From positions 1 to 57,915 of the forward strand of contig JAHBTG010000011.1 of assembly GCA_019638695.1 (NCBI GenBank): 57,915 nt of DNA. The letters are read 5' to 3'. The position numbers were made by a program, and so were the translations under genes. Source of the stretch: Bacteroidota bacterium. GTDB taxonomy: Bacteria > Bacteroidota > Bacteroidia > J057 > JAJTIE01. Positions 1 through 57,915 of the stretch are shown here, piece after piece. The first letter of the stretch is position 1; every line of letters starts with the position of its first letter. The notes below the pieces were generated by a model. The model was not told the DNA's origin. It was given only the letters and a program-made list of their open reading frames with translations, and searched no databases.

Positions 1-388
1 CCCCCCCGTTTACACTGACCTCTACCCTGCCCAGGGTATTTTCTATACCAAACCAATGGTGGTCAAAGCGGATAAAGGCAGTGGTGCGGCCTGTGAAATC
101 CAGTGCAGGCGTTTCGAGCGCAGCGCGGTTGCCTACCGATCCGGCACCCAGCGCCTGGTCATCAAACACCGCATAGCTCCCCCCGGTGCCAAAGGAAGGC
201 GCGGAACGGAAGGTCCACCCCTGGCTACCCTGCAGGATATTATTGGTCCACCCGGCGGGCAATACGCCAGACGTAAAATCTTCGCGCAGGAGAATATCGG
301 CTTTGGCATTTGGGCCAATAGTCCAAACAACCAGAAAAGCCAAAACCCATTTACAAAATGAATATTTGGCAAAACTTAATACTTGCAT
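1..388 (-). CDS. Secreted protein, N-terminal part only (runs off the window)
   Basis: An open frame of 129 codons runs from an ATG at 388 to the left edge, so only the N-terminus is present. The first ~34 residues form a signal peptide: MQVLSFAKYSF, then a hydrophobic core with VLAFLVVWTIG, then a likely cleavage after NAKA. The mature part begins DILLREDFTSGVLPAGWT and continues with ALDFTGRTTAFIRFDHHWF. A start of the type EDF..G.LP.GW followed by a beta-rich TPALD segment is typical of the MAM-like/choice-of-anchor modules at the beginning of large exported Bacteroidota proteins. The C-terminus, where a type IX sorting domain might sit, is outside the window. The frame is seen directly; the domain family is inferred from pattern. 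Confidence 0.7.
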   Translation of the reverse strand, partial: MQVLSFAKYSFCKWVLAFLVVWTIGPNAKADILLREDFTSGVLPAGWTNNILQGSQGWTFRSAPSFGTGGSYAVFDDQALGAGSVGNRAALETPALDFTGRTTAFIRFDHHWFGIENTLGRVEVSVNGG

Positions 389-573
389 TCTTTTTAATAA
401 AAAGTGCACTAAATGCCTGGCAGAAATGGTCATGAGAAGAATTTGAGAGATTTCTCTAAACAATTCCGCAATTTAGAATAAACATAAACTAATGGCAATA
501 TGTTGCCCGCCAACCTGGTAATTCCCCCAGCGAACCTTGTCATTTGCCGCACCAACGGGATGCAGCAAAGAGG
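389..573. other. Intergenic, no gene seen
   Basis: AT-rich gap between two minus-strand genes. It should hold the promoter of the truncated secreted gene at the left edge, but I find no clean TTG/TAnnTTTG pair. A short palindrome AGAGATTTCTCT lies near 450. No convincing terminator was found after the S74 gene. Confidence 0.4.
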
Positions 574-3132
574 CTATTGTTTGACCGACTGCGCACCCAT
601 CAGATATTCCAGGCGCTCCAGGCGGGCTCTCAGCTCGGCATTCTCCTGCTCCAGCTGTTGCAGACGCTGTTTATCGGGCTGCTGGCCGCAGGTACTCACC
701 TGGGCTTTCAGGGTTTCTATTTCCCGGTTCTGCTCCTTGATGGCATTGAGCATGGCCCACAGGATAGGGTCCTGGTTCAGCATCAGGTAGCCCTCCGCAT
801 TGGTGGTAACGGCCTCCGGGATCACTTTCTGTACATCCTGGGCCATAAAGCCGGTGTATTGCATGCCGTCTTCGTTATTCAGGCCATGCTTGCCATTATA
901 GCTATAGACTACGGGCTCCAGGGCCAGTACCTCGTGCAAACCGCGGGTGTAGTTGCCGTGCAGGTGCTTGAGGCGGGCATCTGAGAACGTGGCCCAGCTG
1001 CCGCCACCCGTTTTGCTGGCATTGCCGTTGACGCTCAGCTGCATATCCGGCGCAGTGGTGCCTATGCCTACCCGGTGATTGTCGGTCACGGTCATGGAGA
1101 TGACCTGATAACGCACATTGGCGCGTATGGAGAAATCCCTGCCAGCCCCGCGGCTGCTGATCCCTCCGCCATATCCATCGCAGTTGCACCCAAACCACGC
1201 AAAGCCATTGGTGATACCCACGGTATATACCTGCCCGGCTATTACAGGAATCGGTGTGGCCAGGGGGTGGTTGAGCTGGCCGGAAGAATAAGAGCCGCTG
1301 AAGGTAGTCAGCACCGGGCCGCCGGTACCTTCGCCTTCATATATGGTAAAAGTCTGGGAACCACTGCTCCCCCAATACATGCCAACAGAGACCAGCATGC
1401 CGGAAGTATTGATGGTAAACGACTGCCATTCCGGAGTAGAGGCATTGCCATTGGGATAGGCACTAGCCGACATATAGTTCACATCCTGGGTAACGGTCAC
1501 AGCCACATCTCCCACCTGCATCAATACGTTGGGGCTAGGGGCAATGACTCCGATGCCTACAGAACCGCCGCCGGTGGCGTTCAATACCAGGTTCTCGCTG
1601 GTACCGGTAGTGCGCATTTCATAAGTAGCGCTGGCAACCCCGCCCTGTATCATACCGGGCAGCCCGGCGCCGGGTTCTATGAAGATCTTGCTGCCGCCGC
1701 TCAGGTGCAGCGCCTCCGTAGGGGTTATCCCCACGCCCAGGTTGCCCCGCACATAGGTGAGGCCGTCACTGCCGCGCACACTGAAGTTGAGCTGTTCCGA
1801 GCTATTCTCAAAAAGGATACCCTGGCTACCGGCATTAGTGGTGCGCAGGCGAATGGCATGCTGCGAGAAACCGGCCCCGGCCACGGCATTCCCGCCTGCC
1901 AGGCTCTTGCCCGTGCCGCTCTGCCCCATGTAGATGCCCCAGTTAGAATCGCTAGCCATCCACATATAGATCCCGCGACTACTCCCGCCGTCTACGCTGT
2001 TCTGCACAACGTAGTGGCCGTCTACCAGCACATCTCCACCCACATGCAGCTTGGCGGCGGGGGCAACGCCTATGCCTACGTTAGTGCCGTTGTCCAGGAT
2101 CTGGCTATTCCCCATCATGCCGCCGCCGGTGTATTTCACTACGGTATTGGCAGTGCCCGTGGCTGACAGCGGCAGGGTACTCCAGGTATTCCAGGTGGCG
2201 GCATCCGGCAGGCCGGTACGGTGGTAGATACCATCCGCCGCAAAGAACAACTGGCTGAAATAGCCGCCGCTATTATCATTCCAGGGCGCTATGGTCATCA
2301 GGCCGCCAAAAGTGCTGGCGCCGGGCGCACCAATGGCCGTGCGTTCTTTGAAGGCCAGCGCCATTTCATTATCAAAGGTACTGGGCGCATCATTCACCGC
2401 CCGTGTATCCGGGATATTGATGCGGCCATAGAAATCGCCGGGGGCGGTGACGCTGCCGGTGGCCACCACATTGCCACTGACGGCAATATTACCCGCCACC
2501 TCCAAGCGCTGGGTGGGGGATGCCGTGCCTATGCCCAGTCTTTTGGCGGTATTATCCCAATGCAGCTCCGTGGGGCCATACAGGTCGGTTGACGCATTCC
2601 AGACCGCCAGCTTAGTGGTAACGCCCGTACCGGTAAGACCCGGGGCCGGGAACTGCCAGCTGGCCACGCCATTGACATCACTGGTCAGCACCTTACCGGT
2701 GGCCTGTGTGCCATCCACCAGCCGGAAACTGCCCACCACATGCAGGCGGGCAGAAGGAGTACTGATGCCTATACCCACATTATCCGTTCCATTGACCAGG
2801 TAAGCATTCCCCGGTGTGCGGTCCCACACCAGGGGAGCCGCGGTACCGCTCTGCACCTGGTCCCAACCACTGCCATTCCATACATACAGCTTACCCGCTA
2901 CCGTATCCGCCACCACCAGGCCCTGGTGATAGGGCGCGAGGGAACCGGCCAATGCGGTACGCTGTGCGGTGCCCACTTTGGGTAATAACAAGCCCCGGGG
3001 AGTGGTGGTATTCTTCAGCTCCAGCACCGCATGTGTATTGGGCGCAGCGGTGCCGATACCCACTTGTGCCCGGGCAGTTACCCAGCAACTCAAAAACAAC
3101 GCAAGGAATAACCCTAACTTGATGAAGGACAT
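574..3132 (-). CDS. Secreted tail-fibre-like protein with C-terminal S74 chaperone domain (copy 1)
   Basis: 852-residue exported protein. I start at the ATG at 3132 because the signal peptide MSFIKLGLFLALFLSCWVTARA follows directly; an upstream ATG at 3174 would add 14 residues. After the signal peptide comes an N-terminal module (VGIGTAAPNTHAVLEL...GLLLPKVG), then about six stalk-like repeats of the form NVGIG..P...L.V.G. A pyocin-knob-like segment lies near residues 237-323 (ends TWNTWSTL), followed by a beta-sandwich segment. The C-terminus carries a peptidase S74 domain (intramolecular chaperone of endosialidase) with FSDARLKHL, DPILWAMLNAIKEQN and a coiled coil. In this family the chaperone folds a trimeric fibre and cleaves itself off before the Ser of SD.R.K; that Ser (about residue 717) and the Lys are present. 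Likely surface adhesin or fibre. Paralogue of the next gene. Confidence 0.85.
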   Translation of the reverse strand: MSFIKLGLFLALFLSCWVTARAQVGIGTAAPNTHAVLELKNTTTPRGLLLPKVGTAQRTALAGSLAPYHQGLVVADTVAGKLYVWNGSGWDQVQSGTAAPLVWDRTPGNAYLVNGTDNVGIGISTPSARLHVVGSFRLVDGTQATGKVLTSDVNGVASWQFPAPGLTGTGVTTKLAVWNASTDLYGPTELHWDNTAKRLGIGTASPTQRLEVAGNIAVSGNVVATGSVTAPGDFYGRINIPDTRAVNDAPSTFDNEMALAFKERTAIGAPGASTFGGLMTIAPWNDNSGGYFSQLFFAADGIYHRTGLPDAATWNTWSTLPLSATGTANTVVKYTGGGMMGNSQILDNGTNVGIGVAPAAKLHVGGDVLVDGHYVVQNSVDGGSSRGIYMWMASDSNWGIYMGQSGTGKSLAGGNAVAGAGFSQHAIRLRTTNAGSQGILFENSSEQLNFSVRGSDGLTYVRGNLGVGITPTEALHLSGGSKIFIEPGAGLPGMIQGGVASATYEMRTTGTSENLVLNATGGGSVGIGVIAPSPNVLMQVGDVAVTVTQDVNYMSASAYPNGNASTPEWQSFTINTSGMLVSVGMYWGSSGSQTFTIYEGEGTGGPVLTTFSGSYSSGQLNHPLATPIPVIAGQVYTVGITNGFAWFGCNCDGYGGGISSRGAGRDFSIRANVRYQVISMTVTDNHRVGIGTTAPDMQLSVNGNASKTGGGSWATFSDARLKHLHGNYTRGLHEVLALEPVVYSYNGKHGLNNEDGMQYTGFMAQDVQKVIPEAVTTNAEGYLMLNQDPILWAMLNAIKEQNREIETLKAQVSTCGQQPDKQRLQQLEQENAELRARLERLEYLMGAQSVKQ
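726..1032. repeat. Direct repeat, copy A (S74 coding region)
   Basis: This 307-bp stretch, encoding most of the S74 domain of copy 1, aligns without gaps to 3353-3659 (constant offset 2627) with only scattered substitutions. It indicates a recent duplication or gene conversion of the chaperone-coding end. Confidence 0.8.
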
Positions 3133-3257
3133 GGTAGCTTGGTTAGGTAAATTTCTGACCTTGAAATTACGCATAAATCCAAGCCGTCCAATCCTCTGCG
3201 CAATTTTGGGCTGGTTATGGCATGTTCCGGCCGGGGGACAGACCGACTTATCCCCCG

Positions 3258-6140
3258 CTATTTCTGCGCCGACTGCACACCCAGCATTTGCTCCAGGCGT
3301 TCCAGGCGGGACTTCAGCTCGGCATTCTCCTGCTGCAACTGGTGCACCTGCTGGTTCTGCTCCTTGATGGCGTTGAGCATGGCCCAGAGGATAGGGTCCT
3401 GGTTCAGCATCAGGTAACCCTCTGCATTGGTGGTAACAGCCTCCGGGATCACTTTCTGCACATCCTGGGCCATAAAACCGGTATGACGCCTGCCGTCCTC
3501 ATGATTCAGGCCATTCCTGCCGTTGTAACTGTAGATCACGGGATCCAGCGCCAGGATCTCCTTCAAACCACGGGTATAGTTGCCATGCAGGTGCTTGAGG
3601 CGGGCATCTGAGAACGTGGCCCAGCTGCCGCCGCCCACCTTGCTGGCATTGCCGTTGACCGAGAAGGTAACATCCGGCACATTGGTATTGATACCCACCC
3701 TGCCATTGGGCCCGCTCACAAAAAGCGGACTGGTGGGCTGGCTCAGGTAGGTTTTGAAGGTCATATCTGCATTGCCGCTATTGAAAGAGCATTGCCCGCC
3801 TGCGTAGGTACCCGAGCCAAATCCATAGCGCGCACCGCCACCGTTAATGATCTGCATAGTGTATTGCTGACCAGCCGTAACACTAAGCGGCATAGCCAGG
3901 TAGGCAATGCCCAGTGGCGCCTTGAAGCCCGAGGCACTGGTGAGCAAAGCCCCCCCGGTACCCACACCGGCATAGATATTGAGACTAAAACCGGCCCCTA
4001 TGTTATCAAAGAATTCCACCCCTATCTGCGTGATAAATCCATTGCCCACTACCGTCCAGGACTGCCAGTATTGCGTGTTATCTCCGCCCCCGGCACCCAC
4101 GCCACTGGTGGGCTGGTTCACATCTATCACGGGCTCTGAGTAACCGGTGATCTCAAAGTGCTTGAGCCCGTTGGCAATGGAGGTATGTTGCATCAGAGAA
4201 CCGCCCATGCGAATATCATCCACCACTTTGACAATGCCATTGCTGGCGGTGGTTCCGCCAGCAGGCGTTTGCCAGGCAGCATTCCCACTGGCATCGCTGG
4301 TCAACACACGGCCAGCGGCCTGGGTGCCGTCTTCCAGCCGCAAATTACCAATCACATGGAGCTTGGCCGAAGGGGCATTCGTACCAATGCCCACATTGCC
4401 GCCGGCAGTATTAATGGACAGATTTGCCCAGGCGCCCAGTGTAGCGTTATGCCCCCCTATGGTGGCCACACCACCCAGCTCGCCCATAATTACCGAAGCG
4501 CTGGTGTAGCCAAAGGCGGCCCCACCCTTCCATGCGCCGGGTTCATTGCTATACCCGCGGATGGAAACTGCCTGGCCATCCGCGGCCGGTGCTTCACCCA
4601 CTGATAACCGGTGTAGCCCGGGGTTGGTGTTGGCGATACCCACACGCCCCAGGTGGTTGATCCACATGCGCACAGTAGGTACGTTACCGGAGGTGCGGCG
4701 GCCCGCCGGGTCTATACCGCCGCCGCCGGAGGTAGCCAGCCCGATGCCGCCGGAAAAGCCGCCGCCACTGTTGGGGTCCACAGTGGTGATAATCTGGGCA
4801 ATGGAAGCCTCTGCGCTTCCATTGTGACTGCGGAAATCGATGAGGTTATTGCTATACCCCAGCCCGGAAACAAGAGTGCCGTGACGGCGCGTGAGAATAA
4901 TGTCTGCCTTCTCTGTACCATAGGGGATAAACCCGCCCGCATTCCACGTAGCCTGGGCATCCCCCGCTTGGTTGCGGACTATATCTATGGTGCCTTCGGG
5001 TGTAAGGGTACTGAACCCCAGATTATACCCTATGCCCACATTCCCGGTGATTTTGCTGATGCGCATCACAGCGTCAGCACGTCCCAGCTGGCTGCCGGTC
5101 AGGCCGTTCACAAGGGTCCAGAGGTCATTGGTGGAACCGTCACCCATAAGCCCTATGGCAAACTGGCCGGTGGCCCCTTCCAGCACCCCGGCGCCCGTAT
5201 GAAAAGATAAGAATCCATAGCCCGAGGCTGCTGTGCGACCTATCACCAAGCCGTCGTTCCAGTTACCGGCTACTGCCCGTATCACGGCATTGCCATTCAT
5301 TTCCAGGGTAGAAGCCGGCGTAGCAACGCCTATACCCAAACGGCTGTTGGTATTGTCCCAGTGCAGGTTGGCAGGCGCCAACAGGTTACTAACGCTATTC
5401 CACACGGCCAGTTTGTTCGTAGTGCCGGTACCGGTGATCCCGGGAGGCGGCAGGGGCTGCCACGAGGCCAGGCCCGTAGCGTCGCTGGTCAGCACACGGC
5501 CCGAGGCCTGGGTACCGTCGGTCAGCCGAAAGCCCCCGTTAACTTCCAGGCGGGTGCCGGGCGAGGTAGTACCTATGCCCACATTCCCACTGATGGCAAA
5601 GTACATCCAGTTATTACCTACAGCAATAGGGTCGTTATGGCTGTTGGTCTGCAGGGAGAACCTTTTGAGGGTAGGATCCCACTGCAACTGCCCGCCCCTG
5701 TTGCCTGCCTCGCCCACCTGCAGGATACTATAGCCGGTGGCCTGGCGTATCTCCAGCCGGGAAACGGGCGTATTGGTACCTATACCCACATTATCCGTTG
5801 CATTGAGCAGGAACACATTACCGGCCACACGATCCCAGGCCAATGGAGCCGGCGCACCGCTCAGCACCTGCTCCCAGGCACTGCCATTCCACATATACAA
5901 TTTACCGGCAACCGTATCTGCCACCACCATACCCTGGTGATAAGGCGTCAAAGAGCCGGCCAGCACAGTACGCTGAGTGGTACCTACCTTGGGTAGCAGC
6001 AGCCCACGAGGTGTAACCGAGTTCTTGAGCTCCAGTACGGCATGGGTATTGGGGCTGGCAGTCCCAATGCCCACTTGCGCCTGAACATGACCCAAACAAC
6101 AGAAGCCGGCCAGGAGCAAGCAAAATTTAGCCAAACGCAT
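3258..6140 (-). CDS. Secreted tail-fibre-like protein with C-terminal S74 chaperone domain (copy 2)
   Basis: 960-residue paralogue of the preceding S74 gene, in tandem on the same strand with a 125-bp gap. Signal peptide MRLAKFCLLLAGFCCLGHVQA, then the same N-terminal module (VGIGTASPNTHAVLEL, GLLLPKVG, LYMWNGSAWEQV). About eight stalk repeats follow, such as GNVGIGTTSPGTRLEVNG and GNVGIGTNAPSAKLHVIG. The S74 domain starts at FSDARLKHL, with the putative self-cleavage Ser near residue 844, and ends in a heptad-rich coiled coil (HQLQQENAELKSRLERLE). A beta-sandwich segment containing YWQSWTV precedes the S74 domain in both copies. The N- and C-terminal modules are highly similar between copies while the middle differs, as in phage tail fibres that swap binding domains. 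Role: probably trimeric surface adhesin; ligand unknown. Confidence 0.85.
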   Translation of the reverse strand: MRLAKFCLLLAGFCCLGHVQAQVGIGTASPNTHAVLELKNSVTPRGLLLPKVGTTQRTVLAGSLTPYHQGMVVADTVAGKLYMWNGSAWEQVLSGAPAPLAWDRVAGNVFLLNATDNVGIGTNTPVSRLEIRQATGYSILQVGEAGNRGGQLQWDPTLKRFSLQTNSHNDPIAVGNNWMYFAISGNVGIGTTSPGTRLEVNGGFRLTDGTQASGRVLTSDATGLASWQPLPPPGITGTGTTNKLAVWNSVSNLLAPANLHWDNTNSRLGIGVATPASTLEMNGNAVIRAVAGNWNDGLVIGRTAASGYGFLSFHTGAGVLEGATGQFAIGLMGDGSTNDLWTLVNGLTGSQLGRADAVMRISKITGNVGIGYNLGFSTLTPEGTIDIVRNQAGDAQATWNAGGFIPYGTEKADIILTRRHGTLVSGLGYSNNLIDFRSHNGSAEASIAQIITTVDPNSGGGFSGGIGLATSGGGGIDPAGRRTSGNVPTVRMWINHLGRVGIANTNPGLHRLSVGEAPAADGQAVSIRGYSNEPGAWKGGAAFGYTSASVIMGELGGVATIGGHNATLGAWANLSINTAGGNVGIGTNAPSAKLHVIGNLRLEDGTQAAGRVLTSDASGNAAWQTPAGGTTASNGIVKVVDDIRMGGSLMQHTSIANGLKHFEITGYSEPVIDVNQPTSGVGAGGGDNTQYWQSWTVVGNGFITQIGVEFFDNIGAGFSLNIYAGVGTGGALLTSASGFKAPLGIAYLAMPLSVTAGQQYTMQIINGGGARYGFGSGTYAGGQCSFNSGNADMTFKTYLSQPTSPLFVSGPNGRVGINTNVPDVTFSVNGNASKVGGGSWATFSDARLKHLHGNYTRGLKEILALDPVIYSYNGRNGLNHEDGRRHTGFMAQDVQKVIPEAVTTNAEGYLMLNQDPILWAMLNAIKEQNQQVHQLQQENAELKSRLERLEQMLGVQSAQK
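3353..3659. repeat. Direct repeat, copy B (S74 coding region)
   Basis: Partner of 726-1032 within the second S74 gene. The similarity ends just upstream of the chaperone domain, where the fibre bodies of the two proteins diverge. Confidence 0.8.
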
Positions 6141-6267
6141 AGTATAGTTAGTATAGTATATTTTTTATACAAAATCAGACCATGAAAATTACATAAAGGG
6201 CGAACACTTCTTACATTTTTTCGACGAAAAATAAAAGGGCTCCCCTGTGTGCGTTATATCGCCCACT
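6141..6267. promoter_or_regulatory. AT-rich upstream region of the second S74 gene
   Basis: Directly upstream of the ATG at 6140 lie short AGTATA units repeated three times (6141-6160) next to a T-run. This is the probable promoter region of the minus-strand S74 gene. No clean TAnnTTTG box is seen; the nearest, TAATTTTC on the minus strand, has one mismatch. Confidence 0.35.
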
Positions 6268-6291
6268 CTCACGCGGCCGGAGCCGCGTGAG
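6268..6291. repeat. Perfect 10-bp stem-loop
   Basis: CTCACGCGGC (6268-6277) and GCCGCGTGAG (6282-6291) form a perfect stem with loop CGGA. It lies between divergent genes and is not followed by a T-run on either strand, so it is unlikely to be a terminator. First of a series of stem-loops in this gap. Confidence 0.75.
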
Positions 6292-6297
6292 CAAAGT

Positions 6298-6414
6298 ACC
6301 CGTCATGCCGAACTGGTTTCGGCATCCCCGGCCATCTACCTCGAGTGTCATCCTGAGCGGAGCGAAGGATCTCTGCCACCCCCCGTCATGCCGAACTGGT
6401 TTCGGCATGACGGG
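6298..6414. repeat. REP-like palindromic repeats, two copies around a GCGGAGCGAAGGAT core
   Basis: The unit CCCGTCATGCCGAACTGG followed by TTTCGGCAT occurs at 6299-6325 and again at 6382-6409. The second copy closes into a perfect 14-bp stem: 6382-6395 pairs with 6401-6414, loop CTGGT. Between the copies is ATCCTGAGCGGAGCGAAGGAT (6350-6370), itself an imperfect palindrome. Related sequence recurs at 46382-46466 and 51305-51365. This looks like a dispersed intergenic repeat of REP type; no gene is encoded here. Confidence 0.75.
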
Positions 6415-6468
6415 TATGGAAAAGCCTGCCTTGCCGGCACATACAGGGTATAGCCCGGATGCTGTATT

Positions 6469-6642
6469 CGTACTTTTTTCTTGACAAAAAAGTACGCAAA
6501 AAATCAAGGCTGAACAGCAAAAAGGGGAGTCTCCTGTGCTCCGGCGGCCCAAAACAAACTCGGAACCCTGATGGGGTTCCTCAAACAGTGTTTTGGGCTG
6601 TTCGCCTTCGCACAATCGCCTCTTGTTCCCCCTTTTGCTGTT
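6469..6642. repeat. MITE-like or structured-RNA element with nested inverted repeats
   Basis: A perfect 11-bp inverted repeat, CGTACTTTTTT (6469-6479) and AAAAAAGTACG (6486-6496), is followed by a nested fold. AACAGCAAAAAGGGG (6513-6527) pairs with CCCCCTTTTGCTGTT (6628-6642) at 14 of 15 positions. Inside it, GCCCAAAACA (6547-6556) pairs with TGTTTTGGGC (6589-6598), and an apical GGAACCC (6562-6568) pairs with GGGTTCC (6574-6580). The arms nest in order, as in a folded RNA or a small non-autonomous mobile element. It sits between divergent genes, so it is not a shared terminator. No coding potential was recognised. Confidence 0.65.
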
Positions 6643-6821
6643 AGGCCGATTTGGCAGAGATGTATAGCTTGAAGATGGGAAAAGACATCATCCGGTGTAA
6701 ATTGGTATATCATTGCCTTAAAAAGGGTGTCAATAGATATATCATTACCAATCCCTTTGGGATTAAGCTACTTACCCGTAATTTCGCCGGCAGCTACCAT
6801 TACCTTATTATACCCCAACTC

Positions 6822-8213
6822 ATGAATACTTTTGACCTTATTGTCATAGGCAGCGGCCCCGGGGGCTATGTAGCCGCCATCCGTGCCAGCCAGCTGGGCC
6901 TCAAAACCGCCGTTGTAGAGCGCGAAAACCTGGGGGGCATCTGTCTCAACTGGGGATGTATCCCCACCAAGGCCCTGCTCAAAACCGCGGAAGTAGCCGA
7001 CTATTTCGGCCATGCCAAGGACTACGGCTTCAGCAGCGCCTCCTTCAAGAATGACTTTGGGGCCACGGTGCAACGCAGCCGCGGTGCCGCCGAGCAAATG
7101 AGCGGAGGGGTCAAGTTCCTCATGAAGAAGAACAACATTACGGTCATAGAAGGCACCGCCAGGCTGAACAAGCAAAAGCAGGTGAATGTGACCGACAAGG
7201 CCGGCAAAACTACGGCCTACACCGCCAAGCATATCATCATAGCCACCGGCGGCCGCAGCCGCAACCTGCCGGGCATGGAGATCGACGGCAAGCTGATCAT
7301 CGGCTATCGCGAAGCGCTTACCCTATCCGCACAGCCCAAGAAAATGATCGTCATGGGCAGCGGCGCCATAGGTACGGAGTTTGCCTATTTCTACAATGCC
7401 ATTGGTACGGAAGTGACCCTTATTGAATACCTGGACCGCATTGTACCCCTGGAAGATGCCGATGTGAGCAAGGAACTGGAGAAGCTCTACAAAAAGCGGG
7501 GCATGGGCATCATGACCGCCAGTAAGGTCACCAAGGTGGAGAAGCTGGCCAAAGGTGTAAAAGTGCACGTGGAAACCAAGAAAGGCACCGAAGTGCTGGA
7601 AGCCGACGTGCTGCTCTCGGCCGTAGGGGTCATAGCCAATATTGAGAACCTGGGCCTGGAAGAACTGGGCATCAAAACCAGTAATGGCAAGATCGATACG
7701 GATGCATACTACAAGACTAATGTGGAGGGCATCTATGCTATTGGCGATTGTACGCACGGACCCGCGCTGGCGCATGTGGCTTCTGCCGAGGGCATCACCT
7801 GCGTGGAGAAGATCGCCGGGCATCATCCCGAAGCCATTGACTATGGCAACATCCCCAACTGTACTTACTGCCAGCCAGAGATTGCCTCCGTGGGTCTTAC
7901 CGAAGCCAAGGCCAAGGAAGCAGGCTATACCCTCAAAATAGGCAAGTTTCCCTTCACCGCCAGCGGCAAGGCAACCGCCGCCGGCAAACGCGACGGGTTT
8001 GTAAAGCTGGTGTTCGACGCCAAATACGGTGAACTGCTGGGCGCTCATATGATTGGCGCAGGGGTAACGGACATGATAGCCGAGCTGGTGCTGGCCCGCA
8101 AGCTGGAGACCACCGGCCACGAGATCATTAAGGCTGTGCACCCGCACCCCACCATGAGCGAAGCCGTTATGGAAGCTGCTGCTGCTGCCTACGGAGAGGT
8201 CATTCACCTCTAA
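6822..8213 (+). CDS. lpdA: Dihydrolipoyl dehydrogenase (E3)
   Basis: 463-residue flavoprotein that reoxidises the dihydrolipoyl groups of 2-oxoacid dehydrogenase complexes using NAD. The N-terminus has the FAD-binding GSGPGG motif (residues 11-16). The redox disulfide is GGICLNWGCIPTK with Cys41 and Cys46. A second NAD-binding GSGAIGTEFAYF motif follows, then the FAD-contact IYAIGDC, and the C-terminal active-site His in HPHPTMSEA. The length is normal for the family. I start at the ATG giving MNTFDLIVIG; the frame is open 57 codons further upstream but that extension is not family-like. No E1/E2 gene is adjacent, so it may be shared by several complexes. A good terminator follows. Confidence 0.95.
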   Translation: MNTFDLIVIGSGPGGYVAAIRASQLGLKTAVVERENLGGICLNWGCIPTKALLKTAEVADYFGHAKDYGFSSASFKNDFGATVQRSRGAAEQMSGGVKFLMKKNNITVIEGTARLNKQKQVNVTDKAGKTTAYTAKHIIIATGGRSRNLPGMEIDGKLIIGYREALTLSAQPKKMIVMGSGAIGTEFAYFYNAIGTEVTLIEYLDRIVPLEDADVSKELEKLYKKRGMGIMTASKVTKVEKLAKGVKVHVETKKGTEVLEADVLLSAVGVIANIENLGLEELGIKTSNGKIDTDAYYKTNVEGIYAIGDCTHGPALAHVASAEGITCVEKIAGHHPEAIDYGNIPNCTYCQPEIASVGLTEAKAKEAGYTLKIGKFPFTASGKATAAGKRDGFVKLVFDAKYGELLGAHMIGAGVTDMIAELVLARKLETTGHEIIKAVHPHPTMSEAVMEAAAAAYGEVIHL

Positions 8214-8234
8214 AACACGGCCAGAACCCCAGGA

Positions 8235-8270
8235 AAAGGCTGCTCCTTAAGGCAGCCTTTTTTGTTTTTT
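8235..8270 (+). terminator. Rho-independent terminator of lpdA
   Basis: AAAGGCTGC (8235-8243) pairs with GCAGCCTTT (8252-8260) around an 8-nt loop, followed directly by a long T-rich tract. Confidence 0.9.
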
Positions 8271-8335
8271 TAAGAACAATGCTTAATGTTGTTAACTAAG
8301 CCTCGTGTTCAGACGAAAAACACCTCTTAAAACCA

Positions 8336-9919
8336 GTGCGCATCTGTCCGGAACTACTGTCTCATACTTCCCCGCTAGAGTGGTGGTGGCTGCCGCTGGT
8401 CTTTGCCCTGCTGGCCGGAGGAGGCGTGTATCTGTATTACCTGCCACACCTGCGTTCCCTGCGGGAAATGAATGTGGATCTACGTCACAAAATGGAAGAT
8501 CGTGCCAAAGTGGTAGTACAGCAGAAAGAGGTCATTCAGCATAAGATCCGCAGCCTGGAGAAAGCCTACAGCGACTTCAAGGTCATGAGCAAGATAGGCC
8601 AGGAACTGACCACCAGCCTGGAACTGGAGAAGGTATTTGACAAACTCTATGAGCAGGTGAACCTGCTGATGGATGCCGCCGTGTTCGGCGTGCATTTATA
8701 TGACGAACCCGGGCAGATCATCCATTACAAGTATGTGCTGGAAAACGGCGAGCGGCAGCCTTCCGTAGAAATCCCCTTGGGGCATCCCACCCTTTCAGCC
8801 TATTGTATTCGCAACCGGGAAGAACTGTTCATTGCCAACCTGGCCAAGGAATACCGCCGCTACCTGCCCAGCGCGCAGCCCGTGACGGGGCAGCTCCCCA
8901 GTTCGGTCCTCTATATGCCGCTTATCCTCCAGAACGATGTGCTGGGCGCCATTACGGTACAGAGCTTTACCCAGAACGCCTATTCCCAGGAACATGTGAG
9001 CGTATTACGGGTGCTGGCCAGCTACACGGCCATTGCCATAGGCAATGCCAATGCTTTTGAGCGGCTGGAAGCGGCACGCGCCAGTATCCACCAGCAGCAT
9101 GAAGAGATCATTGAGAAGAATACAAGTCTCACCCTGGCCTACGAGATCATCGAGCGGCATAACGAAGCCATCCTGGACTCCCTGGCCTACGCCCGCCGCA
9201 TCCAGGAAGCCATTATGCCTTCTCACAAGGAAGTGAGCCGCGTACTGCCCAACAGCTTTATCTATTACAAGCCTAAGGATATTGTGAGCGGGGATTTCTT
9301 CTGGTATATGACCAAAGGCAACGTGGCCATGCTGGCGGCCGTGGACTGCACCGGGCATGGCGTGCCGGGGGCTTTTATGAGCGTGCTGGGCAGCACCCTG
9401 CTTAACCAGATAGTACACCAGGAGGGCCACACTTCGCCGGAGATCGTGCTCACACAACTGGACAAGCGGGTAATGACCATGCTCAAGCAAATGGACCCGG
9501 ATGCAGATGCCACGGACGGCATGGATGTCTCCCTGGTCACACTGAACCTGGGCACCCGGGAGATCCAGTTTGCCGGGGCTAATCGCCCGCTTTTCTATAT
9601 GCACAAAGGCGAGATGCACGAGCTCAAAGGCAACAAGTACCCCGTGGGCGGCAAATACAATGTGCACGACCCGTATGTAGGCCACACGGTGCCCCTGCAA
9701 CCCGGGGACAGTTTCTATATCTTTACAGACGGATTTGCAGACCAGTTCGGAGGAAACCGCCGACGCAAGTTTCTCAACAAACGTTTCATGCAGCTACTGG
9801 CCGATATCTCCCGGCTCCCCCTGGACAAGCAGCATCCTGCACTGAACGAAGCCTTTGAAACCTGGCGCGGAGATGAAAAACAACTGGACGATGTGCTGGT
9901 GGTGGGGGTGCAGGTCTAA
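8336..9919 (+). CDS. Membrane-anchored GAF-PP2C (SpoIIE-type) serine phosphatase
   Basis: 527 residues. A GTG start is chosen because it is the only initiator ahead of the hydrophobic segment WWWLPLVFALLAGGG (about residues 16-36). A coiled coil (40-85) follows, then a GAF sensor domain (about 90-240), a second helix and a C-terminal PP2C/SpoIIE phosphatase domain (about 300-527). That domain has SGDFFW, DCTGHGVPGAFMS and a late DGFADQFGG, i.e. the metal-binding Asp residues. Members of this family dephosphorylate anti-sigma-factor antagonists or partner-switch proteins. Same GAF-PP2C design as the response-regulator phosphatase at 32691-34421. It converges on porX with a 4-bp overlap. Confidence 0.85.
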   Translation: MRICPELLSHTSPLEWWWLPLVFALLAGGGVYLYYLPHLRSLREMNVDLRHKMEDRAKVVVQQKEVIQHKIRSLEKAYSDFKVMSKIGQELTTSLELEKVFDKLYEQVNLLMDAAVFGVHLYDEPGQIIHYKYVLENGERQPSVEIPLGHPTLSAYCIRNREELFIANLAKEYRRYLPSAQPVTGQLPSSVLYMPLILQNDVLGAITVQSFTQNAYSQEHVSVLRVLASYTAIAIGNANAFERLEAARASIHQQHEEIIEKNTSLTLAYEIIERHNEAILDSLAYARRIQEAIMPSHKEVSRVLPNSFIYYKPKDIVSGDFFWYMTKGNVAMLAAVDCTGHGVPGAFMSVLGSTLLNQIVHQEGHTSPEIVLTQLDKRVMTMLKQMDPDADATDGMDVSLVTLNLGTREIQFAGANRPLFYMHKGEMHELKGNKYPVGGKYNVHDPYVGHTVPLQPGDSFYIFTDGFADQFGGNRRRKFLNKRFMQLLADISRLPLDKQHPALNEAFETWRGDEKQLDDVLVVGVQV

Positions 9920-11475
9920 CGTCCCCGGGACTCCAGCACAGCCAGGGGTACTATCATCTCCTCCATGCTGATACCTCCATGCTGCAGGCTGTCGGCATAG
10001 AGGTTTACATAGTGGTTATAGTTGTTGGGGTAAACAAAGTACCCGTCCTCCAGCGCAAACGCATAGGAGCTGCTGACATTGCTGGCAGGCAGGCGAATAT
10101 CCCCGGGATTGCGAAAGCCCAGAATATGACGGTCCTTGGGGTCATAGTTCAGGTTACGGCCTTGCTTGTAGCGCAGGTTGGTGGAGGTATCGCGGTCGCC
10201 CACAATTTTGAGCGGCCGTTTCACCCGCACCACACCGTGATCTGTGGTAATCACCAGGCGAGCGCCTTTCTGGGCCAGTAATTGCAGGGCAGGCAGCAAC
10301 GGACTGTGCTGAAACCAGCTTTTGCTCAGGCTGCGCACGGCGGCTTCGTTGGGAGCCAGTTGTTTGATAATGGCCATTTCGCTGCGGGCATGGGCCAGCA
10401 TATCTATGAAGTTGATGACTACGCAGTTTAAGGTGTTTCCCAGGCTATTATGCAGGCCGTCCGCCCATTGCTTCATGTCAGTCTCTGTGAGCACTTTGGT
10501 ATAGGACCACGCTATATCCAGGCGGGACTGCCTGAGCTGCTCTGCCATCAGTTCCTGCTCATAGAGGTTCTTACCCCTATCCTCATCGTCATAGACCCAG
10601 TACTGCGGGTACTTCTTGGCAATCTCATCGGGAAAAAGACCGGCAAACAGGGCATTGCGGGCATACTGGGTGGCCGTGGGGAGTATGGCAAAATAACTTT
10701 GCTCTTCCACAAGGGTCCAGTGGGGCTGCAGCAGGGGTAGCAGGGTGCGCCACTGGTCATACCGCATACAATCTATGAGCAGGAAATACGTAGGCCGGTC
10801 AGCAGAGAGGCGAGGCAGCACCTGGCTGCGCATGACATCCGGGGAAAGCAGGGGACGCTCCGCAGCGGGCGCCTTCACCCAATGCGCGTAGTGCCTGGCT
10901 ATATATTTGCCAAAGTTCACATTGGCCTCCTGGAACTGGCTGTTGAGCACCTCCTGCATCCCCTTATCCTCGCTTTGCTGCAGCTCCATGTCCCAGAATA
11001 CCAGTTTCTGGTACACCTCTGCCCACTCCTGCGCATCCAGTTGTTCACCAAAGCGCATGGACAGGCGGGTAAACTCCCGCTGGTAACTGCGGGTGGTCTT
11101 CTGGCTCACCAGTTCCTTGCCCTCCATCAGCTTCTTGATACTGAGGAGCACCTGGTTAGGGTTCACAGGCTTGATCAGGTAATCTGCGATCTTGGCCCCG
11201 ATCGCATCTTCCATGACATGCTCTTCCTCGCTCTTGGTGATCATCACCACGGGCAGATGCGGATATACCTGCTTGATACGGTCCAGCGTTTCCAGCCCGC
11301 TGAGGCCGGGCATATTCTCATCCAGAAAAACCAGGTCATACGCCTCTTCCTGCAGCATATCCAGGGCATCTTCTCCCCCGGTAGCCGTATTCACAGACAT
11401 GCCTTTCTGCTCCAGGAACAGGATCTGGGGCTTAAGAAAGGCTATTTCATCATCTACCCAAAGGATATGCGCCAT
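9916..11475 (-). CDS. porX: PorX-type response regulator with PglZ domain (type IX secretion control)
   Basis: 519 residues. The N-terminal receiver domain (1-125) has VDDE and the phospho-acceptor Asp52 in LVFLDENMPG, plus the conserved Lys in LIKPVNP. After a helical linker (130-215) comes a PglZ/alkaline-phosphatase-superfamily domain with YFLLIDCMRYDQW and VITTDHG, carrying candidate metal ligands. This REC-PglZ architecture is that of PorX, which with the kinase PorY controls type IX secretion genes in Porphyromonas and Flavobacterium. No porY or sigP gene is in the window. pth lies upstream on the same strand. Confidence 0.9.
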   Translation of the reverse strand: MAHILWVDDEIAFLKPQILFLEQKGMSVNTATGGEDALDMLQEEAYDLVFLDENMPGLSGLETLDRIKQVYPHLPVVMITKSEEEHVMEDAIGAKIADYLIKPVNPNQVLLSIKKLMEGKELVSQKTTRSYQREFTRLSMRFGEQLDAQEWAEVYQKLVFWDMELQQSEDKGMQEVLNSQFQEANVNFGKYIARHYAHWVKAPAAERPLLSPDVMRSQVLPRLSADRPTYFLLIDCMRYDQWRTLLPLLQPHWTLVEEQSYFAILPTATQYARNALFAGLFPDEIAKKYPQYWVYDDEDRGKNLYEQELMAEQLRQSRLDIAWSYTKVLTETDMKQWADGLHNSLGNTLNCVVINFIDMLAHARSEMAIIKQLAPNEAAVRSLSKSWFQHSPLLPALQLLAQKGARLVITTDHGVVRVKRPLKIVGDRDTSTNLRYKQGRNLNYDPKDRHILGFRNPGDIRLPASNVSSSYAFALEDGYFVYPNNYNHYVNLYADSLQHGGISMEEMIVPLAVLESRGR

Positions 11476-11578
11476 ATACCGCTAAATGTTGAGATCAGGT
11501 TTAGGAAGAGAACGACAGACGGGCCGCATTTCTTTTGACTGCTGCTATCTAAATGAAGCACGGCCGCAAACGGGACCG

Positions 11579-12145
11579 TTATACGGCCAGGGTCTTGTTA
11601 AACTGGGTCATGGTCTGCTGGAGCCCCACAAACGCAAAGCTACGGGCAGCTTCGGCACAGTGACCCAGGACTGCCGGCAGAGCTTTTTCTTCTTCCGCGG
11701 AGAAACTGCCCAGCACATAATCCACCTGCTGCCCTTGCCGGAAGTGGCTGCCGATACCCACCCGCATACGTGCATACTGGTTATGTCCCAGGGTAGCCTC
11801 TATGTCCTTCAGCCCATTGTGCCCTCCGGCAGAACCCTGGCCACGCAGGCGCACTGTGCCAAAATCCAGTGCCAGGTCATCGGTGATGGCCAGGACATTA
11901 GGCGCGGGTATTTTAAGCTCTTTCATCCAGTAGTTCACGGCTTTGCCGCTCAGGTTCATATAAGTAGTGGGCTTGAGCAGTACCAGTGTGCGCCCCCGGT
12001 GCTTTACCTCGCAGACCCAGCCGTGGCGCTTATCCTGCCAGGGAGTATCGCCGGCCAGTTCATCAGCTACCAGCCACCCCACATTATGGCGTGTGCGGGC
12101 ATATTCGGCGCCGGGGTTGCCCAGGCAGGCTATCAGGTATCGCAT
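11579..12145 (-). CDS. pth: Peptidyl-tRNA hydrolase
   Basis: 188 residues. It releases tRNA from peptidyl-tRNAs that drop off the ribosome. Family motifs seen: LIACLGNPGAEY, TRHNVGW (catalytic His), LLKPTTYMNLSG, DDLALDFG and GSAGGHNGLKDI. I start at the ATG at 12145 (MRYLIACLGNPG), which matches the usual N-terminus. A second in-frame ATG at 12184 would add MYRFFRNAPKPTP, but it lies only 4 nt after a perfect -7 box and would need a leaderless message. Same strand as porX, 104 bp apart; divergent from the response regulator at 12291. Confidence 0.93.
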   Translation of the reverse strand: MRYLIACLGNPGAEYARTRHNVGWLVADELAGDTPWQDKRHGWVCEVKHRGRTLVLLKPTTYMNLSGKAVNYWMKELKIPAPNVLAITDDLALDFGTVRLRGQGSAGGHNGLKDIEATLGHNQYARMRVGIGSHFRQGQQVDYVLGSFSAEEEKALPAVLGHCAEAARSFAFVGLQQTMTQFNKTLAV

Positions 12146-12188
12146 GGGGGTAGGTTTGGGTGCGTTGCGGAAGAATCGATACATCTGC

Positions 12189-12218
12189 CAAAATTACGCC
12201 ATACAGCTGCCGGCGCAA
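12189..12218 (-). promoter_or_regulatory. Promoter of pth
   Basis: On the minus strand, TTG (12216-12218) and TAATTTTG (12189-12196) are separated by 19 nt, a full match to the Bacteroidota -33/-7 consensus. The predicted start of transcription is around 12184. Confidence 0.7.
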
Positions 12219-12290
12219 CCATTGTCTTTTTGCCTAATTTAGCACACGGACACAAGTTTGGTCCGCTTTCACTCAACCACAATAAACCTC

Positions 12291-12692
12291 ATGCCTAAAA
12301 AGATCATCATGTGTGTGGACGATGAGCAGGTGGTGCTCACCAGCCTGATAGGTCAGCTCAACAATACCTTCAGCAACAAATACATATACGAGGGTTTTAC
12401 CAGCGCAGAAGAGGCCGAGGAGTTTATTGACGAATTGTACGCCGAAGGCCAAACGGTAGACCTGATCGTGTGCGACTGGCTCATGCCCCGCGTAACGGGA
12501 GATGAATTTATGATCCGGGTGCACAAGCGCTTCCCGCACGTGCAGATGATCATGCTCTCCGGACAGGCAGACCATGCCAGTGTGGAGCGTGCCAAAGCGG
12601 AGGCCAAGCTTTATAAGTTCATGGCCAAACCCTGGGACAAGGAAGAGCTGATGACCGAGGTGGAGACGGCCCTCAATACCCCCAAGGTATAA
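12291..12692 (+). CDS. Single-domain response regulator (KPW-type receiver)
   Basis: 133 residues, one receiver domain and no output domain. The acidic pocket is CVDDE, the phospho-acceptor is Asp62 in LIVCDWLMPRVTG, LSGQAD supplies the Ser/Thr switch region, and the conserved Lys is in FMAKPWDKEEL. The KPW..(E/D)L ending is shared with the receivers at 32219 and 32691, so the three belong to one subfamily. I start at the ATG giving MPKKIIMCVDD; the frame extends 11 codons upstream. No histidine kinase is adjacent, so its partner is elsewhere. Confidence 0.88.
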   Translation: MPKKIIMCVDDEQVVLTSLIGQLNNTFSNKYIYEGFTSAEEAEEFIDELYAEGQTVDLIVCDWLMPRVTGDEFMIRVHKRFPHVQMIMLSGQADHASVERAKAEAKLYKFMAKPWDKEELMTEVETALNTPKV

Positions 12693-12721
12693 GCGCCTCG
12701 CGTCCTGCGACTGGTCCTGTT

Positions 12722-13678
12722 ATGCGCCCTGTTCCCTTGCTGGCTATTGTGATTCCCTGCCTCAATGAGCAGGAGGTGTTGCCGCATACGGCAGCCCACC
12801 TACTGGAGACCCTGGAGGCGCTGGCCGCATCAGGGCACATAGCCCCGGAGAGCTTCCTGCTGGTAGTGGACGACGGGAGCACAGACGACACCTGGCCCCT
12901 GCTGCGCACACTCCATACAAAGCACCCCCGGCAAGTGCGCGCCTTGCGGCTCTCCCGCAACTTCGGGCACCAGCCTGCATTGCTGGCTGGCATGCAGGCT
13001 GCGGCCCGCACAGCGGATGTTGTCATTACATTGGACGCCGACCTGCAGGACGATACCCGCATCCTGCAGCAGATGCTGAACCACTACCATAATGGTTGCG
13101 ACATTGTATACGGCGTGCGCAACAGCCGGGCGGAAGACTCCCTGGGCAAGCGCCTGCCCGCCCGTCTTTATTACCGTTTCCTGCGCCTGGCGGGGGTGAA
13201 TATCATCTTCGATCACGGGGATTTCCGCCTAGTATCGCGCAAAGCGCTGCGGGCACTGGGCAGCTATCGCGAGGTTAACCTGTTTCTCAGGGGTATATTC
13301 CCCGCTATGGGTTTTCAAAGCGCTACGGTACATTATAGCCGGCAGGCCCGGCAGGCAGGCCGCTCCAAGTATTCCTTGCGAAAGCTGGCGGCGCTGGGGC
13401 TTAGCGGCATCACCGCGTTTTCTACAGTCCCCCTTCGCCTGGTCACCTTACTGGGCCTGCTCACCTTCCTGGTCAGCCTGGGGTTATCGGGCTATGCCCT
13501 GTGGAGCTATTTCACCCGGCAGGCAGTACCGGGCTGGGCTTCTACCGTGTTGTCTACCTACCTGATCGGAGGCGTGCAACTCCTTTCCATAGGTATCATT
13601 GGCGAATACCTGGCCCGCATTTACCAGGAGGTGAAGGACCGCCCCCGGTATATTGTAGACGAGGAACTGGGGACATAA
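12722..13678 (+). CDS. Family 2 glycosyltransferase, polyprenyl-phosphate type
   Basis: 318 residues. The N-terminal GT2 domain (about 5-235) has IVIPCLNEQEVL, VVDDGSTDDTW, RLSRNFGHQPAL and the metal-binding DADLQDD. Two C-terminal transmembrane helices follow (VTLLGLLTFLVSLGLSGYAL and STYLIGGVQLLSIGIIGEYL), ending with the family signature YLARIYQEVKDRP. Such GtrB/ArnC/DPM1-like enzymes move a sugar from a nucleotide donor onto undecaprenyl phosphate at the inner membrane. The sugar cannot be read from sequence. Follows the response regulator after 29 bp; convergent with the phosphodiesterase gene 5 bp downstream. Confidence 0.9.
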   Translation: MRPVPLLAIVIPCLNEQEVLPHTAAHLLETLEALAASGHIAPESFLLVVDDGSTDDTWPLLRTLHTKHPRQVRALRLSRNFGHQPALLAGMQAAARTADVVITLDADLQDDTRILQQMLNHYHNGCDIVYGVRNSRAEDSLGKRLPARLYYRFLRLAGVNIIFDHGDFRLVSRKALRALGSYREVNLFLRGIFPAMGFQSATVHYSRQARQAGRSKYSLRKLAALGLSGITAFSTVPLRLVTLLGLLTFLVSLGLSGYALWSYFTRQAVPGWASTVLSTYLIGGVQLLSIGIIGEYLARIYQEVKDRPRYIVDEELGT

Positions 13679-13683
13679 CAACC

Positions 13684-14541
13684 CTACTCCCTGGGTATTC
13701 TGTCCGGGAAGTCCGTAATGACACCGGTAACTCCCAGGCTGCGTAACCGCTCTGCCTCAGCAAGGTCATTGACCGTCCACACATGGATGCCCATACGCCG
13801 CACCCGCAACTCGTCCAGAAGGGCAGCATCCACCAGGCTGTAATGCGGGTTGTAATAATCGGGCCTGAAGTTCAGTCTGGCCAGATTGACCTCCAATCCT
13901 TCCGTATTATGTACCAGCAACCCATAAGACCATTCTGGTTCCAAGACATGTAAAGCATTGAGTATCTCCGGACTAAAACTCTGGATAACCATCCGGAACT
14001 GAAGACGCTGCGGGTACTCAAGGGCTTTATGCAGCACGCGGGTATATGCTTCCAGGGGTGGATAATATACCGTATCTCCCTCGGTGTATTTGATCTCGAT
14101 TAGCCAGGCAGGCTTACGGGTATCCGCTCTGTCCAGATAATAATGATAAGCATCATCCAGCGCTTCACTGAGCAGCGGTTTGTGCTGAGGGCTGGTTTGC
14201 TGGTCCGGGAACCTGGGATGCCGCAAGCTCCCACAATCGCAGCGCCGTATCTCCGCATAGGGCATGCGATAGAGGTTCCATGCCTGCTCATTTGTGATCC
14301 TTTTGCCATCCGGCCCCAAACAGATTTCAGGGTTCAACCAGGGTTCATGACTGATGACCACCTGTTGATCTGCACTCACCACGAGGTCTATCTCGATATA
14401 GTCCACACCGGCATCTATCGCAGCCCGGAAGGCAGGCAAAGTATTCTCGGGATGGGTGCCCCGCGCTCCGCGGTGACCGGTAACCTGAAGCTGAGCCAGT
14501 CCTATCATAGGGCACATACAAAGGAATAGAAGCAGTTTCAT
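13684..14541 (-). CDS. Exported glycerophosphodiester phosphodiesterase
   Basis: 285 residues. I start at the ATG at 14541, which gives the signal peptide MKLLLFLCMCPMIGLAQ; the open frame upstream reaches 14685 but is GC-rich and not family-like. The GDPD TIM-barrel motifs are clear: VTGHRGARGTHPENTL (two catalytic His flanking the Arg), YIEIDLVVSADQQVVISHEP, IEIKY and a late HVWTVND with ITDFPD. It hydrolyses deacylated phospholipids to glycerol-3-phosphate and an alcohol in the periplasm. The insertion at about residues 110-130 with CDCGSLRHP is also found in exported relatives. Last gene of a minus-strand group with the two genes to its right. Confidence 0.9.
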   Translation of the reverse strand: MKLLLFLCMCPMIGLAQLQVTGHRGARGTHPENTLPAFRAAIDAGVDYIEIDLVVSADQQVVISHEPWLNPEICLGPDGKRITNEQAWNLYRMPYAEIRRCDCGSLRHPRFPDQQTSPQHKPLLSEALDDAYHYYLDRADTRKPAWLIEIKYTEGDTVYYPPLEAYTRVLHKALEYPQRLQFRMVIQSFSPEILNALHVLEPEWSYGLLVHNTEGLEVNLARLNFRPDYYNPHYSLVDAALLDELRVRRMGIHVWTVNDLAEAERLRSLGVTGVITDFPDRIPRE

Positions 14542-14594
14542 GCCACAATATCGGGTAAAACCCCATGGCAAGGGAAACTCACTGGTCCTTCGGA

Positions 14595-15383
14595 TTATAC
14601 CCACCCGAAGGCATCCGCATCCTGCCAGGCAGGGAAGCGGTCTCTCCAGCTCTGCAGCGCCTGGGCAGAGAGGGTGCCAGTACACTGCCCGGGAGCGTGC
14701 GGGCTTACACCGGCCAGGATCTCTCCATGAAAGTCATAAAGCGCCGTATTACCACTGTACGAGATCTGGTTGCCATCCGTGCCACAACGGTTCACACCGG
14801 CCACATAGCTTTGGTTCTCTATTGCCCTTGCTGCCAGCAGCTGCTGCCAGTGCCGGTTACGGGCGGCAGGCCAGTTGGCTACATACAGGGCCAGGTCATA
14901 GCCCTGTACAGGGTCTGCCAGGCGGTTGCGGCTCCACACCGGGAAACGAAGGTCATAACACACCAGCGGCAGTATGCGCCAGCCCCGCCATAGCAGGATG
15001 AGACGGTCCTGTCCGCTTGTATAGACCTCATGCTCACGAGCCATGCGAAAGGTGTGACGTTTGTCATAATGATGCAACCGGCCGTCCGGTTGTGCCAGCA
15101 CAAAGCGGTTGTAATAACGGCCATCCTCCCGGATGATCAGCGACCCACCTACAAGAGCATCCGTTCGCCGGGCCTGTTCCAGCAACCAGGCTACACTGGG
15201 ACCATCCATGGGTTCTGCCAGTGCTGCCGCATTCATGGAAAAACCGGTGCTGAACATTTCCGGCAACACGATCACATCCGTACGGGGCAATACTGCTAAC
15301 TGGTCGGCCAGGCGGGCACGATTGCCCGCAGGGTCTTCCCATAACAAGTCTGCCTGTACCAGGCTCAGGGTCAGATCTTGCAT
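14595..15383 (-). CDS. Omega-amidase (nitrilase superfamily, YafV-like)
   Basis: 262 residues. The Glu-Lys-Cys triad of the nitrilase fold is visible: Glu42 in LPEMFSTGF, Lys108 in YDKRHTF and Cys142 in LVCYDLRFPVW, followed by the RAIENQSYVAGVNR strand. The family deaminates 2-oxoglutaramate or the oxo-amide of methionine metabolism. It overlaps the upstream aminotransferase gene by 13 bp. That pairing is the classical glutamine transaminase / omega-amidase pair, in which the transaminase makes an alpha-keto-amide and this enzyme removes ammonia, pulling the reaction forward. Substrate choice (glutamine plus 4-methylthio-2-oxobutyrate) is inference from the pairing. Confidence 0.88.
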   Translation of the reverse strand: MQDLTLSLVQADLLWEDPAGNRARLADQLAVLPRTDVIVLPEMFSTGFSMNAAALAEPMDGPSVAWLLEQARRTDALVGGSLIIREDGRYYNRFVLAQPDGRLHHYDKRHTFRMAREHEVYTSGQDRLILLWRGWRILPLVCYDLRFPVWSRNRLADPVQGYDLALYVANWPAARNRHWQQLLAARAIENQSYVAGVNRCGTDGNQISYSGNTALYDFHGEILAGVSPHAPGQCTGTLSAQALQSWRDRFPAWQDADAFGWV

Positions 15384-16546
15384 AGGCGTTCCGCCGCAAG
15401 CTGCAGCTCCTCATCTGTTTTGGCAAAGCAAAACCGCACCACTTTATGGTCGGTCTTATCGCGGTAAAAGACGGATGTAGGAATGGCTGCCACCCCGTGC
15501 TTCTCAATCAGCCATTTGCAGAACTCTGTATCCGGTGCATCGGATATCTTGCCATAATGATACAACTGGAAATAAGAGCCCTGTACCGGGATTCCCTCAA
15601 ACCGGCTGTTTGCCATCAGGCGTATAAACAGGTTACGCTTCGCCGTATACAGGTCCTGCAGATCCTGCACCAGGTTGGGCTTCTGTGCCAGGTAATCTGC
15701 TATCGCATGCTGAAGGGGCGTGGACGTACAGAACGTGATATACTGGTGAAACTTCCGCAGCTCTGCACTGAGTGCAGCTGGTGCCAGCACATAGCCCACC
15801 TTCCAGCCGGTGAGGTGCAGGGTCTTCCCATAGGAACCGATGACAAAACTGCGCATAGCCAGCTCGGGATCACTGGCCACACTCAGGTGCGGACGACCGT
15901 CAAACACGATATGGGCGTATACTTCATCTGAAATGATGAGCAGGTTACTGTCCCGGGTAATGCTCTTGAGGGCCTTAATATCTGCCTCCGTCAGCATGCG
16001 TCCGCTGGGGTTGTGCGGGCTGTTGAGCAGCAATGCACGGGTTTTACTGGTGACCAGGCGCTTCACCTTATCCCAGTCTATGGCATAACCAGGGTACGTA
16101 AGGGGAATGTGCACCGGCTGCCCGCCGTTGGCCAGTATGGCAGGCACATATGAATCATAGCAGGGATCAAAGACAATGACCTCATCCTCGGGTTGCACCA
16201 CGGCAGAAATCACGGCATAGAGGGCTTCCGTAGCACCGGAGGTGATGGTTACCTCGGTATCCGCATCATAACTGTAGCCCATATAGGCAGCCGTGAGGCG
16301 TGCGGTTTCCTGGCGCAGCTGCGGCAGGCCCGCCATGGGGGCATACTGGTTGTGCCCGGCCTGCATATGCTCATAGGCCAGGCGGGGCAATAAGGGGTCG
16401 CAGGCAAAACCCGGGAAACCTTGTCCCAGGTTAACGGCCTGGTATTGGGCCGCCAGCACACTCATTTGGGTGAATATGCTGGTACCTACATCGGGCAATT
16501 TGCTTGAGAGCTTCATGGCAGCGCTCAATGAAGGGGTATTGTTCAT
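15371..16546 (-). CDS. PLP aminotransferase, methionine/glutamine transaminase type (YbdL-like)
   Basis: 391 residues, fold-type I class I/II aminotransferase. Motifs: LGQGFPGFACD, NQYAPMAGLPQLR, ITSGATEAL, NSPHNPSGR, ISDEVYAHIVFDG, and the PLP lysine Lys241 in SYGKTLHLTGWKVGY. This group (YbdL, kynurenine aminotransferase/glutamine transaminase K) transfers amino groups between methionine, glutamine or aromatic amino acids and keto acids. The start at 16546 gives a leader MNNTPSLSAAMKLSSKLPDVG; an alternative ATG is 10 codons downstream. Translationally coupled to the omega-amidase, which supports a role in methionine salvage. Confidence 0.9.
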   Translation of the reverse strand: MNNTPSLSAAMKLSSKLPDVGTSIFTQMSVLAAQYQAVNLGQGFPGFACDPLLPRLAYEHMQAGHNQYAPMAGLPQLRQETARLTAAYMGYSYDADTEVTITSGATEALYAVISAVVQPEDEVIVFDPCYDSYVPAILANGGQPVHIPLTYPGYAIDWDKVKRLVTSKTRALLLNSPHNPSGRMLTEADIKALKSITRDSNLLIISDEVYAHIVFDGRPHLSVASDPELAMRSFVIGSYGKTLHLTGWKVGYVLAPAALSAELRKFHQYITFCTSTPLQHAIADYLAQKPNLVQDLQDLYTAKRNLFIRLMANSRFEGIPVQGSYFQLYHYGKISDAPDTEFCKWLIEKHGVAAIPTSVFYRDKTDHKVVRFCFAKTDEELQLAAERLCKI

Positions 16547-16690
16547 ACGCCGGTCAGCGGTTTGTTACAGTGGCAGAAAGTGTGTGGATACGAAAGTGGG
16601 TGCAAAAACGTTGACTTACAAGTATTTTTTTCTCGTCAAATTTTGTAAAGGAACCCCTCACAGGGCATCTTTGGGCCCTTGAAACGCGTC

Positions 16691-17506
16691 ATGAGATTGT
16701 TAGTTCCCTTTTGCCTGCTCTGTATACTCGGTTTGCCCCGCCAGGTGCAGGCACAATCACTGGCAGAGCTTTATCAAAAGGCTCTTTCAAACGACATCGC
16801 CGCCTGTGTGGAACTGAGCGCACGGTATAACCTGGGCATAGACGGAGCACCCTACAAGCCGGACAGCGGCCTGTTTTTCCTGGAAAAAGCGGCGTTGCTG
16901 GGAGATGCTGACGCAACCTACCTGGTTGCCATACAACACCTGCGGGGACTGGGCACACCCAAAAGCGAACCCAAAGGATTGCAATGGCTGCAAAAAGCGG
17001 CAGAACAGCAGCATCGCGAAGCTGTCCGCGCCCTGTTTGAGCTCTACAGCGCGCAGCCTCTGATCTTCCTGGATGCCAGGATACAAGTGCCCCAGGATTA
17101 TGGCAAAGCCTTGCATTATGCCCAAATGGGTACAACGCTGGGAGACCCCCAGGCTGCATTCTATGCGGGACAAGCTTACAGGAATGGCTGGGGAGCACCC
17201 AGGAATGACTCCCTGGCAGTGAATTACCTGCACCAGGCCGCCACAGAGATGGCATATCCCCCTGCCCAGCAAACGCTGGGGTACTGGTTCTTCCGGGGAA
17301 CTACGGCGCTAGGTGCGGACTTTGACCGCGCCTATAGCTATTACCAGTTACTGGCAGATAACCCCGCCGCAGACTTTGCCCTGCAGACCACCGGACGGGT
17401 GGGTATGCACGAATGTGTGCAATGGAAACGCATTAGCCTTAACTTGCAGTGGCTATGGGCATTCCCAGACCCGCTCATGGCCCCCCAGCTGGAAGTGAAA
17501 CCCTGA
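16691..17506 (+). CDS. Exported SEL1-repeat protein
   Basis: 271 residues. I start at the ATG at 16691 (signal peptide MRLLVPFCLLCILGLPRQVQA); a TTG four codons upstream is also possible. The mature protein consists of SEL1-type TPR units of ~36 residues, recognisable by alternating A..Y.L G and YR.G.G.P spacing: LGDADATYLVAIQHLRGLG, LGDPQAAFYAGQAYRNGWG and YPPAQQTLGYWFFRGTTALG. Such repeats form helical superstructures for protein binding, here in the periplasm. The last ~40 residues do not fit the repeat. First gene of a probable operon with the next two (gaps 11 and 1 bp). Confidence 0.8.
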   Translation: MRLLVPFCLLCILGLPRQVQAQSLAELYQKALSNDIAACVELSARYNLGIDGAPYKPDSGLFFLEKAALLGDADATYLVAIQHLRGLGTPKSEPKGLQWLQKAAEQQHREAVRALFELYSAQPLIFLDARIQVPQDYGKALHYAQMGTTLGDPQAAFYAGQAYRNGWGAPRNDSLAVNYLHQAATEMAYPPAQQTLGYWFFRGTTALGADFDRAYSYYQLLADNPAADFALQTTGRVGMHECVQWKRISLNLQWLWAFPDPLMAPQLEVKP

Positions 17507-17517
17507 CACCTTCTGTT

Positions 17518-18435
17518 ATGCGCGCCACTGTATACCGCTTGCTCTTTCTCTGCTGCCTGATTAGCCTGCCGCTGGCACCTTTGCCGGCACAACTGGAGCC
17601 TATGGTGACACCGGCACAAATCCGCAGGCATAATATCCAAAGCATCACGGTGACTTTGTATAACGGTGATGCCGAAGGGAACCGCCACGGGCGGGGAGAG
17701 AAAGAACGGTATTACGAATATGACCCTATGGGCAATATCGTAGAACGCAATTTCTACCCCGAGAAGCCGGGTTATAACCGCACCACCATCTTTGAATACC
17801 GCAAAGGAAGTCTATGGAGAGAGAGCCTGAACAAGCATGGAGACCTGGTAGAGAGCATTGAGTATATCAACTATGCAGGCAAGGTGCCCACACTGATCAG
17901 GCGCAAGGACGGCATGGGCAAGCTGCTGGCCACCGAGGAGCGCACCTATATCCAGGATACGCTGCTGGCCGGGATGAAGTTATATGACTCTGAGAAACAA
18001 CTGGTCAACCACACGAGTTATACCTATGTACCCGAGACCGCCCGGCTACAGTCCCAAACAGAGCAACGCGGAGGCATGACACGCAAAGTGGTAGAAAACG
18101 CCTACGACCCGCACAACCGGCTCATTGCCCAGAAAGAGTATGACAATACCGGCCAGCATGTGCGCAATGTAACCTACAATTATGACGAAGAAGGCCGGCA
18201 GGTGCGCCGTGTAAGCCGCACACTGGACGGCAAACTGGCAGAAGACCTCTACTATACCTGGGAAGAGGGCCTGCTGGCAGAAGAATACGTGCAGTATGCG
18301 GATATCGACCTGCGCGACAGCCGGCGGCACAGCTATAACGAACAGGGGCTGCATAGCAGTACCCTGGCATTTGAAGCTTCAACGCAGCACTGGCGGGTAG
18401 CTACTTTCACCTACACGTTCTACGAAAAGAAATAG
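17518..18435 (+). CDS. Exported protein with YD-like repeats, unknown function
   Basis: 305 residues. Start chosen at the ATG at 17518, giving the signal peptide MRATVYRLLFLCCLISLPLAPLPA. The body contains repeated Y.YD..G....(R/E) units: YYEYDPMGNIVERNFY, NAYDPHNRLIAQKEYD and YNYDEEGRQVRRVSR, with intervening FEYRKGSLWRES. These resemble RHS/YD beta-repeats, but there are too few to form a shell and no RHS core or toxin tip is present. Eleven bp after the SEL1 gene and 1 bp before the small membrane protein. Probably a periplasmic or outer-membrane component of an undescribed exported set; no function is claimed. Confidence 0.7.
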   Translation: MRATVYRLLFLCCLISLPLAPLPAQLEPMVTPAQIRRHNIQSITVTLYNGDAEGNRHGRGEKERYYEYDPMGNIVERNFYPEKPGYNRTTIFEYRKGSLWRESLNKHGDLVESIEYINYAGKVPTLIRRKDGMGKLLATEERTYIQDTLLAGMKLYDSEKQLVNHTSYTYVPETARLQSQTEQRGGMTRKVVENAYDPHNRLIAQKEYDNTGQHVRNVTYNYDEEGRQVRRVSRTLDGKLAEDLYYTWEEGLLAEEYVQYADIDLRDSRRHSYNEQGLHSSTLAFEASTQHWRVATFTYTFYEKK

Positions 18436-18436
18436 C

Positions 18437-18736
18437 ATGGGATTTCGCATCCATACAGAAGGCGCCTGGGAGCGCTATGGCTTGCTGGTATGGTTTGACA
18501 GGTTTGAGCGTATAGGCCGCACGGCTATGGCCGCCGCCTGTTTCCTCACCTTCTTCCTCAGCCTCATGGTAGCGGCGCCGTTCATCTACTATACCATGCA
18601 ACAGGGATATGAGATCCTGAACAACCCGCTGACCTGGGTAGTATTTATCCTGGGCTATACCATAGCCATCCTGCTGTTACAGAACCTGTTATGGATACTG
18701 GTGCGCGGGGCGCTGTGGGTGCTGGAGGAAGTCTAG
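18437..18736 (+). CDS. Small inner-membrane protein, two helices
   Basis: 99 residues with two hydrophobic segments, MAAACFLTFFLSLMVAAPFIYY (about 30-52) and LTWVVFILGYTIAILLLQNL (about 64-83), and a short aromatic N-terminus. No family recognised. The ATG comes 1 bp after the stop of the YD-like gene, so translation is probably coupled. The 18-bp gap to the next, convergent gene holds only a weak AGCC/GGCT hairpin followed by six T. Confidence 0.6.
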   Translation: MGFRIHTEGAWERYGLLVWFDRFERIGRTAMAAACFLTFFLSLMVAAPFIYYTMQQGYEILNNPLTWVVFILGYTIAILLLQNLLWILVRGALWVLEEV

Positions 18737-18754
18737 CCTCTGCGCGGCTTTTTT

Positions 18755-20542
18755 CTAGAACTCCCAGCTTTTCCAGCTGTCTTCCAAGCTGGGACTGGCC
18801 TGCAACGTGGGAGTTTGCGGGCGGTTGAAGAGCAGCAAGGCATGCAGCGACACTTCGCCCTCCAGCCGATCGGCCAGTTCACCATAGGTAATACCCTCAG
18901 GGTACTGGTTCAGCAGCATCATGAGGAAATAGCTGAAGAGGCCGTGACGCGCCTGGCGATAGGGCAATGCCGCCTGCTCGCCGGTACTGGCAGAGAAGAT
19001 GACCGTATTGCCCTGTACCTCCACGGGTTTGGGTTTGATGATGACGCCCCGGGCAGCGATAGGGGAATCCCCGCTGCGGCTTTGCCCGCTGAAGCACGCA
19101 TCCAGGAACATCGTCAGCCGTGCCGGCCCCGGTTGCGTGAGGCGAGAGATGACCTCGCTGATCAGGATGGCTTTATTAGGAGCGTGCGGGTTCACATCCA
19201 CCGGCAGCAGGAAACTTTCCCGGGTGCCTTCCTGGGGAATGCCATGCCCGGCATAGAAGAAGAAAAGCTCAGCTTTATAGCCATAGTTCTTGGCCAGCAG
19301 GCTCAGTTTGGTGAGCTCATTGTCCATCTGTGCAGCAGTGCCATTGGTAAGGATCAATATGTTGCGGCGGGGAATGCCCAGCCTTTTTTCGGCATACTCT
19401 GCAAACAGGAGCCCGTCTGACAGGGCATATTCCACATTGATCTCTCCGGCGCCCGTGTTGTAATCACTGTACGCTTCATTGGCTATCACCAGTGCAAAAC
19501 GCTGGGGTTGCTGGGCAATGACGGGGATATTGGTACTGATGTCCATAGGCGGCTTGTAACGCTCGGGGTCTTTGCGCGCCACCTCATAGCGTATGGGGGA
19601 GATATTGAGATGAGAGACATCCCACAAGCGGATGGTCTTGTCTGCAGAAGCAGTGGCCACATATTTGCCGTCGGGGCTGAAAACAGCCTGCCAGAGCGCG
19701 CCTATGTGCCCATTGAGCACCTGCATTTCTTCGCCGGTGAGTGCATTCCAGATGCGGGCGCTCCTGTCCCGGCTGGCGGTCACTACCAACTGTCCATCGG
19801 GACTAAAGGCCACGGAACGCACAATATCCGTATGTCCCTTTATACCCTGGAAGGTGGCGGCGTCTTTCCAGATGCGCACCGTGCGGTCCAGGCTGGCAGA
19901 AGCCAGCAGCTTGCCATCGGGGCTCACCGCCAGTCCGCGTATGGTATTCTTGTGGCCCTTGAGCTGGCGCACCAGCCTCCCGGTATTGATCTCCCACAAG
20001 GTCACAACGGCTTCGGCACCGGCGGTATAGAGATATTGCCCCTGCGGGTCTATCGCCACCGCATACACGGTATTCTTATGCTCGGGGAAAGACTGTTCCC
20101 AGTTCTCGTGGATATCCCACAGGCGGGCGGTGCGGTCCCAGCCGGCGGTAGCAATGGTAGCACCATCTGCACCAAAGGACACGCACTCCAAAGGCTTACC
20201 CTGGCTGTCAAAACTCTTGAGCAGGCGCCCGGTCACCACGTCCCATATCTTCAGGGTGCCATCGCTGCTACCCGATGCCAGGAGGGTACCGTCCGGGCTG
20301 AAGGACAGACTGTTAACACTGGCCGTATGGGCATCCAGCGTCTGGCTGAGCGCACCGGTGCGGGCATTCCACAGGCGGATGGTGCGGTCGCTGCTGCCCG
20401 ATGCCAGGAGCTGGCCGTCGGGACTGAAAGCTACGGTATTGACATCCAGCGTGTGGCCATGCAGTTCCCGGAATTTCTGTGCCCAAACGGTCAGCGGTGC
20501 CAGCAGGCACAACAGCAAAAAGGGGCGTAGCAGTGCTTTCAT
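18755..20542 (-). CDS. Exported WD40-caspase (peptidase C14) protein
   Basis: 595 residues. Start at the ATG at 20542 gives the signal peptide MKALLRPFLLLCLLAPLTVWA. Residues 27-310 hold seven WD40 units, each with a SPDG..(L/V)A(S/T)(G/A)S..(R/K)T..(I/L)W pattern, enough for one closed propeller. Residues ~348-590 are a caspase-like domain with the catalytic dyad His433 (FFFYAGHG) and Cys483 (MFLDACFSG). This WD40 plus C14 pairing is usual in cytoplasmic bacterial proteins, but here the signal peptide sends it out of the cytoplasm. Last gene of an operon with a DUF4384-like and an LPP20-like protein, families often fused to caspases. Substrate and role unknown. Confidence 0.88.
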   Translation of the reverse strand: MKALLRPFLLLCLLAPLTVWAQKFRELHGHTLDVNTVAFSPDGQLLASGSSDRTIRLWNARTGALSQTLDAHTASVNSLSFSPDGTLLASGSSDGTLKIWDVVTGRLLKSFDSQGKPLECVSFGADGATIATAGWDRTARLWDIHENWEQSFPEHKNTVYAVAIDPQGQYLYTAGAEAVVTLWEINTGRLVRQLKGHKNTIRGLAVSPDGKLLASASLDRTVRIWKDAATFQGIKGHTDIVRSVAFSPDGQLVVTASRDRSARIWNALTGEEMQVLNGHIGALWQAVFSPDGKYVATASADKTIRLWDVSHLNISPIRYEVARKDPERYKPPMDISTNIPVIAQQPQRFALVIANEAYSDYNTGAGEINVEYALSDGLLFAEYAEKRLGIPRRNILILTNGTAAQMDNELTKLSLLAKNYGYKAELFFFYAGHGIPQEGTRESFLLPVDVNPHAPNKAILISEVISRLTQPGPARLTMFLDACFSGQSRSGDSPIAARGVIIKPKPVEVQGNTVIFSASTGEQAALPYRQARHGLFSYFLMMLLNQYPEGITYGELADRLEGEVSLHALLLFNRPQTPTLQASPSLEDSWKSWEF

Positions 20543-20583
20543 AATGGCTAGGGTTGAAGGGAAGAGACAGGACAGAGGAAGAG

Positions 20584-21663
20584 TTATCGTTTGCTGTTGA
20601 CAATGGAAATATCCAGTACCATTACCTGAAAGGACTCCCGCATAGCCTGGTTGAGTGAGAGCCATTCCTGGAAGTCTTCGCTCACGATCTTGCGGGGAAA
20701 CTGGAAGCCCCTGAGCGCAGAATCCATCCGGTTGGTCACCTGGCGGCTAGCCTCCAGCAAAGGTTTGTTATAGGGCTCGGGCGAAAAGACCACGAATATC
20801 CGTTCACTGATCACCTGCTGGCTACCGGTATGCAGCACCATTTCATCTATAGGGATACCCGGCTGTGTAAAAGGATAGTGGCGGGCATCGGGCGAAAAGA
20901 GCAGGTATTCCTTGCCGGCTTCCACGCGCATGCCGCTGGCCTGGTCGCGGGGCATCTGCAGGTAAGGCATCAGGCAATAGGCATATTCCTGGTCATCCAG
21001 CCACAGGGAGAGCCAGCCATCGGCCGGACTGCGGAAGCGCAGATACAGCTGGTCACCGGTATGGAAGTCATGGGTTATGCAGTCGCTGTTCGTGGCGCAG
21101 TACAGGGGCTGAGCCTCAAAGCGCACAGGGGGGCTTTTGAGCTCCCGGGCCAGACCGCTGATGCTGCACCTGACGATATACTCTGTACGGCCTTTACGTT
21201 TGGCTTTTTTGGATACGCGCCCTTTGGGGTCATAATATACCTCTTCTTCGGTATACGTTTCATTCAGGGTGCGCACCCAGTCTCCTTTCACATAGGTGTT
21301 GGCTATCATATTGAAACGGGAGAAGGTGCGGGCACGGCTACCGGCACTCTCGTTGGTGACCGTGGTGCTGTTGGAACGATACACAACCGCTCCATAAGTC
21401 TTCTCCAGGGCATCTATCATAGCCAGCTGACGCACTTCCTTCTTGGCTTCATTAATGGCTGCGGGGCTGGGTTCGCCCTTCAGAATAAGTTCTGCAGCGC
21501 CGCTTACCCGGTCTGTACCGGCCACCGGATCCAGGTCCGGCGAGGCACTTACACCAGATTCCCGGACAATGCGCCCGGGAGAGGAATCCTGTGCCCGCAC
21601 TTCATAGCAAAGCCCCCCCATACTGAGCAACAGCAATAGTGCGATATGGAGGGGCGTATGCAT
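20584..21663 (-). CDS. Exported DUF4384-like protein of the caspase operon
   Basis: About 359 residues. Start taken at the ATG at 21663 (signal peptide MHTPLHIALLLLLSMGGLCYEVRA); an ATG at 21690 adds nine residues and is closer to the upstream stop. The N-terminal half (about 50-170) resembles the LPP20/FlgP-type fold, with AAINEAKKEVRQLAMIDALEK and a basic linker GRVSKKAKRKGR. The C-terminal half matches the DUF4384 pattern: HTGDQLYLRFRSPADGWLSLW, YCLMPYLQMP, VEAGKEYLLFSP. DUF4384 is frequently fused directly to caspase domains; here it is encoded 41 bp upstream of the caspase gene, suggesting they act as a complex. Family assignment is by pattern only. Confidence 0.7.
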   Translation of the reverse strand: MHTPLHIALLLLLSMGGLCYEVRAQDSSPGRIVRESGVSASPDLDPVAGTDRVSGAAELILKGEPSPAAINEAKKEVRQLAMIDALEKTYGAVVYRSNSTTVTNESAGSRARTFSRFNMIANTYVKGDWVRTLNETYTEEEVYYDPKGRVSKKAKRKGRTEYIVRCSISGLARELKSPPVRFEAQPLYCATNSDCITHDFHTGDQLYLRFRSPADGWLSLWLDDQEYAYCLMPYLQMPRDQASGMRVEAGKEYLLFSPDARHYPFTQPGIPIDEMVLHTGSQQVISERIFVVFSPEPYNKPLLEASRQVTNRMDSALRGFQFPRKIVSEDFQEWLSLNQAMRESFQVMVLDISIVNSKR

Positions 21664-21698
21664 GAAGAGTCGTATCAGGATGTGAAGCAAAAGGTATC

Positions 21699-22364
21699 TT
21701 ATTCCAGGCCGATGAGCTTGTCCAGTTTACCGTCCAGTTCGCCCAGTTCCTCCTGCAGTTTCACTCGCAGGGAGTTCTTGGCCTGATAGAGGGCCTTCTC
21801 ACGGTCATACAGCAGCTTGATGTTCACTTCCACATTCTTGTTCTTAAGCACGCGGTGAATCTTGAAGCTGGGGTCTACATTCTCCAGGCGCACGGCAATG
21901 ACGTTCTTGGCAGACTGCAACACTTTGGTAACAGAAGCGGCCTCTTCCGCATTCAGCTGGGAGTTGGCCAGGTTAGCCTTTACCAGTGAACGGATCTGCG
22001 TTTCCAGCTGGCCGGCCAGGTTGAGCTTGGCGATCTCCAGGGCCTGCATCTCAGCGGCAGTGCGGGTCTCGGCCACGGCGTTTCCGTCAGAGCTCAGGAA
22101 CACCAGCTTGCCTTCATCGTCACGTTCCAGGAGCTTGAACCAGGTATATTCCAGCATCTTCTCCATAGGGAGGCTGCCGGGAGCTACCACATAGCCTTGT
22201 TTCTGGAACTGCTTGGATTCCTTGCGGGCTTCCTTGACAGCTTTTTTCTTGATGTCTTTCTTGAGGTCCTTGCGCTGGCGTTTATCCAGTTGCGCATGGG
22301 CAGGCAGGGCAAACACGAGTCCCAATGCCATAATGAGCAGGGTGCGAAGTGTAAGGGTTTTCAT
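21699..22364 (-). CDS. Exported LPP20-like protein of the caspase operon
   Basis: 221 residues. Start at the ATG at 22364 gives the signal peptide MKTLTLRTLLIMALGLVFALPAHA. A very basic helix follows (LDKRQRKDLKKDIKKKAVKEARKESK broken up by acidic residues), then an alpha/beta domain with ETRTAAEMQALEIAKLNLA, which resembles the LPP20 family. A C-terminal helix has KNSLRVKLQEELGELDGKLDKL. First gene of the three-gene minus-strand operon. A perfect -7 box (TATTTTTG, 22413-22420, minus) lies 48 nt upstream of the start. Function unknown; the shared fold with the N-terminal half of the next gene suggests a related envelope role. Confidence 0.65.
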   Translation of the reverse strand: MKTLTLRTLLIMALGLVFALPAHAQLDKRQRKDLKKDIKKKAVKEARKESKQFQKQGYVVAPGSLPMEKMLEYTWFKLLERDDEGKLVFLSSDGNAVAETRTAAEMQALEIAKLNLAGQLETQIRSLVKANLANSQLNAEEAASVTKVLQSAKNVIAVRLENVDPSFKIHRVLKNKNVEVNIKLLYDREKALYQAKNSLRVKLQEELGELDGKLDKLIGLE

Positions 22365-22412
22365 ATGAGATGGAGTTAAGGGGTATGATAGCTTAGCATA
22401 CAAAGGTTATGC

Positions 22413-22420
22413 CAAAAATA
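22413..22420 (-). promoter_or_regulatory. -7 box upstream of the caspase operon
   Basis: TATTTTTG on the minus strand matches TAnnTTTG exactly. No TTG sits at the expected distance upstream, so the promoter may need an activator. Confidence 0.45.
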
Positions 22421-22468
22421 ATTTAAGTAGAGAACCCTTGGAGCGAAATGTGTGTTATTTTTAGCCTA

Positions 22469-22963
22469 ATGACAGAATACGGGACCTACTATCAGTTGCT
22501 GGGCATCTCGCCCCGGGCCAGCGCAGAAGAAATAGATACCGCTTTTCGTCTGCAGGCCGATGCACATAACCCCTCTTTGCACCCCGGCGAAGCCCAGGAA
22601 CACCGTTTTCAGGCCATACTGGATGCCTATACCGTGCTGAGGAACCCTGAGGCCCGTGCCCAGTATGATGCGCACCTGGCCAGCCTGGGCGCGCTGGAGT
22701 CTCCCAACCCGCTCAAAATAGCGTTTCGCAGAAAAAGTAATCCCCCAAAAACTGCTCAAAAGCCCAAAAGCGTAGAAACCCCATCGGGAGATCCGCCCAA
22801 AACGTTTACCCAGTTGCTGGATTTTGACTGGGATGCGCTGGATGAGCCCACACCCGAGCAGCAAAAAGAGGGTAACCGGGAGTTTCGGATGGAGCTGATA
22901 TTCAAGCTGCTGATCATCCTGGCCTTCATCGGGATACTCAGCATTATATGGCTGTTTCTTTAG
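22469..22963 (+). CDS. J-domain-like tail-anchored membrane protein lacking HPD
   Basis: 164 residues; start at the ATG giving MTEYGTYYQLLGISPRASAEEI. Residues 1-65 look like a DnaJ domain: YYQLLGI...A...EID.AFR, then FQAILDAYTVLRNPEARAQYD. However, the loop that should carry HPD reads ADAHNPSLHPG, so the residues needed to stimulate Hsp70 ATPase are altered to HNP. A charged linker follows (about 85-135), and a single C-terminal transmembrane helix (FKLLIILAFIGILSIIWLFL) makes it tail-anchored with the J-like part in the cytoplasm. It may be a regulatory or structural J-like protein rather than a classical Hsp40. Divergent from the caspase operon. Confidence 0.75.
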   Translation: MTEYGTYYQLLGISPRASAEEIDTAFRLQADAHNPSLHPGEAQEHRFQAILDAYTVLRNPEARAQYDAHLASLGALESPNPLKIAFRRKSNPPKTAQKPKSVETPSGDPPKTFTQLLDFDWDALDEPTPEQQKEGNREFRMELIFKLLIILAFIGILSIIWLFL

Positions 22964-22964
22964 C

Positions 22965-22990
22965 TAAAAAAGCCCCGTTTCCGGGGCTTG
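22965..22990 (-). terminator. Terminator of the outer-membrane barrel gene
   Basis: AAGCCCCG (22970-22977) and CGGGGCTT (22982-22989) form a perfect stem. On the minus strand it is followed by six T, so it ends transcription of the gene at 23025-23606; it may also act for the convergent J-like gene. Confidence 0.85.
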
Positions 22991-23024
22991 ATAGGGGTTC
23001 TTTGCACAAAAAACGGGCTCCGGA

Positions 23025-23606
23025 CTAGAGACCGAACTTGAAGTGGAAGCCCACCTGAAAGAGCAGGATGCTATTGGTCTGGCTATCGCCATTGCTGTCT
23101 TCGCTGAATATGGTGGGATACTTGACGCCTATATTCAGGTTAGTTACCGGGCTAAGGCCGAACATGACCCCGGCATTGGGGGCGATGCCAAAGTTATTGT
23201 CGGATTTCGTGGTGGTAGTCTTGGTATTCAGCACCTCAACGGTGGATTTGACGCTGCTCATATATAAGCCAAAATCCAGACCTATATAAGGCTTCACAAT
23301 CTTGTCAAAGAAATAATACTCTATACCCGCAGTAATGGGAATGATAGAAGTCGTGCCTTCCACGGACAGGGCCTGGCCATTGACCGTAGAGGCCGAAGGG
23401 TATACATAGAAGCCGGTATTCAACCCCAGGTGCAGCTTATCCATAGGGTAGAAACGCGCCCGGAGCTCAGCGCCTCCGCCTCCGCTATAGGCATCTCCAA
23501 AATCACCCTGGGGCACACCGTAGCCGCCATCTACACCCACTGAAATACCTTGCGCAAAAGCAGTGCTACCCAGCAGGAGGAACAAACCAACAAGTATCTT
23601 TTTCAT
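23025..23606 (-). CDS. Outer-membrane beta-barrel protein
   Basis: 193 residues with the signal peptide MKKILVGLFLLLGSTAFAQ; start at 23606 chosen for this reason. The mature protein alternates short amphipathic strands: ISVGVDGGYGVPQGDF, LHLGLNTGFYVYP, PITAGIEYYFFDKIVKPYIGLDFGLYM, NFGIAPNAGVMFGL and NLNIGVKYPTIF. It ends in FQVGFHFKFGL, with the aromatic/hydrophobic C-terminal strand typical of 8-stranded OmpA/OmpX-like barrels. No periplasmic OmpA domain follows. Common small outer-membrane protein type in Bacteroidota; ligand unknown. Confidence 0.8.
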   Translation of the reverse strand: MKKILVGLFLLLGSTAFAQGISVGVDGGYGVPQGDFGDAYSGGGGAELRARFYPMDKLHLGLNTGFYVYPSASTVNGQALSVEGTTSIIPITAGIEYYFFDKIVKPYIGLDFGLYMSSVKSTVEVLNTKTTTTKSDNNFGIAPNAGVMFGLSPVTNLNIGVKYPTIFSEDSNGDSQTNSILLFQVGFHFKFGL

Positions 23607-23679
23607 AGGATAAGGAAATGAGTTTAGATAAAAACAGGCAGGATATTTCAGCAATTTACAAAAGTGCGCTGAAACGGGG

Positions 23680-24288
23680 TCAGGATTTTTCATCTAGCCG
23701 GGGCATTACGGGGTTTTGGCGGCTGCACAGCAAAGCCCGTGGGGTGAGCAGTAGAATTTTGATATCAAGCAGCAAGGAAAAGCGCTCCACGTAACGGACA
23801 TCCCATTCCAGGCGCTCTTCCCAGGTGGAGTGGTTGCGGCCATTGACCTGGGCAAGGCCGGTGAGGCCGGGCTTCACCAGGTGGCGTTGCTGTTGGCGGG
23901 GGGTATAATGCGGCAGATAGTCCGGGAGCAAAGGGCGCGGACCCACCAGGCTCATATGGCCCTGCAATACATTGACCAGCTGGGGAAGCTCGTCTATAGC
24001 TAGGCTACGGAGGATTCTGCCCAGGGGAGTAATACGGTCAGCGTCAGGCATCGGAAGGCCGGACGGCTGCGGCGCTGGCGGGCGCATAGTGGCAAGCTTG
24101 TAGACAGTAAAGCTTGCTTGCTGTCTGCCGGTACGTTCCTGTAAGAAAAATACACGGCCCCGCTGGAAGAACAGTAGTAGAAAGGCACTGGTTAAGAGAA
24201 TTGGTAGGCACAAAAGTAGCAAAAGGGTGCCAAGTACTATATCCAGCAGGCGTTTACCTGTGTTTTTATAGCCAATTTTTTTCAACAA
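23680..24288 (-). CDS. Bacterial sugar transferase (polyprenyl-phosphate glycosyl-1-phosphate transferase)
   Basis: 202 residues, the short PglC-like monotopic form. An N-terminal hydrophobic re-entrant helix (LLDIVLGTLLLLLCLPILLTSAFLLL) is followed by FFLQERTGRQ, FTVYKLATM, LRSLAIDELPQLVNVLQGHMSLVGPRPLL and KPGLTGLAQVNGR, which are diagnostic for the family. It transfers a sugar-1-phosphate onto undecaprenyl phosphate and so starts a repeat unit of exopolysaccharide, O-antigen or a glycoprotein glycan. The frame starts at a TTG at 24288 (TTG TTG AAA AAA); no ATG is available in frame. Downstream of the aminotransferase and dehydrogenase that would make its sugar. Confidence 0.88.
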   Translation of the reverse strand: MLKKIGYKNTGKRLLDIVLGTLLLLLCLPILLTSAFLLLFFQRGRVFFLQERTGRQQASFTVYKLATMRPPAPQPSGLPMPDADRITPLGRILRSLAIDELPQLVNVLQGHMSLVGPRPLLPDYLPHYTPRQQQRHLVKPGLTGLAQVNGRNHSTWEERLEWDVRYVERFSLLLDIKILLLTPRALLCSRQNPVMPRLDEKS

Positions 24289-24321
24289 AATTATGTTAAA
24301 TTCTTGACCAATACCCGGAAG

Positions 24322-25449
24322 CTAGCGTAAAAAGCCCCGCACAGCTTCGCAGATATAGGCGAGCTGGTCTTCCGTAAGTTCGGTGTGCATGGGCAGGCTC
24401 AGCACCTCACTGCACAGCCGCATGGTCACCGGGTAGTCCTCATCCCGGAAGCGGGCATGGGCATAGGGAGGGTGCTGGTGCACCGCCAGCGGGTAGAATA
24501 CCACACTGGGCACATTCTTCTCCCGCAGGTGCGCCTGCAACGCGTCCCTGCGTCCACCGGCTATGCGCAAGGTATACTGGTGAAACACATGCGTGCTCCA
24601 GGGAGCACGGCCGGGAATCTGCAGCCCGTCAATACCCTGGAGGGCATCGTCATAAAAAGCGGCAGCCTTGCGGCGGGCGGCAATGTAGGTATCCAGGCGG
24701 CGCAGCTTGTGGCGCAGGATAGCGGCCTGTATGCTGTCCAGGCGGCTATTCACCCCTACCCTGTCAAAATAATACTGGCGTTGCTGTCCGTGGTTAGCTA
24801 TCATGCGCAGTTCCGCAGCAAAGGCATCCTCATTAGTGAAGAGGGCGCCGGCATCTCCATAAGCACCCAGGTTCTTGCTGGGGTAAAAAGAGGTGGCGCC
24901 CGCCTTGCCCATCGTACCGGCAGTTGCTTTGCGGCCATCCGGGTAAGTATACTCCGCTCCTATGGCCTGTGCGGTGTCTTCAAACACCAGGAGGTTATGG
25001 CGCTGAGCTACCTCCAGCACAGGGGCCATATTGGCGCACTGTCCATAGAGATGCACCGGAACAATAGCTTTGGTACGGGGCGTAATGAGCGCCTCAAGAC
25101 GGGCGGGATCCAGGTTAAAGGTATCATACTCCACATCGCACAACACCAGCTTCAGCCCCAGCAAGGCAATGACCTCGGCCGTGGCGATATAGGTGAAGTT
25201 AGGGCAAATGACCTCATCCCCGGGATGAAGGCCCGCAGCCATCATACTGATCTGCAGGGCATCTGTGCCATTGGCACAGGGGATCACATGCTTAACCCCC
25301 AGATATTGCTCCAGTTCTGCCTGAAAACTCTTGACCTCTGGCCCATTGATAAAGGCCGCGGTATCCAGGATCTGTTGCAGGCTTTCGGCCAGATCTGCCT
25401 TGAAGTCTTGGTACTGACCTGTGAGGTCTACCATTTGGATGGGTTTCAT
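24322..25449 (-). CDS. DegT/DnrJ/EryC1-type sugar aminotransferase (WbpE/PglE-like)
   Basis: 375 residues, PLP-dependent. Motifs: INGPEV, CANGTDALQISMMAAG, GDEVICPNFTYIATAEV, PVHLYGQ, LLVFEDTAQAIGAEY, the PLP lysine Lys192 in SFYPSKNLGAYGDAGA, and NSRLDSIQAAIL. The family aminates keto-sugars on nucleotide carriers; next to a UDP-sugar 6-dehydrogenase it most resembles WbpE, which makes 3-amino-uronic acid sugars. The WbpB oxidase and WbpD acetyltransferase expected for that route are not here. 12 bp downstream of the dehydrogenase gene, so one operon. Confidence 0.88.
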   Translation of the reverse strand: MKPIQMVDLTGQYQDFKADLAESLQQILDTAAFINGPEVKSFQAELEQYLGVKHVIPCANGTDALQISMMAAGLHPGDEVICPNFTYIATAEVIALLGLKLVLCDVEYDTFNLDPARLEALITPRTKAIVPVHLYGQCANMAPVLEVAQRHNLLVFEDTAQAIGAEYTYPDGRKATAGTMGKAGATSFYPSKNLGAYGDAGALFTNEDAFAAELRMIANHGQQRQYYFDRVGVNSRLDSIQAAILRHKLRRLDTYIAARRKAAAFYDDALQGIDGLQIPGRAPWSTHVFHQYTLRIAGGRRDALQAHLREKNVPSVVFYPLAVHQHPPYAHARFRDEDYPVTMRLCSEVLSLPMHTELTEDQLAYICEAVRGFLR

Positions 25450-25461
25450 ATGCAGGAAAGT

Positions 25462-26748
25462 CTAGAGACTCCAGTATCTGAGAGAAGTGATTTGATTGCG
25501 GTACAGTCCTTTAAGGTCTACCAGCAGGCCCGGGGATCTGAGATGAGCTTTGAACCAGGCTTCATCAAACTGCCTGTATTCATTATGGGGCACTGCCAGG
25601 ATGATGGCATCGTAGTCCTTGCCTATCTGCGGAGTAAGCTCAATACCATATTCCTCGTGCACCTCTTCATTCACGGCATAGGGGTCTACTACATCCACAT
25701 TCACCATAAAGGAACGCAGTTCGTTATACATATCCACCACTTTACTGTTGCGGATATCCTGCACATTTTCCTTGAAGGTGATCCCCATAATCAGCACACG
25801 GGTATCGCGGATGCTCTTGCCTTGTGCAATGAGCATCTTCACCACCTTCTGGCCCACCACGGGGCCCATAGAGTCGTTGATATCACGACCAGCCAGTATC
25901 ACTTTGGCATGATAGCCCAGTTCGGAAGATTTGTAGGTGAGATAATACGGATCGACCCCTATGCAGTGGCCGCCCACCAGGCCGGGCTGGTATTTCTGGA
26001 AGTTCCACTTGGTGCCGGCCGCTTCTATGACATCATAGGTATTAATCCCCATCAGGTCAAAGATGAGGCTGAGTTCGTTCATCAGCGCAATGTTGAGGTC
26101 GCGCTGGGTGTTCTCAATGATCTTGGCGGCCTCTGCCACTTTGATGCTGGAAGCCTGGTGCAAACCGGCCTCTATGATCAGCGCATACACATCATGGATC
26201 TCTTTGGCAGCCTCGGGAGTATCTCCGGATACGATCTTTTTAGTATTGCTCAGGGTATGCACCTGGTCTCCGGGATTGATGCGTTCCGGGCTATACCCCA
26301 CATGGAAGTCCTGTTTCCACTTGAGGCCGCTCTGCTCCAGGATGGGGATACAGTCTTCTTCGGTGCAGCCGGGGTATACGGTGCTTTCATACACCACGTA
26401 ATCCCCGGGTTTTAATACCTTGCTGAGGGTACGGCTGGCAGACAATACCGGGGTGAGGTCAGGATTGCGGCGCTGGTCTATAGGCGTGGGCACCCCCACT
26501 ACAAAGAAATGGGCATTGCGCAAGTCCTCTGCACGGGCAGTAAAAGTAATATCGCAACCTTCAAAAGCACTGGCGGGCAGTTCGCCGCTAGGGTCTATGT
26601 GCTGCTGCATCTGCTGTACCCGATTCTCATTAATATCGAAACCTATGACACGCAGCTTGCGCGCAAATAACAGGGCAATGGGAAGTCCTACATATCCCAG
26701 CCCTATAACGGCCAGGGTCTTTTCTTTTTTGAGTAGCTCAGCGTACAT
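25462..26748 (-). CDS. Nucleotide-sugar 6-dehydrogenase (TviB/WbpA-like)
   Basis: 428 residues. The NAD-binding N-terminus is VIGLGYVGLPIALLFA (about 14-29). Further motifs: VGVPTPID, YESTVYPGCTEEDC, YSPERINPGD, and the catalytic Cys262 in LVGGHCIGVDPYYLTYKS. A C-terminal UDP-binding part has GITFKENVQDIRNSKVVD. It performs a two-step oxidation of a UDP-sugar C6 alcohol to the carboxylate; the closest pattern is the UDP-GlcNAc/GalNAc dehydrogenase group (TviB, WbpA). First gene of the polysaccharide segment running down to the sugar transferase. Substrate assignment is inference. Confidence 0.9.
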   Translation of the reverse strand: MYAELLKKEKTLAVIGLGYVGLPIALLFARKLRVIGFDINENRVQQMQQHIDPSGELPASAFEGCDITFTARAEDLRNAHFFVVGVPTPIDQRRNPDLTPVLSASRTLSKVLKPGDYVVYESTVYPGCTEEDCIPILEQSGLKWKQDFHVGYSPERINPGDQVHTLSNTKKIVSGDTPEAAKEIHDVYALIIEAGLHQASSIKVAEAAKIIENTQRDLNIALMNELSLIFDLMGINTYDVIEAAGTKWNFQKYQPGLVGGHCIGVDPYYLTYKSSELGYHAKVILAGRDINDSMGPVVGQKVVKMLIAQGKSIRDTRVLIMGITFKENVQDIRNSKVVDMYNELRSFMVNVDVVDPYAVNEEVHEEYGIELTPQIGKDYDAIILAVPHNEYRQFDEAWFKAHLRSPGLLVDLKGLYRNQITSLRYWSL

Positions 26749-26994
26749 GAGAATTTATTGACCTAGTATCTGATTGAACCCCATGGAGATGATTTCCACA
26801 ACTGCGGGCGGCAGGCCAAAATTAGAAAAACTCGATAGCATGGGGGAAAGAACCGGTCTTTTTTTATCATAAATAAAAGTTAGGGCATAAAAAAGTGTGG
26901 CAGCACTTGACAAGAACTAAGTAATAATACTTATTTTGTATCTCTTACCTGTTAAGAGATTATCCCTAAGTAAAAAACCTGCCTGACTAACCGT
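26749..26994. other. Divergent intergenic region
   Basis: 246 bp between the polysaccharide operon (minus) and the porin-like gene (plus). The right half is AT-rich and contains the promoter at 26907-26938. An imperfect palindromic stretch, TTACCTGTTAAGAGATTATCC, cut here for length, follows the predicted start of transcription. No ORF. Confidence 0.4.
26907..26938 (+). promoter_or_regulatory. Promoter of the porin / UrtA-like gene unit
   Basis: TTG (26907-26909), 21 nt, then TTATTTTG (26931-26938), one mismatch from TAnnTTTG. The start of transcription would be about 50 nt upstream of the ATG at 26995. Confidence 0.55.
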
Positions 26995-28377
26995 ATGAAA
27001 AATCTATTCCTGGGAGCCAGTCTGCTGCTATGCGGGCTGTCTGCCGCCGTGGCACAACAAAGCACCCACACACCTCCCCTTCCCTTACTGGATACTCCCA
27101 CGCTGCAGGCTCAGCAAACTATCCAGCGCCAGGTGTCGGCACTGAAGACCGGCAGCGCCATGGATTATTACCTCGGCCTGCGCCGCAGCAAGCTCCGCGG
27201 TCTCACGCTGGGCCAGGCAGCTGACGCTGCTGATGACAAGGCGGCCGGGTTCAAACCCACCTTCAGCGCCGGTGCACTCATCCACGTAGTGGGCGCCGGG
27301 TTCCAGGACCGGCCCTCTGCAGACCCCAATGCCCAGGCGGACCAGGAATGGCAGCGCCAGCTCTTTAACTACCGCACCCGCCTGCTGTTCGGGGGCAACG
27401 TAAGCGCCAAGACCAGCTGGTTCATAGAAACCGAGGCCCCCACGGTAGACGGTATCGGCTGGGGCGCCGGGGATACCACCCGCAACATCCAGGTATCTCC
27501 CATTATCCTGGACGCCCAGGTAGAGCATCGTTTCAGCGATGCGTTCAGCATCATTGCTGGGATGCAGCTGGTGGGTATCAACCGCAACCAGCTCCAGGGC
27601 GCCGCTTCACTCATGGGAGTGGACTTCGGGTACTACCAATACAACTATACGCTCACCCAGAACTCCCCGCTCCAGAATAACTATGGCCGCGACATCGGGG
27701 TGAACCTCCGCGGTTTCTTCCTGGACAACCGCCTGGAATACCGCCTGGGTTTCTTCGGTGGCCGCAGCTGGGACAACAAAGGTCCTTTCCGCACCATTGC
27801 CCGCCTGTGCTACAATTTCCTGGACACGGAAACCGGCCAGTACTACACCGGCAACAGCCTGGGCAGCAGCAAACTCTTCTCCATAGGAGCCGGAGTGGAT
27901 ATGCAGGGCGGGTATACTGCTTTTGGTGCAGATGCATTCCTGGACCTGCCGGTGAGCGAGAGCCTCAGCATCCTGGCCAACACCAGCTACAGCATGCTGA
28001 ACGGCGGAGACCCGGGCAATCCCTATAATATGGGTACACTGATCCCCAAGCAGTCTATCCTCTTTGGTGAAGTGGGACTGTATGCCAGGAAGTTGAAACT
28101 CTCCCCTTTCTTCATCATTGAGATGAATACTTTTGACGGCGACCGCGCCCAACTGGGCCTGCCCGAATCGGCCGACAGCGACGCCCTGTCAGATGCCAAT
28201 GCCTTGCGCGATATTTCCCGTATGGGTGGCGGCCTGTGCTACTACTTCAACGGGTACAATGCCAACATCAAGCTCCAGTACATCACCGACACGGTGCACA
28301 GCTTCAATCCGGATGGCAACGTAGTGGGCCTCAGCCGGGGTGTCATCTGGGCACAATTACAACTCTTCGTATTTTAG
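26995..28377 (+). CDS. Outer-membrane porin-like beta-barrel
   Basis: 460 residues. The signal peptide MKNLFLGASLLLCGLSAAVAQ is followed by a ~60-residue helical, Gln-rich segment and then alternating beta-strands with many aromatic girdle residues: FNYRTRLLFGGNVSAKTSWFIETEAP, LDAQVEHRFSDAFSIIAGMQL, NRLEYRLGFFGG. It ends in GVIWAQLQLFVF, a typical barrel terminus. This resembles porins of the phosphate/anion-selective type, but no family is certain. It directly precedes the UrtA-like lipoprotein (40 bp), so a role in bringing a small solute to that binding protein is likely. Preceded by its own promoter. Confidence 0.75.
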   Translation: MKNLFLGASLLLCGLSAAVAQQSTHTPPLPLLDTPTLQAQQTIQRQVSALKTGSAMDYYLGLRRSKLRGLTLGQAADAADDKAAGFKPTFSAGALIHVVGAGFQDRPSADPNAQADQEWQRQLFNYRTRLLFGGNVSAKTSWFIETEAPTVDGIGWGAGDTTRNIQVSPIILDAQVEHRFSDAFSIIAGMQLVGINRNQLQGAASLMGVDFGYYQYNYTLTQNSPLQNNYGRDIGVNLRGFFLDNRLEYRLGFFGGRSWDNKGPFRTIARLCYNFLDTETGQYYTGNSLGSSKLFSIGAGVDMQGGYTAFGADAFLDLPVSESLSILANTSYSMLNGGDPGNPYNMGTLIPKQSILFGEVGLYARKLKLSPFFIIEMNTFDGDRAQLGLPESADSDALSDANALRDISRMGGGLCYYFNGYNANIKLQYITDTVHSFNPDGNVVGLSRGVIWAQLQLFVF

Positions 28378-28417
28378 TACGTGTTTTCCTGTATCACTTT
28401 CTCCTAAAATCTATCCT

Positions 28418-29677
28418 ATGAAACGCATATTCTTTCTCCTGCTGGCCCTGCCCCTATTCTTAGCAGCCTGTGGCGGCGATGGCGAGAACAAAGACAATGA
28501 CAAAGATGTCATCTACGTGGGGGTGCTTCATTCGCTAACCGGCACTATGTCCATCAGCGAAATTGCGGTAAAAGACGCTACGCTCATGGCTATAGACGAG
28601 CTCAACGAAAAAGGCGGACTGCTGGGCAAAAAGATCGTGCCCATCGTAGTGGACGGCAAAAGCGACTGGCCCATATTTGCTTCCGAAGCCGAGAAGCTCA
28701 TCAAAGACAAAAAGGTGGATGTCATCTTCGGTTGCTGGACCTCCGCCAGCCGCAAGACGGTGAAGCCTGTATTTGAGGCCAACAACCACCTGCTGTTCTA
28801 TCCGGTGCAGTACGAGGGCCTGGAGCAGTCTCCCAATATTGTGTACACCGGCGCAGCCCCCAACCAGCAGATCATCCCTGCAGCCAAGTGGGCCATGGAC
28901 AAAGGCTGGACCAAGATCTTCCTCATCGGTTCGGACTATGTATTCCCCCGCACGGCCAATGCCATTATCAAAGACCAGGTCAAAGGGCTGGGCGGCACCA
29001 TTGTGGGCGAAGAATACATCCTGCTGGGCAGCAAAGATGTGGATGCCGCCATTGCCAAAATCAAGGCCAGCGGCGCACAGGTTATCCTGAACACCATCAA
29101 CGGAGACACCAACGTGGAGTTCTTCAAGAAGTTGCGGGCAGCGGGCATCACTCCGGAGAAAATGCCCACGATCTCCTTCAGCATCGCAGAGGATGAACTG
29201 CGCAGTATGAACGTCAAAGAAATGGTTGGCGACTATGCCGCCTGGAATTACTTCATGAGCATTGAAAGTGCAGACAACAAAGGCTTTGTAGAGCGGTACA
29301 AGAAGAAATTCGGGGATACGCGTGTGACCGACGACCCCATCGAAGCCGGCTACTTTGGCGTATACCTGTGGGCCAATGCCGTGAAAAAAGCCAATACCTC
29401 TGCTGTGGGCGAGGTGCGCAAGGCGCTGGGAGAACTGAGCTACGATGCGCCGGAAGGGCTTGTGTACATAGACGGGCCCACCCAGCATACCTGGAAAGCG
29501 GTACGCATCGGTCAGATCAAAGAAAACGGCCAGTTCGACATCGTATGGAGCTCTGAAAAACCCATCCGTCCCGTGCCGTTCCCAGACACCCGCACGCGTG
29601 AAGAATGGGAGAAATTCCTCAGCGATCTCTATGAAGGCTGGGGCAAATCATGGGCCAATCCCGGCAAAAAAGAATAG
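28418..29677 (+). CDS. UrtA/AmiC-like substrate-binding lipoprotein
   Basis: 419 residues; start at the ATG at 28418 gives a lipoprotein signal with lipobox LAAC (Cys18). The body is a type I periplasmic binding fold of the urea/short-chain-amide group: VGVLHSLTGTMSISE, IDELNEKGGLLGKKI, VIFGCWTSASRKTVKPVFE, LLFYPVQYEGLEQSPNIVYTGAAPNQQ and IEAGYFGVYLWANAV are diagnostic of UrtA/FmdD/AmiC. No urtBCDE permease or ATPase genes follow; instead a terminator and then a histidine kinase and two response regulators. It may therefore act as a sensor rather than, or besides, a transporter subunit. The family assignment is strong; the sensing role is inferred. Confidence 0.88.
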   Translation: MKRIFFLLLALPLFLAACGGDGENKDNDKDVIYVGVLHSLTGTMSISEIAVKDATLMAIDELNEKGGLLGKKIVPIVVDGKSDWPIFASEAEKLIKDKKVDVIFGCWTSASRKTVKPVFEANNHLLFYPVQYEGLEQSPNIVYTGAAPNQQIIPAAKWAMDKGWTKIFLIGSDYVFPRTANAIIKDQVKGLGGTIVGEEYILLGSKDVDAAIAKIKASGAQVILNTINGDTNVEFFKKLRAAGITPEKMPTISFSIAEDELRSMNVKEMVGDYAAWNYFMSIESADNKGFVERYKKKFGDTRVTDDPIEAGYFGVYLWANAVKKANTSAVGEVRKALGELSYDAPEGLVYIDGPTQHTWKAVRIGQIKENGQFDIVWSSEKPIRPVPFPDTRTREEWEKFLSDLYEGWGKSWANPGKKE

Positions 29678-29695
29678 TTAATTTTTGGTGAGAGT

Positions 29696-29732
29696 ACTTA
29701 CAGGTGGCCTTCGGTCGCCTGTAAGTTTTTCT
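29696..29732 (+). terminator. Terminator after the UrtA-like gene
   Basis: ACTTACAGG...CC (from 29696) pairs with GG...CCTGTAAGT (to 29726) around a TTCG tetraloop, with two wobble/mismatch pairs, followed by TTTTTCTTGTTT. The histidine kinase gene starts 53 bp further on. Confidence 0.8.
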
Positions 29733-29784
29733 TGTTTAATACCCCCCTTTAGTTTACCCAACCGTTCTTTCGTTTTGCACTGCT

Positions 29785-32181
29785 ATGGCATTGAATCCTC
29801 TCCGTTTTATCAACGCGCGTATTGTGCGCCAGTTGTTGTTCTGGTTCCTGGCTATCGAGTTCCTGGCCGAAGCCACCCTGATCTATGTTTCCTACCGCAA
29901 CGCCGAACACTCTATCCGCAAGGAAGTCACCAACAACCTGAACGCCATTGCCACCCGGCAGGCCAACCAGCTGGGCACTTACCTGGACGGGCAGCAGCGC
30001 GCGGTCACCACCCTGTCCCGCGCCCCGGAGATTGTCAATGCCGCCGCGGAGCTGTCCGAATTCTTTGAGCAATCCGGCAAAACGCACCTGGCCGCCTATG
30101 CTGCCAGGCTTTCCTCACAGCAGGCTAACCTCGACTATTACAAGAATGCCTACCAGTTTGAGAACCTGCTGCTCATTGCCTCTACCGGCGAAGTATTGTT
30201 TGACAGCAAAGGCACCACCGAGATCGGCAGCCATATAGAACTGGGCCGCTACAAAGGCACAGAGCTGGCCAGTGTATACAGCCGGGCCAAAACCCTGCTG
30301 CAAACCGAGCTTTCGGACTTCAGCTACCTGCCCGGGGATAATGTGGCCAGCGCATACCTGGCAGCGCCCATTCGCAAGGGAGTCAAAGTGAGCGCTATCC
30401 TGGTGGTGCGTATCAGCAATGCAGAGATCAACAAGGTGGTTAATGATTATGTAGGCCTGGGACGTACGGGCGAGACCATCATTGCCTCCAAGTTTGGCAA
30501 AGACGCGCTCTTTATCAACGACGCGCGCAACGAACCCAACACTGCCTTCAAAAAGAAGATCCCGCTGGACGGCAGCCAGGACTCTACACTGGCACATGCC
30601 GTGCAGGGCAAGAGCGGCAGCGGCACTGTCGTAGATTACCGGGGCCAGGAGGTGTTTGCCGTGTGGAGCTATGTGCCCGCGTTACGTGCCGGACTGGTGG
30701 TAAAGATCGATACCGAAGAAGCCTTTGAGTCCATCAGCGCCTTGCGCAAGCTGCTCATCACCATCGTGGGCATCACACTCTTTGTGGTGATCTTCGCGGC
30801 CCTCAGCGTTGCCCGTTCCATCACCAAGCCTATCCGCAAACTGCGGGGTTTTGCAGAGGTGGTAGCTTCCGGAGACCTGAGCCAGCGCATATCGCTCAAG
30901 GAGCAGAACGAGATCGGGGTGCTGGCCAATACCTTCAACACCATGGTGGACAACCTCAACGAGAGTAACCGCAAGCTGGACGAATATGCCAAAGGGCTGG
31001 AGGCCATGGTCACCCAGCGCACGGAAGAGCTGCAGGCCACCCTGGAAGAGGTACAGAACCAGAATGCGCTCATTGAGCAGCAAAAGGTAAAGGCCGAACA
31101 ACTGGCGCAGGAGGTGCAGCAGGCGCTGGACCAGCTCCAGTCTACTCAGGACCAGCTGGTGCAAAGCGAAAAGATGGCCGCCCTGGGCCAGCTCATTGCC
31201 GGTGTGGCGCATGAACTGAACACCCCCCTGTCTGCCATTAAAACCTCTGCACGCAACATGAACCGCAGCGTGGCCTATGCCCTGGTGGAGTTTCCCCAGT
31301 ACCTGCTCAACCTCAAACCGGAGCAGCGGGAATTACTGATGGCTATGGTGCAGCAAGCTACCGAGTTTACCCTGAACCAAACCACCAAGGAAGACCAGGA
31401 ATACCGCAAGCAGATCAAAGCTGTGCTGGATGATAATGACGTGGAAAATTCCCGTGAGATCTCCAAAAAACTGGTGGAAATGGGTGTGGTCACCGGCGTG
31501 GAAAGATATCTGCCGGTCTTTGATGAGGCCAATGCCGAAGATCTGCTGGAAGCCGTCTATCAGGTGGCGCAGCTCAAGCGCAGCATAGACAGCATCTCCA
31601 TCGCTTCGGACAAATCTGCCAATGTGGTGCGGGCGCTCAAGCAATACAGCCACGTGCAGGCTCAGGACAAGTTTGTGATGACGGACGTCAACGAGACCCT
31701 GGATATTATCCTCACCGTATACAATAACCAGATCAAGTATGGGGTGAACGTGGTGCGGGAATACGATAACTCACTGCCAGCCATCCCCCTGTTCCCCGAC
31801 GAAATAGGCCAGGTATGGACCAACCTCATTAACAACGGCATACAGGCCATGAAAGGCAAGGGAGACCTCATGCTGCGCACCAGCGCCGTAGGGCAGGATT
31901 ATGTGGCGGTAGAGATCATAGACTCAGGTTCCGGCATCCCGCCGGAGATCATGGACAAGATATTCGAACCGTTCTTCACCACCAAGCCACAGGGAGAAGG
32001 CACCGGGCTGGGGCTGGACATTGTGCGCAAGATCGTGGAGAAGCACCGGGGCAAGCTATCCGTCACCTCCCAGCCGGGGCAAACAGCCTTCCGGGTAGAG
32101 CTGCCGCTGGTGCAGCCGGATGCCGAGGTGGAAGAGGGAACGCCATCTCCCGAACAAATCAAGGACGGCATCGCCGGCTAG
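29785..32181 (+). CDS. Sensor histidine kinase with periplasmic Cache-like domain and HAMP
   Basis: 798 residues. TM1 is about 16-36, followed by a large periplasmic sensor (40-310) with a Cache-like pattern (FENLLLIASTGEVLFDS, GETIIASKFGKDALF, VVDYRGQEVFAVWSYVP). TM2 is about 322-342, then HAMP (SITKPIRKLRGFAEVVASGD) and a long coiled coil (395-465). The HisKA box has His476 in GVAHELNTPLS. The ATPase domain carries the N box (VWTNLINNGIQAM), G1 (DSGSGIP), F box (EPFFTT) and G2 (GEGTGLGLDI). About 100 residues more than usual separate the H box from the ATPase domain, mostly acidic helices (500-600). Followed by two response regulators 37 bp and 58 bp apart. Confidence 0.92.
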   Translation: MALNPLRFINARIVRQLLFWFLAIEFLAEATLIYVSYRNAEHSIRKEVTNNLNAIATRQANQLGTYLDGQQRAVTTLSRAPEIVNAAAELSEFFEQSGKTHLAAYAARLSSQQANLDYYKNAYQFENLLLIASTGEVLFDSKGTTEIGSHIELGRYKGTELASVYSRAKTLLQTELSDFSYLPGDNVASAYLAAPIRKGVKVSAILVVRISNAEINKVVNDYVGLGRTGETIIASKFGKDALFINDARNEPNTAFKKKIPLDGSQDSTLAHAVQGKSGSGTVVDYRGQEVFAVWSYVPALRAGLVVKIDTEEAFESISALRKLLITIVGITLFVVIFAALSVARSITKPIRKLRGFAEVVASGDLSQRISLKEQNEIGVLANTFNTMVDNLNESNRKLDEYAKGLEAMVTQRTEELQATLEEVQNQNALIEQQKVKAEQLAQEVQQALDQLQSTQDQLVQSEKMAALGQLIAGVAHELNTPLSAIKTSARNMNRSVAYALVEFPQYLLNLKPEQRELLMAMVQQATEFTLNQTTKEDQEYRKQIKAVLDDNDVENSREISKKLVEMGVVTGVERYLPVFDEANAEDLLEAVYQVAQLKRSIDSISIASDKSANVVRALKQYSHVQAQDKFVMTDVNETLDIILTVYNNQIKYGVNVVREYDNSLPAIPLFPDEIGQVWTNLINNGIQAMKGKGDLMLRTSAVGQDYVAVEIIDSGSGIPPEIMDKIFEPFFTTKPQGEGTGLGLDIVRKIVEKHRGKLSVTSQPGQTAFRVELPLVQPDAEVEEGTPSPEQIKDGIAG

Positions 32182-32218
32182 TTATCACGCTGAACAATCA
32201 CTATAAACCTTAGGCATT

Positions 32219-32632
32219 ATGGGGAAACCGATTATCTTCCTGGTAGATGATGATAAACAATTACTGGACAGCCTGACTACCCAGCTGCGGGCAGCTGCCT
32301 TTGGCAAACAGATCAGCATAGAAACCGCACAAACCCTGGACGAAGCCTGGGATGCGCTCACCATTATGGTACACGAGGGCGACCGCATCGGGCTCATCGT
32401 ATCAGACTGGCTGTTCCCCCACGAGCAGCGCAGCAACGACTTCCTGGTCAGGGTACACAAGAAATATCCCGGCATACCGCTGGTGCTGCTCTCCGGCTAT
32501 GCAGACGAAGCCTCCGTACAGCAGGCCTTTGAACAGGCGGGGCTGCGGGCCTATTTCCGCAAACCCTGGGAAGAAGAGGAGCTGATGTCCGGGGTTGAAA
32601 AAATACTTATTTCAGAGAACATTTTGCAATAG
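32219..32632 (+). CDS. Single-domain response regulator (KPW-type receiver)
   Basis: 137 residues. Receiver domain with LVDDDKQ, phospho-acceptor Asp63 in LIVSDWLFPHE, LLSGYAD and the Lys of YFRKPWEEEEL. No output domain; it ends soon after the last helix. It shares the KPW motif with the receivers at 12291 and 32691. Lies 37 bp after the kinase and is probably its direct target, passing phosphate or blocking access to the REC-PP2C phosphatase downstream. That route is inferred from gene order. Confidence 0.9.
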   Translation: MGKPIIFLVDDDKQLLDSLTTQLRAAAFGKQISIETAQTLDEAWDALTIMVHEGDRIGLIVSDWLFPHEQRSNDFLVRVHKKYPGIPLVLLSGYADEASVQQAFEQAGLRAYFRKPWEEEELMSGVEKILISENILQ

Positions 32633-32690
32633 TCATATTTACTTAATTTTACGTCTTTACTTATTTTATATTCACCAGTAAATCCTGCTA

Positions 32691-34421
32691 ATGATGGCCA
32701 AGCCCCTAATTATTTGTGTTGATGACGAGCGCATTGTGCTGGACAGCCTGCGTTCCGAGCTGAGCTCCAACTTTGGCGACCGCTTTAGTTTTGAGATTGC
32801 CGACAACGGCGAAGAAGCCCTGCAACTGATCTCCGAGGCCAATGCCGAAGGCATAGATATCCCCGTAGTGATCTCCGACCAGCTGATGCCCGGCATGAAG
32901 GGAGACGAATTCCTCATTGCCGTCAACAAAATATACCCGGATAGCAAGAAGATCCTCCTCACCGGCCAGGCTTCTGCCGAGGCCGTAGGGAACGCCGTGA
33001 ACTTTGCCCGCCTCTACCGCTACATTGCCAAGCCCTGGGAGCAGAACGACCTCAAGCTCACGGTAGAAGAAGCGGCCCGCGCATTTATGCTGGACAAAGA
33101 GCTGGCCTCCCGCATAGATATGCTCAACAAGCTGAACAAAGCCGCCCAGCAGCTCTCCGAGCAGGTATCGCTCATCAAACTGATGGAGCATGTGATCAGC
33201 CTGGCCATAGAACATACCCACAGTGCCCGCGGCACCGTCATCTTCACACAGGGAGATACCGTACGCGTGGGCATCCGTGCCAGCCGGGTAGACGAGGTGC
33301 AAACCACCCTGCTGCCCTTTGAGGCGGCAGACTTTGGCCAGCATGTGCCTCTCACCGTATTCCGCAAACTGCAGGACGAAGGAGGCGGCCCGGTGGTAAC
33401 CAGCCTGGCCTATAAAGAAGAACCCTGGAAGGAGGACCGCTTTATTGCAGACAACAAGCTGCGAAGCCTCTACGCCACCAAAGTGGGCAAGCACGATATG
33501 GCCCTCTATATCTTCCTGGAAAGCGATAACCGCGAGCAATACACCCACATTACCCAGGAGTTCCTGGAGCTGTACGTTAAGCAGGTGGGCATTTGCATGG
33601 ACAACGCCGTGCTGTATGACGAGCTGGAGCAAAAAGTAGCCGAGCGTACCCGTGAGCTCAAGGAGCTCTACGAGAATGTGCAGGACAGCATCACTTACGC
33701 CCGGCGCATCCAATACGCCATCCTGCCCTCCCAGGAGCATTTCCTGGACCTCCTGCCCAACTACTTTGTGTTCTATGAACCCAAAGACATCGTCTGCGGC
33801 GACTTCTACTGGCTCAACCGCAAGGACGGCAAGATCCTGCTCGCGGCCCTGGATTGCACCGGCCACGGCGTACCCGGCGCATTTATGAGCGTGCTCGGCA
33901 ATAACCTGCTCAACCAGATCGTGATCGAGAACGGCATCACCAGCCCCAAGGACATCCTGGCAGAGCTGGACAACCGCATCCGCAAGACCCTGAAACAAGA
34001 AGCCAACGGCAACCAGGACGGTATGGACGTGTGCATGATCTCCATTAACCCCGCAGACAATACCCTCACCTTTGCCGGGGCCTTCCGTCCGCTGCTGCAC
34101 CAGCGCGGCGCCAAGCTCAACGAACTGAAGCCGGAACGCCAGAGCCTTGGCGGCAATCTTAAAGACAAAGTGCCCTTTACCAACCAGTCTATCCTGCTGG
34201 AGAAAGGCGACCGCATCTTCCTGTTCTCAGACGGCATTACCGACCAAATGGGCGGCCCGGACCAGCGCAAGTATACCACCAAACGTTTCACAGAGCATGT
34301 GGAGGCCACCCATGCCATAGACTTCCAGCAACAGTGCATACAACTGCAGGAAGCCTACTTTGAATGGAAAGGCGACTATGAGCAGATGGACGATGTCATG
34401 CTGCTGGCCTTTGAGTGGTAG
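32691..34421 (+). CDS. Response-regulator PP2C phosphatase (REC-GAF-like-SpoIIE)
   Basis: 576 residues. The receiver domain (4-125) has CVDDERIV, Asp63 in VVISDQLMPGMKG and YIAKPWEQNDL. A GAF-like sensor region (about 150-320) contains SARGTVIFTQGDTVRVGIRAS. A helix with TYARRIQYAILPSQ leads into the PP2C/SpoIIE domain (about 355-576), with CGDFYWL, DCTGHGVPGAFMS, QDGMDVCM and SDGITDQMGG as metal-site signatures. Phosphorylation of the receiver should control dephosphorylation of a partner-switch antagonist and so a sigma factor or other target; no anti-sigma or antagonist gene is adjacent. Closest relative in the window is the membrane phosphatase at 8336. Confidence 0.92.
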   Translation: MMAKPLIICVDDERIVLDSLRSELSSNFGDRFSFEIADNGEEALQLISEANAEGIDIPVVISDQLMPGMKGDEFLIAVNKIYPDSKKILLTGQASAEAVGNAVNFARLYRYIAKPWEQNDLKLTVEEAARAFMLDKELASRIDMLNKLNKAAQQLSEQVSLIKLMEHVISLAIEHTHSARGTVIFTQGDTVRVGIRASRVDEVQTTLLPFEAADFGQHVPLTVFRKLQDEGGGPVVTSLAYKEEPWKEDRFIADNKLRSLYATKVGKHDMALYIFLESDNREQYTHITQEFLELYVKQVGICMDNAVLYDELEQKVAERTRELKELYENVQDSITYARRIQYAILPSQEHFLDLLPNYFVFYEPKDIVCGDFYWLNRKDGKILLAALDCTGHGVPGAFMSVLGNNLLNQIVIENGITSPKDILAELDNRIRKTLKQEANGNQDGMDVCMISINPADNTLTFAGAFRPLLHQRGAKLNELKPERQSLGGNLKDKVPFTNQSILLEKGDRIFLFSDGITDQMGGPDQRKYTTKRFTEHVEATHAIDFQQQCIQLQEAYFEWKGDYEQMDDVMLLAFEW

Positions 34422-34429
34422 TCTCCCCC

Positions 34430-34495
34430 AGGGTTAAAGAGGTGCGACACCCTCTGTAACCCTTTGCCCTGCGTCACCGCTTCGTGCGGCAAAGG
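34430..34495. terminator. Two stem-loops between convergent genes
   Basis: AGGGTTA (34430-34436) pairs with TAACCCT (34457-34463) with a bulged inner stem, and CCTTTGCC (34461-34468) pairs with GGCAAAGG (34488-34495). They share bases, so they are alternative folds. They lie between the convergent phosphatase and HtrA genes. Neither has a clean T-run, so either weak bidirectional termination or a REP-like repeat is possible. The rest of the gap (34496-34614) holds nothing else I recognise. Confidence 0.5.
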
Positions 34496-34614
34496 ATCTC
34501 GTGCCCCTTTAAGAGGCGGAGGTGTCAGATCCCTCCCATTTTCTGCTTATCTCCGGTCGCACGGAAGACCGGCAGGTATGTTACCGGCGCATCCCCCCTT
34601 CCCGGAGGAACCGG

Positions 34615-36048
34615 TTAGTAAATATGAAAGCTATAGGTACCTCGTCCGCCATTGGGGTTGAGGCCGTCAATGATCAAGCGGCCACGGGCGCCTTTCAGCA
34701 GATCTTCCAGTTGGGCCAGCGTCTCCGGCGCCTGGCGGTTCACACTCAGGATAACAAAACCGTCGGGAAGCCCCAGTCGGCTGACAATACCGCTGCGCAG
34801 GTTACTCACCCGCCAGCCCCCTTGCTCCAGGCCTATCCGCTGGCGCTCCAGTTTGGTCAGGGGCACCACGTCGCAACCCAACGTTTCACTGAAGACCTCT
34901 GTCTTTTTAATAACGCTAGTAGTACCCTCCAAGTTGGTGAGCTTCACAGTAAGCGCCTGCAGTTTCCCTTTGCGGCGCAGCGTCAGCTGCACCTCGTCAC
35001 CCGGACTGTGATAGGCCAGGCGCTCCAGATATTCCGCTTTACTGTTCACATCCACGCCGTCTATTTTCAGCAGCACATCGTCCACGGCTACGCCGGCTTT
35101 ATCCGCCGCGCTGCCAGCATCCACACTATAGACCAGCACACCGCTGTAATCATCGTCGGGCAGGCGGTCTGCCAGTGTAGCATCGATATCCAGCACATCG
35201 GCGCCCAGGAAGGCCCTTTGTACGGTACCATGGTCTATGAGGTCTCGCATAACCTTACGCACAATATTCACAGGGATGGCAAATCCATACCCCTGGTAAG
35301 CTCCTGTTTTGGTGGCAATGGCCGTATTGATACCCACGAGGTTGCCCTGCGCATCTACCAGCGCGCCGCCGCTGTTGCCGGGGTTGATGGCGGCATCCGT
35401 CTGGATAAAGCTCTCAATAGGGAATTGCGTGCGCACGATATTGATATTGCGCCCTTTGGCCGATACGATTCCTGCCGTGACAGTGCTGGTAAGGTTAAGC
35501 GGGTTGCCAACGGCCAGGACCCATTCGCCGATGCGCACCCGGTCGCTGTTACCCAGGGTGATGGGGCGCAGCTCCCTGGCTTCTATCTTCAGCAGCGCCA
35601 GGTCTGTGCTGGGATCCGTGCCTATGATCCTGGCCAGGTAGCTGTGTTTGTTAGGCAGCAGCACCTCTATTTTGTCTGCACCGTCAATCACATGATTATT
35701 GGTGACGATATAGCCGTCTGCCGTGAGCACTACCCCGCTGCCCGCTCCGCTGACAGGGCCACGGCGGCCAAAGAAATCCCAGTGCGACCAGAACTCATCC
35801 GCGCCGCCGCGCCGGGCATTGGATATGGTTTTGATGAATACTACGGAGGGCGCCGCCTTCTCGGCAGCCATTGCAAAATCAGGGGCGCCGGCAGGCGAAT
35901 TTCCCACCGGGAAGACAGGTGTGGGGGATTCCGTAAAAAGCGCCCTGGAAGCATTGGGACGGGCTATCAGGTCAAATACCCAGGCGCCGCCTAAACCGGC
36001 CAGCAGGCTGAGCGCTAACAGCGCTATCGTCTTGTGCATGTTTTTCAT
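34615..36048 (-). CDS. HtrA/Deg-family periplasmic serine protease with two PDZ domains
   Basis: 477 residues. An N-terminal signal/anchor helix (KTIALLALSLLAGLGGAWVF) precedes a trypsin-like domain (about 60-265) with the full triad: His119 in VTNNHVI, Asp149 in DPSTDLALLK and Ser226 in INPGNSGGALVD. Two PDZ domains follow (about 278-370 and 385-470), the first with PDDDYSGVLVYSVDAGSAADKAGV. It degrades or refolds misfolded envelope proteins. Gene symbol left open because DegP, DegQ and DegS cannot be separated here. A second ATG three codons downstream is possible. Only 32 bp separate it from the divergent gene at 36081. Confidence 0.92.
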   Translation of the reverse strand: MKNMHKTIALLALSLLAGLGGAWVFDLIARPNASRALFTESPTPVFPVGNSPAGAPDFAMAAEKAAPSVVFIKTISNARRGGADEFWSHWDFFGRRGPVSGAGSGVVLTADGYIVTNNHVIDGADKIEVLLPNKHSYLARIIGTDPSTDLALLKIEARELRPITLGNSDRVRIGEWVLAVGNPLNLTSTVTAGIVSAKGRNINIVRTQFPIESFIQTDAAINPGNSGGALVDAQGNLVGINTAIATKTGAYQGYGFAIPVNIVRKVMRDLIDHGTVQRAFLGADVLDIDATLADRLPDDDYSGVLVYSVDAGSAADKAGVAVDDVLLKIDGVDVNSKAEYLERLAYHSPGDEVQLTLRRKGKLQALTVKLTNLEGTTSVIKKTEVFSETLGCDVVPLTKLERQRIGLEQGGWRVSNLRSGIVSRLGLPDGFVILSVNRQAPETLAQLEDLLKGARGRLIIDGLNPNGGRGTYSFHIY

Positions 36049-36080
36049 GTAATTTAGGCTTCTCTAACCACAAGTATAGT

Positions 36081-36962
36081 ATGCCAATTCATTTTGTTGC
36101 TGCAAAAACAATACCAGGGGTGCGTTTTATGCTATGGATGGCCTGTATGCTGCCATTTTGTCTCAACGCCCAGACCGGGGCCGCTATTGTCAATCCCTGG
36201 GAATGGCTGGGACAGCTACACAACACCAGCCTGGCGCGCTATCATATGATGAGAGGAGAACAGCGGGATACCAGTACCGTGCAGGTATTGGAGGAGGTAT
36301 CCCGCGTGATGGCCACAGAGTATCCCGGTGCAGCCAGCAACCGTTTCACCCGCCGGGCTCCGGAGCTGCTGGCACGGATAGATGCCATGAGCATTGAACA
36401 GCTTTATGCCGCACTGCACCTGCAGCCTGCCCAACAGACCTATGTAAACCACTTGCTGCATATGCCGGATAACCTGAGCCCCGCCCAGGCTAAAGCCTAT
36501 GTGCAGGCTACCGAAACCCGCATATTGACAGACGCGCAGCTGAGCCCGCAGGAACGCAACATTCCCCTGGCCTGTGCGGCCATTGCCCGCAACAGTGCAG
36601 ACTACTGGGCCGATTATTACCTGCTGGACGATATGCCTTACTACACCCCCGAACGGGACACCATCATCCTGGGGGATACCCTGCGGCTCGATCGCAAGGG
36701 ACGCCCGGTGCCACCCTTTGGCCGGGTGCTGAAGGCAGACTTCTTCGGGTTACTCAAAGGACTGGTGGGCGGCACCGTCATCTGGGTGGTCAGCGAACTG
36801 CCCAAGGTGGATTTTGCCATGGGTCCCCAGGTAGCCATTGCCTTTGCCGTGGTATTACCGGTGGCAGAGTCGGCCGTGTATAACTGGAAATTCCGCCGCG
36901 GCAAAGTGAAACTCCCCGAGCACGATGAGCCGATGGACGAGTGGGAGATTTACCAGAACTAG
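36081..36962 (+). CDS. Conserved exported/membrane protein, unknown function
   Basis: 293 residues. The first ~31 residues form a signal-like segment (GVRFMLWMACMLPFCLNAQTG). The middle is alpha-helical (TSLARYHMMRGEQRDTSTVQVLEEVSRVM, AKAYVQATETRILTDAQLSPQERNIPLACAAIARNS split by helix breaks), without a family I can name. The C-terminal part has hydrophobic stretches (LLKGLVGGTVIWVVSEL and VAIAFAVVLPVAESAVY), consistent with one or two membrane segments, then a charged tail. Read in the same direction as queC, 31 bp upstream of it. Confidence 0.65.
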   Translation: MPIHFVAAKTIPGVRFMLWMACMLPFCLNAQTGAAIVNPWEWLGQLHNTSLARYHMMRGEQRDTSTVQVLEEVSRVMATEYPGAASNRFTRRAPELLARIDAMSIEQLYAALHLQPAQQTYVNHLLHMPDNLSPAQAKAYVQATETRILTDAQLSPQERNIPLACAAIARNSADYWADYYLLDDMPYYTPERDTIILGDTLRLDRKGRPVPPFGRVLKADFFGLLKGLVGGTVIWVVSELPKVDFAMGPQVAIAFAVVLPVAESAVYNWKFRRGKVKLPEHDEPMDEWEIYQN

Positions 36963-36993
36963 CCTTTCCTCGCAAGGCGTATTCCCCATTGTT

Positions 36994-37671
36994 ATGGAGC
37001 TAAACCCCAACCATGCCGTGGTGCTGTTCAGTGGCGGGCAAGACAGTACCACCTGCCTGTTCTGGGCGCTGGAAAAGTTTGAGAAGGTCTATCCGCTCAT
37101 TATCTCCTATAAGCAGCGGCATAGCATTGAGATCGCTCAGGCCAAGATCATCGCGGCATTTGCCGCAACACCATTCAAGGTGGCCAACCTGGACCTGGGT
37201 ATTTTTGCTGCCGGCAATGCCCTGACGGATACCGGACTGGAAGTGGATACCTTTGCCGGCAGCGAGGCACAGATACCCAATACCTTTGTGCCTGGGCGCA
37301 ACCTGCTTTTTCTGACGCTGGCAGGCATGTATGCCTGGCAGACCGGCAGCGCTCATATCGTTGCCGGCATGAGCCAGGCCGACTATGCCGGGTACCCCGA
37401 CTGCCGGGAGGCTTTTCTGCAGAGCGCAGAGCGGAGCGTGGGGCTGGCGCTGGACCGCAATCTGACACTGCACACCCCTCTCCTGCACAGAACCAAGGCA
37501 GAGACCTGGCTGATGGCCCGCGACCTGGGGTGCCTGGATGTGGTCATCCGCGACAGTCACAGCTGCTATAACGGTGTGCGCACCCGCCAGCATCCCTGGG
37601 GATTCGGCTGCAGCGAATGCCCCGCCTGTCTGCACCGCGCCAAAGGCTATGCAGAAGCCTTTGGCGTGTAA
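36994..37671 (+). CDS. queC: 7-cyano-7-deazaguanine synthase
   Basis: 225 residues; ATG at 36994 gives MELNPNHAVVLFSGGQDSTT. It converts 7-carboxy-7-deazaguanine to preQ0 with ATP and ammonia, a step in queuosine tRNA modification. Seen: the PP-loop SGGQDSTTC, PGRNLLFLTLAG, GMSQADYAGYPDCREAF, and the C-terminal zinc site with Cys in CYNG and GCSECPACLHR. queD, queE and queF are not in the window. Its stop codon is part of a TAAATTTG -7-like box in front of the next gene. Confidence 0.93.
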   Translation: MELNPNHAVVLFSGGQDSTTCLFWALEKFEKVYPLIISYKQRHSIEIAQAKIIAAFAATPFKVANLDLGIFAAGNALTDTGLEVDTFAGSEAQIPNTFVPGRNLLFLTLAGMYAWQTGSAHIVAGMSQADYAGYPDCREAFLQSAERSVGLALDRNLTLHTPLLHRTKAETWLMARDLGCLDVVIRDSHSCYNGVRTRQHPWGFGCSECPACLHRAKGYAEAFGV

Positions 37672-37676
37672 ATTTG
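37669..37676 (+). promoter_or_regulatory. -7-like box abutting the DUF1684 gene
   Basis: TAAATTTG matches TAnnTTTG exactly, shares its first three bases with the queC stop, and ends 4 nt before the ATG at 37681. No TTG at the -33 position. Chance is possible; see the finding on leaderless starts. Confidence 0.35.
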
Positions 37677-37680
37677 CACC

Positions 37681-38286
37681 ATGAATACTCGCAAGTTTCT
37701 GCTAGTGACCGCCGGGCTGCTGGTGATCTTCCTGGCCGCTGTGCTGGCTAACCTGGACTCCGGAGAAGAGGCGTTTGCCGCCCAGGTGCAGGCCGAACGG
37801 GCCCAGCTGTTAAAAGCCTGGCAAAACCCCGGCAACGATAAGAGCCCCATCCCCCAAAGCGAACGCGCCGGCCTGGTTATCCCCCACTACCCACCGGCAT
37901 TACAGTGGCGGGCCGAAGCCGAGCTGAAGACAGACGCGGCCCTGCCTCAGCTGCCCGACGTAGCAGGATGGGTGCATTTTCAGCTGCAAGGAAAGGCCCT
38001 GCAGCTGCTCGCCTTCCGGGAACGCGCGACAGGGCCAGATGCCCTGTTCATTCCCTTCTATGATGCCACGACGGGCAGAACCACCTATGGCGGAGGACGT
38101 TACCTCAATGCCCGTGTGCGTAAGGATGGCTGCCTTACGCTCGATTTTAACAATGCTTACAATCCCTATTGCGTGTATGACCCGGCGCGCTATGGGAGTT
38201 GCCCGCTGCCACCGGCTCAAAACCGCCTGCCGCTGGCTATAGAAGCCGGGCAACAACTCTGGAAACCCCGGCAAGCCGCGTACTAG
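37681..38286 (+). CDS. DUF1684 protein with N-terminal membrane anchor
   Basis: 201 residues. A single N-terminal hydrophobic helix (FLLVTAGLLVIFLAAVLANL) places the rest outside the cytoplasm or anchors it. The DUF1684 signature is clear: TTYGGGRYLNARV, LDFNNAYNPYCVYDPARY, CPLPPAQNRLPLAIEAGQ. Proteins of this family are short alpha/beta domains of unknown activity. Nine bp after queC in the same direction, and convergent with cutA with a 4-bp overlap. Confidence 0.85.
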   Translation: MNTRKFLLVTAGLLVIFLAAVLANLDSGEEAFAAQVQAERAQLLKAWQNPGNDKSPIPQSERAGLVIPHYPPALQWRAEAELKTDAALPQLPDVAGWVHFQLQGKALQLLAFRERATGPDALFIPFYDATTGRTTYGGGRYLNARVRKDGCLTLDFNNAYNPYCVYDPARYGSCPLPPAQNRLPLAIEAGQQLWKPRQAAY

Positions 38287-38654
38287 TTTTTGCGCGCAGA
38301 CTTGTCTGCATCATTGACGGCGTTCTCAGAATAATCCAACCCCGGGCTTTCCTGGGCCAGCCAGGCCAGGTACTCGGGGTTACCCCCAAAAATAGGAATC
38401 GCACTTATGGCCGGAATTTCATGGCTATGCAGCTTCTTGACCACATCTACTATGGCAGGAATGTTCTGGCTCAGTGTTTTGCACAACATCAGAACTTCTT
38501 CGGCATGCGTGGTGGCGCCTTGCCAACTGTAGTAACTTTGCATGCCCGGCAAAATATTGACACATGCTGCCAGCTTGTGATCTACCAGGTAACGGGCAAT
38601 GCGCTCTGCTTCGGACGCAGTAGGACTTGTGATATACAAAATCTTGAACGGCAT
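38283..38654 (-). CDS. cutA: CutA1 divalent-ion tolerance protein
   Basis: 123 residues, slightly longer than the ~105-residue core because of an acidic/basic tail (ENAVNDADKSARKN). CutA1 pattern: ILYITSPTASEAERIARYLVDHKLAACVNILPGMQSYYSWQG, broken here by loops, then EEVLMLCKT and HSHEIPAISAIPI. It forms a very stable trimer related to PII proteins; its cellular role is unclear despite the copper-tolerance name. A full promoter lies upstream on the minus strand. Confidence 0.93.
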   Translation of the reverse strand: MPFKILYITSPTASEAERIARYLVDHKLAACVNILPGMQSYYSWQGATTHAEEVLMLCKTLSQNIPAIVDVVKKLHSHEIPAISAIPIFGGNPEYLAWLAQESPGLDYSENAVNDADKSARKN

Positions 38655-38685
38655 ATCCTCTGTTGTTGTTTTATGAATGTCTTAC

Positions 38686-38716
38686 CAAAAATAAAGCAAA
38701 TGTGGCAGCAAACCAA
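38686..38716 (-). promoter_or_regulatory. Promoter of cutA
   Basis: On the minus strand, TTG (38714-38716), 20 nt, then TATTTTTG (38686-38693), an exact consensus match. Expected leader about 28 nt. Confidence 0.75.
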
Positions 38717-38745
38717 TCGTATGTTAAGAAATATTACTGAGTATA

Positions 38746-39390
<645 letters not shown>

Positions 39391-39405
39391 TGCCGCGAAA
39401 CCGGC

Positions 39406-40119
39406 TTATTCGCCTGCCGAATGATATACGGCTTGCACGTCGTCGTCGTCGTCCAGCTTATCCAGCAGCTTTTGCAGATCGGCACTTTGTTCCGCCGTCA
39501 CAGCCGTATATGCGTTGGGAAAGCGCTGCAGAGTAGCAGTAGTCACCGGGATACCCCGGACTTCCAGCTCTTTCTGCATATCTCCAAACCGCTCATAAGG
39601 GGTCAGCAGCACGCATTCGCCGTCTTCTTCCAGGATCATTTCCTCCAGGCCGTAATCAATGAGCTCCAGCTCCAGGGTTTCCAGGTCCTGGCCGGTGGCA
39701 TCTATGTTAAACACCCCCCGGCGGGTGAAGAGGTAGTCTACAGAACCGGTTTTGCCCAGCGACCCCCCGGAACGGGTGAGGTAGGACCGCAGGTTGGCCA
39801 CGGTGCGCATAATATTGTCTGTAGTGCACTCCACAATGACGGCAATACCGTGCGGGCCATAGCCTTCGTATACCACTTCTTCCAGGTCCTTGAGGTCTCG
39901 CCCTGCCGCACGTTTGATGGCCGCATCGATATTGTCCTTGGGCATGTTCTCGCTCTTGGCGTTCTGGATAGCCATGCGCAGGAGCGGGTTCAGGTCGGGG
40001 TTAGCGCCACCGGTTTTGGCAGCAAAGGTGATCGCTTTAGCCAGCTTGGGAAATACGCGGGACATTTTGCCCCAGCGTTTTTCCTTGGCTGCTCTGCGGT
40101 ATTCAAATGCGCGTCCCAT
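39406..40119 (-). CDS. YebC/PmpR-family transcriptional or translational regulator
   Basis: 237 residues; start at the ATG giving MGRAFEYRRAAKEKRWGKMSRVFPKL, since the further upstream open frame (to 40287) is not family-like. TACO1/YebC motifs: KLAKAITFAAKTGGANPDLNPLL, NAKSENMPKDNIDAAIKRA, EVVYEGYGPHGIAVIVE and TDNIMRTVANLR. Members bind DNA or act on ribosomes translating difficult sequences. The N-terminus replaces the usual AGHSKW with AFEYRR, as in many Bacteroidota homologues. A -7 box lies 44 bp upstream. Confidence 0.93.
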   Translation of the reverse strand: MGRAFEYRRAAKEKRWGKMSRVFPKLAKAITFAAKTGGANPDLNPLLRMAIQNAKSENMPKDNIDAAIKRAAGRDLKDLEEVVYEGYGPHGIAVIVECTTDNIMRTVANLRSYLTRSGGSLGKTGSVDYLFTRRGVFNIDATGQDLETLELELIDYGLEEMILEEDGECVLLTPYERFGDMQKELEVRGIPVTTATLQRFPNAYTAVTAEQSADLQKLLDKLDDDDDVQAVYHSAGE

Positions 40120-40162
40120 AGTTGGTAAGTATTTGAGGGCTGAAAAGAAGAAAAACGAAGCG

Positions 40163-40170
40163 CAAAAATA
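40163..40170 (-). promoter_or_regulatory. -7 box of the YebC-family gene
   Basis: TATTTTTG on the minus strand, exact consensus, giving a leader of about 40 nt. The nearest TTG is only 13 nt upstream, so the -33 element is not convincing. Confidence 0.5.
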
Positions 40171-40443
40171 GCGGATAGCGGGGCAAAAGGGTATAGACAC
40201 CCTGCATTTTTCCTGCCCGCCTTCCCTGGCAGAAGACCGCATCTCCCAATACCCGCGTCCTTCTGAAACCAGCAAGTCTTGCGCCACACTGAGCTGGTCT
40301 CAGAGCCTCCTTGCTATCCCCTGCAAATGAGACGGCGCCCCCGAAACCGTTCTGACCTGGCAGGCGCAAGTACAGAATGCAGACGCTCCCCTCTCATCCT
40401 CCTGGCGAAGCCTCTGTTCCGCTGAAAAGTGGTCATTGCACAC
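40171..40443. other. Intergenic, degenerate repeat remnant
   Basis: No gene seen. At about 40296-40316, ACTGAGCTGGTCTCAGAG resembles the CCTGAGCTTGTCTCAGGG core of the repeat at 51305-51365, so it is probably a decayed copy. Otherwise unremarkable GC-rich sequence. Confidence 0.4.
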
Positions 40444-41328
40444 TCAGGAAACTATCAGCTGCCGCCAGCTGATGAGGAGCAGAGCGCCCACGGCCAGGCA
40501 AAGTCCCAGCCAGCTCCGCAGTGTAAAGGCTTCGCGGAACAGGACAACCCCGGCCAGGCTTACCAGCAATAACTGCCCCACATTGTTAAGCGGAAAGAAT
40601 ACGGTGCCGTCCATCTGGCGCAGCGCCAGCAGGAGCGTGACGATGGAGAAATAATTGGGAATACCCAGGAGAGCGCCGCTCACCAGATTGCGGGCACTGG
40701 GACGGATAACGCCGCGTGCCCATTGGACCAGTACGGCCCCGGTGCCCAGCAGTGCCGCTGCACCAAAGAGGGTGATGGAGAAGACCTCTCCAGGCACGGA
40801 GGCGCCGTGGTAATGGTCAAATACCTTGAGGTTGCTGTCGGCTAGTCCGGTGCCTGCCAGCAGGATCACGCTGAGCAACAGTACCTGGCGGGCGCCCCGC
40901 GCATGGGAATGTCCGCCCAGATAGGGGAGGTGCATCAGCCACACCGCCAGGATAGCCAGCGCCATGCCCAGCCAGCGCTCCCAGGGCATGGCGTCTCCAA
41001 AGACCAGCCAGGACAGGAGGGTGGGGATGATCACACTGAGTTTGGTAAGCATGGCCGTATAAGCCACCCCTATGGTCTGGCTGGCGTAACCGATCAGGAA
41101 GAACAGGCTGATAAACATTGCGCCCTGCAAGATGCCGGTGCCCCAGGCTTCCGGCGGCATAGCGGCCGCCAGTGAAAAATAATCCGGCAACAGGGCGAGG
41201 CCCAGCAACGTGCACACCCAGTAGTTGACCACAATGGTCTGCAGGATAGAAACCCGGTATTGCCGGAATACCCGGAACAGGATGATGAGCGAGCCAGAAA
41301 GCAGTATGCTGAGCAAGGTCCAGCCCAC
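40444..41328 (-). CDS. DMT-superfamily (EamA-type) transporter
   Basis: 294 residues starting at a GTG (MGWTLLSILLSGSLIILFRV). About ten hydrophobic helices in two repeats of five, as in EamA carriers; the C-terminal repeat ends in TLRSWLGLCLAVGALLLISW. Such carriers export or import metabolites such as amino acids or nucleotide sugars; the substrate is not readable. 26 bp downstream of rfbB on the same strand, so possibly co-transcribed. Confidence 0.82.
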   Translation of the reverse strand: MGWTLLSILLSGSLIILFRVFRQYRVSILQTIVVNYWVCTLLGLALLPDYFSLAAAMPPEAWGTGILQGAMFISLFFLIGYASQTIGVAYTAMLTKLSVIIPTLLSWLVFGDAMPWERWLGMALAILAVWLMHLPYLGGHSHARGARQVLLLSVILLAGTGLADSNLKVFDHYHGASVPGEVFSITLFGAAALLGTGAVLVQWARGVIRPSARNLVSGALLGIPNYFSIVTLLLALRQMDGTVFFPLNNVGQLLLVSLAGVVLFREAFTLRSWLGLCLAVGALLLISWRQLIVS

Positions 41329-41354
41329 GGCAATGCAATTAGCAGGCCGCTGGC

Positions 41355-42404
41355 CTAGCGATGGGCATATTGTTTCTCATAGAACGCCTGGTACTCGCCG
41401 GAGAGCACACGGACCACCCATTCGGGATTGTCCAGGTACCACCGGATGGTCTGGCGCAGCCCTTCTCTAAAGTCCATGGAAGGTTCCCAGTCCAGTTCAT
41501 GTTTCAGTTTGGAGGCGTCTATGGCATACCGCAGATCATGCCCGGGGCGGTCTGTGACGAAGGTGATGAGCCCGGCGGCAGTGCCAGGGGTTTGTCCCAG
41601 GGCTTCATCCATCAGTTCGCACAGGAGGTAGACCACTTCAATATTCTTCCATTCATTATTTCCCCCAATATTGTAGGTCTCTCCGTCTTTGCCCTTGTGG
41701 AGGATAACGTCTATGGCGGTGCAGTGGTCCACCACCCACAGCCAGTCGCGCACATTTTCCCCTTTGCCATAGACCGGTAGCGGCTTGCCTGCCTGCACAT
41801 GCTGGATCATCAGCGGCAGTAGTTTCTCCGGGAACTGGCAGGGCCCGTAGTTGTTGCTGCAGTTGGAGATGCGGAAGGGGATATGGTAAGTGTGCCCATA
41901 GGCGCGCACCATATGATCGCTGCTGGCTTTGCTGGCGCTATAGGGACTACGGGGGTCATAGGGTGTGGTTTCGGTAAAGAACCCTTCTGCACCCAGGCTG
42001 CCATAAACCTCGTCTGTGCTGATATGATAAAAGAGCACGTCCGTGCGGTCTCTCCACAAGCTGCGGGCTTCATTGAGTAATGTGGCGGTACCCAGTACAT
42101 TAGTGCGCACAAAGGCGAGCGGATCCAGGATAGAGCGGTCTACATGGCTCTCGGCTGCCAGGTTGAGGATAGTATCTATCTCATATTGCTTCAGCGCCAG
42201 GCGCACGGCTTCCGCATCGCAGATATCTCCTTTGACAAATACGTAGTTGGGCGCCTGGTCCACATCCGTCAGGTTCTCCAGGTTGCCCGCATACGTCAGC
42301 GCATCGAAATTGATAATGCGGTACTGGGGATATTTATGGACAAGCAGGCGAACCAGGTGGGAGCCGATAAAGCCGGCGCCGCCGGTAACGAGCAGATTTT
42401 TCAT
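41355..42404 (-). CDS. rfbB: dTDP-glucose 4,6-dehydratase
   Basis: 349 residues; start at MKNLLVTGGAGFIGSH. It makes dTDP-4-keto-6-deoxyglucose, the entry to rhamnose and other deoxysugars. Short-chain dehydrogenase fold: NAD motif TGGAGFIGSHL, DALTYAGNLENL, VKGDICD, NLAAESHVDRSI, HISTDEVYGSL, the catalytic YSASKASSDHMVRAY, SNCSNNYGPCQFPEKLLPLM and NWLWVVDHC-type DWLWVVDHC. rfbA, rfbC and rfbD are not adjacent. Its ATG lies only 22 bp downstream of a terminator stem, so it needs its own promoter inside that gap or read-through. Confidence 0.95.
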   Translation of the reverse strand: MKNLLVTGGAGFIGSHLVRLLVHKYPQYRIINFDALTYAGNLENLTDVDQAPNYVFVKGDICDAEAVRLALKQYEIDTILNLAAESHVDRSILDPLAFVRTNVLGTATLLNEARSLWRDRTDVLFYHISTDEVYGSLGAEGFFTETTPYDPRSPYSASKASSDHMVRAYGHTYHIPFRISNCSNNYGPCQFPEKLLPLMIQHVQAGKPLPVYGKGENVRDWLWVVDHCTAIDVILHKGKDGETYNIGGNNEWKNIEVVYLLCELMDEALGQTPGTAAGLITFVTDRPGHDLRYAIDASKLKHELDWEPSMDFREGLRQTIRWYLDNPEWVVRVLSGEYQAFYEKQYAHR

Positions 42405-42417
42405 GGTCGAAATTAGC

Positions 42418-42447
42418 AAAAAAAGAGGCGGGCTGTGGAGCCCGCCT
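42418..42447 (-). terminator. Terminator of the lipoprotein gene
   Basis: AGGCGGGCT (42426-42434) pairs with AGCCCGCCT (42439-42447). On the minus strand the stem is followed, after one C, by seven T (42418-42424). It ends the gene at 42473-43075. Confidence 0.88.
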
Positions 42448-42472
42448 GCGATAAATGGGTATAGAGTGTTCT

Positions 42473-43075
42473 CTAAAACTTGGTTTTCACGGTGCCGTCC
42501 ACCATACTAGCAGAGACGCCTTTCATCTTGATACAGCTGCCGCTCAGGTTCAGACACACTTCTTTATCATTAAGCTTCAGGACTTGTACCCGGAAACTGT
42601 TCTTACCGCCATCGCCAAAGGCGCTCCACCAGCTTACGGCAGTGGCCTTATTGGTTTGGATCTCGTAGCTGCCGCTGTTATTATTATTTTTCTCGCTGGG
42701 CATTCCAAAGGTCATCCCCTCTTTGACTTCGGGACGGGGTTTGAGGTTATAATCGGTATAGACCTTTACTTTGATGTTGATCTCACCGTCCTTGAGGGCT
42801 CCCTGCGCTTTGGCCATGCCTTCATAATTGTGCAGGACCAGGTCCAGGATGCCGTCCTTGTTGCGTTCCAGCGTTGCCTGAACGATCTGGATGGTAGTAT
42901 CCAGGCCCAGGGTATCCAGCTTCACGTGCACCTCGCTCTTGGCAGGACATTTGTCTGCCTCTTCGGTTTGTGCTTTCTCGCCGCTTTTTTCGCCCTCGGC
43001 GCCTTTTTTGCCGCAAGCCACTCCCAGTGCTGTTACTGCAAACAGCCCCAGGAAAAGAAGATTCTTAGTTTTCAT
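42473..43075 (-). CDS. Lipoprotein of unknown function
   Basis: 200 residues. Lipoprotein signal MKTKNLLFLGLFAVTALGVAC with Cys21, followed by a charged Lys/Glu-rich linker (GKKGAEGEKSGEKAQTEEADK). The beta-rich domain contains IQIVQATLERNKDGILDLVLHNYEG split by turns, a poly-Asn run (NNNN) and a C-terminal Cys pair (EVCLNLSGSC). No family recognised. Monocistronic: terminator on one side, and the cmk gene ends 37 bp upstream on the same strand. Confidence 0.75.
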   Translation of the reverse strand: MKTKNLLFLGLFAVTALGVACGKKGAEGEKSGEKAQTEEADKCPAKSEVHVKLDTLGLDTTIQIVQATLERNKDGILDLVLHNYEGMAKAQGALKDGEINIKVKVYTDYNLKPRPEVKEGMTFGMPSEKNNNNSGSYEIQTNKATAVSWWSAFGDGGKNSFRVQVLKLNDKEVCLNLSGSCIKMKGVSASMVDGTVKTKF

Positions 43076-43112
43076 AGTATCTATTTAAGTAGGGGTAATA
43101 AATGACAGAATA

Positions 43113-43805
43113 TCAGCGGGTGGCTACCTGTGCCATCCGTTCATGTGCCCATTTGAGCACCACGGCCACCTGGTCTTCGATCGTCAGGTAACTGGTATCC
43201 AGGCTCAGCGCATCCTTGGCTTTGCGCAGGGGGCCTTCCTTACGGCTGGTGTCCAGCGTGTCTCTATGCACCAGGTTCTGCTCGATCTCGTCTTCGGAGA
43301 GCTCTTTACCTTTGGCGGCATACTCCAGTTTGCGCCGCATTACCCGGGCAGGCATACCGGCAGACATAAACACCTTGAGCTCCGCATCAGGAAACACTAC
43401 TGTCCCAATGTCCCGGCCGTCCATCACCACCGCACCTTCCGCACCCAGTTGCTGCTGCTGGGCCACCATGGCGCGGCGCACGGCCGCCAGCGCAGCCACC
43501 TCGCTCACCTGCTCGTTGACCTGCTGTGAACGGATGGTCTCCGTTACATTCTCGCCGTTGAGCAGCACCTGGTTCTGTTGAGTAACGGGGTCAAACTGGA
43601 AGCTGATATTCACTTCCTGCAGCCCCTGCCGGATGCCCGCAGCATCTGCCAGATCTATCCCCTTGCGCTGTACATATAGCGTAAACGCCCGGTACATAGC
43701 GCCACTGTCGATAAACCGGTACCCCAGCGTGCGGGCTACCAGCTTGGCAGTGGTGCTTTTGCCGCAACCGGCATACCCGTCTATGGCAATGACTATAGGC
43801 TTCAC
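43113..43805 (-). CDS. cmk: Cytidylate kinase
   Basis: 230 residues, starting at a GTG at 43805 that gives (M)KPIVIAIDGYAGCGKSTTAK. The frame is open up to an ATG at 43910, but that ATG lies inside the tRNA-Asn terminator and the extra 35 residues are not family-like. It phosphorylates CMP/dCMP. Motifs: P-loop GYAGCGKST, FIDSGAMYRAFTL, VVMDGRDIGTVVFPDAELKVFM, and RRDT-like HRDTLDTSRKEGPL. A perfect TATCTTTG box (43811-43818, minus) ends 5 nt before the GTG, so the message may be leaderless. Confidence 0.93.
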   Translation of the reverse strand: MKPIVIAIDGYAGCGKSTTAKLVARTLGYRFIDSGAMYRAFTLYVQRKGIDLADAAGIRQGLQEVNISFQFDPVTQQNQVLLNGENVTETIRSQQVNEQVSEVAALAAVRRAMVAQQQQLGAEGAVVMDGRDIGTVVFPDAELKVFMSAGMPARVMRRKLEYAAKGKELSEDEIEQNLVHRDTLDTSRKEGPLRKAKDALSLDTSYLTIEDQVAVVLKWAHERMAQVATR

Positions 43806-43810
43806 AACTA

Positions 43811-43818
43811 CAAAGATA
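43811..43818 (-). promoter_or_regulatory. -7 box of cmk
   Basis: TATCTTTG on the minus strand fits TAnnTTTG exactly; the nearest TTG is 26 nt upstream, longer than usual. The predicted transcription start coincides with the GTG at 43805. Confidence 0.45.
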
Positions 43819-43896
43819 GCAGCCTGCCTGCATAGTAGCGTATACAAGGACTTTTTTTGCCCCGGATACGCAGTTTCCACCAAACCTCCGGACATC

Positions 43897-43919
43897 AAAA
43901 AAGCCTGCAATGCAGGCTT
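43897..43919 (-). terminator. Terminator of tRNA-Asn
   Basis: AAGCCTGC (43901-43908) and GCAGGCTT (43912-43919) pair around a 3-nt loop; on the minus strand the stem runs into TTTTTT (43897-43902). Confidence 0.9.
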
Positions 43920-43929
43920 TCACTGGAAG

Positions 43930-44003
43930 CTCCCCCACCTGGGCTCGAACCAGGGACCTAATGATTAACAGTCATTCGCTCTAACCAACTGAGCTATGGG
44001 GGA
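43930..44003 (-). tRNA. tRNA-Asn (anticodon GTT)
   Basis: 74 nt on the minus strand. The acceptor stem TCCCCCA pairs with TGGGGGA with discriminator G. Other parts: D-arm TAGCTCAGTTGGTTAGAGC, anticodon loop with GTT (complement at 43967-43969), and T-arm with GGTTCGAGCCC. CCA is not encoded. It has its own consensus promoter and terminator, so it is a single-gene unit. The matching synthetase gene, asnS, is also in the window at 53390. Confidence 0.97.
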
Positions 44004-44019
44004 AGAATAGAACGGAGTG

Positions 44020-44050
44020 CAAAATTAGGCCGGGAGGAAACACCAGGCAA
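44020..44050 (-). promoter_or_regulatory. Promoter of tRNA-Asn
   Basis: On the minus strand, TTG (44048-44050), 20 nt, TAATTTTG (44020-44027): an exact Bacteroidota promoter, with the start about 12 nt before the tRNA. Confidence 0.85.
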
Positions 44051-44098
44051 GTGGTTGGACAAAAAAATTCGCCTTATTTAAGACCCGCTCCGGGAAGG

Positions 44099-45283
44099 TT
44101 ACGCCCTGCGCACATGGTACACCTGCCGGCGGCCATCTGCATGGCGGGTGAAGAGCAGGAAATCGGGACCATCCGGCTGGTTACCCACCAGTTTGCGAAG
44201 CTCTGCAGCGGGTATGGGGAAATGCCGGGCGGTAAGCTGCACAGCCTTGAGTCCCTGCTGCTGCAGGTATTGCCGCAGGAGGCTTTTCCCAAAAGGGAAC
44301 GATCCCAGCACCTGCCAGATACGGCCCGGCCATGCCGGTTGGTATAGTGCGCTCTGCGCATACCCGTCCGGGTGAGTAAGCGAATGTGCTTCGCCCAGGT
44401 ACTGCACTGCCGCTTCCGGCAGCAGGCGGAGCTTGGCTATGGCAGCATCCGGTTCATAGAGGCAGGTATTTTCGCTGGTGGCGGCAGGTAGCACAGAGCA
44501 ACTCCCCGGGATGGTATATACCTGCTCCTGCCAGAGGCCCCTGGCCCGCCTGGTGGCGGCCGGGCTATCGGCTCCAGGTGCCAGCCAGAGGAGCAGTTCC
44601 TTGCATTCCCCCTCTGCGCCCAGGGCTTCCACCTGTACTATGCCGGGCAGCTTACGGCAGGCGTCGGTGGCGTCCAGCATGGGAGAGAGCTTGAGGGCTG
44701 CCCGGGGGGCCAGCTTCAGGAATGCAGCCGCCAGGAAAGCGGGCTGGGGCATCAACCCTTCCAGCCGTATCTGCCGGCTGCCACCGGGGCGGCGGTCGGG
44801 ATCGGCATAGCAGAAGTCGGGCCTGGCGCCGGAATAAGCAGCCAGGAAGTCTTCTGCCGTAGCCTGCACCACCCGGATATTCGTCAACCCCAGTTGCCGG
44901 AAGTTCCACTGCGCCCATGCACAGCGTTGCGCATCCGCTTCCACATAGATGACCTCGCTGAACTGCCGGGCCAGCTGTGCGGCATCTACCCCCATGCCCC
45001 CTGTGACATCCAGGGCCAGGGCACCTTGCATGCCCGCAAAACGCAGGGCAGCCACCGCCTCTGCTGTGGCCTGCTCGCAGGCGGTGCGCTGCAGGAGGCA
45101 CCCGCCGGCTGTCCACCGGGGAAGTTTGCGGGCAAAGTGTTTGCACAGTTCCAGCTGGGTAGCTACCACTGCCGGGCGCAGGTCTGCCGCAGGTTTCAGG
45201 CGCAAGGCCACCTCTGCCGGGGAAGCCTCCCGCCATTGGGCCAATGCGGCCAGTTCGGCAGTGCTGAGCGGGGCGTCTTCCAT
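44099..45283 (-). CDS. THUMP-like SAM-dependent methyltransferase
   Basis: 394 residues from the ATG at 45283 (MEDAPLSTAELAALAQWREAS); the frame extends upstream to 45388 but with atypical sequence. An N-terminal helical part (1-80) contains LRLKPAADLRPAVVATQLE. The Rossmann methyltransferase core has ALDVTGGMGVDAAQLAR, VIYVEADAQRC and FCYADPDRRPGG, the last a DPDRR motif typical of this group. A C-terminal THUMP-like RNA-binding region ends with TARHFPIPAAELRK and GNQPDGPDFLLFTR. Likely an RNA methyltransferase; the target base is unknown. Confidence 0.82.
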   Translation of the reverse strand: MEDAPLSTAELAALAQWREASPAEVALRLKPAADLRPAVVATQLELCKHFARKLPRWTAGGCLLQRTACEQATAEAVAALRFAGMQGALALDVTGGMGVDAAQLARQFSEVIYVEADAQRCAWAQWNFRQLGLTNIRVVQATAEDFLAAYSGARPDFCYADPDRRPGGSRQIRLEGLMPQPAFLAAAFLKLAPRAALKLSPMLDATDACRKLPGIVQVEALGAEGECKELLLWLAPGADSPAATRRARGLWQEQVYTIPGSCSVLPAATSENTCLYEPDAAIAKLRLLPEAAVQYLGEAHSLTHPDGYAQSALYQPAWPGRIWQVLGSFPFGKSLLRQYLQQQGLKAVQLTARHFPIPAAELRKLVGNQPDGPDFLLFTRHADGRRQVYHVRRA

Positions 45284-45342
45284 AGCGCTGCAATTTGGCA
45301 CGAAAGCCGATAGGACCGTTAGGGTAATGTTAAGCTTGCGGC

Positions 45343-45379
45343 ACAGGCTTGTGACCTTGCGGACAAGCCTGTATTTTTC
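45343..45379 (+). promoter_or_regulatory. Promoter with a 10-bp inverted repeat before the 2OG oxygenase
   Basis: TTG (45349-45351), 20 nt, then TATTTTTC (45372-45379), one mismatch from consensus. A perfect inverted repeat overlaps it: ACAGGCTTGT (45343-45352) and ACAAGCCTGT (45363-45372), 10-nt spacer. It covers the -33 element and touches the -7 box, as a repressor operator would. Confidence 0.55.
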
Positions 45380-45402
45380 CGCTCCCATTCACTACCTTTC
45401 TT

Positions 45403-46365
45403 ATGATGTTTGATCAGATCCCTACGCTGGACCTCGCGCATTTTACCCAGGGCACTGCGGCACAACAGGCACAGTTTGTGGCAGACCTGGGCCGTGCGTA
45501 TACGACCATCGGGTTTGTGGCCGTCAAAAACCATGGCCTGAGCGATGACCTCACCCGGCGCCTGTATGATACGGCACAACAGGTATTTGCCTTGCCGCAG
45601 GAAGTCAAACTGAAATATGAGATCCCCGGGCTGGGCGGGCAGCGGGGTTACACCGGCAAAGGTAAGGAGCATGCCAAGGGCCGCACGGTAGGTGATCTCA
45701 AGGAGTTCTGGCAGGTGGGCCAGGAACTGCCCCAGGGGCATGTCCTGCGGCAGGATTACCCGGAGAATGTGTGGCCCGGCGAGGTACCCGATTTTGGTCC
45801 GGCCGCCAAGGAAACCTACCGCACCCTGGAAACAACCGGCCGGCATATGCTGCGGGCCATCGCCCTGTTCCTGGAGTTGCCCGAAGATTTCTTTGAAACG
45901 CATGTGGTGCATGGCAATTCCATCCTGCGGGCTATCCACTACTTCCCCATCACAGACCCGGACAGCCTGGAATCGGATGCTGTGCGCGCCGCAGCGCATG
46001 AAGACATTAACCTGATCACCCTGCTGATGGGCGCCAGCGCCGAAGGGCTGGAGGTACTGCGCATGGACGGGCAGTGGATACCTGTAACGGCTATCCCGGA
46101 ATGCCTGGTGGTGAATGTGGGGGATATGCTGCAACGACTGACCAATAACCGCCTCAAGAGCACTACTCACCGGGTGGTCAATCCTCCGCGGGAAAAGATG
46201 GGCACCAGCCGCTACAGTATTCCTTTCTTTCTGCACCCGCAGGCGCACATGAGTCTTGCCTGCCTGGAGAGTTGTGTCTCGGCTCAAAATCCCAAGGCTT
46301 ACGGTGATATCAGCGCCAGGGATTACCTGATGGAACGTTTGCGGGAGATCGGGCTGATCAAGTAG
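45403..46365 (+). CDS. 2-oxoglutarate/Fe(II) oxygenase, isopenicillin-N-synthase-like
   Basis: 320 residues. The DIOX_N domain is at 5-125 (IPTLDLAHF, IGFVAVKNHGL, QRGYTGKGKEHAKG). The catalytic 2OG-FeII domain carries the iron ligands His199, Asp201 (AAHEDINLIT) and His256 (STTHRVV), and Arg270/Ser272 in SRYSIPFF for 2-oxoglutarate. Family members hydroxylate or desaturate small molecules; IPNS itself lacks 2OG, so the RxS motif argues for a true 2OG enzyme. The substrate cannot be inferred, as no biosynthetic neighbours are present. Start at ATG-ATG 45403; controlled by the promoter with an inverted repeat just upstream. Confidence 0.88.
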   Translation: MMFDQIPTLDLAHFTQGTAAQQAQFVADLGRAYTTIGFVAVKNHGLSDDLTRRLYDTAQQVFALPQEVKLKYEIPGLGGQRGYTGKGKEHAKGRTVGDLKEFWQVGQELPQGHVLRQDYPENVWPGEVPDFGPAAKETYRTLETTGRHMLRAIALFLELPEDFFETHVVHGNSILRAIHYFPITDPDSLESDAVRAAAHEDINLITLLMGASAEGLEVLRMDGQWIPVTAIPECLVVNVGDMLQRLTNNRLKSTTHRVVNPPREKMGTSRYSIPFFLHPQAHMSLACLESCVSAQNPKAYGDISARDYLMERLREIGLIK

Positions 46366-46381
46366 GGATCAGGAAGATTCC

Positions 46382-46466
46382 CCGCGTCATCCTGAACGTG
46401 TCTCAGGGTCTCCTGCCGGGAACAGGAGTACGGCCGGAAATGCCGAAACCAGTTCGACAGGATGGG
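46382..46466. repeat. REP-like repeat, inverted copy
   Basis: CGCGTCATCCTGAACGTG...TCAGGGT followed by TGCCGAAACCAGTTCG (46441-46456), which is the reverse complement of the CGAACTGGTTTCGGCA unit at 6299-6325. A degraded relative of the repeats in the 6.3-kb island. Confidence 0.6.
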
Positions 46467-46484
46467 AGATGGCATTACGCATGC

Positions 46485-46919
46485 CTAGCGCTCACGGCGC
46501 AGCGTCTCTTCCAGCAGACTGCGGAGCCGGGTGATCTCTTCCCAAAGCGCCTTGATTTCGGCATTGGCTGTCATTTCTTTCTGGACGGCGTCCCTGGCCA
46601 CCTGGGCAATATGAGCCTCCAGCGTCCCGGGTTTGGGGGTATACGCCGCATCCGGGTCGTGCACGGCGGAGGTACCCGGGGCTACATACATGACAGGCCG
46701 AGGAGTACCTACGCCATGCAGCAGGTAATCTGACGAGATGTCATATACCTCCTTGAGCTGATGGAGAATCCGCTTGGAAAATCCCCTCCGGCCTTGTTCG
46801 ATAAATGAATAAAAACTGAGGGTTACCCCCAGGCTATCAGCCATTTCCTGTTGCGTGAGCCCTTTCGACATCCGGATTGCCCGGAGACGCTCGGGCGGTC
46901 CATCCATACCACCTGTCAT
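46485..46919 (-). CDS. XRE-family transcriptional regulator
   Basis: 144 residues. An HTH_XRE domain lies at about 10-66: LRAIRMSKGLTQQEMADSLGVTLSFYSFIEQGRRGFSKRILHQL, shown here only as the pattern L...R...GLTQ..(A/M)..LGV....S.IE.G. A proline-rich linker (TPRPVMYVAPG) and a C-terminal coiled coil (KEMTANAEIKALWEEITRLRSLLEETL, broken) probably for dimerisation follow. Divergent from the small gene at 47011; the inverted repeat in the shared 91-bp gap is a likely operator for it. Confidence 0.85.
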   Translation of the reverse strand: MTGGMDGPPERLRAIRMSKGLTQQEMADSLGVTLSFYSFIEQGRRGFSKRILHQLKEVYDISSDYLLHGVGTPRPVMYVAPGTSAVHDPDAAYTPKPGTLEAHIAQVARDAVQKEMTANAEIKALWEEITRLRSLLEETLRRER

Positions 46920-46935
46920 GTTAATTTATCTTAAA

Positions 46936-46979
46936 TAATACAAAATGAGATGATTTGTATTACAAAAAGTAATATACTT
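46936..46979. promoter_or_regulatory. Operator-like palindromes between the divergent XRE gene and small gene
   Basis: TAATACAAA (46936-46944) and TTTGTATTA (46954-46962) form a perfect 9-bp inverted repeat with a 9-nt spacer. A second palindrome, AAGTA-ATA-TACTT (46967-46979), follows directly. A TATACTTG box (46973-46980, one mismatch) overlaps the second palindrome. Confidence 0.6.
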
Positions 46980-47010
46980 GTCTCTGTAAATTGTGCAGGG
47001 CCTATACCCC

Positions 47011-47304
47011 ATGAACAAATATCCCCTTTATCGTGAAATCCGCAAGCGGAATCGCTTGCTCGTGTACAAATTTGTAGGTCCCACGGAGTGCCATATGATC
47101 AGCCAGGAATGGATAGCCGAGCAAGAGTGTACCCGGTATCATATCTCGATTATCCGCAAAGCCAGCTACATTACTTTTCTGCTGGAATACCCGTTGCTGC
47201 AGATTTGCTCGGCAGGAGAATTTGCGGTAGCCTATGAAGACTGCTGGGAGGCATTGAGTGCCATGCAAAAAACGCCTTTACCCGGCACACGGCTTGATTC
47301 CTGA
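47011..47304 (+). CDS. Small orphan protein
   Basis: 97 residues from the ATG giving MNKYPLYREIRKRNRLLVYKF; a GTG six codons upstream is possible. The N-terminus is basic and the centre is beta-rich (YHISIIRKASYITFLLEYPLLQIC). No signal peptide and no family recognised. It is divergent from an XRE regulator with operator-like palindromes between and convergent with a second XRE gene 15 bp downstream. A decayed relative of residues ~29-43 seems to lie at 47711-47834. Function unknown. Confidence 0.55.
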   Translation: MNKYPLYREIRKRNRLLVYKFVGPTECHMISQEWIAEQECTRYHISIIRKASYITFLLEYPLLQICSAGEFAVAYEDCWEALSAMQKTPLPGTRLDS

Positions 47305-47319
47305 AACACAGACCTGGTC

Positions 47320-47553
47320 TCAGCCATGCCCGATTACCCGAAGGATATCCCCCACACATACGCCCAGCGCTTCTGCAATCCCTATGAGCACCGGCACACC
47401 CATACCATGTTCCCCTTTTTCAATACGCTGAATCGTTCGGATATCTACGCCGGCCATGATGGCAACATCCTGTTGGGTTAAAGAAGCCACCTCGCGCAAC
47501 CGCTTGATTTCGCGCCCGATCAGAATGATCTCTTTTTGGAATTTCTTGTCCAC
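47320..47553 (-). CDS. Small XRE-family HTH protein
   Basis: 77 residues, essentially only an HTH_XRE domain: IGREIKRLREVASLTQQDVAIMAGV, here broken by a helix turn, then RTIQRIEKGEHGMGVPVLIGIAEALGV. Typical for small phage-type or antitoxin-type regulators. No toxin partner is recognised beside it. Its stop is 15 bp from that of the small orphan gene. Confidence 0.82.
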   Translation of the reverse strand: MDKKFQKEIILIGREIKRLREVASLTQQDVAIMAGVDIRTIQRIEKGEHGMGVPVLIGIAEALGVCVGDILRVIGHG

Positions 47554-47710
47554 CAGCGTACAAGGTGCCCTAAGTCAGGAGAATACTATACGACAAATTA
47601 GTCTTTTTTCTGTAATTCTACCTAAACCTGACGCCCCATTTGGAAGAAAAGAAAGGCCATTTTTTGCCCGGGTCACATATAAACAGGTTACCGGCGGCAG
47701 TATAATCCGG
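47554..47710. other. AT-rich intergenic region, no gene seen
   Basis: Upstream of the small XRE gene. T-rich and A-rich runs near 47600 suggest its promoter, but no exact TTG/TAnnTTTG pair is found. A plus-strand open frame here lacks any family pattern and I do not call it. Confidence 0.35.
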
Positions 47711-47834
47711 GACACATAAAGGCCACAAAATCATCCTTGAATGGATAACCGAACAAACTATACCCGATAAGGATCTCTATCGCCTGGAAAGCCCGCCGCA
47801 TACCGGTCTGCAGCGTAAATCGTTGTCAGGTTAG
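47711..47834 (+). pseudogene. Decayed fragment related to the small orphan gene at 47011
   Basis: The frame reads GTHKGHKIILEWITEQ before drifting off to a TAG at 47832. The conserved part matches TECHMISQEWIAEQ of the 97-residue protein, and the underlying DNA (GAATGGATAACCGAACAA against GAATGGATAGCCGAGCAA) is also similar. There is no start codon and no beginning of the gene, so this looks like a remnant of a second copy. The similarity is short, so confidence is limited. Confidence 0.45.
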
Positions 47835-47856
47835 CGCTTCAGGCACCGCAACTCCG

Positions 47857-49077
47857 CTACCGAAACCAGACCTGGTGGTGTGTATCGTACAGGCCCCTGC
47901 GGTCGGAGGTACAAGCGCCTGCCCCGCTGCAAAAAGCCGTGCAGTCATCTATCTCCCAGCGGTCATCCCCACAGGCGCCGCCGTCTATGTTCCAATGGGC
48001 GGTTACATTAGTATAGAACAAGTGTTCTGTCATGGCCAGGTTGCCGGCATTGGCCCCGTAGATATTGGCTGCGCTGCCCGGCAGGGTACTGGTATGCCCC
48101 GCAAGCGGCGTAAAGCTGGCATGCAGGCCGCTGCAACTGCCGGTGCCGGTCTTGAGATAGCTGAGGCAATTGGTCAGACTGCTTTTGACGTGCAACATGC
48201 GGGTATGGTGACTGCTGATGCCGTACAGGCGAAACTCGGTGGCATCGGTAAACTGGCTGGCCAAGGAGGGCACAATATGTCCCCAGGTATCAGTACCGCT
48301 TTCATCGACACCCAGCACAGTGCTTCCCAGCAGCGGGAAACTGCCGGTCCGAAGCATCAGCGCAGGTTTGGTACCACCCAGGTGATTATAGTTGAGCACC
48401 AGTGTCCAGCCTCCGCCATCGGTGGCCATATCACAGTAGCAGGGCATGGGGCACAGCGGCCCCAGGCTATCCAGGTCAATGGTGTACACCCCGCTGGGGC
48501 TGCCAGGGTTCTGTATCAGTATCTGGCGGCAACTGCGGTATTGCCCGTGCGGAGTAACGGCCACCGATACGGTATCCGGGTCGCTGTAGCAGCCCATCAG
48601 CCAGGTGCGTACGGTATAGTTGCCTGCCATAGCTACCGTTGCACTGGGTATGGCGGGGTTCTGGGCTGTGGAATGAAACCCGTTGGGACCGGTCCACACA
48701 TGGGTAGCACCGGCTACCGGCGTAGCCGTCAGGTTGAGCAACTGCCCTTCGCATATGGGAGCATTGCTACCTGCCACTGGCGTGGGCGGCGGGCTGCATG
48801 GGGGTATGGTAGTGCATACACTGATCCATTTGACCCCGCTCCAGAACTCCATGCACTGGGTGTCGGTGTTAAAAATGATAAGTCCGGCAGCCGGGCTGGC
48901 AATAGCGTCACGCTGGGCAGTCGTCAGGCGGGGCGGGAGCAATCCCTTATCAGTAGCTTGCAAGTCCAGCAACGCGCTGGGATCAGGAGTAGCCGTATTA
49001 ATCCCAACATTCTGGGCACATACCACAGGGCCAAACACCCAAAACCCTATCCATAGCCATATGCAGGTAGTCTTCAT
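47857..49077 (-). CDS. Secreted protein with fibrinogen-like C-terminal domain
   Basis: 406 residues with signal peptide [21 protein letters not shown]. The N-terminal module ([48 protein letters not shown]) is related to that of the two S74 proteins. An Ig-like segment follows (about 105-180, with [14 protein letters not shown] and WTGPNGF). The C-terminal ~220 residues form a fibrinogen-related domain: [32 protein letters not shown], then Cys-rich [17 protein letters not shown]. In animals this fold binds carbohydrates; in bacteria it is found in secreted adhesins. No type IX sorting domain is seen. Probably a cell-surface or released binding protein. Confidence 0.82.
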
Positions 49078-49135
49078 AATCAGGTAGTCAGATCACACCT
49101 GCCAAGTATACACAAATCTGCGCTACAGGCAGTAT

Positions 49136-50080
49136 TTATCTGCGCAATCGCACGCTATCCTGCTCCTGGGGCAGGCGGGGCCGGGAGCGGGCATAATTGA
49201 TAATAAAAATACCGCCCAGGATGAGCAACGCTCCCAGGTAAAAGATAGGCTTGGGCCAGTGCCCGGTCATGTAAATGCTGAACAGTGTGGCTACAATGGG
49301 CTGCAGGTTGATATACACTGCGGCCTGGCTGGCAGTGAGGCGCTGCATAGCATAGAGAATCAGGAAGTAAGCCATAGCGGAATTGAGCACCACCAGGGAA
49401 AACAGGCCATACCAGGCATTTGCGGGGATATGGCCAAAGTCCTGTTGCGGCAGGAAATAGAGCCCCACCGGCAGGAAGCCTATGGCGCCCACGATCATCA
49501 TCACCGAGGTCAGGATCATGGGAGGGTATTTCTGCAGCAGGGGGCGGCTGAAAGCAATGTAACCCGCCCACCCGGCCATGGCCACCAGAGTCAGCAGGTT
49601 GCCCAGCAAAGGGTTGCTGCCGCCTACCGCGCTGGCGTCTCTGCTGAGCAGAATGATCACAACCACCCCGCAAAGTGCCAGCAAAGTGCCTGTTACCTTG
49701 CGGCCGGAGAAACGTTCTATACGCTGAACCCCTGCAGCCAGGAACAGCACCAGCATGGGTGTGCACGCATACAGGATGGAACTGCTGGCCGGACTGGTGT
49801 ACCTGAGTCCCCACACAAAAAAGAGCTGGTTGGTCACGATACCGAACAGCGAGATGATAATAATGGCCCACCAGTCTCGCCGGGTAGGACGAAAACTGCG
49901 CCAGCCGCCGGCCACTGAGAACACCACCAAGAAGAAAGCCCCGGCCAGTAAGCTGCGCAGCAGGAGCAATACCGCCGGGTGAAACACCACGCTTGCCCAT
50001 GAAGCAAACTGGTAGGAAAGCCCCAGGATAATGTTCTGTGCCAGCATGGCACCGTGCGCCTTCAGAATTCCGCGTTCCAT
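49136..50080 (-). CDS. DMT-superfamily (EamA-type) transporter
   Basis: 314 residues, about ten transmembrane helices in two EamA repeats: MLAQNIILGLSYQFASWASVVFHP starts the first, and IPANAWYGLFSLVVLNSAMAYFLILYAMQRLTASQAAVYINLQPIVA, broken by loops, is typical of the second. The C-terminus is a basic tail (RSRPRLPQEQ). Unrelated in close detail to the DMT carrier at 40444. Substrate unknown. Divergent from the SRPBCC gene, with a perfect 16-bp palindrome between them. Confidence 0.85.
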   Translation of the reverse strand: MERGILKAHGAMLAQNIILGLSYQFASWASVVFHPAVLLLLRSLLAGAFFLVVFSVAGGWRSFRPTRRDWWAIIIISLFGIVTNQLFFVWGLRYTSPASSSILYACTPMLVLFLAAGVQRIERFSGRKVTGTLLALCGVVVIILLSRDASAVGGSNPLLGNLLTLVAMAGWAGYIAFSRPLLQKYPPMILTSVMMIVGAIGFLPVGLYFLPQQDFGHIPANAWYGLFSLVVLNSAMAYFLILYAMQRLTASQAAVYINLQPIVATLFSIYMTGHWPKPIFYLGALLILGGIFIINYARSRPRLPQEQDSVRLRR

Positions 50081-50185
50081 GGCGCAAAGCTAGGGACAAG
50101 TTTGGCTTGGCATCTCGCATTCTATTCACCCATAGGCATTGATGAGCCCGGCCGGTGGAATATTGGCAATATCCCAGGGGATACG

Positions 50186-50212
50186 GCTATTCATGAATAG
50201 CTCCTACCTTTG
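50186..50212 (+). promoter_or_regulatory. 16-bp perfect palindrome plus -7 box
   Basis: GCTATTCATGAATAGC (50186-50201) is a perfect palindrome. Three bases later comes TACCTTTG (50205-50212), an exact -7 box for the plus strand. No TTG lies at the -33 position; the palindrome takes its place, so an activator or repressor probably works here, for the SRPBCC/aldolase genes or the divergent transporter. Confidence 0.55.
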
Positions 50213-50247
50213 CAGATATTCCGTTCACCCATCCCCTTTTTACGGTT

Positions 50248-50691
50248 TTGTCCAAGATCCAAGCAACCGAGCATGCCCTGCTCACTCACAGCCCACAGCG
50301 GGTATTTGACGCGCTGATGGACCTATCTGCCTACAGTCAATGGTTCCCCGGCGAGGTCAGGTTCAGCATACAAAAGCAGGTGAAAGAGGGGCCGGGCAGC
50401 CAGTTTCGCATGGGACAAGGCCCCATCGACTGGCAGGTAGATGTGCAGGAAGTAGAGGCGCCCAGCCGTATACACATGCGCTATTATGATGGGCCCTGGG
50501 ATGGGACTGCTACCTGGGAGCTGGCGGCCACTCCTGAAGGCGGCACCCGGCTGACCTATTCCGTAGACCTCAAGCTGAAGGGCATGATGATCATGATGCT
50601 CAGCAAAATGGTAGATACTCAGAAGTTCCATGCCGAGCAGATGCACAAGGTGGCCAACCACCTGCAGCAATGGCTGGACAAGACGGCATAG
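50248..50691 (+). CDS. SRPBCC-fold (START/polyketide-cyclase-like) protein
   Basis: 147 residues beginning at a TTG; no ATG is available in frame ahead of the conserved part. The SRPBCC pattern is clear: SPQRVFDALMDLSAYSQWFPGEV, a central IHMRYYDGPWDGTATWEL and TRLTYSVDLKLKG, then a C-terminal helix KFHAEQMHKVANHLQQWL. The fold makes a deep hydrophobic pocket for small ligands; the ligand is unknown. It is first in a two-gene unit with the class II aldolase gene 19 bp downstream. Confidence 0.82.
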   Translation: MSKIQATEHALLTHSPQRVFDALMDLSAYSQWFPGEVRFSIQKQVKEGPGSQFRMGQGPIDWQVDVQEVEAPSRIHMRYYDGPWDGTATWELAATPEGGTRLTYSVDLKLKGMMIMMLSKMVDTQKFHAEQMHKVANHLQQWLDKTA

Positions 50692-50710
50692 CATCCGCTT
50701 CACCACTGCC

Positions 50711-51292
50711 ATGCTGCGCGACGAAGGCTATACCAAGTACCGGTGTCACCACAGTCCCGGCGAGTTACCGGACCTGGACTACACGCCTTTGCTACAACTG
50801 CGCGATGCGTTACATGCTGCCCGGCTCATCGGCCGTTACCCGGACGGCATTGGCTATGGCAATGTGAGCATACGGGTAACTGACGGCCTGGTGGTCACCG
50901 CCACCCAAACGGGGCACCTGCCTCGCCTGGAGCCTGCCCAGCTAAACCATGTATACCGTTGCCTCCCGGCACAAAACGAGTTGTGGTGCCGCGGCGCATT
51001 GCCCGCCAGCAGTGAAGCCATGACGCACTACAGCATTTATGCAACACTGCCGCAGGTGCAAGTCATCGCCCATGTGCACCATGCGCATTTCTGGGAACAG
51101 CACCTCCATCAGCTGCCCACCACCGCGGCAGATGTGCCTTATGGCACACCTGCCATGGCACTGGCTGTGGAGCAGCTGCTGCGTCTGGAGGCCACGGGCA
51201 TTTTCCTCACTGCCGGGCATGCCGAAGGCGTCTTTCTCTATGCGGCCACCCTGCCGGAGCTGCAAGCGCTGATAGGGCGGTATTTTCAGTGA
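50711..51292 (+). CDS. Class II aldolase/adducin-family protein
   Basis: 193 residues; ATG at 50711 gives MLRDEGYTKYRC. Pattern of the zinc-dependent class II aldolase/adducin head: LIGRYPDGIGYGNVSIRV, SSEAMTHYSIYATLPQVQVIAHVHHAHFWE (two of the metal-binding His, split here by helix ends) and a later TAGHAEGVFLYAA. Relatives include fuculose-phosphate aldolase and ribulose-phosphate 4-epimerase; at 193 residues it is shorter than those, and the substrate is not clear. Paired with the SRPBCC gene. Confidence 0.82.
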   Translation: MLRDEGYTKYRCHHSPGELPDLDYTPLLQLRDALHAARLIGRYPDGIGYGNVSIRVTDGLVVTATQTGHLPRLEPAQLNHVYRCLPAQNELWCRGALPASSEAMTHYSIYATLPQVQVIAHVHHAHFWEQHLHQLPTTAADVPYGTPAMALAVEQLLRLEATGIFLTAGHAEGVFLYAATLPELQALIGRYFQ

Positions 51293-51493
51293 TCAGCACA
51301 TCGGGCACCCTGAGCTTGTCTCAGGGCATCCTGCAATGCCCAGTTCGGGGAGCGGTTCGGCAGGACGCGGGAACACGCAAGCAGCGGTCTCCTCCCCTCC
51401 CCTATGGAAAGGGAAAAGGGACGCTACAGCAACAGATGACGCGGAGCCAGGCAGAGGCAAACGGTAAGTGAACAGAAGCCCCGTATTTACTGT
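51293..51493. other. Intergenic region with a REP-like copy
   Basis: About 200 bp before the ribBA promoter. The first part contains the repeat listed separately; the rest is purine-rich sequence without recognisable signals. I see no FMN riboswitch core. Confidence 0.4.
51305..51365. repeat. REP-like repeat copy
   Basis: CACCCTGAGCTTGTCTCAGG and then GCATCCTGCAATGCCCAGTT match, with changes, the CATCCTGA...CAGGGT/CAGTTCGG arrangement at 46382-46466 and in the 6.3-kb island. Confidence 0.55.
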
Positions 51494-51501
51494 TACCTTT
51501 G
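51494..51501 (+). promoter_or_regulatory. -7 box of ribBA
   Basis: TACCTTTG followed by CAG, an exact TAnnTTTG match that is identical to the box at 50205. Leader about 22 nt. The -33 TTG is not evident. Confidence 0.55.
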
Positions 51502-51527
51502 CAGTACAGGAAACTCCCTCCGTTGCC

Positions 51528-52760
51528 ATGCAAGAAATCCGGTTAGACAGTGTAGAATCCGCCCTGGAAGATATCCGCCAGGGCAAAATGATCCTGGTGG
51601 TAGATGATGAAGACCGCGAGAATGAAGGCGATATGCTTATTGCAGCAGAAGCTGTGACTCCCGAGGTCATCAATTTCATGACCAAAGTGGGGCGCGGCCT
51701 GGTGTGTATCGGCATGACGGAAGAGCGCTGCGATGAACTGGAACTGCATCCTATGGTCAGCCGCAACAACTCGCACCTGCATACCAACTTCACCGTCAGT
51801 GTAGATTACCTCAAGGATGGAGTAACCACGGGCATCTCCGCTTATGACCGGGCACGCACCATTCAGGCACTTATTGACCCCGCCACCCGTCCAGACGAGT
51901 TGGGACGCCCGGGCCATATCTTCCCGCTACGGGCTCGCAAGGATGGGGTGTTGCGCCGGGCCGGCCACACTGAGGCGGCAGTGGATCTGCCGCGCCTGGT
52001 GGGGATGTACCCGGCAGGCGTGATCGTGGAGGTGCTGAATGAAGACGGTACCATGGCCCGCCTCCCGGAACTGCGCAAGCTGGCAGATGCCCACGGCATG
52101 AAGCTCATCTCCATAGAGGAATTGATCCAGTACCGCCTCAAGCGGGAAAGCCTGGTGGAAGAAGAAGAAGTGGTGGACATGCCCACCCGCCACGGGCACT
52201 TTCGCCTGCATGCCTTCAAGCACAAATATTCAGGAGAGGTCCATATGGCGCTGGTCAAAGGCGAGTGGGCAGAAGACGAACCCGTGATGGTGCGGGTGCA
52301 CAGCAGCTGCGTGACGGGCGATATCTTCCACAGCTTCCGCTGCGATTGCGGCGAGCAACTGGCCGCCTCGCTGGAAATGGTGGAAACCGCCGGCAAGGGT
52401 GTGGTATTGTATATGAACCAGGAAGGGCGCGGTATTGGCCTCATCAATAAACTGCACGCCTACAAGCTGCAGGAAGAAGGCTATGACACCGTAGAAGCCA
52501 ACCTGAAGCTGGGTTTCAAGATGGACCAGCGGGAGTATGGCATCGGCGCCCAGATACTGCGCAGCCTGGGAGTGCGCAAAATGCGGCTCCTTACCAATAA
52601 CCCCAAAAAGCGCACTGCCCTCCTGGGCTATGACCTGGAGATCGTGGAACAGATCCCCATAGAGATGCCGCCAAACGCGCACAACCTGCGTTACCTGGAA
52701 ACCAAACGGGACAAGATGGGCCACGGCATACTGGGCAACCACCCGGCAGGTAAGGACTGA
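51528..52760 (+). CDS. ribBA: Bifunctional 3,4-dihydroxy-2-butanone 4-phosphate synthase / GTP cyclohydrolase II
   Basis: 410 residues; the ATG at 51528 ([19 protein letters not shown]) lies about 22 nt after a promoter box, whereas the in-frame ATG at 51468 is upstream of it. RibB half (1-205): [33 protein letters not shown] and PGHIFPLRA...GHTEAAVDL. RibA half (206-410): [13 protein letters not shown], zinc ligands Cys261, Cys272, Cys274 in CVTGD...[19 protein letters not shown] and NNPKK. It makes both precursors of riboflavin. No other rib genes nearby. Confidence 0.97.
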
Positions 52761-52773
52761 CAGCGCAAGACGA

Positions 52774-53274
52774 ATGCCCGCTCCGCCTGAAAGCTGTTAT
52801 GAGTTTGAAGCACCACTGGTGTTCCTGGGTGTGGAGTATAACATGTATGTGGTAGTATTTCCCTATCCGGTGGAAACGCTGTTTGGCACACGCGGCAAGG
52901 TACGGGTGCAGGTACAAATGCTGGGGCAGCAGGAGCAGCAGTCGCTCCACCCGTCGGGAGATGGTACACATTTCCTGATTGTCAACAAACGCCTGCGCAC
53001 ACGGCACCAGTTGCAGGCAGGCGACAAAGTGTATGTGCGCTTGTGGCCGGATGATCACCTGCTACTACCTGAAGAGCTGGCCTATGTGCTGGAAACAGAT
53101 GCCCATGCCCGGGTATTCTTCAACCAGTTGTCTGCAGGCATGCAACATCACCTGGCTTATTGGGTCCGTTCGGCCAAGCGGACGGAAACCCGCGCCAACC
53201 GTGCCGTGAAGCTACTGAACCAGTTATTACAAGATCATTTTGTATGGGGCGGCCGAGAATACCGGCGTCAATAA
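52774..53274 (+). CDS. YdeI/OmpD-associated family protein with DUF1905 domain
   Basis: 166 residues. Residues 10-95 match DUF1905: VVVFPYPVETLFGTRGKVRVQVQM, here split by a turn, then THFLIVNKRLRTRHQLQAGDKVYVRLWPD. The rest matches the YdeI/OmpD-associated helical domain: LPEELAYVLETDAHARVFFNQLSAG and the (A/S)AK..ETR..R signature SAKRTETRANRAVKLL. Relatives are annotated as bacteriocin-protection proteins, but the biochemical role is not known. 13 bp after ribBA in the same direction. Confidence 0.82.
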   Translation: MPAPPESCYEFEAPLVFLGVEYNMYVVVFPYPVETLFGTRGKVRVQVQMLGQQEQQSLHPSGDGTHFLIVNKRLRTRHQLQAGDKVYVRLWPDDHLLLPEELAYVLETDAHARVFFNQLSAGMQHHLAYWVRSAKRTETRANRAVKLLNQLLQDHFVWGGREYRRQ

Positions 53275-53337
53275 GTGGCAAACAACCCCCTGTTAAAGTC
53301 ACTTTTGGGTCTGTTCATGTCTTCGCCCGCGGTTTTG

Positions 53338-53369
53338 TTGCTATACTATGGCAATGATGCCTATTTTTG
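53338..53369 (+). promoter_or_regulatory. Promoter of asnS
   Basis: TTG (53338-53340), 21 nt, TATTTTTG (53362-53369): an exact match. Its position excludes the in-frame ATG at 53348 as the start codon. Confidence 0.82.
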
Positions 53370-53389
53370 CCCCGCTAAAAAAGATAGGA

Positions 53390-54793
53390 ATGAGCATAAT
53401 GACCCCGCTAAAGCGCCACAAAGTAAAAGCACTACTCACCAGCCAGGAGTTTGAGCAGTCGGTTCGTGTCTGCGGCTGGGTGAAGACCCAGCGCACCGGC
53501 AAGAAGTTCAGCTTCTGCGAGCTCAACGACGGCTCCGGCCTGCACAACCTGCAGGTGGTAGTGGACAATGCCCTGATTGCCCCGGAGGTACTCAAACGGG
53601 CGGCCACGGGGGCGGCCGTGTGCATAGAAGGGCTGCTGGTCAAAAGCCAGGGCAAGGAGCAAGCGGTGGAGCTGCAGGCGCAAAAGCTGGAGATCCTGGG
53701 CGAAGCAGACGGCGAAACCTATCCGCTGCAAAAGAAAGCGCACAGCCTGGAATTCCTGCGGGAGCAGGCGCACCTGCGCTCCCGCACCAATACCTTTGGG
53801 GCGGTCTTTCGCCTGCGCAATGCCGTTTCCTATGCGATCCATCACTATTTCTACCAAAAGGGGTTCGTCTATGTACACACCCCCATTATCACCGCCAGCG
53901 ACACCGAGGGTGCCGGGGAGATGTTTGCCGTCACCACCCTGCCGCTGGACAACTGCCCTAAGCTGGAGGGGCAGGTAGACTGGAAACAGGACTTCTTTGA
54001 ACGCCCGGCACACCTCACCGTCAGCGGGCAGCTCAATGCCGAACTGGCCGCACTGGGCCTGGGTGAGGTCTATACCTTTGGCCCCACCTTCCGCGCCGAG
54101 AACAGCAACACCACCCGCCACCTGGCAGAGTTCTGGATGGTGGAGCCGGAAATGGCCTTCTATGACCTGGCAGATAACATGGCGCTGGCAGAGGATTTCC
54201 TCAAATACCTCATCCGCTGGACGCTGGACCATAACCGCGCAGATATCGACTTCCTGCAGGAAAATTACGAACCCGGTCTGGTAGCCAAGCTGGAGGGGGT
54301 GCTGGCATCGGACTTTATCCGCCTGGATTACACCGAGGCCGTCAGTATCCTGCAGGAAAGCGGCCGCCAGTTCGAATACCCTGTGCAATGGGGGAGCGAC
54401 CTGCAGAGCGAACACGAGCGCTACCTGGTGGAGCAGCATTTTGGCAAGCCGGTCATTGTCATCAATTACCCCAAAGACATCAAGGCCTTCTATATGCGCC
54501 TGAATGCGGATGAAAAGACCGTGGCGGCCATGGACATCCTGTTCCCGGGCATTGGCGAGATCATTGGCGGCAGCCAGCGCGAGGAGCGCCCCGATGTACT
54601 GCTGCGCCGTCTCCATGAGATGGGCCTACCTGAAGAGAACTACTGGTGGTACCTGGACACCCGCCGCTATGGCAGCGCCCCGCATGCTGGCTTTGGCCTG
54701 GGGCTGGAACGCATCCTGATGTTTATCACCGGCATGGGCAATATCCGCGATGTGATCCCCTTCCCCCGCACGCCGGGCAACGCAGAGTTTTAG
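53390..54793 (+). CDS. asnS: Asparaginyl-tRNA synthetase
   Basis: 467 residues, the same size as well-known homologues when started at the ATG at 53390, which follows AGGA and lies downstream of the promoter. It charges tRNA-Asn. The OB-fold anticodon-binding domain (about 10-110) has [24 protein letters not shown], broken by a loop. The class II catalytic core has motif 1 ([21 protein letters not shown]), motif 2 ([22 protein letters not shown]), split here after TTRH, and motif 3 ([15 protein letters not shown]). Its presence indicates direct asparaginylation rather than only the amidotransferase route. Convergent with the next gene. Confidence 0.97.
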
Positions 54794-54818
54794 AGATTCC
54801 GCCGCACACCCCGCGGCC

Positions 54819-56048
54819 TCACCAGGTTTTGAGCTTGCCCCGGATATACTCCGGGAGCGCAGCCATCGCAGATTCCAGTCGTGCCTTATTGGCAGATTGC
54901 ACTTGTTTGTCTTCCTGGTAATAATTGTAGTTCATAAACAGCCAGCAGAAAATAATGCGGTTATAGTCATCCAGTGCCGGGTCTTGAATGATATCGAGGA
55001 TGGCCTGTTCTACCTCTGTGTAGTTGCGCGTTTCAGCCAATGCTCTTCCCAGCCGGCCAATACTGCCATAATAGTGATTGACAGCCGGATTTTCTATCCG
55101 AAAAGAAATCCCCAGCAGAAGGTCCATTACCTGTATATCCAGCTCTTCCAGTTCTTTAATATAGGTATTGCGTTGTTTCCAGGCATAACTGCCATCGGCA
55201 GCCCGTTCAAACCGGTCATTCATAATATCCAGATGGGCTTTCAGAAATATCGGCCAGTTGAAAGTCTCTGCAGACAATAAAGCAATATTCACCGCATGCT
55301 GCCTGGGACGGGTATCCATACTGCAATAGCCCACTACCTGGGTTTTTCGCATATCCTCCAGCAACGCCTGTTTTTCTGTGACCGAAAGCGCCGCCCAGTT
55401 CTCGGGCAACCCTACCCAGCCTTCCGCGCGCTCGTCATGCAGCTTAGTGGCCTGCGTGTCTATCAGGCAATCGGCATATCCTATCATTCTGGCATAGCGT
55501 TCCGGTATCGCCCTGGCAACAAAGGTATTAGGACAAAAGAACGCCTGAATATCTTCTTTCGAATATTTCGTGGCTTTATTATGCTCAAATATCCAGGCGC
55601 TGCCGGATAACCCTCCGGCAGGCTGCTTTTTCTGTTTCCCTACCCGGGCACCTCCATATCCGCCATCCATAGAGACGGATTCGACATACGTATCACGTTC
55701 AAGGATCAGTACATCTTTCACTACTATTGCCTGGGGGTATCTCTCCAGGAATTGTTCCAATGATATATTGTTCTGCATATCCTTCTGGGCGGCTGAGATA
55801 TTACCTTCCTTCAGCCAGACAGAATGCCCCACCGTCTGTTTGCAGCCATAAAAGGTTTTGTTCAGTTCGCAGTTCCTAAACCTGAGATTGAGCGAGTCTA
55901 CCACATGCCCCAGCTTCTGCATAGCGGTTTCGCTATAAATGAGTCCGTTAGGATAGACCGCAAATTCTGCGGACTGGCTCCGGGCAAAGGGCATCTTCAC
56001 TATGAAGGCGAAGCCAATCATCATCCACATCTGCAGGACTTTCATCAT
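54819..56048 (-). CDS. Exported protein of unknown function
   Basis: 409 residues with a signal peptide (MWMMIGFAFIVKMPFARSQ). The mature N-terminal half has four Cys (RNCELNKTFYGCKQ and later FFCPN, ADCLID) and a Gly-rich loop MDGGYGGARVGKQKKQPAGG; the C-terminal half is alpha-helical (YIKELEELDIQVMDLLLGI, TEVEQAILDIIQDPALDDYNR). No family recognised. It stands alone on the minus strand: convergent with asnS and 84 bp downstream of the mnmD stop. Codon use is somewhat more AT-rich than its neighbours, which may hint at a different origin; this is an impression, not a measurement. Confidence 0.65.
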   Translation of the reverse strand: MMKVLQMWMMIGFAFIVKMPFARSQSAEFAVYPNGLIYSETAMQKLGHVVDSLNLRFRNCELNKTFYGCKQTVGHSVWLKEGNISAAQKDMQNNISLEQFLERYPQAIVVKDVLILERDTYVESVSMDGGYGGARVGKQKKQPAGGLSGSAWIFEHNKATKYSKEDIQAFFCPNTFVARAIPERYARMIGYADCLIDTQATKLHDERAEGWVGLPENWAALSVTEKQALLEDMRKTQVVGYCSMDTRPRQHAVNIALLSAETFNWPIFLKAHLDIMNDRFERAADGSYAWKQRNTYIKELEELDIQVMDLLLGISFRIENPAVNHYYGSIGRLGRALAETRNYTEVEQAILDIIQDPALDDYNRIIFCWLFMNYNYYQEDKQVQSANKARLESAMAALPEYIRGKLKTW

Positions 56049-56132
56049 AGGTCAGGTATTTATTGCTTTATAACGCAGACTATACTGCTGCTTGTATACA
56101 CGGAGACACGGGTTCTGCGCCACAAGTTGTAC

Positions 56133-56789
56133 CTAGTCCTGCCGCGCCTGCACCACCAGCATCTCCCGCTTGTGGCCAAAGCCCCGGGGCCGCACAAAAG
56201 GATAGCCCAGTTGTTTCAGCAAGCGCTTGGTAGCGCCGTTGATACTGAAGGTTACCAGCGTGCCGCCGGGCGCCAGCACACCCAGCGTATACGTGAGCAC
56301 CTCATTCGTCCAGAGGGCAGGAGCATCTTTGGGGCCAAAGGCGTCATAGAAGATGATATCCGCAGGCTGCCTGTAACCGGCATCCGGCCAGGGTTGGTGG
56401 CGGAAATCCCAATGCACATTCCCCTGCTGCCCCTGTGGCGCTCCGGCCTGCAGGATAGCTGTCCACTCCCCCTGCAGATGAGGCATATGCGCATAATACC
56501 GGCCCAGTAGCTCCACAGGCACAGGTTGGGGCTCATAGGCCGTATAATGCAGCTGGGCCTGCGGGTATTGTGCGGCCAGCCGGGCGGTCAGGACAAAGTT
56601 GAGCCCGGTACCCAGGCCGATCTCCAGCAGATGTAGGGATGTAGCGGCCGCCAGCCGTTCTGCCAGCTGGCTGGCCTGCAGGTAGACGTAACGGCTTTCG
56701 GCCTCCGCCCCTTGCCGCGAATGATAGGCTACGCCGTCTGCCGTGAGCAGAGTAGGCGAGCCGTCTGCCGTGAGGTACAGCTCCATCAC
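56133..56789 (-). CDS. mnmD: tRNA 5-methylaminomethyl-2-thiouridine methyltransferase (MnmD-like)
   Basis: 218 residues, the methyltransferase part of MnmC without the FAD oxidase domain. Motifs: TADGSPTLL, LLEIGLGTGLNFVLTARLA (SAM-binding), YTAYEPQPV, IIFYDAFGPKDAPALWTNEVL and VTFSINGATKRLLKQLGY. It methylates the wobble-uridine side chain of tRNAs made by MnmEG. Stand-alone MnmD proteins are usual outside gammaproteobacteria. Overlaps the upstream transglycosylase gene by 4 bp, so translation is probably coupled; no functional link is obvious. Confidence 0.9.
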   Translation of the reverse strand: MMELYLTADGSPTLLTADGVAYHSRQGAEAESRYVYLQASQLAERLAAATSLHLLEIGLGTGLNFVLTARLAAQYPQAQLHYTAYEPQPVPVELLGRYYAHMPHLQGEWTAILQAGAPQGQQGNVHWDFRHQPWPDAGYRQPADIIFYDAFGPKDAPALWTNEVLTYTLGVLAPGGTLVTFSINGATKRLLKQLGYPFVRPRGFGHKREMLVVQARQD

Positions 56790-57915
56790 CGGAAAGGGGC
56801 CGCACTGGCCTGGCTTTTATCCGTACCGGAAGGCGTCAGCACACTGCTGCGGGCGCCGTTCACCTGTTTCTTCTGTACGGTGCCCCGTATGCGGTCCCGC
56901 CACTGTTCGGCCACCTGGCGGGCCCGCCCGGTGATCAACACTTTGCGGTAGTCTATCTTCTCCGCCTGTTCTTCAGTGATCACCTTCTTGCGCGCAAGGA
57001 TGCGCCCCATCATCTGGAAATAGGGTTCATGGAGGTCTGATACCTGCAGGGTGCTGTCATTGAGGAAATACATAAAACTGCGCGGACTGGGCACGATCAT
57101 GGCCAGGAAGATCCCCTCTTCCAGCGACAGCCAGGCAGGGTCTTTCTTGAAATAGAACTGCGAAGCCTCCCAGGCGCCAAACACCTCCGGGCCCCATTCG
57201 ATGATATTGAGGTAGACCTCCAGCATGCGGGGGCGCTTGACCAGGTGGTTCTGGGTGATCAGCCATACCAGCACAGCCTCTTCCACCTTGCGTTCCAGCG
57301 TCTTCTCCGGTGAAAGAAATACGTTCTTCACCAGTTGCATGGTGATGGTGCTGGCCCCGCGGCGGAAACGCTTGTGCTTGAAATTATCGATAATGGCTTC
57401 CTTAAATGCCTCCAGGCTAAAGCCATTATGGTAAAATAATGCGCCGTCTTCGCTGTAATGCACGGCATTGATCAGGTTCTTGGAGATATTGCCCAGATCC
57501 ACATAATGAGGATTGGCGCTGCCCACCAGTATCTTGCGGGCGGAGAAATGCGGCCGGTAGACAAAGGTATCGTTCAGCATGGTAAGGCGCGCGCGCCCGT
57601 AAGCATCTATGCGGAAGTCCCGGGGCCGCACCTGGAAATCAAAAACCACCGTATCGGGCAGCTGGGTGGTATAATGGAAATCCAGGAAGAAGGACAGGCT
57701 GCCCGCTGCTTTCATGCCCTGCACCGTCTCCAGCGTGCCCTGCGGCATTGCATCAATGATCTCTTGGGCGGGTATCTGGGGGGTACGCAGGCGCGCCCAG
57801 GCAGATTCATAGCGGCCACCTTCATAACGCAGCCAGGGGTGGAAGCGCAGGCTGTTGAGGCTCACGGTACTATTGCTGTCCAGTTCCAGGGTATAAGCCC
57901 CCACATTCACACGGG
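56786..57915 (-). CDS. GT51 peptidoglycan transglycosylase with N-terminal extension (5' end outside window)
   Basis: At least 376 codons; the frame is open at the right edge, so the N-terminus and any membrane anchor are missing. Residues after about 150 form a GT51 (monofunctional transglycosylase/PBP1-type) domain: SEDGALFYHNGFSLEAF (catalytic Glu), RRGASTITMQLVKNVFLSPEKTLERK split by a loop, and the third motif KRPRMLEVYLNIIEWG. It polymerises lipid II into glycan strands. No transpeptidase domain follows; the C-terminus is a short Ser-rich tail. The visible N-terminal ~150 residues (LELDSNSTVSLNSLRFHPWL, TVVFDFQVRPRDF) are beta-rich and not part of GT51. Confidence 0.88.
   Translation of the reverse strand, partial: RVNVGAYTLELDSNSTVSLNSLRFHPWLRYEGGRYESAWARLRTPQIPAQEIIDAMPQGTLETVQGMKAAGSLSFFLDFHYTTQLPDTVVFDFQVRPRDFRIDAYGRARLTMLNDTFVYRPHFSARKILVGSANPHYVDLGNISKNLINAVHYSEDGALFYHNGFSLEAFKEAIIDNFKHKRFRRGASTITMQLVKNVFLSPEKTLERKVEEAVLVWLITQNHLVKRPRMLEVYLNIIEWGPEVFGAWEASQFYFKKDPAWLSLEEGIFLAMIVPSPRSFMYFLNDSTLQVSDLHEPYFQMMGRILARKKVITEEQAEKIDYRKVLITGRARQVAEQWRDRIRGTVQKKQVNGARSSVLTPSGTDKSQASAAPFR

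What the first reader, a model, noticed from the sequence alone, without database searches (positions are those of the whole stretch)
6268..6642. Highly structured non-coding island between divergent genes
At least four stem-loops lie in 375 bp (10-bp, 14-bp and 11-bp perfect stems, then a nested ~130-nt fold with three in-order arms). Since the flanking genes point away from each other, these cannot be ordinary terminators. The nested element with near-perfect terminal repeats (6513-6527/6628-6642) could be a MITE, or an expressed structured RNA.
Basis: partly seen in the sequence, partly recalled or inferred. Interest (0 to 1): 0.62.

Follow-up and report, generated by a model that had tools for sequence, protein, structure and literature searches.

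The report
Structured module inside small jumping DNA
The folded stretch is one of about two dozen copies of a small non-coding mobile element whose elaborately folded core recurs across the Bacteroidota phylum, carried by unrelated kinds of transposon, which suggests the fold itself does something useful that is not yet known.

Summary
The stems are real and far beyond chance (RNA z -8.2, DNA z -6.5). Two things are mixed. 6268-6416 is a cluster of CGTC-type REP-like palindromes. From 6471 to 6648 lies a ~180-nt structured core, present in 24 long copies in this genome. Its base pairs covary strongly: 23 of 59 pairs change on both sides, 0 of 500 shuffles as high. The true ends are ~24-bp inverted repeats further out; sister copies carry them with 8-bp target duplications. 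A 2.4-kb IS1595 transposon with the same ends exists in another genome. The window copy keeps only the right end (6694-6717). So the MITE reading is right for the family. The surprise: the same core, with a covarying pseudoknot, occurs across Bacteroidota, and in one Chitinophagaceae genome sits between IS4-type ends (9-bp duplications). Neither parent transposon contains it. Wobble asymmetry favours an RNA read from the AGGCC end. In relatives that strand is usually sense to a gene ending beside it (84 versus 45), suggesting a 3'-end or terminator role; this window copy, between divergent genes, is the exception. No Rfam family matches. Transcription was not tested.

The parts
6268..6291 (.). 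10-bp perfect palindrome (REP-like)
   Evidence: I12; matches at other places of the own genome
6299..6325 (.). REP-like unit with CGTC end, first copy (CCCGTCATGCCGAACTGGTTTCGGCAT)
   Evidence: D1; many further places
6347..6373 (.). second REP-like unit (GTCATCCTGAGCG..GCGAAGGATCTC)
   Evidence: sequence; repeated in the own genome
6382..6416 (.). REP-like unit, second copy, here a 14-bp perfect hairpin
   Evidence: D1, I3
6425..6470 (+). left flank shared with the 'type B' copies; stands where the left TIR would be in this chimeric copy
   Evidence: alignment; no left TIR in the window copy
6471..6494 (+). hairpin TACTTTTTT / AAAAAAGTA with loop 6480-6485
   Evidence: conserved across Bacteroidota
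6480..6508 (+). pseudoknot strand pair: loop 6480-6485 (CTTGAC) with 6503-6508 (ATCAAG)
   Evidence: loop and downstream strand covary between genomes; helix 9
6508..6648 (-). long imperfect hairpin, base GGC/AGGCC; proposed RNA strand is the minus strand, which starts at the AGGCC end
6556..6589 (-). apical module: AAACTC (6556-6561) and TCAAACAGT (6581-6589) around a covarying stem
6694..6717 (-). right terminal inverted repeat of the IS1595-type MITE
6726..6749 (-). second, degenerate TIR copy in the same orientation
   Evidence: (D2)

Best explanation
The element is a decayed, chimeric copy of a non-autonomous DNA transposon (MITE) whose cargo is a conserved structured module. SHOWN: the module (6471-6648) is multicopy here, covaries, and recurs across Bacteroidota; in this genome the TIR-bearing copies have IS1595-type ends and 8-bp duplications; in a Chitinophagaceae genome the same module lies between IS4-type (DDE_Tnp_1 + DUF4372) ends with 9-bp duplications; the two parent transposons lack the module. 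INFERRED: the MITEs were moved in trans by those transposases; unrelated MITEs acquired the module separately; the working molecule is an RNA read from the AGGCC end (window minus strand), forming a ~140-nt hairpin followed by a U-rich tract and a 3' pseudoknot; it acts at transcript 3' ends, as a terminator or 3'-end protector, making insertions next to gene ends tolerable or useful. Likelihoods: MITE origin 0.9; module shared by unrelated MITEs 0.85; RNA rather than single-stranded DNA 0.65; terminator or 3'-end function 0.3.
For: Copies: 24 long matches including the window. TIR and 8-bp duplication: TAAAAAAT 8/8 (L001), 7/8 (L003, L004), 6/8 (L005, L264); CTCAGGAG 8/8 in L265, read by eye. 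Autonomous partner: 2,406-bp element in L341, TIRs GGCAATGATATAC.., duplication AAAATAAA, DDE_Tnp_IS1595 at 1.8e-43. IS4 case: identical 9-mers at both ends of L128, L131, L179, L198, L205 with TIR matches 14-15 of 18; 1.31-kb IS4-type parent with 9-bp duplications. Exact-duplication-plus-TIR pairs at >=12/18: 13 of 118 cores, against 0.2 on average when flanks are mismatched. Covariation: 23 of 59 pairs with double changes, 0/500 shuffles, slid structures at most 8. Strand: wobble columns 33 versus 14 in favour of the AGGCC-first strand while unpaired transitions are even, 90 versus 85; Fisher p 0.031; consensus energy -69.0 versus -55.8; minus strand folds better in 59 of 73 unique cores. 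Context: 84 facing versus 45 away, p 0.0008.
Against: No transcript data exist here. A first single-arm wobble test was neutral (28 GT versus 31 AC). The pseudoknot is sterically easier on the other strand (my geometry, not computed). It is lost in some copies: loop inverted in L013 and L019, a palindrome inserted in the loop of several G149 copies, poor pairing in the G149, G069 and G131 types. Arms often change as whole blocks (L014 and L021, L010), which DNA template switching at palindromes could also produce. The window copy itself is between divergent genes, the rarest context (11 of 96). For most cores (105 of 118) the strict test found no TIR with exact duplication. The own genome has no IS1595, IS1 or Y1 transposase.
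Confidence: 0.72

Rival explanations
1. The module is a DNA-level feature: a long imperfect palindrome that works as a single-stranded hairpin (for example in transposition during replication) and is kept complementary by template-switch repair at quasipalindromes.
For: First wobble test neutral; arms replaced as blocks in L010, L014, L021 and a half-replaced hybrid L016; palindromes nest inside each other.
Against: Wobble columns differ between strands while unpaired transitions do not; one-sided changes appear on the AGGCC-first strand and hardly on the other; internal-loop motifs are conserved between otherwise unrelated cores; the duplications are those of DDE transposons.
Confidence: 0.25
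2. Ordinary MITE with no function of its fold: the core is only an old internal remnant that spreads with the ends.
For: MITE hallmarks are clear; chimeric and decayed copies abound.
Against: The core outlives the ends: it is shared between IS1595-type and IS4-type MITEs that share no TIR, was not found in either parent, and keeps covarying helices and fixed internal loops.
Confidence: 0.15
3. REP/BIME array moved by a tyrosine (Y1/RAYT) transposase.
For: The neighbouring palindromes 6268-6416 carry CGTC ends, like the CGTC REPs of PMC3733652 (passages read).
Against: No Y1_Tnp in the own genome; none of 12 Y1 loci examined carries the core; the core's copies have TIRs and 8- or 9-bp duplications.
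Confidence: 0.03

Closest known systems
MITEs of IS1595-family transposons
   Same: TIRs and 8-bp duplication as in the 2.4-kb IS1595 element of L341; no coding capacity seen; multicopy
   Different: carries a phylum-wide structured core that the transposon lacks
MITEs of IS4-type transposons (DDE_Tnp_1 + DUF4372)
   Same: TIR CATTGTTGTCCGG and 9-bp duplication match a 1.31-kb IS in the same genome
   Different: same structured core as the IS1595-type MITE of the window genome
ERIC, BOX, RUP type intergenic repeats (recalled)
   Same: short, dispersed, palindromic, intergenic
   Different: pseudoknot, fixed internal loops, distribution over a phylum, several TIR families
CGTC-tagged REPs (PMC3733652, passages read)
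   Same: the palindromes at 6299-6416 have the CGTC end; [quoted passage not shown]
   Different: applies to the neighbouring cluster, not to the core
Structured RNAs of mobile elements: HEARO/omega RNA, IS110 bridge RNA, retron RNA (recalled)
   Same: conserved structured RNA inside mobile DNA
   Different: no linked nuclease, recombinase or reverse transcriptase seen; no recurring neighbour gene in 118 loci
Triple-helix pseudoknots such as telomerase RNA or ENE elements (recalled)
   Same: U-run, U/A stem and short second stem in pseudoknot order on the AGGCC-first strand
   Different: resemblance by inspection only; the second loop is very short

Membership tests
IS1595-type MITE (own-genome family) | terminal inverted repeats like those of an IS1595 transposon | tested here: met
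   GGYAATGATATAC..TTNANACC in own copies and in L341
IS1595-type MITE (own-genome family) | 8-bp target-site duplication | tested here: met
   8/8 in L001, 7/8 in L003 and L004, 6/8 in L005 and L264; L265 8/8 by eye
IS1595-type MITE (own-genome family) | both TIRs and a duplication in the window copy itself | tested here: not met
   only the right TIR is present
IS1595-type MITE (own-genome family) | transposase in the same genome | tested here: not met
   no PF12762 match in the own genome, which is a 146-contig assembly
IS4-type MITE (Chitinophagaceae genome G535 and its loci) | TIR plus 9-bp duplication and a parent IS | tested here: met
REP element of a RAYT | flanks a Y1 transposase gene | tested here: not met
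   0 of 12 Y1 loci carry the core; no Y1 in own genome
Any Rfam 15 family | score above gathering threshold | tested here: not met
   only a tRNA in the whole window; sub-threshold hits near the element are far below their gathering scores
Integron attC site | invariant AAC/GTT core triplets at the two ends | tested here: not met
   the 3' end is TTAGGCC in many copies without a preceding GTT and the 5' end varies; the attC rule is recalled
Structured RNA gene | transcript exists | not testable with these tools
   no expression data
Structured RNA gene | compensatory changes beyond shuffled controls | tested here: met

The most novel reading that the evidence does not exclude
A Bacteroidota-wide structured RNA module lives as a passenger of DNA transposons: unrelated MITE families have repeatedly acquired it, because its fold (long hairpin with fixed internal loops plus a U-rich 3' pseudoknot, possibly a triple helix) caps or protects transcripts at gene ends and so lowers the cost of insertion. 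It would be an RNA cargo that outlives its vehicles.
Probability: 0.35. Interest if true: 0.82.

Novelty: new variant of a known kind. Interest (0 to 1): 0.62.

Why it matters
MITE interiors are usually thought of as expendable. Here the interior is the conserved part and the ends are what differs between lineages, in a whole phylum that includes gut and environmental bacteria. If the RNA reading is right, it gives a new conserved RNA family, a handle on transcript 3' ends in Bacteroidota, and an example of RNA structure as selectable cargo of DNA transposons. It may also be a source of spurious ORFs in annotations there, since the stem lengths vary out of frame.

Tried and rejected
RAYT/REP origin of the core: rejected (112 of 149 class genomes have Y1 genes, so mere co-occurrence says little). 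IS1 as the parent, suggested by the GGNNNTG ends: 9 of 60 genomes have IS1, none in the own genome; superseded by IS1595. PF12762 in the own genome: none. Integron attC: ends do not fit. Coding function: stem and linker lengths vary by one or two bases between genomes, so the frame is not kept. A linked protein: no recurring neighbour among 118 loci. A Bacteroidota -7 promoter motif (recalled) beside the core: 2 to 4 of about 134 on any side or direction, no enrichment. Terminator scan of 6140-6850: 2 found, 0.6 expected, neither at the closing helix. Correlation of linker and stem A-runs as a triple-helix test: too little variation. Phages (no match), plasmids (2 records, only ~40 bp of the hairpin region) and viral contigs (1 stretch) gave little. 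Literature: searches listed no paper that I could see describes this element; only passages of PMC3733652 and PMC9769881 were read, the rest seen as search listings.

Rows dropped: of the 34 places with a BLAST hit to the own element, alignments A1 and A2 hold 23. Left out were L002 (my script cut it at an inner AGGCC), four copies with a different central module (L026, L027, L028, L039), L024 and L034 (no standard hairpin), and four cut by contig ends (L032, L033, L035, L036). The wobble count held three duplicate loci; one search repeats it without them. Core detection needs a loop-complement of at least 5 bases, so copies with a broken pseudoknot are under-counted. For the pattern scan the match itself requires the canonical loop and GGCT, so those loci cannot serve as independent evidence for those bases. 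Gene context rests on my ORF caller, not on annotation.

Full report
OBSERVATION. The 401 nt from 6260 to 6660 fold at -177.8 kcal/mol against -131.2 +/- 5.7 in 100 shuffles, and 6460-6660 as DNA at z -6.5. No Rfam family matches.

TWO LAYERS. 6268-6416 is a cluster of short palindromes: one unit occurs twice within it (6299-6325, 6382-6408) and they recur in the genome. Two of them carry a CGTC end, as do the CGTC REPs of PMC3733652, for which the authors report no dedicated transposase (passages); the own genome has no Y1 transposase. 6471-6648 is a different thing: a ~180-nt core with 24 long copies including this one (alignments).

THE CORE. On the window plus strand it reads: hairpin TACTTTTTT-loop-AAAAAAGTA, A-rich linker, a six-base strand complementary to the loop, then a long imperfect hairpin closed by GGC/GCC and ending AGGCC. 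In 23 own-genome copies, 59 proposed pairs (pseudoknot included) are 97% paired, 23 pairs change on both sides (0 of 500 shuffles as high; slid structures reach at most 8), covariation score 0.210 against 0.090. Arms can be replaced as blocks, and four copies plus L265 carry another central module.

ACROSS THE PHYLUM. The 5' part was found in 10 of 59 other genomes in a first look. A strict pattern hits 12 of 392 genomes of the phylum, own included, and its reversed control hits none of those listed; this is a lower bound. Between genomes loop and partner change together: CTTGAT/ATCAAG, CTTGAC/GTCAAG, CTTGAA/TTCAAG, CTTGCC/GGCAAG, ACGAA/TTCGT; so do stem pairs: TAC/GTA, TTC/GAA, ATC/GAT, TCC/GGA, and TTCTTTTGG/CCAAAAGAA in own copies L264 and L265. 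Exceptions exist. The long arms differ in sequence between lineages but pair far better than shuffled arms (median score 27 against 15.75), and carry recurring internal loops: AAACTC/TCAAACA near the tip in 22 of 73 unique cores (shuffled 0.2) and CTAAAA/TTTCTTAACG in 19 of 73 (shuffled 0).

MOBILITY. In the own genome TIR-like ends occur at 23 places against 2 for the reversed control. Full copies L001, L003, L004, L005 and L264 are 258-321 bp with 8-bp duplications matching 8, 7, 7, 6 and 6 of 8; L265 shows CTCAGGAG on both sides (read by eye). The same ends bound a 2,406-bp transposon in G101 with duplication AAAATAAA, an IS1595 transposase and a KilA-N passenger, and one such end lies beside an IS1595 gene in G019, same order. 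The window copy has only the right TIR (6694-6717); its left flank is that of the 'type B' copies, so it is a chimera. In a Chitinophagaceae genome the core lies between CATTGTTGTCCGG ends with 9-bp duplications, matching a 1.31-kb IS4-type transposon in that genome. A third type of end, TGAATATCCG, with repeats of about 8 bp at both sides of several copies, occurs in G149. The core motif was not found in either coding parent. Over 118 cores, 13 have exact duplications with TIRs of at least 12/18, against 0.2 in mismatched controls; the other 105 did not pass, through decay, other ends or another way of spreading.

WHICH STRAND, RNA OR DNA. Wobble pairs should favour the transcribed strand. 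A first test on single arms was neutral (28 versus 31). Counting variable columns in related families gave 33 versus 14 in favour of the AGGCC-first strand, while transitions at unpaired sites were even (90 versus 85; Fisher p 0.031; one search is the same over ten families with three duplicate loci). The AGGCC-first strand also folds better in 59 of 73 cores, and its consensus energy is lower (-69.0 versus -55.8). This favours an RNA, moderately; quasipalindrome repair in DNA remains a rival.

CONTEXT AND FUNCTION. In three locus sets the gene beyond the AGGCC end points towards the core in 12 of 18, 28 of 40 and 44 of 71 cases (ORFs of at least 150 aa), together 84 versus 45 (p 0.0008); the other side is even (80 versus 70). 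Thus the proposed RNA is usually sense to a gene that has just ended. On that strand the closing helix is followed by UUGAUUUUUU. I infer a 3'-end role, as terminator or protector, at about 0.3. The window copy is in the rarest context, between divergent genes (11 of 96), so no such role is claimed for it. No adjacent protein recurs.

NOVELTY. The MITEs are of known kinds; a covarying, phylum-wide structured core shared by unrelated MITEs is, as far as five literature searches and Rfam show, not described. I rate it a new variant of a known kind, with a bolder reading that it is a transposon-borne RNA module.

Noticed in passing
window 6268-6416: Cluster of CGTC-type REP-like palindromes, abundant in the genome although it has no Y1 transposase.
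   Followed up: partly
L013 and L019 (own genome): The hairpin loop is inverted (ATCAAG instead of CTTGAT), as if the small palindrome had flipped.
   Followed up: no
L245, L246, L258-L261 (G149): A palindrome CCCGATAGCAATCGGG is inserted in the loop of hairpin 1 of several copies.
   Followed up: no
L026, L027, L028, L039, L265 (own genome): Copies with the same ends of the core but a completely different central structured module.
   Followed up: partly
L341 579-2984 (G101): IS1595 transposon carrying a KilA-N domain passenger gene (PF04383).
   Followed up: partly
L047, L086, L113, L150, L155, L215: Head-to-tail tandem copies of the core with periods of about 266-381 bp.
   Followed up: no
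window 574-3174 and 3258-6140 minus: Two long paralogous, repetitive ORFs with near-identical C-terminal ends, possibly surface or fibre proteins; not searched.
   Followed up: no
window 43930-44003 minus: tRNA gene, the only Rfam match in the window.
   Followed up: no

Follow-up and report, generated by a model that had tools for sequence, protein, structure and literature searches.

The window, by which we mean the whole stretch of 57,915 nucleotides analysed, carries a gene for a UrtA-type lipoprotein next to genes for a histidine kinase, a receiver and a PP2C phosphatase rather than for a transporter, and it raises the question of whether this protein serves urea uptake or reports its ligand to the kinase. 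We favour the latter, and place at about 60% the probability that the locus encodes a transporter-less urea-type receptor system in which the UrtA-type lipoprotein signals via the kinase, a lone receiver (REC) and a REC-PP2C protein.

Five genes are present and co-directional in the order given in the preliminary description, occupying 26995-34421 on the + strand and separated by gaps of 40, 107, 37 and 58 bases in turn; the row does not start at 26907 as was first described, the ATG of the porin gene being at 26995. The features of the locus are as follows.

25462-26748, minus strand: UDP-sugar dehydrogenase-type gene, the divergent upstream neighbour.
26749-26994, no strand assigned: intergenic region of 246 bp that separates the dehydrogenase-type gene from the porin gene and presumably holds the promoter.
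26995-28377, + strand: outer-membrane porin-like protein, 460 aa; weak, below-cut-off match to an ExtI porin model, 44% identical to a Persicobacter porin.
28418-29677, + strand: UrtA-type urea-binding lipoprotein; over the TIGR03407 cut-off, with lipobox LAAC and the C-terminal helix typical of kinase-linked UrtAs.
29696-29726, + strand: terminator-like hairpin downstream of urtA, in the stretch that precedes the kinase gene, with a 14-bp stem and a T-rich tail (fold z-score -3.05).
29785-32181, + strand: sensor histidine kinase of 798 aa with the domain order dCache-HAMP-HisKA-HATPase_c; the HELNTP motif holds His476, and both the N box and the G box are intact.
32219-32632, + strand: stand-alone receiver protein, 137 aa, with the acidic pair and the SD, S and KP motifs.
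32691-34421, + strand: REC-PP2C (SpoIIE) phosphatase, 576 aa, with receiver and PP2C catalytic motifs; PP2C domain nearest to SiaA.
34615-36048: DegP/HtrA-type protease gene, the convergent downstream neighbour.

The five genes are not clearly a single transcript, given the hairpin at 29696-29726. Its strength and T-rich tail within the 107-base gap suggest partial termination, which may yield more lipoprotein than kinase; the hairpin may also divide the row here into two separate transcription units, one for the porin and UrtA and one for the kinase relay. Neither a TAnnTTTG-type site nor, on the + strand, a sigma-70-like site was found in the 246-bp region at 26749-26994, and an Rfam search of 26700-34700 returned no matches.

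The source genome (2.94 Mb in 146 contigs, 95.9% complete and so with about 4% missing) gives no match at E<=0.001 to a UrtB model, although 11 of the 14 control genomes, including that of E. coli, do contain matches to it. Judged by its genes and its relatives, the organism is presumably a member of the Bacteroidota. It likewise has no urease alpha subunit, and the urtA gene of the window is its only copy. The row itself contains no permease or ATPase gene, as first reported, and no UrtD or UrtE ATPase genes lie beside urtA, which is followed by the kinase, REC and REC-PP2C genes and then the convergent DegP/HtrA-type gene. The presence of urtBCDE elsewhere in the genome, co-regulated with this gene, had been named as a finding that would contradict sensing, and the genome-wide search for a UrtB/LIV-type permease turned up none. 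A role for this UrtA in a working transporter is thus rejected, and with the importer lost and a sensor kinase relay adjoining, the most probable role of the protein is to signal urea, or a compound much like it, and not to serve its uptake.

The pairing of UrtA with a kinase is not confined to this genome. Among 395 genomes of the phylum, six encode a UrtA at E<=1e-60, and in five of these a dCache kinase gene comes next on the strand of urtA, with no urtBCDE nearby. Four of the five (G137, G022, G112 and G384) represent three families in two other classes of the phylum, and the pair is therefore found in three classes when the window is included; the two genes overlap by 4 bp in G022 and are 12 bp apart in G137. 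In the sixth genome (G154), urtA is accompanied by a gene for an outer-membrane protein, by urtBCDE and by urease. No urease and no UrtB over cut-off was found in any of the five pair genomes; a below-cut-off LIV-type permease is encoded elsewhere in G022 and a marginal one in G137. No further pairs came to light when the search was extended to the order (22 genomes) and to the classes that contain G137 (98 genomes) and G022 (245 genomes). Where the contig is long enough to tell, urtB comes after urtA at nearly all of 80 UrtA loci of named genomes, mostly cyanobacterial. Among the exceptions are L036, where the 9 kb available downstream contain no urtB, and a protein of a planctomycete (L011) that consists of a Ser/Thr kinase fused to a UrtA domain. 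A search of plasmids with the C-terminal tail alone yielded no UrtA convincingly linked to a kinase. The conserved adjacency that was proposed as a check thus extends to the UrtA-kinase pair, in four other genomes, and not to the complete five-gene order, which was found in no other genome examined. Together, the lack of a UrtB/LIV permease and the recurrence of the pair favour sensing as far as the UrtA-kinase pair is concerned, and the proposal that UrtA acts as a sensor rather than in transport is well supported by the missing permease, the missing urease and the four other pairs.

The identity of the lipoprotein is clear from its match to TIGR03407 (523.6 bits against a cut-off of 492.75). 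Its true start is probably the ATG at 28418 and not the listed GTG at 28340, with the predicted signal peptide MKRIFFLLLALPLFLAAC and its lipobox following. The closest solved structure is that of the urea-binding protein 8tg1 (Z 48.1, 57% identity), and all nine residues that surround urea in the Prochlorococcus UrtA-urea complex (PMC10392092) align with identical residues in the window UrtA, as they do in the other kinase-linked UrtAs. An alignment with AmiC (1pea) places Y, P, Y and V where UrtA keeps W, Q, F and N (Trp120, Gln144, Phe192 and Asn246). By these alignments the pocket is UrtA-like and not AmiC-like, and an AmiC-type amide receptor was rejected on this basis; none of the five genes encodes an ANTAR antiterminator domain of the kind found in the AmiR partner. 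The intact pocket also indicates that the protein is not decaying.

The nine identical residues and the similarity to 8tg1 make urea the best guess for the ligand, and a likely one, with an analogue possible. Of the amide/urea sensing first suggested, the urea part is thus strengthened and the amide part is less supported. An identical pocket is compatible with a non-urea ligand in an organism without urease. That the lipoprotein presents some other ligand to the kinase, such as a short amide, a urea derivative or another small polar molecule, is the most persistent of the alternatives: AmiC, with the same fold, binds amides, and the five pair genomes, lacking urease and any UrtB over cut-off, make no obvious metabolic use of urea. 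We nonetheless consider it unlikely, since the residues around urea are unchanged and AmiC departs from them at four positions.

Kinase-linked UrtAs also differ from transporter-linked ones outside the pocket. In a tree of 26 sequences (five kinase-linked, the planctomycete kinase fusion and 20 transporter-linked, rooted at the midpoint), the kinase-linked UrtAs and the fusion separate from the 20 transporter-linked UrtAs with support of 100/99. Transporter UrtAs of this phylum are thinly sampled and the fusion forms a long branch, so that, with a midpoint root, a single origin of the kinase-linked UrtAs appears likely from the sequences but is unproven. A C-terminal extension with the pattern W..FL..LY..WGG.W is common to the kinase-linked UrtAs and the fusion, and a helix is predicted there for residues 394-407 (pLDDT close to 80).

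The assignment of the third gene as a Cache-HAMP histidine kinase is borne out, its HAMP, HisKA and HATPase_c domains exceeding the Pfam cut-offs; dCache_1 falls below its cut-off in the window kinase (21.9 against 45) and is recognised through the 48%-identical G137 kinase, where it scores 53.8. A PDB sequence search with the sensor region gave nothing meaningful, and a single-sequence AlphaFold model of it was unusable (pLDDT 40). The sensor regions of the UrtA-linked kinases are homologous, with 22-65% identity over residues 1-430, and UrtA and sensor identities rank the pairs alike: 66.6% and 48.5% respectively between the window and G137, 75.6% and 65.1% between G022 and G112, and about 52-59% and 22-28% across the two groups. 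The UrtA-linked sensor domains have a TLLQTE-type motif in common, which is lacking in the three relatives without a UrtA link with which they were compared, namely a chemoreceptor and two cyclases; at the three loci viewed no substrate-binding-protein gene lies directly beside these relatives.

Direct ligand binding is frequent among dCache domains, and the kinase could accordingly sense a ligand of its own, the lipoprotein being merely co-regulated as a scavenger or buffer with no kinase contact. The three relatives whose sensor domains have no binding-protein gene directly alongside, and the terminator-like hairpin that splits urtA from the kinase gene, fit such an arrangement. It leaves unaccounted for the adjacency of UrtA to this kinase subfamily in five genomes, as close as the overlap in G022 and the 12-bp gap in G137, the separate clade and shared tail of the kinase-linked UrtAs, and the restriction of the TLLQTE-type motif to UrtA-linked sensors among those compared, and we judge it quite improbable.

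The porin-like protein has no match in a Pfam search and only a weak one to the ExtI-porin model (55.5 bits, cut-off 150). Its 44%-identical relative in Persicobacter is encoded directly upstream of urtA, followed by urtB, C, D and E and a urease gamma-like gene, the latter recognised by its sequence start only. The porin-UrtA pair thus also heads a urea-uptake operon, and the window combines this pair with a signalling cassette; no porin gene adjoins the other four UrtA-kinase pairs. The reading that the window lipoprotein is left over from an importer of urea or amides, or works in one with an unlinked permease, and that the kinase is a neighbour by chance, draws on this Persicobacter operon and on the missing 4% of the source genome, but is very hard to reconcile with the lack of any LIV/UrtB-type permease in that genome, the same adjacency in four other genomes without UrtB over cut-off, and the intact pocket.

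The components of the relay appear intact. The kinase has the phosphorylation motif HELNTP at 476 with N and G boxes, both receivers (the lone REC and that of the REC-PP2C protein) have DD, SD and KP motifs, and the phosphatase, in which Pfam detects REC and SpoIIE/PP2C domains, has the catalytic motifs GDFY, DCTGHG, FSDGI and DDVM. The GAF domain also attributed to it finds no Pfam support at E 1e-3. Its PP2C domain is nearest to SiaA (6k4e), whose target SiaC acts in a partner switch (PMC7647112). STAS proteins are encoded elsewhere in the source genome and none in the five-gene row.

This HK-REC-(REC-PP2C) arrangement is found again, whole or in part, with other sensors, both in the source genome and in other members of the order. 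A sister genome (G395) has a PstS-like lipoprotein followed by HK-REC-(REC-PP2C) in the same layout, which indicates that the joining of a substrate-binding lipoprotein to the cassette has happened on at least two occasions in the family. What had been taken for a porin gene ahead of the PstS-like gene in G395 proved to encode Tgt. The other four UrtA-kinase pairs employ either hybrid kinases that carry receiver domains or a distinct regulator with two receivers, and have no PP2C. The different receivers at those pairs and the paralogous nature of the cassette show the PP2C step to be local and not a fixed part of the UrtA system, and PP2C output as a conserved component is rejected. The output originally proposed therefore stands as a gene with intact motifs and not as a conserved element, being a lineage-specific paralogous cassette.

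We therefore return to the transporter-less receptor, for which the following course is envisaged. The porin would admit small solutes to the periplasm, where the UrtA-type lipoprotein, its pocket identical to that of urea-binding UrtA, would bind urea or a close analogue. The loaded lipoprotein would dock onto the dCache domain and alter kinase activity, and the kinase would pass phosphate to both receivers, the stand-alone one and that of REC-PP2C. The phosphatase domain would then dephosphorylate a Ser/Thr-phosphorylated regulator, most probably a STAS- or SiaC-type antagonist of a partner switch. Urea as the ligand in vivo, direct contact between lipoprotein and kinase, the phosphotransfer partners and the PP2C target are what we infer. 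Against this model stand the hairpin between urtA and the kinase gene, the frequency of direct ligand binding by dCache domains together with the three related sensors that have no binding-protein gene directly beside them at the loci viewed, the compatibility of the pocket with another ligand in an organism without urease, and the lack of porin and PP2C at the other four pairs; the sample behind it comprises five UrtA-kinase pairs and a source genome that is 95.9% complete.

Several known systems share parts of this arrangement. The window UrtA resembles the UrtA of UrtABCDE (Synechococcus 7s6e, Prochlorococcus 8hic) and the Caldicellulosiruptor protein 8tg1 in family model, fold and nine-residue pocket, with 48-58% identity; unlike UrtABCDE, its system is without permease, ATPases and urease, and it belongs to a kinase-linked clade with its own C-terminal helix. 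In AmiC-AmiR of Pseudomonas aeruginosa (1pea, 1qo0) a protein of the UrtA fold serves as a receptor and not in transport, as proposed here, but AmiC is only 31-32% identical to the window UrtA and differs in pocket residues, and its partner AmiR is a cytoplasmic antiterminator, whereas the window has an exported lipoprotein adjoining a membrane kinase. The P. aeruginosa REC-PP2C and SiaA/HsbR-type partner switches have in common with the window a SiaA-like PP2C and receiver-controlled PP2C output, although the row has no SiaB, SiaC or STAS gene. TorT-TorS is an example of a sensor kinase activated by a substrate-binding protein. Here a binding-protein gene adjoining that of a periplasmic-sensor kinase is conserved in five genomes of three classes. 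Such activation is an established mechanism, with only about ten characterised cases as of 2022 (PMC9602780). In BctC-BctE, too, the gene of the binding protein neighbours that of a kinase whose sensor domain is periplasmic (PMC9602780); BctC additionally works with a transporter, whereas the window protein is of the UrtA family, its sensor is a dCache domain and their contact is putative. No UrtA-activated sensor kinase or bacterial two-component urea receptor was found in the open-access literature. What is new here is the UrtA family with a dCache kinase as a variant of two-component signalling linked to substrate-binding proteins.

With neither Urt importer nor urease in the five pair genomes, urea would be an environmental signal and not a nutrient. 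More tentatively, and with confidence a little short of even, we suggest that a branch of UrtA became dedicated urea receptors, through histidine kinases in one phylum and a Ser/Thr kinase fusion in a planctomycete, for which urea is such a signal. If this is true, the annotation 'urea ABC transporter substrate-binding protein' would in some cases stand for a receptor, receptor UrtAs could be distinguished from transporter UrtAs in a simple way by their C-terminal helix and the lack of a permease, and urea would become a candidate signal in non-ureolytic bacteria.

From the binding lipoprotein onward, the layout of the window row recurs in the sister genome G395, of the same family, with a binding protein that is PstS-like rather than UrtA-type. 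Paralogous kinase/receiver cassettes are present in the window organism's own genome (L100, L101 and L102); their sensor inputs differ from that of the window kinase, and the REC-PP2C of the L101 cassette is 48% identical to its window counterpart.

L104 4699-9434, +: consecutive genes (G395) for a PstS-like lipoprotein, a kinase whose sensor is PilJ-like, a receiver and a REC-PP2C
L100 4655-7188, +: paralogous cassette
L101 5460-9378, -: paralogous cassette
L102 3612-9422, +: paralogous cassette

Within the window, a strong terminator-like hairpin separates urtA from the kinase gene. Elsewhere, a GAF-PP2C gene and a REC-PglZ gene are convergent and overlap by 4 bases.

Window 29696-29726: hairpin
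Window 8336-9919, +: GAF-PP2C
Window 9916-11475, -: REC-PglZ, PorX-like architecture
Window 18755-20665, -: WD40 beta-propeller repeat protein, 636 aa

UrtA was also located in Trichodesmium, with urtB-E not found in the 9 kb downstream, and in a Phycisphaerales MAG, whose contig additionally carries an ordinary-looking UrtA gene.

L036 2844-4148, +: Trichodesmium UrtA
L011 2880-5297, +: Ser/Thr protein kinase-UrtA fusion, 805 aa

The planctomycete fusion has no strongly hydrophobic, membrane-like segment, and its UrtA domain also bears the C-terminal tail of the kinase-linked UrtAs.
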